Shown in pieces: positions 1 to 43,324 of a DNA stretch of 43,324 nt. How positions within the stretch are numbered: the stretch's first letter is position 1; every line of letters begins with the position of its first letter. A model generated the notes under the pieces. That model did no database searches, was not told the origin of the DNA, and saw nothing but the letters and a program-made list of their open reading frames with translations. The stretch is taken from positions 1 through 43,324 of the forward strand of contig JAHECY010000028.1 in the NCBI GenBank assembly GCA_024641505.1, in the 5' to 3' direction. This stretch comes from Gammaproteobacteria bacterium. Lineage in GTDB: Bacteria > Pseudomonadota > Gammaproteobacteria > SG8-11. Position numbers and translations under genes: made by a program.

Positions 1-2
1 CC

Positions 3-1421
3 CACACCTTGATCTGGGGTTCAGGTACGGAAGTGGGACTTCCGGCGGATCAAATGGGTAACTCCGAAGTGGGGCACCTTAACCTGGGCGCGGGTCGGGT
101 GGTGTACCAGGAAGCGACGCGCTTAACCGAAGCCATTTCCAGCGGTACTTTTTACGACAACCCTACGATATGCAAAGCTGTCGATGAGGCCGTTGCCAAT
201 GGTAATGCCGTGCATATTATGGGTCTTTTATCCGATGGTGGCGTCCACAGTCACATCGACTTCCTCACCGCCATGGTGGAGCTGGCAGCCCAGCGGGGTG
301 AGGACAAAGTCTACCTGCATGCTTTTCTCGACGGTCGGGATACGGCACCGCGCAGTGCACTGCAGTATATTCAATCCATGGAAGATACCTTCAAACGCAT
401 GGGAAAAGGTCGTTTTGCCTCCGTAATCGGACGTTACTTTGCCATGGACCGCGACCACCGGTGGCTCCGGGTGAAGGAAACATATGATCTGATCGCAATG
501 GGCCAAGCGCGCCATCGGGCAAACAGCGCCGCCGATGCCGTACATGCCGCCTATGGACGTGGCGAAAACGATGAATTTATTGAATCGACGGCAATTTGCC
601 CCGATGGCAAGGCACCGGTAGCGGTGGCCGACGGGGATGTCATCATTTTCATGAATTACCGAGCGGATCGGGCACGCCAAATCACACGGGCATTCATTGA
701 CGAAACTTTTTCCGGTTTCGAACGCGAGCGCGTCCCCGCCCTGAGCAACTTTGTCTGCTTAACCCAATACAATGCCAAATTCGATGTCCCGGTCGCCTAC
801 CCGCCCCAAACCCTGGAAAATGTGTTCGGAGAATATATTTCCTCTCTCGGTTACCGGCAATTACGCATCGCGGAAACTGAAAAGTATGCGCATGTGACCT
901 TTTTTCTCAATGGCGGTCGTGAGCAACCATTTCCAGGTGAAGATCGCGTCCTGGTGCGGTCACCGGATGTCGCCACATATGATTTACAACCGGAAATGAA
1001 CGCGCCAGAGGTGACCACTCGCCTGGTGGCGGCTATCAACAGCGGGGTCTACGATTTCATCATTTGCAACTACGCCAATCCGGATATGGTGGGGCATACT
1101 GGAAACTTTACAGCGACGGTGAAGGCTATCGAGGCGCTGGACAAATGCCTGGGAAAAGTCATTAAGGCGATAAAAAAGAAAGGCGGGGAGTTGTTGATCA
1201 CCGCCGACCACGGTAACGCGGAACAGATGACCAACAGCGAAACCGGGCAAGCCCATACCGCTCATACGTTCAATCCGGTACCATTTGTCTATATGGGTCG
1301 GGCGGCCCGGTTAGCTGCCACAGGCGCGTTATCTGATGTCGCGCCCACCATGCTGTATTTGAAAGATATCCCGTTGCCCCGGGAAATGGACGGCGAATCC
1401 CTGGTAACCCTGGATCCCTGA
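3..1421 (+). CDS. gpmI: 2,3-bisphosphoglycerate-independent phosphoglycerate mutase (5' end cut by window)
   Basis: Interconverts 3- and 2-phosphoglycerate in glycolysis and gluconeogenesis; a cytosolic, manganese-dependent enzyme of the alkaline phosphatase superfamily. The frame is open from the window edge, and compared with E. coli GpmI about 40 N-terminal residues, including the first metal-binding Asp, lie outside. Visible are the QMGNSEVGH motif with the phosphorylated catalytic Ser, the GGVHSH and DGRDT motifs, the [10 protein letters not shown] substrate-binding stretch, [11 protein letters not shown], and the metal-binding [11 protein letters not shown] and HTAHT motifs near the C-terminus. 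The internal TTG at 9 is not the true start. envC follows after 54 bp on the same strand, the same gpmI-envC order as in E. coli. Family assignment is secure; only the start is unknown. Confidence 0.97.
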
Positions 1422-1475
1422 TTTAGCCACAATCTTGAACATCTGGCGTTCGTTACCGCCACCCGGAGTCAAACC

Positions 1476-2657
1476 ATGAATACAGCCGGGCCAGCTCTTC
1501 TGTTTCTGTCGACCTTGTGGATTACGGGTATGAGTTGTGCCGTGGCCGCAGACCAGGCACCACCCGTCCAAAAAGACTTGCATAGACTGGACAGCTCCAT
1601 CGATGCGGTACGTGACGCACTGCAGAAAGCTCAACAATCCCAAGTGGCTGCGGAACAAAAATTGAAGCGCGTAGAAGAGCGCATTGGCCGTATTGGCAAG
1701 AAATTGCACGATATTTCCGCTGACTTGAAAGCACAGCAACGGCAACTTTCCCATCATCAGGAACGGCGCCAGGCCCTGCAGCAAGAATTTGATCAAAACG
1801 CGGAGTCGCTGCGTAAGCAAGTGCGGGCCGCTTACTTCGCCGGACGCCAGGAATTCGTCAAATTGCTCTTCAATCAGGAAAATCCCGCCACCCTGGGCCG
1901 GGTTCTGGCCTACTACGATTACTACCACCAGGCACGCCTGAATCGTATGCAACAAATCACCGACAAGATTTCCAACATCACGCAGTTGGAACAGACGATT
2001 CAACAGGATCAAGACCGGTTGCAAAACTTGCAGAACGGCTACCAGCAGGAACGGCTGGCGCTCCAGACCAGCCAACAGGAACGAACGCATGTTCTCGGGC
2101 TAATAAATAGGGAAATTCACACCAAAGACCAACAGCTGGCGAAATTGCTGGACCAGAAGAAACACCTGGAGAATGTATTGACTACTCTCCAAAATCAGGC
2201 GGAAGATTCGCTCTCCGATCCTGAAAACGGCAGACCTTTTGCTTATTATAAAGGTCAATTGGACTGGCCCACCGCCGGTACCGTGTCACAGCGCTTCGGC
2301 AGCACCCGGATTGGGGGGCTTAAATGGCAAGGCGTAGTGATCAGCGCCGAAGAGGGTCAAGAAGTTCGTGGGGTCGCGGCCGGACGCATCGCCTTCGCCG
2401 ATTGGCTCCCGGGGTATGGCATGGTAATAATCGTGGATCATGGCAAGGAATACCTAAGCCTTTATGGATATAACCGAGCGTTATTGCGCAAAAAGGGCGA
2501 CTGGGTCGACAAAGGTGAAGCGATTGCCGTGGTCGGCAACAGTGGCGGACTGGGAAAACCCGGTCTATATTTCGAGATCCGGCACCGGAGCAAAGCACAG
2601 AATCCCCTGGCCTGGCTAAATCAACATCAGCAGTCTCGGCAAGCAAAGGGAGATTAA
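1476..2657 (+). CDS. envC: Murein hydrolase activator EnvC (degenerate LytM/M23 protein)
   Basis: Periplasmic activator of the division amidases AmiA/AmiB, recruited to the septum by FtsEX. The 393-residue protein has a signal peptide (about residues 1-25, ending AVAA), a long Gln-rich coiled coil (about 30-245) and a C-terminal LytM domain (about 262-382). The domain has lost the M23 zinc ligands: the usual HxGxD site reads WQGVV (284-288) and the HxH site reads LYFEI (364-368), as in E. coli EnvC, so it should activate rather than cut murein. It retains DHGKEYLSLYGYN, typical of EnvC. It sits directly behind gpmI. FtsE and FtsX, its expected partners, are encoded at 17189-18914. ATG start preceded by GGAG-type sequence. 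Confidence 0.95.
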   Translation: MNTAGPALLFLSTLWITGMSCAVAADQAPPVQKDLHRLDSSIDAVRDALQKAQQSQVAAEQKLKRVEERIGRIGKKLHDISADLKAQQRQLSHHQERRQALQQEFDQNAESLRKQVRAAYFAGRQEFVKLLFNQENPATLGRVLAYYDYYHQARLNRMQQITDKISNITQLEQTIQQDQDRLQNLQNGYQQERLALQTSQQERTHVLGLINREIHTKDQQLAKLLDQKKHLENVLTTLQNQAEDSLSDPENGRPFAYYKGQLDWPTAGTVSQRFGSTRIGGLKWQGVVISAEEGQEVRGVAAGRIAFADWLPGYGMVIIVDHGKEYLSLYGYNRALLRKKGDWVDKGEAIAVVGNSGGLGKPGLYFEIRHRSKAQNPLAWLNQHQQSRQAKGD

Positions 2658-2737
2658 TGAGATCAATGTATAAAAAGGCGGCCTTTAGAGGCTAAATTAT
2701 GATTCAATATAGAGATTCACGCACTACGGAGCGCTAA

Positions 2738-4066
2738 ATGACTAAGTACAAGCAAACTGCCTTGCTGTTCGCGGGCCTGATATTGGGTGTTCTGCTCGCC
2801 ATCGGTCATGGCGTATTAGCTCAAAAGCAGGAGACGACCACGACCACCAACACCCTGCCTTTGGAAGAGCTCCGTCTGTTTACTGACGTTTTCACCAAGA
2901 TCAAACGGGATTACGTTGAAGAGGTTGACGATAAAACCCTGCTGGAACACGCCATTCGCGGCATGCTTTCCGGGTTGGATCCGCATTCCACCTACCTGGA
3001 CCAGGAATCCTACAAGGAATTGCAGGTCGGCACGACCGGGGAGTTCGGCGGCCTTGGCATAGAAGTCGGCATGGAAGACGGTTTCGTTAAAGTCATCGCG
3101 CCAATCGACGACACCCCCGCAGCCCACGCGGGCGTGAAAGCGGGCGATTTGATTATTCGGCTGGATGACAAACCCGTAAAAGGCATGTCGTTAAATGATG
3201 CCGTTAAAATCATGCGCGGCAAACCTGGTACTGACATTATTTTGACGATCGTGCGTGAAGGCGAAGAAAAACCGCTGAAAATCACCATTACCCGCGATGT
3301 CATCAAGGTTCAAAGCGTCAAGAGTAAAATGCTGGACGAAGGCTTTGGCTACGTGCGCATCACCCAGTTCCAGTCGCGCAGCGGGGAAAATCTGGTGGCG
3401 GCGGTGAAAAAACTGGCCAAAGACAACAAAAAGCCACTCAATGGTATCGTCCTGGATCTGCGCAATAACCCGGGCGGTGTATTGAACGCAGCGGTCGCGG
3501 TATCCGATGCTTTCCTCACCGACGGCTTGATCGTTTACACGGAAGGTCGCATTGAAGATTCCAAGCTGCAGTTCAAGGCGACGGCCAAGGACATTCTGGA
3601 AGGCGCTCCCATTGTCGTCCTGGTGAACGGCGGCTCCGCTTCCGCTTCGGAAATCGTGGCCGGCGCCCTGCAGGATCACAAACGTGCCGTGATCATGGGT
3701 ACACCAACTTTCGGCAAGGGCTCGGTACAAACCATTCTGCCGCTGCCCAACAATACCGCCGCACTGAAGCTGACTACCGCGCGTTATTATACGCCCTCTG
3801 GACGCTCCATTCAGGCGGAAGGTATCGTACCCGACATCATGTTGGAGCGGGTGAAAGTCGCCGAGGCGGAACAACCCGCGGTGGGCTTCGTGAAAGAGTC
3901 TGACTTGACCGGACATCTGGAAAATCCCACGGACAACGGCAAGAAGAATGGCGACGGCGAAGAAAAGAAAACAGATCTGCTGGCATTGGCGAAACAGGAT
4001 TATTTCCTGTATGAAGCTCTGAATATGCTCAAGGGTTTGTACATTCTGAGATCAAAAGGACAGTAG
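2738..4066 (+). CDS. ctpA: C-terminal processing peptidase (S41 family, CtpA type)
   Basis: Periplasmic serine protease that trims or degrades envelope proteins from their C-termini. The 442-residue protein begins with an N-terminal signal/anchor (residues 5-28), followed by a helical segment, a PDZ domain (about 95-185) and the S41 core. The Ser-Lys dyad fits exactly: S302 in the GGSASASE motif and K327 in TFGKGSVQT, 25 residues apart as in Prc and CtpB, with Q331 four residues later. The C-terminal 60 residues are charged and poorly conserved. GGAG at 2727-2730 lies 7 nt before the ATG. The gpmI-envC-ctpA order is common in Gammaproteobacteria and links the protease to cell-wall remodelling. 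Its exact substrates cannot be read from sequence. Confidence 0.95.
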   Translation: MTKYKQTALLFAGLILGVLLAIGHGVLAQKQETTTTTNTLPLEELRLFTDVFTKIKRDYVEEVDDKTLLEHAIRGMLSGLDPHSTYLDQESYKELQVGTTGEFGGLGIEVGMEDGFVKVIAPIDDTPAAHAGVKAGDLIIRLDDKPVKGMSLNDAVKIMRGKPGTDIILTIVREGEEKPLKITITRDVIKVQSVKSKMLDEGFGYVRITQFQSRSGENLVAAVKKLAKDNKKPLNGIVLDLRNNPGGVLNAAVAVSDAFLTDGLIVYTEGRIEDSKLQFKATAKDILEGAPIVVLVNGGSASASEIVAGALQDHKRAVIMGTPTFGKGSVQTILPLPNNTAALKLTTARYYTPSGRSIQAEGIVPDIMLERVKVAEAEQPAVGFVKESDLTGHLENPTDNGKKNGDGEEKKTDLLALAKQDYFLYEALNMLKGLYILRSKGQ

Positions 4067-4073
4067 TTGAATT

Positions 4074-4099
4074 CCCGGCGCCGTCACCACGGCGCCGGG
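4074..4099. terminator. Perfect 11-bp GC-rich hairpin after ctpA
   Basis: Arms CCCGGCGCCGT (4074-4084) and ACGGCGCCGGG (4089-4099) pair perfectly around a CACC loop, 8 bp past the ctpA stop codon. There is no clear T-run on either side, so it is either a weak terminator or an mRNA 3'-stabilising stem for the gpmI-envC-ctpA transcript. The rest of the ctpA-yajL gap (4100-4220) shows nothing else distinct. Confidence 0.55.
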
Positions 4100-4220
4100 C
4101 ACTTCTCTCGGCGCCATTCAGCTGCGCCAAATGCTAGACCCGACACGCTGACCGGTACCAACGGTATTGGCACATCAGCCAAACACATTTCAACAATTAG
4201 CGATGGGAGGAATCAGAATC

Positions 4221-4769
4221 ATGGCACGTGTCCTCATCCCCCTGGCCCAGGGTTGCGAAGAACTCGAAGCGGTCACTGTTATCGATCTGTTGCGGCGCGC
4301 GCAGATTGAAGTCGTCGTCGCTGCACTGGATGATCCTTTTGTCACCTGCAGTCGCGGCACCCAGATTGTCGCCGAAGCCACGCTCGATGACGTCATCGAG
4401 GAGGACTTCGACATGATCGTTCTACCCGGCGGCCAGCCGGGAACCAACAATCTGCATGCGGATGAGCGCATCAAAAACTTGCTGCGCAAATTCGCCAGCG
4501 CCAACAAATTTACCGCTGCCATCTGCGCAGCCCCAAAAGTACTGGCCCATGCCGGCTTGCTTGAAGGCAAGCAGGCTACGGGGTTCCCGGGCACCCTGGA
4601 GGCATTGCAACTGCCACATACCCAACTGCAAAACAGCGCGGTGGTTATTGACGGCAACATCATCACCTCACGCGGGCCTGGCACGGCCATGGATTTCGCG
4701 TTGACGCTGGTCGATTTACTGTCGGGGAAAGAGATTCGACAAAAAGTGGAGTCGGCATTGCACCGCTGA
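4221..4769 (+). CDS. yajL: DJ-1/PfpI family protein (YajL-like)
   Basis: Member of the DJ-1/ThiJ/PfpI family; E. coli YajL is a cytosolic oxidative-stress protein reported as chaperone and deglycase. The start chosen is the ATG at 4221, with GGGAGG at 4205-4210; an upstream in-frame TTG at 4167 would add 18 residues with no family match. The 182-residue product carries the nucleophile-elbow cysteine C102 in AAICAAPKVL, the supporting Glu E16 in GCEELEAV, and the VLPGGQPG loop (68-75), all diagnostic of the DJ-1 subgroup. It is single-domain and of normal length. It reads in the same direction as ctpA but is separated by 154 bp and a strong hairpin, so it may have its own promoter. The exact YajL orthology is inferred. 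Confidence 0.88.
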   Translation: MARVLIPLAQGCEELEAVTVIDLLRRAQIEVVVAALDDPFVTCSRGTQIVAEATLDDVIEEDFDMIVLPGGQPGTNNLHADERIKNLLRKFASANKFTAAICAAPKVLAHAGLLEGKQATGFPGTLEALQLPHTQLQNSAVVIDGNIITSRGPGTAMDFALTLVDLLSGKEIRQKVESALHR

Positions 4770-4785
4770 ACCTAAGCACCGCGCA

Positions 4786-5397
4786 CTAGACATAGTTTCT
4801 GAGTTCGGCCACCAGGGCGCGCAAGGCCTGGCCACGGTGACTGAGTTCATTTTTACGAGCCGGTGGTAATTGCGCCGAAGTGCAGTGTTCATTGGGCACA
4901 AAGAACAGTGGATCATAGCCAAAACCGTTTTCACCCTGAGCCGCCGGCAGGATGCGCCCTTCCCATACACCTTGACAGATGAGGGGTGTGGGGTCCGCGG
5001 GATGCCGCAACAAAACCATGACACAAATGAAACGTGCTGTGCGTTCCGCTTCCGGCACCGTCGCCAGCTCCTGCAACAACTTCTGATTATTCGCCGCATC
5101 GCTGGCACCAACACCGGCGTAGCGAGCCGAATAAATGCCCGGTCGGCCGTCCAGAGCATCCACGGCGATACCTGAATCGTCGGCGATAACCGGATGCTTG
5201 CTGTAGTGTGCGGCATGGCGCGCCTTGATCAGGGCGTTTTCCACGAACGTCAGACCGGTTTCCTCGACCTCGGGTACCTGAAATTGCGACTGTGGTATCA
5301 CCTTGATGTTAAACGCTTCCAGTACGGCGGCAATCTCCCGCGCCTTGCCCGCGTTGTTGGTGGCCATCACCAGTTCGTGCAAGTCCCGATAACTCAT
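4786..5397 (-). CDS. rdgB: dITP/XTP pyrophosphatase
   Basis: Hydrolyses non-canonical purine triphosphates (XTP, ITP, dITP) to monophosphates and pyrophosphate, keeping them out of nucleic acids. The 203-residue protein has the Ham1/RdgB signature: TNNAGK (13-18), the [16 protein letters not shown] segment (72-87) with the catalytic Asp pair, SARYAG, and GFGYDPLF for base recognition. Length is normal. The start ATG overlaps the rph stop codon (ATGA, 5394-5397), so the two genes are translationally coupled, a common rph-rdgB pairing. Confidence 0.96.
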
Positions 5398-6110
5398 TGC
5401 GCCATTACCTGCTTCTGTTTCGCGATCAACTGGCTGATTCCCGAGCGCGCCAGATCCAACATGTTGTTGAGTTCCTGTTGCGTAAATACGTGGCCTTCAG
5501 CGGTACCTTGAATCTCAATGAAATGACCGGCGGCGTCCATGACTACATTCATATCCGTTTCCGCAGTGGAATCTTCCGCATAATCCAGATCCAGCACCGG
5601 TACATTGTTAAAAATACCCACCGACACCGATGCGACCTGTCCCTGGATCGGATTGACACTCAAAGTCTTGTTATTGATCAAGGTCTGCACCGCGTCCACC
5701 ATTGCCAGGTAGCCCCCGGTGATCGAGGCGGTACGCGTACCGCCGTCCGCTTGCAAGACATCACAGTCTATCGTGATCGAACGCTCGCCCAACGCCTGCA
5801 TATTGATCACCGCACGCAACGAGCGACCGATAAGACGCTGGATCTCCATGGTGCGCCCTCCCTGTTTACCTCGGGCCGCCTCACGGTCCATGCGCTGACC
5901 CGTGGAGCGGGGTAACATGCCATATTCCGCAGTGATCCAACCCTTGCCTTTACCCTTTAAAAAGCGTGGAATGCCGTCGGAAATACTGGCATTACACAAC
6001 ACTTTGGTATCGCCGAACTCCACCAGCACGGATCCTTCCGCATGTTTTGTGTAGTTCCGGGTAAATTGTATCCGGCGTAAATCACCGGGAGCACGTCCAC
6101 TTGGCCGCAT
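5394..6110 (-). CDS. rph: Ribonuclease PH
   Basis: Phosphorolytic 3'-to-5' exoribonuclease that trims tRNA precursors; forms a hexameric ring. The start is taken at 6110 (MRPSGRAP), matching the family N-terminus, with GGAG at 6117-6120. A longer open frame reaches 6188, but a consensus -10 lies inside that extension, so it would not be fully transcribed. The 238-residue product keeps the conserved [13 protein letters not shown] stretch, GMLPRST, the Arg-rich R[13 protein letters not shown] region, QRLIGRSLR and [16 protein letters not shown] (phosphate and catalytic region), matching full-length active RNase PH. rdgB follows with a 4-bp overlap. Confidence 0.96.
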
Positions 6111-6138
6111 CAGGGTCTCCACATCAGAAAAGAAACGG

Positions 6139-6144
6139 ATTATA
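6139..6144 (-). promoter_or_regulatory. Candidate -10 box of the rph-rdgB promoter
   Basis: Reads TATAAT exactly on the minus strand, 28 bp upstream of the rph ATG at 6110. No good -35 hexamer is seen at 16-18 bp (best is CTGATT-like). It supports the shorter rph start. Confidence 0.5.
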
Positions 6145-6230
6145 CTCCGCCCGCCAATACAAATCAGGGCCATCGGCGGGTATTTCACCCTGCTTTTTTG
6201 CCCTACCCCCTACCCAAACGCATCAGAATC

Positions 6231-6239
6231 TGGTATAAA
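6231..6239 (+). promoter_or_regulatory. Candidate extended -10 promoter of rpmB-rpmG
   Basis: TGGTATAAA forms an extended -10 (TG-n-TATAAA), about 58 bp upstream of the rpmB start. No clear -35 box is visible, which is usual for extended -10 promoters. Confidence 0.45.
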
Positions 6240-6297
6240 ATTCGGCTCCTTGGCTTAGGGCCAAGTGAATGAACGTTGAATACAGTCGAGGCAAGTC

Positions 6298-6534
6298 ATG
6301 TCCAGAATATGTCAAGTTACCGGTAAGCGACCACAGACGGGGAACAACGTCTCTCACGCCAACAATAGAACGCGGCGTCGCTTCGTTCCCAACCTGCACG
6401 CCCACCGATTTTGGGTGGAAAGCGAAAGTCGTTGGGTGAAACTGCGCCTCACTCCCAAGGGGATGCGTATTATTGATAAATTGGGTATCGACCAGGTGTT
6501 GGCGGATATCCGTAAACGCGGAGAGAAAGTCTAA
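6298..6534 (+). CDS. rpmB: 50S ribosomal protein L28
   Basis: Small basic protein of the large ribosomal subunit. The 78-residue product matches L28 along its length: [22 protein letters not shown] at the N-terminus, the RRRFVPNLH segment, and the C-terminal ADIRKRGEK. The N-terminal CxxxxK region has only one cysteine, so this is the zinc-free form. The stop codon overlaps the rpmG start by one base (TAATG at 6532-6536), giving the standard rpmB-rpmG pair. Confidence 0.98.
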
Positions 6535-6701
6535 TGGCTAAGGCAACCCGTGAAAAAATCAAGCTGATATCCTCTGCGGATACCGGCCATTTCTACACCA
6601 CTACCAAGAACAAACGTACCAAGCCGGAAAAAATGGAATTGATGAAATATGACCCGGTGGTGCGCAAGCACGTCGCGTATAAGGAAGGGAAGATCAAATA
6701 A
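6534..6701 (+). CDS. rpmG: 50S ribosomal protein L33
   Basis: Large-subunit ribosomal protein of 55 residues, beginning [20 protein letters not shown] and ending KEGKIK, a clear L33. It lacks the CxxC pairs of the zinc-binding L33 form, matching the zinc-independent type found in E. coli. Its ATG shares a base with the rpmB stop codon. A strong terminator follows 17 bp after its stop codon. Confidence 0.97.
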
Positions 6702-6718
6702 GCCGGTTCGGCAGTCCT

Positions 6719-6754
6719 AAAAAATAAACCCGCTTTTTAGCGGGTTTATTTTTT
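6719..6754. terminator. Bidirectional intrinsic terminator (rpmG / desaturase)
   Basis: A perfect 16-bp stem: arms 6719-6734 and 6739-6754 with a TTTT loop. The GC core is CCCGC/GCGGG and the outer part is A-rich on one side and T-rich on the other, so it gives a hairpin plus U-run on both strands. It ends the rpmB-rpmG transcript (+) and the desaturase transcript (-, ending at 6770). Confidence 0.9.
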
Positions 6755-6769
6755 CACTATTGATGTCGC

Positions 6770-7960
6770 TCACGCGGGACGTAAGGTATAGCTGCTCAAA
6801 CCGTGGGCGAACTCCTCCAGGGCCTTGATGCGAGTTTCCTGGGCACGCCGGCACCAATCCTGAAGTGCATGCAGCATCGTTTCCTGGCTGCTGGTCGACC
6901 GTTGCCACAATTCCTGTAATTGTTGCTTGAACAGGTAGATGGTGTTCAAGGTATCGTTGGTGTTGATCACCGACTGCAACTTTGCCCGCGCCTCCTCGTC
7001 CAGCAACGACTCTTCCCGAACCAGTAATTTCTTGGCTTTGCCGATCAAAGTGCGCAACGATTCATCCGCCTTGGCCATTTCATCCTTGACCACTCTGGCT
7101 ATTACGTCTTTACGGTAGCGGTACATGATTTGAAACCGATTCACCACAATAGCGCGCACCGTATCGAGGTCAACTGCGGTTTTGCCGGCGACGAGCAACG
7201 GCGTCGGCGCCACTTTTTTGACTGCGGCCAGCTTCACCAGGGACAGGAGACGAATGTAAAACCAACCAATGTCGAACTCCCACCATCGTGACGATAACTT
7301 GGCCGAATTGGGGTAAGTATGATGGTTGTTGTGGAATTCCTCGCCGCCGATCAAAATTCCGATCGGGAAAATATTGGTGGACGCATCCGGCACCTCATAA
7401 TGGCGATAACCCCACCAATGGCCGAGACCATTGATTACCCCTGCCGCCCAGACCGGCGACCAGATCATCTGCACACCCCAGACGGCGATGCCGGCCACAC
7501 CAAACAGCAACACATCGATCAGCAACATTATCTTAATGCCGCGATCCCGCCGCCCGGTATAAATCGCGCTCTCCAGCCAGTCGTCCGGCGTGCCCTTGCC
7601 GTAGGTGGTCATGGTGTCGGCATTATGGGATTCCGCGCGGTAGAGTTCGGCGCCTTCCAACAAGACCTTTTTTATACCGTAGATCTGTGGACTGTGGGGA
7701 TCCTCGGGGGTTTCGCATTTTGCGTGATGCTTACGATGAATAGCCACCCATTCCTTGGTGACCATGCCCGTGGACATCCATAACCACAGTCGGAAGAAGT
7801 GCGACACCATGGGGTGTAATTCCAAGGCCCGGTGAGCCTGGTGACGATGCAGGTACACGGTAATCGCGACGATGGTGACGTGGGTCATGAGAAAGGCCAA
7901 GAGCACAATTTCCCAGAAGGATGCGTGTAAGTAACCGTGTGCAATAATATCTAGAAGCAT
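6770..7960 (-). CDS. Membrane fatty-acyl (acyl-CoA) delta-9 desaturase with C-terminal extension
   Basis: Membrane di-iron desaturase that introduces a cis double bond into acyl chains, adjusting membrane fluidity under aerobic conditions. The 396-residue protein has hydrophobic segments at about 14-36, 52-66 and 145-180, and the three histidine boxes of acyl-CoA desaturases: HRHQAH (38-43), HRKHH (75-79) and HNNHH (210-214). The length resembles Pseudomonas DesB (about 394 residues). Residues from about 260 to the end form a soluble helical extension that has no role in the di-iron core and resembles the C-terminus of ISL3-family transposases (see findings). The start at 7960 has AAGG 9 bp upstream. 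Convergent with rpmG. A ferredoxin or reductase partner is not encoded nearby. Confidence 0.88.
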   Translation of the reverse strand: MLLDIIAHGYLHASFWEIVLLAFLMTHVTIVAITVYLHRHQAHRALELHPMVSHFFRLWLWMSTGMVTKEWVAIHRKHHAKCETPEDPHSPQIYGIKKVLLEGAELYRAESHNADTMTTYGKGTPDDWLESAIYTGRRDRGIKIMLLIDVLLFGVAGIAVWGVQMIWSPVWAAGVINGLGHWWGYRHYEVPDASTNIFPIGILIGGEEFHNNHHTYPNSAKLSSRWWEFDIGWFYIRLLSLVKLAAVKKVAPTPLLVAGKTAVDLDTVRAIVVNRFQIMYRYRKDVIARVVKDEMAKADESLRTLIGKAKKLLVREESLLDEEARAKLQSVINTNDTLNTIYLFKQQLQELWQRSTSSQETMLHALQDWCRRAQETRIKALEEFAHGLSSYTLRPA

Positions 7961-8297
7961 GCATTATTACCTTAATATATTAATGATTCAGGGACAGTTA
8001 AATCTAATACTTTCATGGTGGTAGTAGTTTCAATCATAATCCCCCTAGCCCTTTATCGGCAACTCAATATAAATCAACAAAAACATTGGAATTTACTATG
8101 AAATTCACGTCCGTCCATCTCCTGACTTGCCCTGCACCAGGTATTTCGGCTCAGTTGAGGTGCGGAGCTAAGATATAATTTCCATTTATAAGTATAATGT
8201 CGGCTCAACCGTGACTTGAGGAAAGTTGCAGGCATACAAGATGTTCAACACTTCTACAGCCATGAAATACCTAACCCAGCATACCAGGAGTTTTCCG
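7961..8297. promoter_or_regulatory. Divergent control region between desaturase and YfaZ-like gene
   Basis: AT-rich, 337 bp. It contains the perfect palindrome TTAATATATTAA (7972-7983), touching the Shine-Dalgarno region of the desaturase, and two exact TATAAT hexamers on the plus strand (8174-8179 and 8193-8198) about 100-125 bp before the YfaZ-like start. No convincing -35 boxes or small genes were seen. Confidence 0.4.
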
Positions 8298-8936
8298 GTG
8301 ACTAAAACGCTATTGTTCTTTCTGTGCGCAATTGCGCCGTTATACAGCCAAGCCAACTCCGTCGATGTCAATTTGTCGCAACATGCGCTGGGCCTTTATT
8401 ACAGCACTTTGTCTGGCAGCGGAGACTACGGCCACTCCGAGGTAGCGAGTGAAGCCATCTACAGTACGGATGATGATAAAAACGATCATTTTTTACTGAA
8501 TTTCAGTCTGCATATCGTCGATGAAACCGGCAGCAAATCTCCCGGGCTGGACGCTGGACTGGGTCCCAAACTTTATCTGGGAACCAGTGAATACATTTTC
8601 ACTAACAGTGCCGGCGTTGAATCCAATCGCAACCAAAACCTTATGGCTTTCGCCCTGGGGGGCCTCATGGATTATCGCCTGCCAACGATGAATCGTTTTA
8701 TCATTCACACCCAGGCGTATTACGCGCCCGACATTACTGCCATGATCAGCATCGAAAATTTTCTGGAGTTTGGCTTACGTTTTGGTTACGAAGTAGGACC
8801 CGCCACCAATCTCTATTTAGGTTACCGCTTACTACGCGGCACCTTCCGTATTGCGGACAACACTACCACTGGACACCACCTGGAAACGCGCAATCTTGAT
8901 AACAGTTTAAATTTAGGCGTCAAAATGCAGTTCTAG
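8298..8936 (+). CDS. YfaZ-like outer-membrane protein
   Basis: Probable outer-membrane beta-barrel of unknown function. The start is taken at the GTG at 8298, because AGGAG (8286-8290) lies 7 bp upstream and the product then opens with a compact signal peptide (residues 1-20, cleavage after YSQA). Longer in-frame starts at 8241 or 8262 would put some 12-19 polar residues in front of it. The mature part is made of alternating hydrophobic strands, with DVNLSQHALGLYYST near the start, and ends in Phe (KMQF), as outer-membrane proteins usually do. The pattern resembles the YfaZ family. Family assignment is by general resemblance; the envelope location is more certain than the name. Confidence 0.65.
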   Translation: MTKTLLFFLCAIAPLYSQANSVDVNLSQHALGLYYSTLSGSGDYGHSEVASEAIYSTDDDKNDHFLLNFSLHIVDETGSKSPGLDAGLGPKLYLGTSEYIFTNSAGVESNRNQNLMAFALGGLMDYRLPTMNRFIIHTQAYYAPDITAMISIENFLEFGLRFGYEVGPATNLYLGYRLLRGTFRIADNTTTGHHLETRNLDNSLNLGVKMQF

Positions 8937-9016
8937 CATTGCCTGAAACATTGCCTCCTGGCGTCGCCAGCCACCACGTCGCGCGGTGTGTCCATACACC
9001 GGAGCGAGCACCGTAG

Positions 9017-9769
9017 TCAGGTTTCCTTGGAGGCTCGGGCCATGACCCAGACATCCACGCGCTCCACGCCATGCTCATGCAAGCAGCGCACCAATGCCGC
9101 CGCCGTACTACCTGTGGTTAAGACATCATCAACCACCGCTATGTGACAGCAGGTCAGGGGTCGTACCACCGCGAACGCGTGACGCATGTTCAATTCTCGT
9201 TGGCGCGGCCCTAATAGCAATTGATCCCGAGTTTCCCGGGAACGATCACAACTTGTAGTATCGACCGGTAAATGCAGCACGCGCCCTAGCACGCGCGCCA
9301 GCTCCAGCGCCTGATTGTAGCCGCGCTGCCGCAGGCGTTTTTCATGAAGCGGTACCGGCATGATGAGGTCCGGCAATGACAACTCATGTTGCCGGTAGGC
9401 CGCGAACAGTAATCCCAAGGTCCGGGCGACATGCAACTGGGATTGGTATTTTAGTTGCCAGATCAAACTGGAAACCGGCTCGGCATACCGGAACGGGGCC
9501 ACAATACGCGACCACGGGGGAGGCGCTGTCAGACATCGACCGCACATATCCATACCCTCTGGCAGGGGAAGGGCACAATGGGAGCAGCACTGAAAATTAA
9601 ACGGTAAAACAGTCAAGCAATGCGGGCAAACCAATGTGCCCGAATTCGTCCACTCATCACAGAAAAGGCAGGGGCCTGACGCATACAAAAGGTTGTTTAT
9701 TAACCAATCGTCTACTTTTTGACGCACGGCGGTTGACAAGTGCTCCAGGCGCGCTAACATCCCTATCAT
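9017..9769 (-). CDS. comF: ComF family phosphoribosyltransferase-like protein
   Basis: ComF/GntX family protein, needed in naturally competent bacteria for single-stranded DNA handling during uptake; its role elsewhere is less clear. The 250-residue product has an N-terminal double zinc finger, with paired Cys at 34/37, 48/51, 62/65 and 76/79, then a phosphoribosyltransferase domain with the PRPP loop IAVVDDVLTTGSTA (210-223) and the family motif RLRQRGYNQALELA (145-158). It starts 39 bp from bioB on the opposite strand, a frequent arrangement in Gammaproteobacteria, so the two share a promoter region. The start could also be the ATG at 9760. Confidence 0.9.
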   Translation of the reverse strand: MIGMLARLEHLSTAVRQKVDDWLINNLLYASGPCLFCDEWTNSGTLVCPHCLTVLPFNFQCCSHCALPLPEGMDMCGRCLTAPPPWSRIVAPFRYAEPVSSLIWQLKYQSQLHVARTLGLLFAAYRQHELSLPDLIMPVPLHEKRLRQRGYNQALELARVLGRVLHLPVDTTSCDRSRETRDQLLLGPRQRELNMRHAFAVVRPLTCCHIAVVDDVLTTGSTAAALVRCLHEHGVERVDVWVMARASKET

Positions 9770-9808
9770 TTTGCCGACCTTCCCTAGCCGATATCAAAGG
9801 ACAACGTT

Positions 9809-10834
9809 ATGACAGATCAAGCCATTTATCAACGCATCAACGGGTTGATGGAAACCGCTTTGCAAGGAGGGGAAATTGACGGTCAGGACGGTCTGTGGCT
9901 GTTGCAGTTGCACCATGACTACTTGCCTTGGTTGATGGCCTGCGCCGACCGCCTGCGTAAAGCGTTCCGCGGTGATGCCATAGAAGTCTGCGCTATCAGC
10001 AACGTGCGCTCCGGTAACTGTTCTGAGAATTGTTCCTTTTGTTCACAAAGCGGTCACCACAAAACCGCGGCGCCCGTTTACAACTATATTGCCACCGATG
10101 ATTTGGTGACCCAGGCACAGCAAGCACGCGCCTGGGGCGTCAGCGATTTTGGCGTGGTATCCAAGGGGTGGGGGATACGCTCCGCCAAGGAACATAATCA
10201 ACTCCGGGACTATTTCGCCGCCCTGGACGCGCATTCCGATATCGGTCGTTGCGCGAGTCTGGGGGTTCTGGATGCAGACTCCGCTCAGACGTTAAAGGGA
10301 TATGGCTTGGAAAATTATCACCATAACCTGGAAACCGCGGAAAGTAATTTTCACAATGTCTGTACTACCCATAGCTACCAGGAAAATATCGATACCATTA
10401 ATCATGCGCGTGCCGCGGGGTTGCGGGTGTGTTCCGGCGGCATCCTCGGTATGGGTGAAAGTCTGGAACAACGCATTGAATTGGCGTTGACCCTGCGAGC
10501 ACTCGGGGTCGAATCCGTGCCCTTGAATTTCCTTAACCCCCAGCAAGGTACTCCGCTGGAGGATATCGCCCCGATGACGCCGCTTAACATTCTGCAGAAT
10601 ATTGCCGTGTTCCGGTTTATGCTGCCGCGAGCTGAAATCCGTATTGCCGGGGGACGCACCTTCTTGGGCGACATGCAATCCATGATTTTCATGGCCGGCG
10701 CCTCTGGCGTTATGATCGGTAACTATCTCACCACCGCCGGCCGCCAGGTGGCGGACGATTTACGCATGTTTCAAGACCTTAAACTCAGCATACGGGCCGA
10801 TACCCAACACCGGCGCCAGCAGTCTCCGGCCTGA
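9809..10834 (+). CDS. bioB: Biotin synthase (variant lacking one [2Fe-2S] cysteine)
   Basis: Radical SAM enzyme that inserts sulfur into dethiobiotin, the last step of biotin synthesis. The 341-residue protein has the CxxxCxxC site C71/C75/C78 for the [4Fe-4S] cluster. Of the four ligands that hold the sulfur-donating [2Fe-2S] cluster in E. coli (C97, C128, C188, R260), three align at matching spacing (C148, C208, R278), but the C97 position is glycine (G115, exactly 37 residues after the last radical-SAM cysteine, as in E. coli). An extra cysteine, C185, occurs where E. coli has Ile165. AAAGGA at 9795-9800 precedes the ATG. First gene of bioBFHCD. The family call is firm; full activity is less so. 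Confidence 0.93.
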   Translation: MTDQAIYQRINGLMETALQGGEIDGQDGLWLLQLHHDYLPWLMACADRLRKAFRGDAIEVCAISNVRSGNCSENCSFCSQSGHHKTAAPVYNYIATDDLVTQAQQARAWGVSDFGVVSKGWGIRSAKEHNQLRDYFAALDAHSDIGRCASLGVLDADSAQTLKGYGLENYHHNLETAESNFHNVCTTHSYQENIDTINHARAAGLRVCSGGILGMGESLEQRIELALTLRALGVESVPLNFLNPQQGTPLEDIAPMTPLNILQNIAVFRFMLPRAEIRIAGGRTFLGDMQSMIFMAGASGVMIGNYLTTAGRQVADDLRMFQDLKLSIRADTQHRRQQSPA

Positions 10835-10844
10835 ACCAACCGCC

Positions 10845-12005
10845 ATGGACGCCCTGTTGGACGCCCTCAAAGCGCGTCTGCAACTGCAGGAAACCCGCCA
10901 GCTGTACCGGCGCCGACGCACCCTGGACAGCCCCCAGGGGGCGGAGATCGTGGCGGACGGCAACCGCTATGTCAGTTTTTGCAGCAACGACTACCTGGGA
11001 TTGGCAAACCATCCCGAGGTTGTGGCCGCCCTGATCAGTGGCGCCCGGCAATATGGCGTCGGCAGTGGCGCTGCGCATTTGATTACCGGCCACCACCGCA
11101 TCCATCAGCAACTCGAGGAAGCCCTGGCCCGGTATACCGGACGCGAACGGGCCCTGCTGTTCTCCACCGGTTACATGGCCAACCTGGGCGTGATCACGGC
11201 GCTTGCCGGCCGGGGTGATGCGGTTTTCGAAGACCGCCTGAACCACGCCTCGCTGCTGGACGGGGGCCGGCTCAGTGGCGCACGTTTTACCCGCTACCCC
11301 CATAACGAGCCATCGGCCCTGGCCTTGTTGCTTGACAAACAGCCGGCAGCCTGTCGCCTGGTGGTGACGGACGGCGTATTCAGCATGGACGGCAGCACCG
11401 CGCGCCTTCAGGAACTGGCGGACGTCTGCAGCACCCGCCAAACCTGGTTGATGGTTGATGACGCGCACGGCCTGGGCGTTCTAGGAACGCATGGCAAGGG
11501 CACGACGGAACATCTGGCGCTGTCGCCGCAACACGTCCCGATACTCATGGGCACGCTCGGTAAAGCCTTTGGCACTTTCGGCGCTTTCATCGCCGGGGCC
11601 GATACCTTGATCGAATACTTGATTCAATTTGCGCGCAGCTATATCTACACCACCGCATTATCACCCGCACTGGCGCAGGCCAGTCTGCAAGCATTGCAGA
11701 TCAGCCAGGATGAGTCCTGGCGCCGGGAGCACCTGCGCAGGTTAATCTCTCATTTTCGGCAACGCGCTCAAGCGTTGCAGCTGCCGATCACCGACAGCAT
11801 CACCCCCATCCAACCCTATATCACCGGTGATGCCCAGAGCGCTCTGGCCCTGAGCCAGCGCTTACAGCAGTCCGGATTACTGGTGCCCGCCATCCGGCCA
11901 CCCACGGTTCCGGAAGGCAGCGCGCGCTTACGCATCACCTTGTCTGCCGCTCACGACCTGGATCAGGTGGACCGGCTGATTGATCAACTGGCGGCACATT
12001 CGTGA
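10845..12005 (+). CDS. bioF: 8-amino-7-oxononanoate synthase
   Basis: PLP enzyme that condenses pimeloyl-ACP with alanine to give 8-amino-7-oxononanoate. The 386-residue protein is a typical alpha-oxoamine synthase: SFCSNDYLGLANHP (44-57), GVGSGAAHLITGHHR (71-85), the stacking GYM segment near 110, MVDDAHGLGVLG (203-214) with D205/H208 contacting PLP, and the Schiff-base lysine K240 in TLGKAFGTFG. Follows bioB by 10 bp and overlaps bioH by 4 bp (GTGA at 12002-12005). No strong ribosome-binding site, so translation probably depends on coupling to bioB. Confidence 0.96.
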   Translation: MDALLDALKARLQLQETRQLYRRRRTLDSPQGAEIVADGNRYVSFCSNDYLGLANHPEVVAALISGARQYGVGSGAAHLITGHHRIHQQLEEALARYTGRERALLFSTGYMANLGVITALAGRGDAVFEDRLNHASLLDGGRLSGARFTRYPHNEPSALALLLDKQPAACRLVVTDGVFSMDGSTARLQELADVCSTRQTWLMVDDAHGLGVLGTHGKGTTEHLALSPQHVPILMGTLGKAFGTFGAFIAGADTLIEYLIQFARSYIYTTALSPALAQASLQALQISQDESWRREHLRRLISHFRQRAQALQLPITDSITPIQPYITGDAQSALALSQRLQQSGLLVPAIRPPTVPEGSARLRITLSAAHDLDQVDRLIDQLAAHS

Positions 12006-12766
12006 AACTGTACCACACCGTTGCCGGCATCGGGCCGGACCTGGTACTACTGCATGGCTGGGGCATGCACAGCGGTATCATGGATTCTATCGCCGCACGC
12101 TACCAACAACGTTTTCGTGTACATAGTATTGATTTGCCTGGACATGGTCGCAGCAGGGATGGGTCCAGTAATTTCACCCTGGAACAGGTGCGTACAGCAC
12201 TCACCGCGGTGATGCCGAAGAATGCTCAGCTACTCGGCTGGTCCCTGGGCGGATTGCTGGGCATGTCCATAGCGCTTGATGCACCCACCCACGTGGCCAA
12301 GCTGATCCTGCTGTGCAGCAGTCCGCAGTTCTTCAGCGACCAACACTGGCCACACGGCATGAGTCCGGCGCTATTATCCGGCTTCGCAGACGAATTGCTC
12401 AAAGACTATCGCGGCACCGTATTACGGTTTCTCGGCCTGTGCACCCAGGGCAGCCCCGCCGTGCGCGAGGATCTGCGCAAACTGAAAACGATGGTGTTCA
12501 CCCCCGGCGCACCGGAGCCGCAAGCACTGCTCAGCGGGCTCCATATCTTGCAGCACTGTTCGTTGATTGATCGCTTGGGTGAACTGACCCTGCCGGTTCA
12601 TTTCATCATGGGAGCACATGACCGCATCGTACCGCCAGACGCGGCTTCGGCCGCTGCGCGACTGCTGCCGGATGCATCGATTTCGGTCATTGCCGGCGCC
12701 AGCCATCTGCCTTTCATTTCACATGCCAACGAATGTTTCACCGAACTGGATCGGCACCTGGTATGA
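12002..12766 (+). CDS. bioH: Pimeloyl-[acyl-carrier protein] methyl ester esterase
   Basis: Alpha/beta hydrolase that removes the methyl group from pimeloyl-ACP methyl ester, ending the BioC-started chain elongation. The GTG start at 12002 overlaps the bioF stop codon. The 254-residue product has the nucleophile motif GWSLGG with S81, acid D207 in GAHDRIVPP and H235 in GASHLPF, almost the same numbering as E. coli BioH (82, 207, 235), plus LLHGWGMHS (17-24) forming the oxyanion region. It overlaps bioC by 4 bp. Confidence 0.95.
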   Translation: MKLYHTVAGIGPDLVLLHGWGMHSGIMDSIAARYQQRFRVHSIDLPGHGRSRDGSSNFTLEQVRTALTAVMPKNAQLLGWSLGGLLGMSIALDAPTHVAKLILLCSSPQFFSDQHWPHGMSPALLSGFADELLKDYRGTVLRFLGLCTQGSPAVREDLRKLKTMVFTPGAPEPQALLSGLHILQHCSLIDRLGELTLPVHFIMGAHDRIVPPDAASAAARLLPDASISVIAGASHLPFISHANECFTELDRHLV

Positions 12767-13653
12767 GCCACGAAGAATATCGCGTCGACAAGCGCCTGAT
12801 CAAAGCATCGTTTGACCGGGCCGCGGCACGCTACGATCAATACGCGGTGCTGCAACACGAAGTCGGCGCACGGTTGGTGGAACGCCTGAACTATATACGA
12901 CTGCAACCCGACACCATCGTCGATGCCGGCACCGGCACCGGGCGCCATAGCCAATCACTGCTGGCCAAGTATCAACACGCCACGGTGCTGAGCCTGGATT
13001 TGTCCATGGGCATGCTGCAGATCGCGCGCCGGCAAGATGCCGATGGTGCGCGGCAAGAGTTCTTGTGCGCTGACATTGAAAACCTGCCACTGGCACGGCA
13101 CTCGATTGATCTGTTGTTTTCCAATCTTACCGTGCAGTGGGTACAAGACTATGATCAACTGTTCAGCGAAATCAATCGGGTGCTGAAACCAGGGGGGTTG
13201 CTGTTATTCACCAGCTTTGGTCCAGACACCCTCAGCGAATTGCGTTCCAGCTGGGCCGCCGTCGACCAGCATGTGCATGTCAACGCATTCATGGACATGC
13301 ATGATATCGGTGATGCCATGGTACGCAGTGGGTTGGCGGACCCGGTGATGGATGTTGAACATTTTCACTTAACCTATCCGGATGCCTGGCAGTTGATGCG
13401 CGAACTGAAAAACATCGGTGCCCATAATATGGCCCATGGCCGCAACCCGCAACTCACCGGCAAATCCCGGATCCAGGCCATGGCCACCGCCTATGAACAA
13501 TTCCGCAGCGACGGTTTGCTCCCCGTCACCTATGAAGTCATTTATGGCCATGCCTGGGGTAGCGGCAAACAGACGCAACATACCGCTGAGGACGGATCGG
13601 TGGGCATACCGGTGTCCGCCCTACGCGGGCGACGCGGCTTAACAACGGAATAA
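12763..13653 (+). CDS. bioC: Malonyl-[acyl-carrier protein] O-methyltransferase
   Basis: SAM-dependent methyltransferase that caps malonyl-ACP so that fatty-acid synthesis can build the pimeloyl chain. The start at 12763 is chosen because its ATG overlaps the bioH stop (ATGA), and the product then begins like other BioC proteins, with SFDRAAARYDQYAVLQ at 16-31. Motif I is VDAGTGTG (53-60); the acidic residue D79 follows in SLDLS; DIENLPL and the FSNLTVQWVQD segment are BioC-typical. At 296 residues it is longer than E. coli BioC (251), mainly at the C-terminus, as seen in many non-enteric relatives. Confidence 0.93.
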   Translation: MSHEEYRVDKRLIKASFDRAAARYDQYAVLQHEVGARLVERLNYIRLQPDTIVDAGTGTGRHSQSLLAKYQHATVLSLDLSMGMLQIARRQDADGARQEFLCADIENLPLARHSIDLLFSNLTVQWVQDYDQLFSEINRVLKPGGLLLFTSFGPDTLSELRSSWAAVDQHVHVNAFMDMHDIGDAMVRSGLADPVMDVEHFHLTYPDAWQLMRELKNIGAHNMAHGRNPQLTGKSRIQAMATAYEQFRSDGLLPVTYEVIYGHAWGSGKQTQHTAEDGSVGIPVSALRGRRGLTTE

Positions 13654-13664
13654 GGGTGTTACCC

Positions 13665-14387
13665 ATGCATGACAATCCGGGGTCCGCAGCAACCGACGCC
13701 GCCCGCGCCTACTTTATAACCGGTACCGATACCGGCTGTGGCAAAACCCTGGTCACCAGCGCCCTGTTGACCCATGTCAAGGCCAAGGGCCACAGTTGCC
13801 TGGCGCTGAAACCTGTTGCCACCGGTGCACGACTGACCCCGGAGGGACTGCGCAACGATGATGCGCTGCAACTGCAACAACTCAGCAGCGTGCGCTTACC
13901 GTATCAAGACATCAATCCCTATGTGTATGCTCCCGCCGTCAGTCCGCACCTGGCCGCAGCCGAAACCCGGCAACAAATTGATCTTTCCGTGATCGTCGAT
14001 AATTTTTCACGGCTGCGCAATCGTGCGCAATTCATCTTCGTCGAAGGCGTTGGCGGTTGGTATGCACCGTTGACGACATCTGATACCGTCGCGGATCTTG
14101 CAGAGCACCTCGGGTTGCCGGTAATTCTGGTGGTGGGATTACGGCTGGGATGCCTGAACCATGCATTACTCAGCTACCGGGCGATAAAACAATGTGCGTT
14201 ACCCGTGGCGGGGTGGGTCGCCAATAGCATCGATCCCGCCATGGAACACCGGCAACAAAATATCGATACCCTGCAGCGCCTCATTGATGCGCCGCTGCTC
14301 GCCACCTTGACCTATCAAACGCCGCCGGACCTGGAACAAATGGCGCAACGTTTCAACCTGCGACTGGCAACCAATCGCCAGGGATAA
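13665..14387 (+). CDS. bioD: Dethiobiotin synthetase
   Basis: ATP-dependent carboxylase that closes the ureido ring of biotin (7,8-diaminononanoate to dethiobiotin). The ATG at 13665 is preferred over an in-frame GTG at 13656 because TAAGGG (13651-13656) then has normal spacing. The 240-residue product has the P-loop GTDTGCGKT (20-28), KPVATGA at the substrate site, and VEGVGGWYAPL for metal and substrate binding. Last gene of the cluster; bioA, needed for the preceding step, is not in this window. Confidence 0.94.
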   Translation: MHDNPGSAATDAARAYFITGTDTGCGKTLVTSALLTHVKAKGHSCLALKPVATGARLTPEGLRNDDALQLQQLSSVRLPYQDINPYVYAPAVSPHLAAAETRQQIDLSVIVDNFSRLRNRAQFIFVEGVGGWYAPLTTSDTVADLAEHLGLPVILVVGLRLGCLNHALLSYRAIKQCALPVAGWVANSIDPAMEHRQQNIDTLQRLIDAPLLATLTYQTPPDLEQMAQRFNLRLATNRQG

Positions 14388-14417
14388 CGGACATCCGAAG
14401 GACAGGAACCTGTATTA

Positions 14418-14693
14418 ATGCGCTCAGACCCGAAAAAACTGCTGACACGACATCAAAAACTCATTCATTCGGAACTGCTGAAAGTGGAGTCTCATGTACA
14501 ACGCGCCTCCGGGGACTGGATCATCAACACCGTCATGGTTACCGGCAGCACCGTGCCGTTCCGATTTAAACGTAAACAGCAATATCGAGACCTGACCGGC
14601 GCACGCGTCAACCTTACCTATTACATCAGCAGTGAATGCGTCGCGGGATTGGCCGTGGATGTCTTTAACGTCGTGCGCATAAAAATTTCCTGA
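14418..14693 (+). CDS. Hypothetical protein, 91 residues
   Basis: Not recognised. A small basic protein starting 30 bp after bioD on the same strand, with AGGAAC (14404-14409) at good spacing before the ATG, so it may be the last gene of the bio transcript. The N-terminal 35 residues look helical and charged; the middle (residues 35-70) looks like beta strands with a basic patch FRFKRKQQYRD. No signal peptide, membrane segment or cysteine cluster is seen. The reading frame is probably real because of its position and ribosome-binding site; function unknown. Confidence 0.6.
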   Translation: MRSDPKKLLTRHQKLIHSELLKVESHVQRASGDWIINTVMVTGSTVPFRFKRKQQYRDLTGARVNLTYYISSECVAGLAVDVFNVVRIKIS

Positions 14694-15138
14694 AGCAGCC
14701 CACCACCCACTGGGTGAGTGCGATCATGCTGTGCGTTAAGATCGCGTCATTTCACCGGCTGATCACGAACGGTCTGCCGGACGCGTCACCCGCTGCATGC
14801 CTGGTGGCAGGCTTGCACAATGAATTCCACATTACGTCTCCTGAAAGAAACCGGAGTCGAGCCTTGTTAATCCCATATTATTTTAGGCTCAACCAGGCAC
14901 ATCTGGTCATCTGCAATATCTTTTTCCGGGGCAACACTCCAATCGCTACGTCGCCATGAGCTTGATTTGCATCATCATAAGCTGTCCAATAAATACATTA
15001 TTGAGCGCCATATATGTTTTTAATTATTTTTTGACATGCAGACGGTCAAGAATATAGAACATGTCTTAGCAAAGGTGCCGTTGCGCGCAAGGACAATGAT
15101 GTCGAAACACCATAGATTCAGACAAGGAACCCGTTGCC
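14694..15138. other. Intergenic gap without convincing gene
   Basis: 445 bp between the 91-residue gene and the Cys/His-rich gene. An open frame with a GTG start (14714-14959) has no ribosome-binding site and no recognisable product. The left half has base composition like coding DNA and could be decayed sequence; the right half (from about 14970) is AT-rich and holds the promoter listed separately. Confidence 0.5.
15031..15058 (+). promoter_or_regulatory. Candidate sigma-70 promoter for the Cys/His-rich gene
   Basis: Perfect -35 TTGACA (15031-15036), 16-bp spacer, then TATAGA (15053-15058) as -10. It lies about 80 bp before the ATG at 15139 in an AT-rich region, giving an mRNA leader of roughly 70 bases. 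Confidence 0.5.
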
Positions 15139-15507
15139 ATGAACAATACCACGCCTGCTACCGTTAACTGTCGCGTCCACGGCCGGCAATCGACTAACTA
15201 TGCTTGCCAACATGTTGTCCAGAGTTTAAACAATGGAATACCGCAGGGCTTTTGGTGGTCTGCCTCATCCGGCAATGACGCGCGGCCTGTTGCCTGGTGC
15301 AATGCGTGTGAAGCCGAGGTCAATGAGTTTGGTGAATGGAACGAAACGTACCAGGCTACCGCCAATATCATGCCACTTTGCGAAAAGTGTTATGAGCTGG
15401 CCAAGGCCATGAACATCAAAAAAAAGCAAAAAAAATGGTGGCATGTCTGGAAATCACTCTCGACATCCTCTGGTCGGTCCACGGGCAGAGACGGACGTTC
15501 TTCTTAA
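15139..15507 (+). CDS. Hypothetical Cys/His-rich (likely zinc-binding) protein
   Basis: Not recognised by name. The 122-residue protein has a regular set of possible metal ligands: CxxH (C11, H14), CxH (C23, H25), CxxC (C54, C57) and CxxC (C81, C84), enough for two zinc sites. The order suggests a compact, treble-clef-like fold. Trp/Phe-rich stretches (GFWW, 37-40) lie between. The tail from residue 93 is strongly basic (KKKQKKWW) then Ser/Arg-rich, which could contact nucleic acid or membrane. AAGGA precedes the ATG at normal spacing, and a good promoter lies upstream. Likely a stand-alone gene. Function unknown; zinc binding is inferred from the spacing of ligands. Confidence 0.65.
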   Translation: MNNTTPATVNCRVHGRQSTNYACQHVVQSLNNGIPQGFWWSASSGNDARPVAWCNACEAEVNEFGEWNETYQATANIMPLCEKCYELAKAMNIKKKQKKWWHVWKSLSTSSGRSTGRDGRSS

Positions 15508-15559
15508 GCACCTGCGCCATAAGCATACATAGCACAGGTGGCTCTCCGGTGATGTAACA

Positions 15560-16084
15560 ATGGCCCCATCGCCGGGTCTCGACGTGATGCAGACCCCAGA
15601 CCACCACCTGCCCTTGAGCGACGCAAACTTTTCACTGCGTGAGGCGAACCTTTCTGATCTGGAAACCGTGCTGAACCTGGTACTGGCTTACCATCACCAC
15701 GCGGGCATCGAAATGCCGCCAGCGCTGCTAAAAAAAGCCCTGATCCCATTGCTCGGTACCCGCCACTATGGCCGAATCTGGTTGAGTTCCTGCGACCAGA
15801 CCATTATTGGTTACATCTGCCTGTGCTTTGGCTATAGCCTGGAGTTCGCCGGTCGCGACGCGTTCATCGATGAACTGTATATCGTGGAGGAGTTTCGAGG
15901 ACGCGGCTTGGGACGTGCCATGCTGGCAGCCGTGATGCAACAGGCGACTGCACTCAAGATTGCAGCGCTGCATCTGGAGGTCGCCAGCGATAACACAAGG
16001 CTTACCGCTTTCTACCGCGCCCTGGGTTTTGAACCACGGCACAGATATAATTTACTGTCCCGCAACATTGGACATGGCGCATAA
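15560..16084 (+). CDS. GNAT family N-acetyltransferase
   Basis: Acetyl-CoA-dependent transferase of unknown substrate. In the 174-residue product the GNAT domain covers about 24-165: FSLREANLSDLETVLNLV at the start, the central strand FIDELYIVEEFRGRGLGRAML (102-122) with the acetyl-CoA pyrophosphate loop RGRGLGRA, and the C-terminal NTRLTAFYRALGFEPR, typical of the family. An alternative ATG at 15587 would remove nine residues outside the domain. No operon partner: the upstream gene is 52 bp away and the downstream gene is convergent. Confidence 0.88.
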   Translation: MAPSPGLDVMQTPDHHLPLSDANFSLREANLSDLETVLNLVLAYHHHAGIEMPPALLKKALIPLLGTRHYGRIWLSSCDQTIIGYICLCFGYSLEFAGRDAFIDELYIVEEFRGRGLGRAMLAAVMQQATALKIAALHLEVASDNTRLTAFYRALGFEPRHRYNLLSRNIGHGA

Positions 16085-16107
16085 ACCAATGCTGCCGGTA
16101 CCAGCGC

Positions 16108-16139
16108 AAAAGATAACGCCACCCGAAGGTGGCGTTATC
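16108..16139 (-). terminator. Intrinsic terminator of rpoH
   Basis: Perfect 12-bp stem, arms 16112-16123 and 16128-16139. On the minus strand the loop is the extra-stable C(UUCG)G tetraloop and is followed by TTTT (16111-16108). It lies 20 bp past the rpoH stop. On the plus strand the same hairpin follows the GNAT gene, but without a T-run. Confidence 0.8.
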
Positions 16140-16159
16140 GGGAACTGATAAATTCCGCG

Positions 16160-17014
16160 CTATGCTTCCATGGCATTTTTCAGTTTCTTAATCGCATTAT
16201 TTTCCAGTTGGCGGATACGTTCCGCGGAGACGCTGTATTTAGCCGCCAACTCATGCAGCGTTACTTTGTCATCAGCCAGCCAGCGTTGCTCGAGTATATC
16301 TCGACTGCGTTCATCAAGATCCGCCAGGGCGGTTTGTAACCGGTAGGTATGATGATCTTCCCAGTTTTCCTGCTCCAACTGCTCCGCCGGGTCGGCACCC
16401 GCGTCATTCAGATAGTTCGCCGGCGCGTAATAATTATCGTCGTCATCCGCATCCCCATAGTTATCGAAGGCAGCGTCGTGGCTGCTCATGCGTTTTTCCA
16501 TTTCCAGGACGACTTCCGGTGACACACCAAGATCTTTGGCAACCGTCTCCACTTCAGCCTGGGTGAACCAGCCCAGGCGTTTTTTCGAACTGCGCAAATT
16601 AAAAAATAATTTGCGTTGCGCCTTGGTCGTCGCAACCTTAACGATACGCCAGTTACGCAAAATAAATTCGTGAATTTCAGCACGGATCCAGTGCACTGCG
16701 AAGGAAACCAGGCGGACACCGACATTGGGATCGAAACGCTTCACCGCTTTCATCAGCCCGACATTGCCTTCCTGGATCAAGTCACCCAGTGGCAACCCAT
16801 AGCCTTTGTAACCCCGGGCGATATGGACGACAAAACGCAAGTGCGCCATTACTAAACGCTGCGCCGCGAGCAGATCATTTTCTGCGGTCAGGCGTCGGGC
16901 ATAACCCTGTTCCTCCTCAAGACTCAGGATTGGAATCTGATTTACCGCACTCACATAGGCTTCCAAACTGCCGGCGGTGCTGGGATTGATCGCAAGGACC
17001 AGGTCTTTTGCCAT
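16160..17014 (-). CDS. rpoH: RNA polymerase sigma factor RpoH (sigma-32)
   Basis: Heat-shock sigma factor directing RNA polymerase to chaperone and protease genes. The start is taken at the ATG at 17014 (MAKDLVLAI), with AGGGG about 8 bp upstream; an earlier TTG adds two residues only. The 284-residue product matches E. coli RpoH throughout: region 2 ([50 protein letters not shown]), the diagnostic RpoH box QRKLFFNLR (133-141), an Asp-rich linker near 185, and region 4 with the helix-turn-helix [11 protein letters not shown]. Genes ftsY, ftsE and ftsX lie upstream on the same strand, the conserved gammaproteobacterial order. A CIRCE-like operator stands 37 bp upstream. Confidence 0.97.
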
Positions 17015-17051
17015 ATGCAATACCCCTAATATTAGCTATTAATCATGAAGT

Positions 17052-17078
17052 TTAGCACTCCATGCCTGAGAGTGCCAA
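17052..17078. promoter_or_regulatory. CIRCE element (HrcA operator) upstream of rpoH
   Basis: The inverted repeat TTAGCACTC-N9-GAGTGCCAA differs from the CIRCE consensus (TTAGCACTC-N9-GAGTGCTAA) at one base. CIRCE is the binding site of the heat-shock repressor HrcA. It ends 37 bp before the rpoH ATG. On the minus strand TTGGCA (17078-17073), an 18-bp spacer and TAAACT (17054-17049) make a plausible sigma-70 promoter embedded in the element, so HrcA binding would block it. Confidence 0.8.
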
Positions 17079-17188
17079 GAGATGGGGAAGTTCCAACGCG
17101 AAATTAATAGCCCATGTAACAAATTTTTTCACGGACACCGCCCCGGCTGCGGACCGGAGCTGGTACCAACCTCCTAACCAATTGAAAA

Positions 17189-18208
17189 CTATCGAGGTTC
17201 TATTTCCCGTAAATGACGGCCAACGGATAACCAGGCACCACCCAATCCCAAAATAATCCCTGCTGATAACATAGTTATGCCTGGAATTAAACCAAGGTAC
17301 TGAAGCAAGTATTGGGCATTGTATAGACTCGCCAATTGACTGACAGGTCCACGAAGGGTCCATACTGTTGCGGTCACCAACAGCCATGCTACGGCACCGC
17401 CACCCAGCCCGAACCATACACCCCAATATAAAAATGGTCTTCGAATAAAAGCGTCCGTACCCCCAATGAGTTTTGTCACCACTATCTCCTGACGCTTATT
17501 CTGTATGATCAAACGAATGGTGTTACCGACAACCACCAGGATCGCAATGCCCAGAAATGCGGCAAAAAGGTAGAGACCGTATTGCCCGATGTCCAACAGC
17601 CCGTTGAGACGCTTAACCCATTGCAAATCCATCTGTACCGCGCTAATGCGGGGAAGAGTCTTGAGGTAAGCGATCAATGACTGAGCCACTTCCGGGGTAA
17701 AACCTTGAAATAGTGGTGTTATAATTAACACCGGCGGCAAAGGGTTTTCTCCCAAAACCTCAATGGCATCACCGAGGCCTGACATTTGTTTGAATTCGGA
17801 CAGCGCCTGTTCCTTTGAGATAAAGGTGACGCCGGAAACATGTTCATGCTGACTAATGGTGTCAATCAGCGCCGTTCTCTCAACATCTTGCAGTGATTCA
17901 TCGAGAAATACCGTGATCTGTGCGCTGTCATCCCATACACCAGTCAGTTGACGGGTATTGTCCAGGAGCACGTACAGTCCCGTGGGTAACGCCAGAGCCA
18001 CGCCCAATACCAACGAAGTCATCAAACTTGAAAAAGGCGTACGCCAGAATTGCCCAAGGGTGGATACCATCGCCCACAGATGGCTACCGAAATAACGCCC
18101 CACAAAGGAGTGATAAATATTGTCCCGCTCACGGCGAGCCACCGCCCGCGCTTCGGGTGGCAAACGACCGCGGTTTCGCGTGTAGGAAGCGGCACTAACA
18201 AAACCCAT
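17189..18208 (-). CDS. ftsX: Cell division protein FtsX
   Basis: Inner-membrane subunit of the FtsEX complex, which transmits ATP-driven changes to EnvC at the septum to activate murein amidases. The 339-residue product has a basic cytosolic N-terminus, a first membrane segment at about 60-83, a periplasmic domain (about 90-215) containing QITVFLDES and the FtsX-typical VTFISKEQAL, then three further membrane segments near 213-240, 263-290 and 308-330. Overall length is close to E. coli FtsX (352). AAGGTG precedes the ATG. It follows ftsE after 28 bp. Confidence 0.95.
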   Translation of the reverse strand: MGFVSAASYTRNRGRLPPEARAVARRERDNIYHSFVGRYFGSHLWAMVSTLGQFWRTPFSSLMTSLVLGVALALPTGLYVLLDNTRQLTGVWDDSAQITVFLDESLQDVERTALIDTISQHEHVSGVTFISKEQALSEFKQMSGLGDAIEVLGENPLPPVLIITPLFQGFTPEVAQSLIAYLKTLPRISAVQMDLQWVKRLNGLLDIGQYGLYLFAAFLGIAILVVVGNTIRLIIQNKRQEIVVTKLIGGTDAFIRRPFLYWGVWFGLGGGAVAWLLVTATVWTLRGPVSQLASLYNAQYLLQYLGLIPGITMLSAGIILGLGGAWLSVGRHLREIEPR

Positions 18209-18236
18209 GGGTATACACCTTCGCCAATGCGACTGC

Positions 18237-18914
18237 CTAGTGTCGCTGCTCTGAACCTGAATCGGAGATCAAACGACTTTGTCCAAGCTTGAGCACCCGA
18301 AAAGGAAATTTATCGATAATCGCCACATCATGAGTCGCCACCATGACCGTGGTACCTATGGAGTTAAAGTCCTGAAATATTCCCATAATTTCCGCGGATA
18401 ATTCCGGATCAAGATTGCCCGTGGGCTCATCCGCCAATAACAACTTTGGCCGGTTTACTACTGCCCTGGCGATGCCCACCCGTTGCTGTTCACCCGTGGA
18501 TAATGCAATGGGCAGATGCTTTTCCTTACCCAACAAACCCACCTTGTCGAGCGCGGCACGCACGCGGCGACCGATTTCCCGATTTCGCACACCGGTAATT
18601 ATCAACGGCAGCGCCACGTTGTCGAAAACGGAGCGATCAAACAGCAGATTGTGATTCTGAAACACGATGCCCATGGAACGCCTGAAATGCGGTATATTGC
18701 GCCGGCTCATTTGCCCCAGGTTGCTGCGGTCCACTAGAATGTGGCCGCGGGTGGCACGTTCGATCAGCGCGATTAGTTTCAACAATGTACTCTTGCCGGC
18801 GCCAGAATGCCCGGTGAGAAAAACCATTTCAGCGGGAGCGACATGAAAGCTGAGATTACTCAAGGCCTCATAGCCGCCGGGGTAGCGCTTTACTACATTA
18901 GTGAACTCAATCAT
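18237..18914 (-). CDS. ftsE: Cell division ATP-binding protein FtsE
   Basis: ATPase of the FtsEX complex. The 225-residue ABC protein has Walker A GHSGAGKST (35-43), the Q-loop at FQNHN (85-89), signature LSTGEQQ (138-144), Walker B LLLADE (158-163) and the switch His in ATHD. The signature has Thr in place of the usual first Gly of LSGGQ (LSGGEQQ in E. coli FtsE). The start codon overlaps the ftsY stop (ATGA, 18911-18914), so FtsE is translationally coupled to FtsY. Confidence 0.96.
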   Translation of the reverse strand: MIEFTNVVKRYPGGYEALSNLSFHVAPAEMVFLTGHSGAGKSTLLKLIALIERATRGHILVDRSNLGQMSRRNIPHFRRSMGIVFQNHNLLFDRSVFDNVALPLIITGVRNREIGRRVRAALDKVGLLGKEKHLPIALSTGEQQRVGIARAVVNRPKLLLADEPTGNLDPELSAEIMGIFQDFNSIGTTVMVATHDVAIIDKFPFRVLKLGQSRLISDSGSEQRH

Positions 18915-19897
18915 GGAGCGTCAGGCTCGAGCAGGGCGGTGACAAACTCATGCGCCTGAAACGGACGTAAATCTTCGATTCCCTCACCGATACCAATATA
19001 ACGAATAGGTACCGACAGGGCTTGTGCAATGGCAAATAACACTCCACCCCGTGCCGTACCATCCAGCTTGGTCAGCGTAATGCCGGTAAGTCCTACCGCC
19101 TCATGAAATTGCCGCGCTTGATTGACCGCATTCTGCCCGGTACCCGCGTCCAGCACTAACATGACTTCATGGGGTGCGGAGTCATCGAGCTTCCCCAGAA
19201 CCCTTTTGATTTTTTTCAATTCTTCCATAAGATTGGCTTGGGTATGCAGTCTACCCGCGGTATCCGCGATCAACACGTCGATACCACGTGCCTGCGCGGA
19301 CTGGAGCGCGTCATACACCACGGACGCTGGATCGGCGCCACTCTGTTGGGCAATAACGGGCACATCATTGCGTCTCCCCCATTCCTGTAGCTGTTCGACT
19401 GCCGCGGCCCGAAAGGTATCGCCGGCAGCCAACATCACCGATAAATTTTGCGCCAACAACTGCTTTGCCAATTTTCCAATGGTTGTGGTTTTACCCGCGC
19501 CATTGATCCCAACCATGAGAATGACAAAAGGCTTATGTTTCATGTCAATATGCAGGGGTTGCTCGGCCGGAGCGATCAAGGACATCATGGCACTCGCCAA
19601 ATACTCCACGATATCCGCAGAATCCCGCACCCGCTGCTCCTTAACAACCGCCTGCAAGTCATTAAGTAATTTGCGGGTACCTTCCACGCCCACATCCGCC
19701 AGAAGCAGCTGCGTTTCCAGATCCTCCAGCAACTCATCATCGATTCTTGGATGACTCCCCAACAACCCCCCCAGACCGCGGGTAAAAGATGCTCGCGTCT
19801 TGCCTAAACCCTGCTTTAATCTGGCGAAAATACCGGCGGTGCCGGCCGCCGGTGTTGCCGCCGGGGATGAGTCTTTTTTGCTTTTACCAAATACCAT
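18911..19897 (-). CDS. ftsY: Signal recognition particle receptor FtsY
   Basis: SRP-type GTPase that docks ribosome-SRP complexes at the inner membrane for co-translational insertion. The 328-residue protein consists of a short Ala/Ser-rich N-terminus, the helical N domain (about 22-115) and the G domain with G1 GINGAGKTT (130-138), GDTFRAAAVEQL, DTAGR, and TKLDGTARGG. The long acidic A domain of E. coli FtsY (497 residues) is absent, as in many bacteria; the amphipathic helix at the start of the N domain (IFARLKQGLGKTR) is kept and should provide membrane binding. First gene of ftsY-ftsE-ftsX. Confidence 0.96.
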   Translation of the reverse strand: MVFGKSKKDSSPAATPAAGTAGIFARLKQGLGKTRASFTRGLGGLLGSHPRIDDELLEDLETQLLLADVGVEGTRKLLNDLQAVVKEQRVRDSADIVEYLASAMMSLIAPAEQPLHIDMKHKPFVILMVGINGAGKTTTIGKLAKQLLAQNLSVMLAAGDTFRAAAVEQLQEWGRRNDVPVIAQQSGADPASVVYDALQSAQARGIDVLIADTAGRLHTQANLMEELKKIKRVLGKLDDSAPHEVMLVLDAGTGQNAVNQARQFHEAVGLTGITLTKLDGTARGGVLFAIAQALSVPIRYIGIGEGIEDLRPFQAHEFVTALLEPDAP

Positions 19898-20049
19898 GAT
19901 TTTAATGAACTACTCGCTACTTGGGATGTCTTGAATCTGTCCAGGCCCGAAGAATGCAAAGCTGTGGATAGCTGGGACAAGGTACATTATCCTATCACCG
20001 TCCGCCGGCATCCGTCATACCTTATATACCGACACGAAGGCTAGATAAC

Positions 20050-21423
20050 ATGCAAAAATTATGTTCACTCTCGATTCTTATGTTACCGCTTTGGCTCCTG
20101 TCTACGCCGGTAAGCGCCAACGTTACCGAATACAAGCTGGACAACGGATTGAAAATTCTCGTGAAAGAGGATCATCGTGCACCCGTGGTGGTATCTCAAA
20201 TCTGGTACAAGGTTGGCTCCAGTTACGAGCACAACGGTGCGACGGGCCTCTCCCATGTGATGGAGCACATGATGTTCAAGGGTACCAAAAACCATGGGCC
20301 CAATGAGTTTTCGAGAATTATTTCGGAAAATGGTGGCAAGGAAAACGCCTTCACCGGTCAGGACTATACCGCCTATTTTCAGCAGCTGGAAAAATCCCGT
20401 CTGCCCATCGCTCTGGAACTGGAAGCGGACCGCATGCGCAATCTGCTGTTGAATCCCGATGAATTCTCAAAAGAAGTCAAAGTGGTAATGGAAGAACGGC
20501 GCATGCGCACCGAAGACAAACCAACCTCTCTTACCTTCGAACGCTTTGCCGCCGCCGCCTATGTCAACAGCCCTTACCATCACCCCGTCATCGGCTGGAT
20601 GGAAGATCTCGAAGCCATGACGGTGCAAGATCTGCAAAACTGGTATAACGCCTTCTACGGCCCCAACAACGCCACCCTGGTGATTGTGGGTGATGTCGAG
20701 CCAAAAGACGTTTTAAAATTGGCACAAAAATATTTTGGGCCATTGCCCAACGTCAGCGTCCCGGAAGTAAAACCGCAACGGGAAATAGAACATAAGGGTG
20801 TGCGCCGGGTCATGGTGAAAGCACCGGCGGAGCTGCCGCATATAATTATGGGCTACAAAGTACCCGTGGTGAAGACCGCGCAGGATGCCTGGGAACCCTA
20901 CGCCCTGGATGTCCTGGCATCTATTCTCGACGGCGGCAACAGCGCTCGCTTCGCCCGAAACCTGGTACGCGGCCAGGAAATCGCCAGCGGAATCGGTGCC
21001 AGTTACGATCCGTACGCGCGTCTTGGTGAATTATTTATCGTCAATGGCACACCCTCCCAGGGCCATAGCGTCTCCCTGCTGGAACAAGCGATCTACGCCC
21101 AATTGGAAGATCTGAAGAAAACCGAAGTCTCACCGGCGGAACTGGAACGGGTGAAGGCACAGGTGGTGGCCAGCAAGGTGTACGAGCGGGATTCAGTATT
21201 TTATCAAGCCATGCAGCTGGGCGAACTGGAAACAGTGGGCCTGGACTGGAAACTCATGGATGACTATGTCGATAAGATCAAGGCGATCACGGCGCAACAA
21301 ATTCTGCAGGTCGCCCGCAAGTACCTGGTGGAAGATCAATTGACGATCGCTGAACTGGATCCGCAACCCCTGAACGGCGCCAGTAACATGAAAACATCTA
21401 TTGGAGGCCGCCATGGTAACTAA
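20050..21423 (+). CDS. M16 family zinc peptidase, catalytic subunit
   Basis: Periplasmic inverzincin-type peptidase. The 457-residue protein has a signal peptide (1-23, cleavage after VSA) and two M16 repeats. The zinc site is complete: HVMEH (69-73) with the third ligand E149 in VVMEERR, 76 residues after H73. It is followed by a second M16 gene that overlaps it by 11 bp; the pair presumably forms a clamshell heterodimer. Divergent from ftsY, as in Pseudomonas, where two M16 genes flank ftsYEX. Substrate unknown. Confidence 0.93.
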   Translation: MQKLCSLSILMLPLWLLSTPVSANVTEYKLDNGLKILVKEDHRAPVVVSQIWYKVGSSYEHNGATGLSHVMEHMMFKGTKNHGPNEFSRIISENGGKENAFTGQDYTAYFQQLEKSRLPIALELEADRMRNLLLNPDEFSKEVKVVMEERRMRTEDKPTSLTFERFAAAAYVNSPYHHPVIGWMEDLEAMTVQDLQNWYNAFYGPNNATLVIVGDVEPKDVLKLAQKYFGPLPNVSVPEVKPQREIEHKGVRRVMVKAPAELPHIIMGYKVPVVKTAQDAWEPYALDVLASILDGGNSARFARNLVRGQEIASGIGASYDPYARLGELFIVNGTPSQGHSVSLLEQAIYAQLEDLKKTEVSPAELERVKAQVVASKVYERDSVFYQAMQLGELETVGLDWKLMDDYVDKIKAITAQQILQVARKYLVEDQLTIAELDPQPLNGASNMKTSIGGRHGN

Positions 21424-22726
21424 GATCCGAATTCTGCCACTAGCCTTACTGAGCTCCCTGGTCATTGGCAATTTCGCCCAGGCCGCACCGAATATACAGG
21501 ACTGGCGCACCGAGAACGGAGCGCGAGTGTTTTTTGTTGAAGCCAATGAACTTCCCATGGTGGATGTTCAGGTATGGTTTGATGCCGGCGGTGCGCGTGA
21601 CCAGAACAAGCCGGGATTGGCCTTGCTCACCAACGCTGTCATGCCTGAGGGTGCCGCGGACATGACCGCGGATATTCTTGCGGAGAAATTCGAAGCCATC
21701 GGCGCCCAAACCAGTAACAGCTCCCAGCGTGATGTTGCGGAGTTTACTTTGCGCAGCTTATCCGACAGCAAATACATGAACAGCGCCGCCAGCCTTATGG
21801 CCGCGGTAATTTCCCGGCCGAGCTTTCCGGAAGACGCGTTCAATCGGGAGAAAAATCGCCTGCTGATCGCCTTGAAAAGCCGCAAACAGTCGCCCGACGA
21901 AATCGCCGATGAAGAATTTTATCACATGATATTCGGTAATCATCCCTACGGCGCCATGCCGGAGGGAACGGAAGACTCGGTCAAATCAATCGTCCGCGCC
22001 GATTTATTGGACTTTTACAAGCGCTATTATGTGGGGAACAATGCGGTCATCGCCATCGTCGGCGCTATCAGCAAAAGTACCGCCAAGAAACTCGCGGACA
22101 CTCTGGTAGGCAAGCTCCCGGCCGGAACGGCGGCTCCCGGCATACCTGATGTCACCACCGCAGCCTCTATCGGTTCTCAATTTATCGAGCATCCCTCCAC
22201 CCAGAGCCATATACTCATCGGTCAACCGGGATTGAAGCGCGGCGACCCTGACTATTTCGCACTTTATTTGGGCAACCATATTCTCGGTGGCAACGGCCTG
22301 GTTTCACGCATCAGCAATGAGGTACGGGAAAAGCGTGGACTTTCCTACAGTGCGTATAGCTACTTTATGCCCATGAAACAAATCGGCCCATATGTGCTGG
22401 GGCTGCAAACCGCCAACAACAGCCGAGACGAAGCCCTGAAAGTTCTGCAACAAACCTTGCACGATTTCATCGACAAGGGACCCACGCCGGAAGAACTCGA
22501 CGCGGCCAAGAAAAATCTGACTGGTGGTTTCCCACTGCGGGTTTCCAGTAACAGCAAAATCGTGGAATATGTGGCAATGATCGGTTTCTATGGCCTGCCT
22601 CTTGACTATCTCGACAAATTCAACGAAAACGTGCAGAACGTAACGCTGGAGCAAGTGAAGGATGCCTTTACGCGCCGGGTCAAGCCGGACCAGATGGCCA
22701 TTGTCGTCGTCGGCGCCAAGAGTTAA
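21413..22726 (+). CDS. M16 family peptidase-like, non-catalytic partner
   Basis: Second subunit of the M16 pair. The start is the ATG at 21413, with GGAGG at 21403-21407; it lies inside the end of the preceding gene. The 437-residue product has a signal peptide (1-24, ending QAA). At the place of the zinc motif it reads LLTNA (71-75), so it cannot bind zinc. It keeps the Arg/Tyr substrate-contact segment [12 protein letters not shown] (305-316), which in M16B heterodimers completes the active site of the catalytic partner. Function thus depends on the upstream gene. Confidence 0.93.
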
Positions 22727-22754
22727 ACTCCGGGCTGCACAGAGGGTAATTACC

Positions 22755-23219
22755 GTGTTTTCAGATCAGAAAATTCAGCTAAAAATTCTGGACCCACGAA
22801 TCGGCTCCAGCTTTCCGTTACCCCAATATGCTACCCACGGCTCCGCCGGCCTGGATTTGCGGGCATGCCTTGATGACGCGTTGATTATCCAACCCGGACA
22901 ATCACATTTGATTCCCACCGGTATGGCGATTCACATCGGTGACCCGAGACTGGCCGCGGTGATCCTGCCGCGATCCGGCCTTGGACACAAGCATGGTATT
23001 GTGCTTGGCAATCTCGTGGGACTCATCGATTCAGACTATCAGGGACAGCTGTTCGTGTCCTGCTGGAACCGTGGCGAAAACCCTTTTACCGTCAATATCG
23101 GTGAGCGTATCGCGCAACTGGTGTTTGTACCGGTGGTTCAGGCTCAATTCGAGATAGTTAATGAGTTCATAGAAAGTCAGCGCGGCACCGGCGGCTTCGG
23201 ACATTCCGGCCGCCACTAA
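22755..23219 (+). CDS. dut: dUTP diphosphatase
   Basis: Hydrolyses dUTP to dUMP, preventing uracil incorporation and feeding dTMP synthesis; homotrimer. The start is the GTG at 22755, with AGAGGG 8 bp upstream; a longer open frame to 22662 overlaps the M16 gene and lacks family similarity. The 154-residue product has all five motifs: [29 protein letters not shown] (with catalytic D92), GERIAQLVF and the C-terminal arm [11 protein letters not shown]. It precedes algC, as in Pseudomonas. Confidence 0.97.
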
Positions 23220-23246
23220 GATCAACAATTGCTGAAGGCCGCCGTT

Positions 23247-24623
23247 ATGCCTGTGGTACCTGCAGAAATCTTCAAAGCCTATGATATTCGTGGCATCGTG
23301 GGCAAGACGCTCACTCCGGAACTGGCGCAGGCCATAGGGCATGCGTTCGGCAGTGAATGCCGGGAGCAGCAGCAAACCACAGTCGTCGTTGGGCGCGATG
23401 GACGACTTTCCGGTCCAACCTTGGTGCACGCGCTGATAGCGGGGCTATCGGCGGCGGGCATGGAAGTCATCGATATCGGCCAGGCACCTACCCCGGTTGT
23501 TTATTTCGGCGCACACCACTTCAAGTGCGGCACCTGCATCGCCGTTACCGGCAGCCACAATCCACCGGACTACAACGGCTTTAAGATGGTGATCGCCGGC
23601 GTTACCTTGGCGGGTGAAAGTATTCAGAAGTTGCGACGGCGCATCGTGGAGCAGAATTTCGTGCATGACCACGGCAGGGTGCGCCTGGAAACGGTGATAG
23701 ACGCTTATATCCAGCGCATAACTGACGACATCAAGCCTGCTCGATCCCTTAAAGTGGTTATCGACTGTGGCAATGGCGTAAGCGGCGATGTCGCGCCGCG
23801 ACTATTGCAGGAATTGGGTTGCCAGACAATCGAGATGTACTGTGACGTCGACGGCAACTTCCCCAATCATCACCCGGACCCCAGCAAACCGGAAAATCTC
23901 CAGGCATTGATAACCCGGGTGGCACAAGAGCATGCCGATATCGGACTGGCGTTCGACGGCGATGGCGATCGACTGGGTGTAGTAACACCCGCGGGCAAGA
24001 TAATCTGGCCCGATCGGCAAATGATGCTGTATGCGACCGATATACTGTCCCGCACCCCCGGCGCCACCATCATCTTTGACGTCAAATGCACAACCAACCT
24101 GGCAAAGATCATCAAGCGGCATGGCGGTACACCATTAATGTGGTGCACGGGCCATTCCCTGGTAAAAGCCAAGCTCAAGGAAACCGGTGCGCCGCTGGCG
24201 GGCGAAATGAGTGGTCATATTTTTTTCAAGGAACGCTGGTTCGGTTTTGACGACGCTACCTATACCGCTGCCCGTCTCCTGGAAATTCTTGCCAAGGACA
24301 TGCGCCCGACGGATATTATTTTTGATGAATTGCCGGACAGTGTGAACACACCGGAACTCAATGTGCAAATGCTTGAGGGCGAGCATTTCAAATTTATCGA
24401 CGACCTGGTGCAACGTGCCCATTTTCCCGGTGCGCGAGTTACCACCATCGACGGTCTGCGTGTCGATTATGACGACGGCTTTGGTTTGGTACGCGCCTCC
24501 AATACCACGCCCTCGCTGGTTATTCGTTTTGAGGGTCACAGCCAACAAGCCCTGCAGCGCATTCAAGACGAATTTCGTGGCTTTATGCTCGGCATCAATC
24601 CCGCCATGTCACTGCCGTTTTAA
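23247..24623 (+). CDS. algC: Phosphomannomutase/phosphoglucomutase
   Basis: Interconverts hexose 1- and 6-phosphates for nucleotide sugars used in LPS and exopolysaccharide. The start is the ATG at 23247 (MPVVPAEIF), with GAAGG upstream; a TTG at 23229 is less likely. The 458-residue product has the phosphoserine loop TGSHNPPDYNG (S103), the metal loop DGDGDR with D237/D239/D241, the sugar-binding GEMSGH and the phosphate-binding RASNTTP near the C-terminus. Length and motifs agree with Pseudomonas AlgC (463 residues). Position between dut and argB is conserved. Confidence 0.95.
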   Translation: MPVVPAEIFKAYDIRGIVGKTLTPELAQAIGHAFGSECREQQQTTVVVGRDGRLSGPTLVHALIAGLSAAGMEVIDIGQAPTPVVYFGAHHFKCGTCIAVTGSHNPPDYNGFKMVIAGVTLAGESIQKLRRRIVEQNFVHDHGRVRLETVIDAYIQRITDDIKPARSLKVVIDCGNGVSGDVAPRLLQELGCQTIEMYCDVDGNFPNHHPDPSKPENLQALITRVAQEHADIGLAFDGDGDRLGVVTPAGKIIWPDRQMMLYATDILSRTPGATIIFDVKCTTNLAKIIKRHGGTPLMWCTGHSLVKAKLKETGAPLAGEMSGHIFFKERWFGFDDATYTAARLLEILAKDMRPTDIIFDELPDSVNTPELNVQMLEGEHFKFIDDLVQRAHFPGARVTTIDGLRVDYDDGFGLVRASNTTPSLVIRFEGHSQQALQRIQDEFRGFMLGINPAMSLPF

Positions 24624-24649
24624 AAAAAAAGATGCCCGAAGGCATCTTT
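24622..24649 (-). terminator. Intrinsic terminator of the transglycosylase-like gene
   Basis: Nine-bp stem, arms AAAGATGCC (24628-24636) and GGCATCTTT (24641-24649); on the minus strand the loop is UUCG and a run of T follows (24630-24622). It overlaps the algC stop codon. On the plus strand only a short TTT follows, so it is mainly a minus-strand terminator. Confidence 0.8.
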
Positions 24650-24671
24650 GGTGGTCGCAGCAACTGTTAAC

Positions 24672-25502
24672 TTAAACCGACGACGCCAATTTATATTGGC
24701 CTCGATATTTTTCATTAAATGGCAGGATAACCTGCTGGTAGAATCGCTGCACTCCCTGCACATAGGCAAAGCTGGCATGGTCCTTATAGCGCCGCGAGCC
24801 ACGCAATCCGATATTGTACGCCATCAAAGCCTGTTCATCGGTGTCGGTAAACTTGCGCAAATGCTGTATGTGCAAGGAAGCCACTTCTATATTAAATTTG
24901 TCATCGGTGATCAGTTGGGCAATCAATTCCTCTTCGGAGCGAAATTCACCTAATTCCGGGTGATGACGTAACACGTCGGTGGCGGCACTCACCTTAACTT
25001 GCATCACACCGTAAGAACGCTTGCCAACCGGCGCGGAGAGGTGGCCGATTCGACCCACCAGGCCGGCGATGGTCTCCTGCATCATGGTGGCCTGTATTAG
25101 TTTGGCATGTTGCACTCCACCGTCCTTGAAACCGACGTCAAACGCCAGCATCAATAGATCCACCTGTTCCTGGGTCAGGTAGGCTTTGGCCAGAGGGTTC
25201 CACAAGGTAATAGTTGCGGGCTCGGGTTCCGCATAAACAGGTTTGGCAACGGTAAATTCTTCGTCGGGCTTGGTATTTTCCTGGCCCCCTTCCGCTGGAG
25301 TCTGGTCATTGCCAGCGAGTTCAGTGGTTGCCACGACGCTGAGTGGGTCCTCTGCTTTAATTAAGCCCGCATCGATGACATGTTTTGCTACTGCGTGCAG
25401 CGAAAACAATGACACGAAAGCAAGAAACAGAAACACAAATGATTTGACGGCTGGACAAGGTGTCGTTCGTATGACTGTCGTAGAGTCCTTCTTGGTCTTC
25501 AT
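24672..25502 (-). CDS. Lytic-transglycosylase-like (SLT domain) protein
   Basis: Probable murein-cleaving or lysozyme-fold protein facing the periplasm. The start is the ATG at 25502, because AAGGGG lies 8 bp upstream; the frame continues open to 25613 without another good start. The 276-residue product has a basic N-terminus, one membrane segment (about 21-39), a Pro/Glu-rich linker (50-100), and an SLT-type domain: candidate catalytic Glu E143 in MMQETIAG, GVMQVKVSAA (165-174) in place of GLMQ, and AYNIG (228-232). It stands alone between algC and argB. Exact family and activity are uncertain because the motif around the Glu (normally ES.F.P) is altered. Confidence 0.75.
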   Translation of the reverse strand: MKTKKDSTTVIRTTPCPAVKSFVFLFLAFVSLFSLHAVAKHVIDAGLIKAEDPLSVVATTELAGNDQTPAEGGQENTKPDEEFTVAKPVYAEPEPATITLWNPLAKAYLTQEQVDLLMLAFDVGFKDGGVQHAKLIQATMMQETIAGLVGRIGHLSAPVGKRSYGVMQVKVSAATDVLRHHPELGEFRSEEELIAQLITDDKFNIEVASLHIQHLRKFTDTDEQALMAYNIGLRGSRRYKDHASFAYVQGVQRFYQQVILPFNEKYRGQYKLASSV

Positions 25503-26874
<1,372 letters not shown>

Positions 26875-26899
26875 GCGGATACCAACACAGGACATTTTC

Positions 26900-27655
26900 G
26901 TGGACAGCGTAACCCTCGGGATCCTGTTTGTCATTTCCCTGGTTGCCAACATATTTTCCGCATTTGCCGGCGGTGGTGCCGGCTTGATCCAGTTTCCGGT
27001 ATTGATATTCCTCGGACTGCCTTTTGGCATCGCCTTGGCGACCCACAAAATCGCCACCGTCGCCCTGGGTATCGGCGCGACCGTGCGCAATTTGCGAGAA
27101 GATAACCTGGAGTGGCGCCTGGTACTGGTGATGTTAGCGTGTGGAGTTCCTGGCGTAGTCACCGGCGCCAGCATCATCCTGACAGTACCGGATCGTTATG
27201 CCCAGATCGCTCTGGGCATACTGACCTTGGGGCTGGGTTTGTATTCCATCCTGTCCCCCGGACTGGGACAAAAAACCGAAGTGCGCCACCGCGATAATCG
27301 CGGCTATGTCATCGGTGGTTGCGTGCTGTTTTTACTCGGCGCCCTCAACGGTTCGTTGACTTCAGGCACCGGTCTGTTCGTCACCTTGTGGCTGGTGCGC
27401 TGGTTTGGCCTGGATTATAAGAAAGCCGTGGCCAACACCCTGATCCTGGTCGGTCTGTTCTGGAACGGCAGCGGCGCCATCACCCTGGGCTTGCTCGGCA
27501 ACATCGCCTGGAGCTGGTTGCCGCCGCTGATCCTGGGATCGCTGTTGGGTGGCTACATCGGCGCCCATTTGGCGATCGTCAAAGGCAACCGTTGGATCAA
27601 ACGCGCCTTCGAAATTATCACTGTCGTCATCGGCATCAAGTTGATAATGCCGTAG
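26900..27655 (+). CDS. TauE/SafE family membrane permease
   Basis: Inner-membrane protein of the TauE/SafE (sulfite/organosulfonate exporter-like) family. GTG start at 26900, with AGGA about 8 bp upstream. The 251-residue product has about eight hydrophobic segments arranged as two repeats; the first carries the family's SAFAGGGAGLIQFPVL pattern and the second GALNGSLTSGTGLFVTL. Substrate cannot be told from sequence. It follows argB by 25 bp, so it may be cotranscribed. Its TAG stop codon lies within a palindromic repeat copy (see the repeat element), so the 3' end may have been set by insertion of that repeat. Confidence 0.9.
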   Translation: MDSVTLGILFVISLVANIFSAFAGGGAGLIQFPVLIFLGLPFGIALATHKIATVALGIGATVRNLREDNLEWRLVLVMLACGVPGVVTGASIILTVPDRYAQIALGILTLGLGLYSILSPGLGQKTEVRHRDNRGYVIGGCVLFLLGALNGSLTSGTGLFVTLWLVRWFGLDYKKAVANTLILVGLFWNGSGAITLGLLGNIAWSWLPPLILGSLLGGYIGAHLAIVKGNRWIKRAFEIITVVIGIKLIMP

Positions 27656-27916
27656 GGTGCGTATTACGCACCGGCTTTTGTAACTTGAACGAAGCGCGGC
27701 TCCGTTTACCGAATAAAACATTGCTTCGTTCGGTAAAAAACACGGTGCGTAATACGCACCCTACGCATTACGGTGTGACGCACCGAGCGAAGGTCGAATT
27801 ACTTCCAGGCTTCGCAATGATTTCCCGTCGTGTAGGGTGCGTATTACGCACCGGTTTTTTGTTGTAACCAAATCCCCAGAATCAAGAGCAAAAGAGGTTC
27901 GTAATACGCACCCTAC
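27645..27916. repeat. Two inverted-repeat units of a GGTGCGTATTACGCACC palindrome (REP/MITE-like)
   Basis: Four copies of a 17-23-bp sequence built on GGTGCGTATTACGCACC, itself a palindrome with 8-bp arms and one central base. Copies: 27652-27674 (+), 27743-27764 (inverted), 27832-27854 (+), 27900-27916 (inverted, truncated). They form two head-to-head units. Unit 1 (27645-27770) has further nested repeats: TAATGC/GCATTA outside, GAACGAAGC/GCTTCGTTC and TTTACCGAA/TTCGGTAAA inside. Unit 2 (27832-27916) has a different interior. A degenerate copy, GGTGTGACGCACC, lies at 27772-27784. The stop codons of the TauE gene and of pyrE fall inside the outermost copies. No transposase is encoded. Confidence 0.85.
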
Positions 27917-28557
27917 GCAACACCGTATTCACCGCGATAAGCGCGTACGCTCTTCAGATGCTTTTCATAACCGGGTTTGAGTTCCAGATAACTGATCATG
28001 GTGGCGAGATCGACGATACTGACAACCTTGACGCCCAGAGTTTGTTCCACTTCCTGGATCGCCGACAATTTGCCGGTACCGCGCTCCTGGCGGTCCAGGG
28101 CGATCGCCACGCCGGCAAGCTTGGCGTGCTGGGATTCGATCATGGTCACCGACTCACGCACGGAAGTACCGGCGGATATCACATCGTCTATCACCAGCAC
28201 CCGTCCGGCGACGGGCGCACCCACGAAGCTACCGCCTTCACCGTGATCCTTGGCCTCTTTGCGGTTGAAGGCAAATGGAATATCCAATTGATACATCTCG
28301 TAAAGCGCCGCCACGGTGGCGGTGGCTAAAGGTATTCCCTTATAAGCCGGCCCAAACAGCATATCGTATTGGATACCGGAATTCTGTATGGCCTGTGCGT
28401 AATACAGGCCCAGGCGCGCCACTGCAGCGCCTGAATTGAACAAGCCCGCGTTGAAAAAATAGGGGCTGCGACGCCCCGACTTGAGCACAAACTCACCAAA
28501 GCGCAACACGCCTTTGTCGATAGCGAAATCGAGAAACTCCTTCTGGTAAGTTTGCAT
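27913..28557 (-). CDS. pyrE: Orotate phosphoribosyltransferase
   Basis: Joins orotate to PRPP to make OMP in pyrimidine synthesis. The start is the ATG at 28557 ([11 protein letters not shown]), matching the family N-terminus, with GAGG 6 bp upstream; a longer frame to 28572 lacks support. The 214-residue product has [19 protein letters not shown] (25-43), [12 protein letters not shown], the flexible [12 protein letters not shown] loop and the PRPP motif [17 protein letters not shown]. Its C-terminus [10 protein letters not shown] is of normal length, but the TAG stop is part of a repeat copy. Divergent from xthA, sharing a compact promoter. Confidence 0.96.
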
Positions 28558-28576
28558 ACATAACCTCGGCATTTGC

Positions 28577-28594
28577 TACAATAGCCACATTGTA
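28577..28594. promoter_or_regulatory. Symmetric divergent -10 elements for pyrE and xthA
   Basis: TACAAT (28577-28582) and its mirror ATTGTA (28589-28594) flank six bases, giving a perfect inverted repeat. Read on the plus strand, TGC-TACAAT is an extended -10 for xthA; read on the minus strand, TACAAT is a -10 for pyrE with a leader of about 25 bases. The two genes' starts are only 67 bp apart. Confidence 0.5.
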
Positions 28595-28624
28595 AACCTT
28601 CCACTAATGGAATTCAGCAATCCC

Positions 28625-29395
28625 ATGCGGGTGATCAGCATCAATGTCAACGGTATCCGGTCGGCGGCGAAGAAAGGCCTGTTTGAGTGGTTACGTACGC
28701 AACGCGCCGACGTGGTCTGTCTGCAGGAAACCAAGGCCCAGGAACATCAGCTGGATCAGGCACTTCATTATCCCAAGGGCTATCATGTGTATTACCACGA
28801 CGCGCTCAAAAAGGGCTATAGCGGCGTTGCCCTGTTTTGTAAACAGGAACCGGACCAAGTCACTTTGGGCTTGAACTGGCCGGATTTTGACGGCGAAGGC
28901 CGTTACATTCAAGCGGATTTCGGTCAGCTCAGCGTCGCCTCCCTTTACATGCCCTCCGGCTCATCCAGCGCGGAGCGTCAAGCGGTAAAATTCGACATCA
29001 TGGACCGGTTCATGCCCGAATTGAGACGCATGCGCCGCAAGCGTCGAGAGTTCATCGTGTGTGGCGACTGGAATATCGCGCATAAAAATATCGACCTCAA
29101 GAATTGGCGCGGTAACCAGAAGAACTCCGGTTTTCTACCGGAGGAACGCGCCTGGATGGATGAGTTATTCGGTGACGCCGGTTGGGTGGATGCGTTTCGG
29201 GTGGTGAATCAGGATGCGGAGCAATATACCTGGTGGTCAAACCGCGGCCAAGCATGGGCCAAAAACGTCGGGTGGCGCATCGATTATCAGGTAATCACGC
29301 CGGGATTGGCCGACAAGGTAAAGCGTGCCGCCATCTACAAGGAACAACGATTTTCCGATCATGCACCGTTGATCATCGATTACCGCCTGGACTAA
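28625..29395 (+). CDS. xthA: Exodeoxyribonuclease III (Crc-like, catalytically intact)
   Basis: Exonuclease/AP endonuclease of the EEP family for base-excision repair. The ATG at 28625 is preferred because MRVISINVNGIRSA matches the family start; the ATG at 28607 would add six residues. The 256-residue product keeps all catalytic residues: N7/N9, E35 in LQETK, Y108, D148/N150 in CGDWN, D220, and D245/H246 in FSDHAP. It is overall most like Pseudomonas Crc (KNWR, GFL.PERAW, W..DYQV.TPGL) and sits divergently next to pyrE like crc, yet Crc itself has lost these residues. So an active nuclease is expected; a role in carbon catabolite control is possible but not shown. Confidence 0.92.
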   Translation: MRVISINVNGIRSAAKKGLFEWLRTQRADVVCLQETKAQEHQLDQALHYPKGYHVYYHDALKKGYSGVALFCKQEPDQVTLGLNWPDFDGEGRYIQADFGQLSVASLYMPSGSSSAERQAVKFDIMDRFMPELRRMRRKRREFIVCGDWNIAHKNIDLKNWRGNQKNSGFLPEERAWMDELFGDAGWVDAFRVVNQDAEQYTWWSNRGQAWAKNVGWRIDYQVITPGLADKVKRAAIYKEQRFSDHAPLIIDYRLD

Positions 29396-29425
29396 CCGCA
29401 TACCGGGGAGCACACACGCCCGAAC

Positions 29426-31381
29426 TCAGACGGCGACTTTAGAATCCGCCTTGGACTGTGCAGCCATCAACTCCGGCAACGGTATATTGATGGCGCGCAG
29501 AATCGCATCTATCGTTGTAATCTGTTTGGTGAGATTGGAACACATACCCTCGAGCTCATGAATCTTCTCGTCAAGCTTTTCACGTGACGCCTTGATCTTC
29601 TGCAAACTTTCCAGATGTTGCTCTAATTGCTGTTTGCGCTCCTTGATCCGGTTGGCCAACGGCTTCATAACGTTTTTGGCCCAGTTTTCCGCATCCTGGT
29701 GCGCCTGGAAAAGAATGTTGCGCGCGTGACTGACCAGTTGCACGAAAAATTTCTTCACCACAAAGCTTTGCTCCGTCATGGTGGTCACGGGACTGTTTCG
29801 AAACGCTTCAGCTTCCCGATATAGACGTTCCAGCTGTGCAACGTATTTCTTGGTAGTAAACAGTTCCGGCCGCACATCAATATTGTGGTCATCCTTGAAA
29901 CGCTGGTAAATGGCGCGCACGATCTCATTGGACTTATCAGCCTGCCAGGCCACTTGATCGATTACCTGCTTGGAATTGTCGAAGAAGAATTTCATCCCCA
30001 GCTTCATACCCTTGGTGGTCCAGCTGTCGACCATTTCATTGCGCGCCTTGGATATGATCTTGTCGAAACTTTCCAGACTCAGGGTGTCCAGCACCGCCTT
30101 CACCTGTTGCGACAATACGTGACGGCTGGTTTGAAAGTTTTCAACATTCTGCTTGTAAACCGCTTGCGATTCCCGCGCCTTGTTCATTAACTGCAGGATG
30201 ACATCGGTGTTTTTGCCGCTGAGCGACTGCAATTCCTTGAGCTGCTCCTTGGCGGCTTCATAACGCCCGGTCAGCAATTCCTTGGTGCTTTCAATGCGCG
30301 CACCGATTTTGTTGAGGAGATTTTCCCGGACGATACTTTGCTTGGAGGGCAGTATTTCCTTGCTGATATAGGCTTCCAGGCTCGGCAAGCCACTGCGTTC
30401 CAGTAAATTATCATCATGCTTGATCTTGGAAAGTAAACCCTTCTGGGCCGAAACCGGAAACACCTTTTCTTCCTTGATATTAAGTTGCTTCGCGGTCGAC
30501 ACGCATTGTGACTGAATGTTGGCTGCTACCGTGGCCTCATCTTTCAGTTCGTCCCACAGTGTATCGATCTTATTCAATGCCACCAGAATACCGGTGTTGG
30601 CGCTGTTAACATAAGGCGTAATGTGATGTTTCCACATTTCCTGGTCCGAACGCGTCACGCCGGTATCAGCCGCCAGAATAAACAAAACCGCCTGCGCCTG
30701 GGGAATCATTTCCATGGTCAACTCCGGCTCATTGCCCAAGGCATTAAGACCGGGAGTATCAAGAATCACCAGACCTTGCTTCAACATGGGATGCGGGAAA
30801 CTTACCAACGCATGGCGCCATACCGGCACTTCAACTTCCGAAAGATCCTGAAATTCATGCTCTTCCAGATATAAGCCCAAACGCTTGGCTTCGTTGACTG
30901 AAACATTTTTAACCTTGACTATTTCCTTGAATGTTTCCACCATGGCATCGGGATTGTTCACATCCAGGGTAATAGTGTTCCAATAGGTGGGTTCCTGCTT
31001 GTATTCCGCGATCGTGGTTTCCTCGGACCGGGTCTCGATGGGCAGCAAGCGCACATAAGCCTGATTGGCATCCCGATCAAAAAATAATTCAGTGGGGCAC
31101 ATGGTGGTGCGACCCGCGGCCGAAGGCAACAAGCGCCGCTGATAGTCCGCGAAGAAAATGGCATTGATCAGCTCGGTCTTACCACGGGAAAATTCGGCGA
31201 CGAAGGCCACCGTCAGTTGGTCGGAGCTCAACGAGTCGATAACCTCGAAGATTCGCAGGTCATCTTCCGCCTCGTTCATCCCCTGCTTCACCAACCACTC
31301 CTGGTAGGACTTGATATTCCTGATCATCAAGGCCTTCCAACGGGCGTAGACTTCAAGCTGTTTAGTAAGTTGTTCTTTCAT
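29426..31381 (-). CDS. Bacterial dynamin-like GTPase
   Basis: Large dynamin-family GTPase, 651 residues. GTPase motifs: P-loop AEFSRGKT (62-69; the first Gly of GxxxxGKT is Ala), G2 Thr in GRTTMCPTE (90-98), G3 DTPG (208-211) and G4 NKID (270-273). The GTPase domain is followed by a long helical stalk (about 345-575) and a coiled coil (about 575-625). No transmembrane helix is evident; the segment near 454-470 (GMKLGMKFFFDN) is amphipathic and could touch membrane. Bacterial dynamins are known to remodel or repair membranes and often occur in pairs; this one is alone, convergent with xthA, and upstream of it (31382-31566) no partner is seen. Specific function unknown. Confidence 0.88.
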   Translation of the reverse strand: MKEQLTKQLEVYARWKALMIRNIKSYQEWLVKQGMNEAEDDLRIFEVIDSLSSDQLTVAFVAEFSRGKTELINAIFFADYQRRLLPSAAGRTTMCPTELFFDRDANQAYVRLLPIETRSEETTIAEYKQEPTYWNTITLDVNNPDAMVETFKEIVKVKNVSVNEAKRLGLYLEEHEFQDLSEVEVPVWRHALVSFPHPMLKQGLVILDTPGLNALGNEPELTMEMIPQAQAVLFILAADTGVTRSDQEMWKHHITPYVNSANTGILVALNKIDTLWDELKDEATVAANIQSQCVSTAKQLNIKEEKVFPVSAQKGLLSKIKHDDNLLERSGLPSLEAYISKEILPSKQSIVRENLLNKIGARIESTKELLTGRYEAAKEQLKELQSLSGKNTDVILQLMNKARESQAVYKQNVENFQTSRHVLSQQVKAVLDTLSLESFDKIISKARNEMVDSWTTKGMKLGMKFFFDNSKQVIDQVAWQADKSNEIVRAIYQRFKDDHNIDVRPELFTTKKYVAQLERLYREAEAFRNSPVTTMTEQSFVVKKFFVQLVSHARNILFQAHQDAENWAKNVMKPLANRIKERKQQLEQHLESLQKIKASREKLDEKIHELEGMCSNLTKQITTIDAILRAINIPLPELMAAQSKADSKVAV

Positions 31382-31566
31382 TTAGATAATTAACACCCGT
31401 ACATAGCACGCGCCAGCCTACGGCGGCGCCTCACGGTGCCCCCGGTATTATCCTACTTTGGCTGTTATCGACAGGGATCACCAGAAGTTTAGAGAAATGC
31501 CTATAGATACTTGTTTCGTATAGTATAGCCCTGCCCGGGACAGGTGTATAAAGGTGGGATTACCGT

Positions 31567-31881
31567 TTATTGAGTACCTCCAGCGTCTTCACCAGCGAGC
31601 AACTGACAGGCATCCGATGGCAGCGGACCGGATATGCAGAATGTTTTGCCACGATTGCTTGCCCCGGACAGCAACCTCACTCGCGTGGGCGCCACGTGCA
31701 GGACTCCGGCCAAAACATTAGTGATATTATCGTTGGCGTTACCATCGGTGGGTGCCGCAGTGATGCGAATTTTCAGAAAATCGCCGTACATCCCTACAAT
31801 TTCGTCACATTTGGCCCGTGGTTGCGCCCAAATTCGTAATATCAAATCGCCATTCTGCCAGCGATACCAGGGGCGGCTCAT
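31567..31881 (-). CDS. yggU: YggU family (DUF167) protein
   Basis: Small conserved protein of unknown function, 104 residues. It shows the family pattern: LRIWAQPRAKCDEIVG near the N-terminus, LKIRITAAPTDGNAN (36-50), then a helix and LLSGASNRGKT (70-80). Its start codon overlaps the yggT stop (ATGA, 31878-31881). The yggT-yggU pair next to proC and yggS is widely conserved. Confidence 0.92.
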   Translation of the reverse strand: MSRPWYRWQNGDLILRIWAQPRAKCDEIVGMYGDFLKIRITAAPTDGNANDNITNVLAGVLHVAPTRVRLLSGASNRGKTFCISGPLPSDACQLLAGEDAGGTQ

Positions 31882-32474
31882 GGCAGATAGGCAAACGCCG
31901 GATCTAAAGCTCGCGCCAGATCACGCAGGGGATATACCGCCAGAAAAGTCACCAGCTTCAAACCGACCATGGCGACGATAGGCGACAAATCAAATCCGTG
32001 CATGGCTGGCAACAGACGGCGCGCCGGTCGCAACACCGGTTCACTGATGCTGTAAATCAGAGATATCACGGGATTGTAACCTCCCGGACTCACCCAACTG
32101 AGGATGACTTGTATGAGAATGGCAAAGAAGAAAACATCCACGGCAAGATCCAGCAAGTCGCTGACACAGCGCACAAGCACGCCCACGACATCGAAAAAGT
32201 GGCCCAGCAGCAAACCAACGACAAACAGTTCCAGTAATTTAATGGCCACCATGAGCACGATGGACGCGGCGTCCAATCCTGCGATGCTGGGAATGACGCG
32301 GCGTAGAGGTTTTAGCGGCGGACTGGAGGCTTTCACGATAAATTGCGAAATGGGATTGTAAAAGTCGGCACGTACCACTTGCAGCACAAACCGCAGCATA
32401 ACAATCAGCAGATACAAACCGAAAATGGTCTTAACGAGGAAAATACCCGCGTTACCCAAATACGAGCCGCCCAT
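31878..32474 (-). CDS. yggT: YggT family integral membrane protein
   Basis: Inner-membrane protein of 198 residues formed by two YggT repeats. Each repeat has a pair of hydrophobic helices (about 10-33 and 68-93; about 105-127 and 165-180) and the family's NPISQFIVKASSPPLKPLRRVIP-type turn, repeated as NPVISLIYSISEPVLRPARRLLP. Reported roles in other bacteria concern osmotic stress and cell division, but the function is not settled. It starts at 32474, directly abutting the proC stop at 32475. Confidence 0.93.
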   Translation of the reverse strand: MGGSYLGNAGIFLVKTIFGLYLLIVMLRFVLQVVRADFYNPISQFIVKASSPPLKPLRRVIPSIAGLDAASIVLMVAIKLLELFVVGLLLGHFFDVVGVLVRCVSDLLDLAVDVFFFAILIQVILSWVSPGGYNPVISLIYSISEPVLRPARRLLPAMHGFDLSPIVAMVGLKLVTFLAVYPLRDLARALDPAFAYLP

Positions 32475-33302
32475 TTATGATTCCCCCAATTGCCGTGCCA
32501 AATCCCGCGATCGCTGGGTAGCGTTGGCTACCGCATCCATGAATAATTGTCGTATATTACCATCAAGCAAGGTATTAATCGCCCGTTCCGTGGTGCCACC
32601 CGGGGATGTTACATGGCGGCGCAGGGTTGCCGGGTCATGCGTGCTTTCCAGGGCCATTTTTGCCGACCCAAACGCGGTTTGCAGCGACAACAAACGCGCA
32701 CTCTCCCGGTCCAAACCCAACGTCTCGCCGGCCGCCTGCAATATCTCCATCACCAGAAAGAAATACGCCGGGCCGCTGCCCGACACCGCGGTCACCACAT
32801 CCATGAGCGCTTCGTCCTCCAACCACAGCGCCAACCCCACGGAGCGCATAATTGATTCCGCAAGGTTGCGTTGCGCCGCCGTCACTTCTTGATTCGCGAT
32901 CAGCGCCGAGGCCCCGGTTTGCACCAACGCCGGCGTATTGGGCATGGCACGCACCACGGGGATATCATCGCCCAGCCAGCCGGCGATAGACGCCAGGCGG
33001 ATGCCCGCGGCAATGGTAATCACCAACGGCTTATGCTGCTGAATCGCAGGCTTTATCTCGTCGGCTACCGCGTGCATGACCTGAGGCTTGACCGCCAACA
33101 CCACAACATCACCTTGCGCGGCGGCGGTGCTGTTATCCGCCGTGGTCTGCACGTTAAAGTTGATACTCAGCTGCTGTCGCTGTTCCGCATTAGGTTCGCT
33201 TACCCACAACATGTTTGGCTTGACATGACCACCGAGGAGCCCGCCAATAAGACTGGCAGCCATATTGCCACCCCCGATAAAAGCTATTTTGGTATCATTC
33301 AT
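32475..33302 (-). CDS. proC: Pyrroline-5-carboxylate reductase
   Basis: NAD(P)H-dependent last step of proline synthesis. The ATG at 33302 is chosen (GGAG 6 bp upstream; MNDTKIAFIGGGNM fits the family); an upstream frame to 33317 is unlikely. The 275-residue product has the Rossmann motif FIGGGNMA (8-15), AVKPQVM, VRAMPNTPA, the substrate-binding SGSGPAYFF and TSPGGTTERAI segments. Lies between yggS and yggT, as in Pseudomonas. Confidence 0.96.
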   Translation of the reverse strand: MNDTKIAFIGGGNMAASLIGGLLGGHVKPNMLWVSEPNAEQRQQLSINFNVQTTADNSTAAAQGDVVVLAVKPQVMHAVADEIKPAIQQHKPLVITIAAGIRLASIAGWLGDDIPVVRAMPNTPALVQTGASALIANQEVTAAQRNLAESIMRSVGLALWLEDEALMDVVTAVSGSGPAYFFLVMEILQAAGETLGLDRESARLLSLQTAFGSAKMALESTHDPATLRRHVTSPGGTTERAINTLLDGNIRQLFMDAVANATQRSRDLARQLGES

Positions 33303-33337
33303 AGTCACTCCAATCACGCTTGTTGGCGCTAGCCGCG

Positions 33338-34027
33338 CTATTTTCGGGCACCGAAGATCGCGCTCCCAACACGAACCACGGTGGCGCCTTCAGCGATGGC
33401 CGCTTCCAGATCCGATGACATCCCCATGGACAAGGTATCTAACGGCAACCGGGGGAAACGCTCCCGCATCTCGCGAAATTCACCGGCCAACCGGGCAAAC
33501 TCCCGGCGTTGAACGGCAATATCCGTGGCCGGTGCAGGAATTGCCATCATGCCACGTACCCGTAAATTTTTCAGGGATCCCAGCTGCGCCAGCAACAGCG
33601 GCACCTGCTCAGACATCACACCGGACTTGCTGCCTTCGCCACTGATATTTACCTGAATGCAGATATTCAGAGGCTTTTGGCGCGTCGCCCGTTGCGCATC
33701 CAACCGTTGCGCAATTTTAAGGCGGTCCACGCTATGAACCCAGTCAAAATTTTCAGCAATCATCCGCGTTTTGTTGGATTGTACCGGCCCGATAAAATGC
33801 CACTCAATATCATACTGCCTTAATGCCTGAATTTTGTTCAGGGCTTCCTGAACATAGCTTTCCCCGAAGCGCCTTTGTCCGGCCGCAACAGCCTGGCGCA
33901 GCGCATCAATTCCCTGGGATTTACTGACCGCCAGCAGCGTCACCGAGCCGGCGGGGCGTTGATACTGCCGTTCCCAGTGAGCAATTTGTCGCTTCACACC
34001 TTCCAGGCGCTGCGCAATCTCTTGCAT
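33338..34027 (-). CDS. yggS: PLP homeostasis protein YggS
   Basis: PLP-binding protein (PLPHP/PROSC family) that buffers pyridoxal phosphate and affects amino-acid metabolism; no enzymatic activity is known for the family. The 229-residue single-barrel product has the PLP lysine K36 in LLAVSKSQ, GESYVQEALNKI (54-65), EWHFIGPVQSNK, and the C-terminal LSMGMSSDLEAAI plus VRVGSAIFG phosphate-binding stretch. Precedes proC by 35 bp and is divergent from pilT. Confidence 0.95.
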   Translation of the reverse strand: MQEIAQRLEGVKRQIAHWERQYQRPAGSVTLLAVSKSQGIDALRQAVAAGQRRFGESYVQEALNKIQALRQYDIEWHFIGPVQSNKTRMIAENFDWVHSVDRLKIAQRLDAQRATRQKPLNICIQVNISGEGSKSGVMSEQVPLLLAQLGSLKNLRVRGMMAIPAPATDIAVQRREFARLAGEFREMRERFPRLPLDTLSMGMSSDLEAAIAEGATVVRVGSAIFGARK

Positions 34028-34240
34028 AGTGTTACCGCCGTTGACCTGAACCTATTGTGCCATAAACCAAAACTTTTTATTAATTCAATCCCTTGGCGCA
34101 GCCGGTCTGGTCTGTGCAAGATCAAGAAAAAATCCTGCGGCATACCTAAAAAAGCGCTTAGGCGGGCCGCTATACAATAGTGTTGACCGGATGCCCGGAT
34201 CACCTCGCGTAGTTAAAAGTCGATTTATCAGGGGATTATC

Positions 34241-35278
34241 ATGGATATTGCAGAATTATTGGCTTTTGGCGTCAAGAACGGTGCTTCAGATATGCATTTG
34301 TCCGCTGGCGTACCACCGATGATTCGCGTGGATGGGGAAATGCGGCGCATCAATGTACCCCCCATGGACCACAAGACCGTCCACGGCTTGATCTACGATA
34401 TCATGAACGACAAGCAACGTAAGGAATACGACGAGTTCCTGGAAAATGACTTTTCCTTCGAATTACCGGGTATTGCACGCTTTCGTGTCAATGCCTTTAC
34501 CCAAAATCGGGGGGCGGGCGCCGTTTTCCGTACCATTCCGACCAAGATCCTGAGCCTCGAAGAACTGGGTGCGCCACCCATTTTTAAAGCGATCTCGGAA
34601 TATCCTCGCGGCATCGTACTGGTTACCGGCCCGACCGGCTCGGGCAAATCAACGACCCTGGCGGGCATGATTAACTATAAAAATGATACGGAATTCGGCC
34701 ATATATTAACCATCGAGGATCCAATCGAGTTCGTCCACGAAAGTAAAAAATGTCTGGTCAACCAGCGAGAAGTGCACCGTGACACCCTTGGATTCGCGCA
34801 ATCACTGCGATCTGCATTACGTGAAGACCCAGACGTCATTCTGGTCGGGGAAATGCGTGACCCGGAAACGATCGGCTTGGCCTTGACCGCCGCGGAAACC
34901 GGCCATCTGGTCTTTGGTACCCTGCACACCAGCTCCGCCGCAAAAACCGTCGACCGTATCATCGACGTTTTTCCTGCCGCAGAAAAGGAAATGGTGCGCT
35001 CCATGTTGTCGGAGTCACTGAAGGCGGTAATTTCCCAAACCCTGCTAAAGAAAATTGGGGGCGGTCGTGTGGCTGCCCATGAAATCATGATTGGCACACC
35101 GGCAATACGCAACCTCATCCGTGAAAATAAAATCCCGCAAATGTATTCGGCAATCCAAACCGGTCAGGGCATTGGCATGCAAACCCTTGATCAGAACCTG
35201 CAAGGCTTGATACAAAAAGGATTGATTTCAAAACAAGATGCCCGTTCCAAAGCAGCCAATAAAGACGCTTTCAACTAA
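34241..35278 (+). CDS. pilT: Type IV pilus retraction ATPase PilT
   Basis: Hexameric ATPase that retracts type IV pili, needed for twitching motility and DNA uptake. The 345-residue product has an N-terminal PAS-like domain (1-100), Walker A GPTGSGKST (130-138), Asp box ILTIEDPIE (155-163), Walker B DVILVGEMRD (198-207), His box TGHLVFGTLHT (220-230) and the PilT-specific AIRNLIRE (288-295). AGGGG (34230-34234) precedes the ATG. It is divergent from yggS, as in Pseudomonas, but pilU, the usual next gene, is replaced here by a histidine kinase. Confidence 0.97.
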   Translation: MDIAELLAFGVKNGASDMHLSAGVPPMIRVDGEMRRINVPPMDHKTVHGLIYDIMNDKQRKEYDEFLENDFSFELPGIARFRVNAFTQNRGAGAVFRTIPTKILSLEELGAPPIFKAISEYPRGIVLVTGPTGSGKSTTLAGMINYKNDTEFGHILTIEDPIEFVHESKKCLVNQREVHRDTLGFAQSLRSALREDPDVILVGEMRDPETIGLALTAAETGHLVFGTLHTSSAAKTVDRIIDVFPAAEKEMVRSMLSESLKAVISQTLLKKIGGGRVAAHEIMIGTPAIRNLIRENKIPQMYSAIQTGQGIGMQTLDQNLQGLIQKGLISKQDARSKAANKDAFN

Positions 35279-35344
35279 CAGACCTGGCCACACCCGGCCC
35301 GGTCACACCTGCGCACAGGGGGCGGGCGGTCTGCGCAACTATCG

Positions 35345-35372
35345 ACGCGGTGCTCTGAGCCGCGTTTTTTTT
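35345..35372 (+). terminator. Intrinsic terminator of pilT
   Basis: Stem ACGCGG (35345-35350) / CCGCGT (35360-35365) with a nine-base loop, followed by a run of eight T (35365-35372). Located 67 bp after the pilT stop, so pilT and the kinase gene are separate transcripts. Confidence 0.75.
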
Positions 35373-35390
35373 ACCCTTTCGTTAGGCTCG

Positions 35391-35409
35391 TTTACAAATA
35401 TTTACAAAT
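35391..35409 (+). repeat. Tandem TTTACAAAT repeat upstream of the hybrid kinase
   Basis: TTTACAAAT occurs twice with one base between (35391-35399 and 35401-35409), i.e. at one-helical-turn spacing, about 120 bp before the kinase start. Such phased repeats can be operator half-sites; no factor is identified. The region to 35527 holds no gene; AGGAAA (35511-35516) is the likely ribosome-binding site. Confidence 0.5.
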
Positions 35410-35527
35410 TCTTGCCCTTAATTGGCCCCTAACTTGTATATCTACGTGGCTACCAATCTAATGCTGATACCTCAATGCCAAACCATGTGTTGACTGACGC
35501 TAACCGTCACAGGAAACGTTAACCGCC

Positions 35528-37642
35528 ATGAATAGCAAATTATGTGTTGATATCGAACACCGCTCGCCGCTGCCGACCTTAGATAAGATGCAACTTTGGA
35601 CTCAATTTCTGAGCTCTCCCGTTCCAACCTATGTCTGGCAATGGCGTGACGACGATTTTCATCTACGGGATTTCAACGCCGCCGCCATACAATTCACTGA
35701 AGGTGCCATCAACAATGATTACGACACCACGTTAAATAACTACTACAACGGTTGCCCGGACATTATCGCCATTTTCCAGCAGGTGTTAACCGAAAAATCT
35801 TCCCTTACCCGGGAGTTGACGGTCTCGTGTGCCACCGATGAAACCAAAACCCTGATCGCCAGGTTCTCCTTTATCGCACCGGATTTGATCGTCATGTATG
35901 GCGAAGATTACACCAAGCACCGTAGATTCAAGGCGGTTAATCAACGCTTGGCGGAAGAAAACCTGTTATGGTCCGAGTGGGCTGAGAAACTGCACCATGT
36001 GCGGCACTATGAGCAACTGCTGCAGCTGACCCAGGAAATGTTGCGCCACCAATTTTCGTCACCCGTTTCCTGGCTCCAAATACTGCCCTACGAAGCAGCC
36101 GAACACACGTTACTGGTAACCGATATACCACACCGCGGCGACCACACCGGTTATCCGATAATCCCCATGGCAGAGGATTTTCTGGTCAGCGACGTTCTGT
36201 CACAACAACAACCGATCAGCATCGCAAATGCGCATCTCGACCCGCGCATCGACAAGATCTTGATTCCGGACCTTAAAGACTGTTCAATTGTCGCCACAGC
36301 GCTGCGCTTCTGCGGTCAACCGATCGGCATGGTCTGCGTTGCTTACGCCACACAAAACACCGGGAACCAGTCGATAAGCTGCATGCCGGATATTCTCACC
36401 CGCATCAGCGTACAGCTCAGCGCTGCCGTCATCCGTATTCAATTGCTGGAAAAGCAACGGCTCACGGAAGCGGAATTGCTTACTGCCAGAAGTCACGCGG
36501 AGCGCGCCAGCAATGCAAAATTCGACTTTCTATCGCGCATGAGTCATGAGTTGCGCACCCCCATGAACGCAATACTCGGTTTCGCCCAATTGCTGGAAAT
36601 CAATCGCCCCAATCAACTTCAAAACAAGTACATCCAGGAAATCCTCCATGCCGGCAATCATTTACTGGAACATATCAATGAAATACTTGATCTGTCACGC
36701 CTGGAGGCTGGACGCCTGGAACTGCAAATCGCGCCGTTAAACATCAGCCAGTTACTGTCGGAAGCATTGCAGCTCATCGAGCCGATCGCCACTAAGCACA
36801 AACTGCGAATCATTGACGATACCCACAGACATAGCGGTCTGATGATATTGGCGGATCAAATTCGGACGAAACAGGTAATACTAAACCTGCTCGCCAATGC
36901 CGTTAATCATAACCGCCGAGCCGGCAGCATCAATATCGCTCTTGATACCGGACCCGCGAACAGTATCACCATTGTTGTCACCGACACCGGTCACGGACTG
37001 ACACCAGAACAATGCGTGAAAATTTTTGACCCTTTTGAACGCCTGGAAAGTCCTGCATTGCGCAGCGAAGGTAACGGCATCGGACTTGCCATCGCGCACA
37101 AGCTGGTGGTTTTAATGGGCGGTGAAATAGGCGTTACCAGCACCCCCGGTGACGGTAGCTCTTTCTGGTTCTCGCTGCCCCGGGCTGAACATGCAGTCAG
37201 CGATGCGCCATGGACTGCAACCACAAGCAGCGCCGAGATTCGTCAAACGATATTGTATGTGGAAGACACACCGGCAAATCTGCGCCTGGTGGAAAGCCTG
37301 CTCGAGACCCGTGCCGATACCCGATTCATGTCGGCACCAGACGGCCACCTGGGCCTGGAGATCGCGTTTACACAGGCGCCCGATGTCATTTTGTTGGATA
37401 TCAATCTGCCGGGCATGGACGGCTACGAGGTACTACAGCGATTACAGCAACATGAGGTAACGCGTCACACGCCGGTTATCGCCATCAGCGCGGATGCCAT
37501 GCCGAAGCAAATAGAGCGCGGACTCAAGGAAGGCTTTTATGCTTACCTTACCAAGCCGCTCGATGTCAAACGCTTCTTTCAGCTCCTGGATGTATTGAAG
37601 GATCAGTCCACTGTTCCCCGTTACGCCGGTAGCCGTACCTGA
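35528..37642 (+). CDS. Soluble hybrid sensor histidine kinase / response regulator
   Basis: Two-component signalling protein of 704 residues without transmembrane segments, so it senses something in the cytosol. Order: PAS-like N-terminus (about 20-130), short coiled linker, GAF-like domain (about 155-305), coiled linker (305-330), HisKA with phospho-acceptor H340 in SHELRTP, HATPase with N box NLLANAVNHN, DTGHG (486-490) and GNGIGL, then a C-terminal receiver with acidic E579/D580, phospho-acceptor D624 in LLDINLPGMDG, S654 and K676. No output domain follows, so phosphoryl groups must pass to another protein or act in feedback. It lies behind pilT and may concern motility, but this is only context. 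Convergent with pyrK, 4 bp apart. Confidence 0.92.
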   Translation: MNSKLCVDIEHRSPLPTLDKMQLWTQFLSSPVPTYVWQWRDDDFHLRDFNAAAIQFTEGAINNDYDTTLNNYYNGCPDIIAIFQQVLTEKSSLTRELTVSCATDETKTLIARFSFIAPDLIVMYGEDYTKHRRFKAVNQRLAEENLLWSEWAEKLHHVRHYEQLLQLTQEMLRHQFSSPVSWLQILPYEAAEHTLLVTDIPHRGDHTGYPIIPMAEDFLVSDVLSQQQPISIANAHLDPRIDKILIPDLKDCSIVATALRFCGQPIGMVCVAYATQNTGNQSISCMPDILTRISVQLSAAVIRIQLLEKQRLTEAELLTARSHAERASNAKFDFLSRMSHELRTPMNAILGFAQLLEINRPNQLQNKYIQEILHAGNHLLEHINEILDLSRLEAGRLELQIAPLNISQLLSEALQLIEPIATKHKLRIIDDTHRHSGLMILADQIRTKQVILNLLANAVNHNRRAGSINIALDTGPANSITIVVTDTGHGLTPEQCVKIFDPFERLESPALRSEGNGIGLAIAHKLVVLMGGEIGVTSTPGDGSSFWFSLPRAEHAVSDAPWTATTSSAEIRQTILYVEDTPANLRLVESLLETRADTRFMSAPDGHLGLEIAFTQAPDVILLDINLPGMDGYEVLQRLQQHEVTRHTPVIAISADAMPKQIERGLKEGFYAYLTKPLDVKRFFQLLDVLKDQSTVPRYAGSRT

Positions 37643-37646
37643 CGCT

Positions 37647-38522
37647 TCAGCTGAATACCTGCCCCGCATCAAACACCGGCCCGTCCACACACACCCGCTT
37701 CATCGCCTTGCCTTCAGGCAGTGTCACCGGCACTACGCAGCCGGCGCAGCCGCCGACCGCGCATGCCATATATTCTTCCAGGCTGACCTGACAGGGCAGA
37801 TTAAATTCACGCGCCAATGCGGCCACTGCCGCGAGCATGGCATGCGGCCCACAAGCGTATACCGTCACCTGAGCACGCTGCGTAGCGGATAGCGACTGCA
37901 CATACTGCCGCGCCAGATCGGTTACATATCCTCGATAGACACCGGCGTAATCCTGCTGACTGGCCAGTCGCGAAGCAATACCCCAATCATCGAGCAATGG
38001 CATTGCGGCAATAACGTCACTTGGCACCCCGGGCACCATTATGCGCGAGGGTATCGCCACAAACGGGAATGGCACCTCAGATCCGAGCACCACGAACGGT
38101 TGCAGCGCTTTACGTTGGCGCAGCCGTTGCGCCAGAAACACCATCGGCGGCATACCCACGCCACCGCCAATCAACAGGGGTCGACCGGGTCCCTCCGCAA
38201 CCATGAATTGATTCCCCACCGGCGCGATGATACTGATGCTTTCCGGTACCTGGCGCTGCGCCAGCAGGCGCGTCCCTTCACCCACCGCTTTATATAGAAA
38301 TTCCACCCAGCCTTGCTCCGCATCAACACGCATAATGGAAATCGGACGCCGCATCGGCAACATGGGATGACATTGCACATGCGCGAAATTGCCCGGTTGC
38401 GCACGGGCGGCGCTGCGTGGCGCATGCACGCGCAATATATATTGCGCTCCCGCGCACGCTTCGTGACTGATAATTTGCGCTGCTTCCACCACTAAACTGT
38501 CACGCGTATCGGGATGCTTCAT
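37647..38522 (-). CDS. pyrK: PyrK-like dihydroorotate dehydrogenase electron-transfer subunit
   Basis: Ferredoxin-reductase-type flavoprotein; in class 1B dihydroorotate dehydrogenases PyrK carries electrons from PyrD to NAD. The 291-residue product has an FAD domain (RRPISI 58-63; APVGNQF), a nucleotide-binding domain starting at LLIGGGVGMPP (117-126) with CGPHAML (224-230), and the C-terminal [2Fe-2S] site C254-x4-C259-x2-C262-x15-C278, exactly the PyrK pattern. Its start overlaps the pyrC' stop by 4 bp, so it belongs to the pyr operon. A matching pyrD is not in the window, and Gammaproteobacteria mostly use the quinone-linked class 2 enzyme, so the electron partner is open. Confidence 0.88.
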   Translation of the reverse strand: MKHPDTRDSLVVEAAQIISHEACAGAQYILRVHAPRSAARAQPGNFAHVQCHPMLPMRRPISIMRVDAEQGWVEFLYKAVGEGTRLLAQRQVPESISIIAPVGNQFMVAEGPGRPLLIGGGVGMPPMVFLAQRLRQRKALQPFVVLGSEVPFPFVAIPSRIMVPGVPSDVIAAMPLLDDWGIASRLASQQDYAGVYRGYVTDLARQYVQSLSATQRAQVTVYACGPHAMLAAVAALAREFNLPCQVSLEEYMACAVGGCAGCVVPVTLPEGKAMKRVCVDGPVFDAGQVFS

Positions 38523-39808
38523 GCTGGCTCCGCTTGCAGGGAAAATACCGGCTTACCCGCCAGCAGTGTATGTTGCACCCGACCCTGCATTTCCCAGTGC
38601 ATGAACGGAGAATTCTTGCCTTTGCTGAGAGTGGTTTCGGGCGTCATGCGCCAGCGTTCGTGTTCCCGGAACACGCAAATATCCGCCACCGCACCGGGTG
38701 CCAGATGCCCACGATCCAATCCCAACACGGCCGCCGGCCCGCTGGTCAGCAGCGCGAGGATATTCACCAGCGGCATGCCCGCCTCCACACCCGCACGCAA
38801 GGTCAGCGGTAACAGCGATTCCAAGCCGGAAACACCTGGCTGGGTTTCCGCAAACGGCAGCAGTTTCGCCGAAGTCTCGTGGGGTTGATGATCGGAACAG
38901 ACGGCATTTATGGCACCACTGCGCAATCCCTCAAGCAACATTTCCCGGTCCCGTTGGCTGCGCAGCGGAGGGCGCACGTGACAGTTCGCATTGAAATCCG
39001 CCAGATCGATTTCCGTCAGGTGCAACTGATGCACGGCAACATCCGCGCTAACCGCTAATCCGTCATGACGCGCCCGGGAAATCATACTCAAGGCACGACC
39101 CGAAGACAGGCGGCAGAAATGCGCGCTGACGCCGGTTTGCTCCACCAGCAACAGATCGCGGCCCACTGCGATGGACTCGGCGCATTCCGGTATACCCGGC
39201 AAACCCATGCGTATGCTGATCGTGCCTTCGTGCACACAACCGCCATTGGCCAGATCCGAGTCCTCCGGCACCAGAAAGACTTTAATGTCATAACTGGCGG
39301 CATATTCCATGGCGCGGCGTAATACCAGGGAATTTTGCACGGCGCTCATGCCATTGCTGATACCGACGCATCCGGCGCGTTTCAGCGCGTGCATTTCGGT
39401 GATTTCACCGCCGGTTAACTGCTTCGTCATCGCGCCCAATACCACCACATGAGCATGGCCGGCGGCATCCGCCCGCTGGCGAATCAACTCCAGTACCGCC
39501 GGAGAATCGACAATAGGATCCGTATCCGGGGGCATGCACACGGTGGTAATACCGCCGGCCGCCGCCGCTCGGGTTTCACTGTCGATAGTCGCTTTATGTT
39601 CCTGCCCGGGCTCCCGCAGACGCACGCTGAGATCGACCAATCCCGGACATACCACCATATCCTGCGCCTCAATGGTGTGTTCCGGCTGGAAACCCGCAAC
39701 CTTTTGGCCCACCGAAACAATTTTGCCATCGGCAATGCAGATATCGCCCACCGCATCCAGCTGGCGCGCAGGGTCGACAACACGCCCGCCTTTAATCAGA
39801 ATCCGCAT
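38519..39808 (-). CDS. pyrC': Dihydroorotase-like protein PyrC' (non-catalytic)
   Basis: Inactive dihydroorotase homologue that in Pseudomonas assembles with PyrB to form a working aspartate carbamoyltransferase. The 429-residue product aligns with class I dihydroorotases, but the metal-binding HxH after the conserved Asp reads SVR (D59-L-S61-V-R63-L-R-E-P), and the later PHH site reads VHQ; the Asp of SDHQPH is kept. A real dihydroorotase must be encoded elsewhere. Start shares one base with the pyrB stop (TGATG). The symbol follows Pseudomonas usage. Confidence 0.92.
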   Translation of the reverse strand: MRILIKGGRVVDPARQLDAVGDICIADGKIVSVGQKVAGFQPEHTIEAQDMVVCPGLVDLSVRLREPGQEHKATIDSETRAAAAGGITTVCMPPDTDPIVDSPAVLELIRQRADAAGHAHVVVLGAMTKQLTGGEITEMHALKRAGCVGISNGMSAVQNSLVLRRAMEYAASYDIKVFLVPEDSDLANGGCVHEGTISIRMGLPGIPECAESIAVGRDLLLVEQTGVSAHFCRLSSGRALSMISRARHDGLAVSADVAVHQLHLTEIDLADFNANCHVRPPLRSQRDREMLLEGLRSGAINAVCSDHQPHETSAKLLPFAETQPGVSGLESLLPLTLRAGVEAGMPLVNILALLTSGPAAVLGLDRGHLAPGAVADICVFREHERWRMTPETTLSKGKNSPFMHWEMQGRVQHTLLAGKPVFSLQAEPA

Positions 39809-40788
39809 CAGTGCTTAACCTCCGGGTTTTCGGTCTGACGCCCCAACACCATCGACATAATCGCCATGCGCACGGCAATGCCGTTACTGACCTGCTGCAG
39901 AATAACCGACTGTTTGCCATCAGCAACCCGGGAATCGATTTCCACGCCCCGGTTGATGGGTCCCGGATGCAGCACGATGGCGTCCGGACGCGCCAGCGCG
40001 AGCTTTTCCTCGGTCAGACCATACAGGTGAAAATATTCATGCACACTGGGCAAGAAAGCTCCTTGCATACGCTCCCGCTGCAATCGCAACATGATCACCA
40101 CGTCCACATCCCGTAACCCCGCACTGAGATCATGAAAAATATGCGCGCCCAGGGATGCGACACTGTCCGGCACCAGGGTTTTAGGCCCCACCACCCGCAA
40201 CTCATCCACGCCCAAGGTAGTCAACGCGTGAATCTGCGAACGCGCCACCCGTGAGTGCAGAATATCTCCCACCACCGCGACTTTAAGCCGGTGAAAATCA
40301 CCCTTGACCTGCCGGATGGTGAACGCGTCCAGCATGGCCTGGGTAGGATGCGCATGTGATCCGTCACCGGCATTGATAACGCTGATGTGGGGTGCCACAT
40401 GTGCGGCGAAAAAGGGCGCCGCGCCGCTCTGATTATGCCGCACCACGAACATGTCGCAATGCATTGCTTCAAGATTGCGCAGAGTATCGAGCAGGCTCTC
40501 ACCTTTGTTGGTAGCGGAAGTGGCAATATTGATATTGAGCACATCTGCCGATAATCGCTTGGCCGCCAGTTCAAACGTGGTTCGGGTGCGGGTGCTGGAC
40601 TCGAAAAACAGGTTAATAACGGTCTTGCCGCGCAACAGCGGTACCTTTTTCACGGATCGGGAAGCCACACCCGCGAAAGTCTCCGCCCGATCCAGGATTT
40701 CCACCAACAGCGCCCGGCTCAAGCCCTCGACAGTCAGAAAGTGGCGCAACTGGCCCTGGTCATCCAACTGAAGATTATGCCGCTTCAT
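39808..40788 (-). CDS. pyrB: Aspartate carbamoyltransferase catalytic chain
   Basis: Makes carbamoyl-aspartate from carbamoyl phosphate and aspartate, the committed step of pyrimidine synthesis. The 326-residue product has the carbamoyl-phosphate site [13 protein letters not shown], the NKGESLLDT loop, [12 protein letters not shown] and [12 protein letters not shown] near the C-terminus. The N-terminus is longer than that of E. coli PyrB, as in the Pseudomonas type that needs PyrC' instead of a PyrI regulatory chain. No pyrI is present. Start overlaps the pyrR stop by 4 bp. Confidence 0.96.
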
Positions 40789-41303
40789 GGCGCCTCCAGT
40801 ATCGACAGGGAAAGATTTTCCGGACCGCTCAATTTAATATGCTCGCGCTCCGCCAGCTGTACCCGACAACCGGATAACGCGGCTTCTATGGGCAGCTCGC
40901 GCCCCCCGCGATCGACCAGCACCACCAACGATACCGACGCGGGCCGGCCGTAGTCGAAAATCTCGTTGAGCGCCGCGCGTATCGTGCGCCCGGTATGTAA
41001 GACATCATCGACCAGAATAATGTGCCTGTCGTCAACGTCGAACGGCAGGTTGGAGGGCATGACCCGAGGATGCAAACCAATACGTGTAAAGTCATCCCGG
41101 TAAAAAGTAATATTCAACGTACCCAGCTCCGTACTCAGACCCATGCGCTGGTGCAACGCTTTAGCCACCCAGGCGCCCCCGGTGTGTATACCCACAATCA
41201 CCGGCGCATCGATACCGCGCTGGGAGAGCAATTGTTGTAATCCGGCGGTCAGATCCATGATCATGGTATCGACATCACCGAGACTCGACCGTTGTTGATT
41301 CAC
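40785..41303 (-). CDS. pyrR: PyrR family pyrimidine regulator / uracil phosphoribosyltransferase
   Basis: Member of the PyrR family: in Bacillus an RNA-binding attenuator with uracil phosphoribosyltransferase activity; in Pseudomonas linked to control of pyr genes. The GTG at 41303 is chosen because it overlaps the yqgF stop (GTGA), giving 172 residues; an ATG at 41327 would add eight. Visible are [14 protein letters not shown] and the PRPP motif [19 protein letters not shown], followed by [12 protein letters not shown]. No attenuator stem is recognised around the gene, so any RNA target is unknown. Confidence 0.94.
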
Positions 41304-41719
41304 TCCGTGCCTCTCTGATTCAGCCAATTTTCAAGAATAATTTGCGCCGCCACATCATCCACCCGACCACCGCGCCTACCGTTTTGCGCCAGGCGCACGC
41401 CAGCTTCGACAGAACTCAAGCGTTCATCCATGGTGTGAACGTCCAGACGGAAGCGCTCGTGTAACTGCCGGCTGAAACGCAAACTGCGCCGGGTCAGGTC
41501 ATTCTCGCTGCCATCCATGTTCAACGGCAAGCCCACTACCAAAGCCGCCGGCTGCCATTGTGCGATCAATGCGCCGATCGCATCCCAATCGGGTTTGTGA
41601 TTGCGCGCGCTGAGGGTTACCAGGGCGGTGGCCGTGGCGGTCAGCGTCTGCCCGACTGCCACCCCTATGCGCTTGGTACCGTAGTCGAATCCGAGATAGG
41701 TCTGCGCCGATACGCTCAC
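41300..41719 (-). CDS. yqgF: Putative pre-16S rRNA nuclease YqgF (RuvX)
   Basis: RNase H-fold protein involved in 16S rRNA 5'-end maturation. The GTG at 41719 is chosen because it overlaps the yqgE stop (GTGA, 41716-41719) and leaves a normal 139-residue protein; an ATG at 41785 lies inside yqgE. Motifs: LGFDYGTKRIGVAVG at the N-terminus, VVGLPLNMDGSEN, DERLSSVEA and DDVAAQIIL, which carry the catalytic acidic residues. Located between yqgE and pyrR as in many Gammaproteobacteria. Confidence 0.95.
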   Translation of the reverse strand: MSVSAQTYLGFDYGTKRIGVAVGQTLTATATALVTLSARNHKPDWDAIGALIAQWQPAALVVGLPLNMDGSENDLTRRSLRFSRQLHERFRLDVHTMDERLSSVEAGVRLAQNGRRGGRVDDVAAQIILENWLNQRGTE

Positions 41720-42279
41720 GCGTGCCCGATATCCGTGGAGATGGTTTTCAAGTCCACACCCACCAGGGAAGCCGCGGCTTGCCACCGTTGCGCCACCGGC
41801 ATATCAAAAATGATGGTCGCATCCGCGGGTCCGGTAAGCCAGGTATTTTCAGACAGTTCGTGCTCCAGCTGACCGGCGCCCCAGCTGGCGTAACCCAGCG
41901 CAATGATGTTGCACATCGGCCCATGGTGGGCCGCGATTGCCGCAATGATGTCCCGGGAAGCCGTGACACCGATGTCCTCGGTCACCTGCAAGGTGGAATC
42001 CCAACTTCCCAATGGACGATGCACGACGAAACCTCGATCCGGCTGTACCGGACCACCCAGGAAAATCACCTGATTGGCCAGCTTATCATCGTCGGTCGCC
42101 AGATCCATTTCCCGCAGCACATCGGCGAAAATCAAATCCAGAGGCTGATTGATAACGATACCCATCGCCCCTTCCGCATTGTGCTCACAAACATAGGTCA
42201 CCGTGCGATAAAAATTGGGGTCCATCAAGGAGGGCATGGCGATTAGAAACTGGTTGGTTAGCCATGTGGCGTTGCTCAT
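41716..42279 (-). CDS. yqgE: YqgE family (UPF0301/DUF179) protein
   Basis: Conserved protein of unknown function, nearly always next to yqgF. The start at 42279 (MSNATWLTNQFLIAMPSL) matches the family; the frame is open to 42315 without support. The 187-residue product has AMPSLMDPNFYRTVTYVCEH, GAMGIVINQPLD, FLGGPVQPDRGFVVH and LGYASWGAGQLEHEL, all typical. No signal peptide. Confidence 0.95.
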   Translation of the reverse strand: MSNATWLTNQFLIAMPSLMDPNFYRTVTYVCEHNAEGAMGIVINQPLDLIFADVLREMDLATDDDKLANQVIFLGGPVQPDRGFVVHRPLGSWDSTLQVTEDIGVTASRDIIAAIAAHHGPMCNIIALGYASWGAGQLEHELSENTWLTGPADATIIFDMPVAQRWQAAASLVGVDLKTISTDIGHA

Positions 42280-42333
42280 GGCACAAGTGTAGCCGTTCCC
42301 GGGAAAGGGGCGCAAGAGCGCCGGCGCATTCTA

Positions 42334-43236
42334 TTACTTGGTCATCAACTTGCCACCGGGCAGGAATTGCCAGGTTCTGGTGATATGCAATATATCCGTG
42401 TCTTTTTGTATGTCAGTCGGGAACGGTGCAAACGGCGCCGCCAGGCGCACGATGGCGATGGCCGCATCATCCAGGATCTTGTGGCCGGAAGAACGGCGCA
42501 TATTCACCTCGGCGATGGTGCCATTGGCGTACAACGCCACGTCTAACAGTAATTCACCCTGTAAATTGCGACGTTTGGCCTCATCGGGAAAATTCAGCTG
42601 TCCGATTTTTTCGACTTTGCGCTGCCATTCCGCGAAGTAGGTGGCAAATTTATACTCTTTAGTGTGCGCCGAATTGATGAAGGTATGGCGCGGTTTCTTG
42701 GCATAAGCCTGTAACTGATCGTTCAAATCCGCGGACATGCGCGCGATTTCCTGGCTGCGCGCAATCAATTCCGCGGCTACCGGCGTCTTGAATTCCGGCA
42801 TCTCCGGCGATTCCTCGGGTTTGTTGTAAACCGTGAAATCACTTTGGTCCAGGGTCAGCATTTCATCCTTGGTGTTCTTGGGTTTTGGCTGAAATTCCAG
42901 CGGCACCATCACAAACGGTGAGCCGCTGGCATCGGACGTGGAGGTCATGGCCGGGGAGGGGGTTTCCGGCTTCATCTTGTCATCCATCTCGCCGCCGCCA
43001 ATCTGATTGGCCTGCGCAAAATAGTCCGCTTCGTCCGGAGCTTCCGCAGAATGCGTGGGGACCAGGGTGATCTCCAGGGTGGGCAACATATCCTCAAACA
43101 TGTCATCCAGGGGACTGAAACCAATACCCAGAATCACCACGGCATTGGCCACCAGGGACATGAACATGGTAAAGCTGAACCGGTCAGCAGCGCTAATGTG
43201 CGCCATACTTGATATGTGTGAACTTCGAACTGCCAT
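42334..43236 (-). CDS. TonB-like energy transducer
   Basis: Inner-membrane-anchored periplasmic protein of the TonB family, which couples the proton motive force (through ExbB-ExbD) to outer-membrane transport. The 300-residue product has one membrane segment (about 20-42), a Pro/Glu/Lys-rich periplasmic linker (about 60-165), a helical stretch, and a C-terminal TonB domain (about 205-295) with the YFAEWQRKVEKIGQLNFP and LLLDVALYANGTIAEVNMRRSSGHKILDDAA pattern. It lies upstream of yqgE, as in Pseudomonas. No exbB/exbD nearby. The ATG at 43236 starts 5 bp after the preceding gene's stop; an ATG at 43206 is also possible. Confidence 0.9.
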   Translation of the reverse strand: MAVRSSHISSMAHISAADRFSFTMFMSLVANAVVILGIGFSPLDDMFEDMLPTLEITLVPTHSAEAPDEADYFAQANQIGGGEMDDKMKPETPSPAMTSTSDASGSPFVMVPLEFQPKPKNTKDEMLTLDQSDFTVYNKPEESPEMPEFKTPVAAELIARSQEIARMSADLNDQLQAYAKKPRHTFINSAHTKEYKFATYFAEWQRKVEKIGQLNFPDEAKRRNLQGELLLDVALYANGTIAEVNMRRSSGHKILDDAAIAIVRLAAPFAPFPTDIQKDTDILHITRTWQFLPGGKLMTK

Positions 43237-43241
43237 AACGC

Positions 43242-43324
43242 TTATTTGCTTAAATATTCCACTACTTTAACACTGATCATCCCGTTTAGAATGCCAAACA
43301 CCAGCGCCGCGCTTCCGAACAGGG
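43242..43324 (-). CDS. C-terminal end of an unidentified membrane-like gene (cut by window edge)
   Basis: The minus-strand frame ending with TAA at 43244-43242 is open to the window edge for 26 codons. It encodes a hydrophobic stretch (FGSAALVFGILNGMISV) followed by KVVEYLSK, like the last membrane helix and tail of a small membrane protein. The stop lies only 5 bp before the tonB-like ATG, so the two are probably cotranscribed. Too short to assign a family. Confidence 0.5.
   Translation of the reverse strand, partial: LFGSAALVFGILNGMISVKVVEYLSK

Follow-up and report, generated by a model that had tools for sequence, protein, structure and literature searches.

Repression by HrcA and activation by sigma-32 are as a rule presented as two systems running in parallel, and Escherichia coli serves as the model for control of rpoH, the gene for sigma-32. 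A 2004 study of Geobacter sulfurreducens predicted a CIRCE operator in front of rpoH (PMC545781, Table 8). It is the same operator before the same gene as at the locus described here, 51 bp ahead of the start codon, but it comes from another phylum-level group and stands as a single predicted case, reported without a bench test and with no sigma-E overlap described (PMC545781). The CIRCEs of groESL and hrcA-grpE-dnaKJ are likewise the same operator and presumably bind the same repressor; the genome analysed here has the groESL site. In Campylobacter, GroE promotes the binding of HrcA and heat abolishes it; the GroE titration model goes back to a proposal for Bacillus (PMC8533110).

E. coli rpoH is also known to have a sigma-E promoter, P3 (PMC8103513), and AlgU drives rpoH P3 in Pseudomonas aeruginosa (PMC13104619). 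A non-exhaustive search of the open-access literature returned no description of an overlap between CIRCE and a sigma-E promoter or of a class-wide distribution. Some of the rpoH CIRCEs may already be listed in Permina and Gelfand's 2003 survey, which covered beta-, gamma- and epsilon-proteobacteria. The new layer is that the rpoH CIRCE forms the predicted core of a fixed composite promoter with a sigma-E overlap.

Predicted operator and promoter elements at the rpoH locus

The window, the whole 43-kb stretch of DNA that was analysed, carries the following features around rpoH.

16160..17014, minus strand: rpoH, sigma-32, 284 amino acids (TIGR02392, 412 bits, cut-off 323, E 9e-124)
17049..17054, minus strand: predicted sigma-70 -10 box TAAACT, made of the end of the CIRCE right arm and three flanking bases; spacer of 18
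17052..17078, minus strand: CIRCE operator, probable HrcA binding site; one mismatch to the consensus, conserved upstream of rpoH across the class
17067..17071, minus strand: predicted sigma-E -10 box TCTCA, made of the last two left-arm bases and the first three loop bases
17073..17078, minus strand: predicted sigma-70 -35 box TTGGCA within the CIRCE left arm, read from the sequence; relatives show TTRGCA there
17088..17094, minus strand: predicted sigma-E -35 box GGAACTT; commoner at rpoH than at control CIRCEs, and tracks rpoE
17189..18208, minus strand: ftsX, upstream neighbour of rpoH (TIGR00439)
18237-18914: ftsE, upstream of ftsX (TIGR02673)
18911-19897: ftsY, beyond ftsE (TIGR00064)

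The CIRCE consensus is TTAGCACTC-N9-GAGTGCTAA, and the window site, TTAGCACTC-N9-GAGTGCCAA, departs from it at one base. The plus strand reads TTAGCACTCCATGCCTGAGAGTGCCAA at 17052-17078; on the rpoH gene strand the operator is TTGGCACTC-TCAGGCATG-GAGTGCTAA. It ends 37 bp before the rpoH ATG (17014, minus strand) and is the sole match with three or fewer mismatches in the 43 kb, for which shuffled sequences give an expectation of 0.02. The operator described in the initial annotation, one base off the consensus and 37 bp from rpoH, is thereby confirmed.

That annotation had also placed a sigma-70 promoter in the site. TTGGCA-N18-TAAACT is indeed present and fits the pattern of such promoters, a TTGACA-like and a TATAAT-like hexamer with a spacer of 16-18 bases, but it is not all that the site contains, as the sigma-E -10 box lies there too. 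The GGAACTT at 17094-17088 on the minus strand had been missed, only the sigma-70 boxes having been named. It is followed after 16 bases by TCTCA, and GGAACTT-N16-TCTCA has the make-up of a sigma-E promoter (GGAACTT, a TCTNA-like -10 box and a spacer of 15-17 bases).

The genome (G000, 4.78 Mb) encodes a single hrcA as a full-length frame of 345 amino acids (PF01628, 218 bits, cut-off 22), followed by grpE, and an rpoE (TIGR02939, 321 bits). It holds one other CIRCE with three or fewer mismatches, a perfect site before groES (groESL). The initial annotation had named the lack of hrcA as grounds against its reading; the gene is present, as is the CIRCE it proposed to look for before groESL. Upstream of hrcA-grpE, no CIRCE with fewer than eight mismatches was found in this genome, so that HrcA is predicted to have two direct targets, groESL and rpoH. 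A search for sigma-32 promoters before hrcA, groES and rpoH in this genome returned nothing convincing, the best candidate agreeing in 9 of 13 letters. The hrcA-grpE operon (L001, 887-1177) lacks a CIRCE as well as a clear sigma-32 promoter, and hrcA appears not to be self-repressed in this genome.

CIRCE before rpoH across the Gammaproteobacteria

We selected 94 genomes by kinship, in most cases a single one from each family of the class, searched them for rpoH, CIRCE and hrcA, and read the 350 bp upstream of each rpoH. Among near-complete genomes (at least 90% complete; incomplete ones may hide hrcA or rpoE), rpoH is preceded by a CIRCE in 47 of the 51 that carry hrcA vs 2 of the 20 that do not (Fisher p = 4e-11, a test that ignores kinship, whose effect family-wise sampling lessens and does not remove). 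When all genomes with a readable upstream region are counted, the operator is found, at three or fewer mismatches, in 55/59 with hrcA vs 6/26 without; shuffles of the same upstream regions never came under five mismatches. These counts point to CIRCE at rpoH as the usual state in hrcA-bearing Gammaproteobacteria. The exceptions are four near-complete genomes that have hrcA and no operator at rpoH (G017, G030, G041 and G076) and two near-complete genomes that retain the operator with no hrcA detected, for example G020 (97% complete).

All five genomes of the window's own family keep the rpoH CIRCE with zero to two mismatches, so the loss of both arms in close relatives, which the initial annotation had named as its other refuting result, was not found. 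Its central claim, that HrcA controls rpoH, has good sequence support in the presence of hrcA, conservation in the family and co-occurrence across the class. The further claim that this would be an exceptional joining of two separate systems does not stand, because the arrangement is usual in hrcA-bearing Gammaproteobacteria and had been predicted for G. sulfurreducens in 2004 (PMC545781).

Some lineages depart from the single operator. In G014 (L103) and G056 (L064) the CIRCE at rpoH is accompanied by another CIRCE-like repeat, half or full, reading gagtgctaaaattt just upstream in G014 and ttggcagac-N9-gagtgctaa just downstream in G056, which suggests tandem operators at rpoH in some lineages. 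G036 (L026, L087) has two rpoH genes with a CIRCE before just one, and its copies may be under different control.

A scan of about 85,000 genomes of bacteria and archaea with the exact pattern GAACTT-N8-10-CIRCE matched at least 117 stretches. CIRCE adjoins rpoH in all 80 readable loci fetched among the matches listed, 78 of these 80 having the expected orientation. L166 and L203 were considered as exceptions to the rpoH linkage and rejected, as rpoH was found on the other side of the palindrome. By record title, the matches listed include Xanthomonadales, Burkholderiales, Rhodocyclaceae, Nitrosomonadales and Chromatiales, and also Alcanivorax, Halieaceae, Methylomonas and Thioalkalivibrio; Dyella likewise has the composite. 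In one record titled Verrucomicrobia (L148), the composite promoter stands before an rpoH of proteobacterial type (60% identical); this record is probably a mislabelled or mixed bin. In a draw of 200 Pseudomonadota genomes, about 150 of them from other classes and the remainder largely from few families, the strict composite, searched as the exact pattern, was found in the window's own genome alone. It thus belongs to part of the class and not to Pseudomonadota at large.

Geometry of the proposed composite promoter and competing explanations

Sixty-one rpoH sites were aligned, anchored on the operator. Relative to the operator, GGAACTT occupies positions -16 to -10; 34 of 42 GAAC[TC] matches fall in one register. 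The 9-base loop, free in CIRCE, tends to start T-N-A at rpoH sites, and the consensus of the 61 sites, GAACTT-N16-TCTNA, has the geometry of a sigma-E promoter. At its 3' side the right arm continues as TAAAAT or TAAACT, which together with TTRGCA in the left arm makes a sigma-70 promoter with an 18-base spacer. CIRCE thus extends over almost all of the sigma-70 core and over the -10 box for sigma-E.

These features were compared with 35 CIRCEs before groES or hrcA in the same class. A sigma-E -35 box (at least four of the six letters of GAACTT) is present at 41 of 61 rpoH sites vs 5 of 35 controls (p = 5e-7), and A at the third loop base at 45 vs 6 (p = 1e-7). The sigma-70 -10 box, TAnnnT, is found at 57 rpoH sites vs 5 controls (p = 2e-15). 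G at the third left-arm base was considered as a mark of -35 selection and dropped, since it occurs at 18/61 rpoH sites but also at 6/35 controls. The sigma-E -35 box moreover tracks rpoE, as scored with the RpoE family model. Genomes with rpoE have the box at 40 of their 53 sites and those without it at one of eight (p = 0.001), or 32/43 vs 0/6 in near-complete genomes. The loop T showed no specificity for rpoE-bearing genomes in this small sample.

At groES loci (for example L002, L034, L053 and L132), CIRCE typically starts where a TTGACN-N17-TATTAT promoter ends. The operator at groES thus abuts the promoter end, whereas at rpoH it is the promoter core with the sigma-E -10 box in its loop. 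The class would then typically use one operator in two repression geometries, over the start site at groES and over the promoter core at rpoH.

The upstream region of E. coli rpoH contains TGAACTT-N16-TCTGA, which we take from its position and boxes to be P3, and it has no CIRCE, as the initial annotation had stated. Boxes and N16 spacing are the same as in GGAACTT-N16-TCTCA of the window and precede the same gene after ftsX, within the common order ftsE-ftsX-rpoH. Unlike the genome studied here, E. coli has no hrcA, and its rpoH has several separate promoters in place of one compact composite. Genomes with rpoE and no hrcA detected, such as G081, G079 and G006, retain the sigma-E boxes and have a degraded operator. 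In G081, TGAACTT-N16-TCTTA is accompanied by a near-intact left arm and a right arm one base short.

Taken together, the sequences show three conserved elements in constant geometry that occur along with hrcA and rpoE, which makes it quite likely that rpoH has a composite promoter, in which one CIRCE lies over overlapping sigma-70 and sigma-E starts and HrcA gates both. From the arrangement we infer HrcA binding, use of the two promoters and the gating logic.

Alternatively, the site could be no more than an HrcA operator placed on a sigma-70 promoter, with sigma-E boxes that are due to chance or form a weak, inconsequential promoter. The sigma-70 -10 box is the most constant feature outside the operator, and the sigma-E -35 box is absent from 13 of the 53 sites in rpoE-bearing genomes, about a quarter, which indicates that the operator does not need GGAACTT. 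Against chance, GGAACTT keeps a fixed register and the 16-base spacer of E. coli P3, follows rpoE and is rare at the controls, and we regard this explanation as unlikely.

It is more improbable still that the CIRCE is genuine and HrcA acts on groESL alone here, the rpoH copy being a relic. The single mismatch, in the right arm of the plus strand, would fit decay, as would a genome of the same genus (G001, 79% complete) that has two mismatches and no hrcA found. However, one arm keeps nine of nine letters and the other eight of nine, the TTGG variant also occurs in many genomes with hrcA, and the operator shows none of the decay that accompanies loss of hrcA in other genomes.

The remaining possibility, that the inverted repeat is an RNA element or terminator whose hairpin ends the ftsX transcript or shields the rpoH leader, draws on the perfect arms of a repeat between ftsX and rpoH and on the fact that CIRCE may form part of the leader elsewhere, but we rejected it as barely credible: no T run follows the repeat, there is no Rfam match, predicted folding of the leader does not exceed that of shuffled sequences (z 0.5), the arms conserve their letters and not merely their pairing in the 61-site alignment, both predicted starts lie at or past the right arm and would leave the full repeat outside the mRNA, and the presence of CIRCE follows hrcA.

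With a composite promoter gated by HrcA, the repressor on CIRCE would block both the sigma-70 and the sigma-E start. Strong rpoH transcription would be expected just when HrcA is inactive, on heating or when misfolded protein occupies GroE, which then no longer supports HrcA. As GroE helps HrcA to bind and heating undoes this binding in Campylobacter, heat or GroE overload would free rpoH. Envelope stress would feed in through sigma-E, again on condition that HrcA is off. The direct targets of HrcA in this genome would be just groESL and rpoH, and sigma-32 would relay the signal.

Implications for heat-shock control

The distribution suggests that hrcA-bearing Gammaproteobacteria usually stack both modes of control, with a repressor site on the activator gene and an added envelope-stress input. 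We are evenly divided on whether an HrcA gate over sigma-70 and sigma-E was the ancestral control of rpoH in the Gammaproteobacteria, with E. coli P3 as a remnant after the loss of HrcA and with sigma-E able, in species of the ancestral type, to raise sigma-32 only after HrcA release. If this is true, the E. coli circuit with its HrcA-free rpoH would be the derived case. The arrangement raises the question of whether sigma-E induction of sigma-32 depends on HrcA release, and models of the heat-shock response based on E. coli may miss a main control point in other groups such as Xanthomonadales, Burkholderiales, Rhodocyclaceae and Chromatiales.
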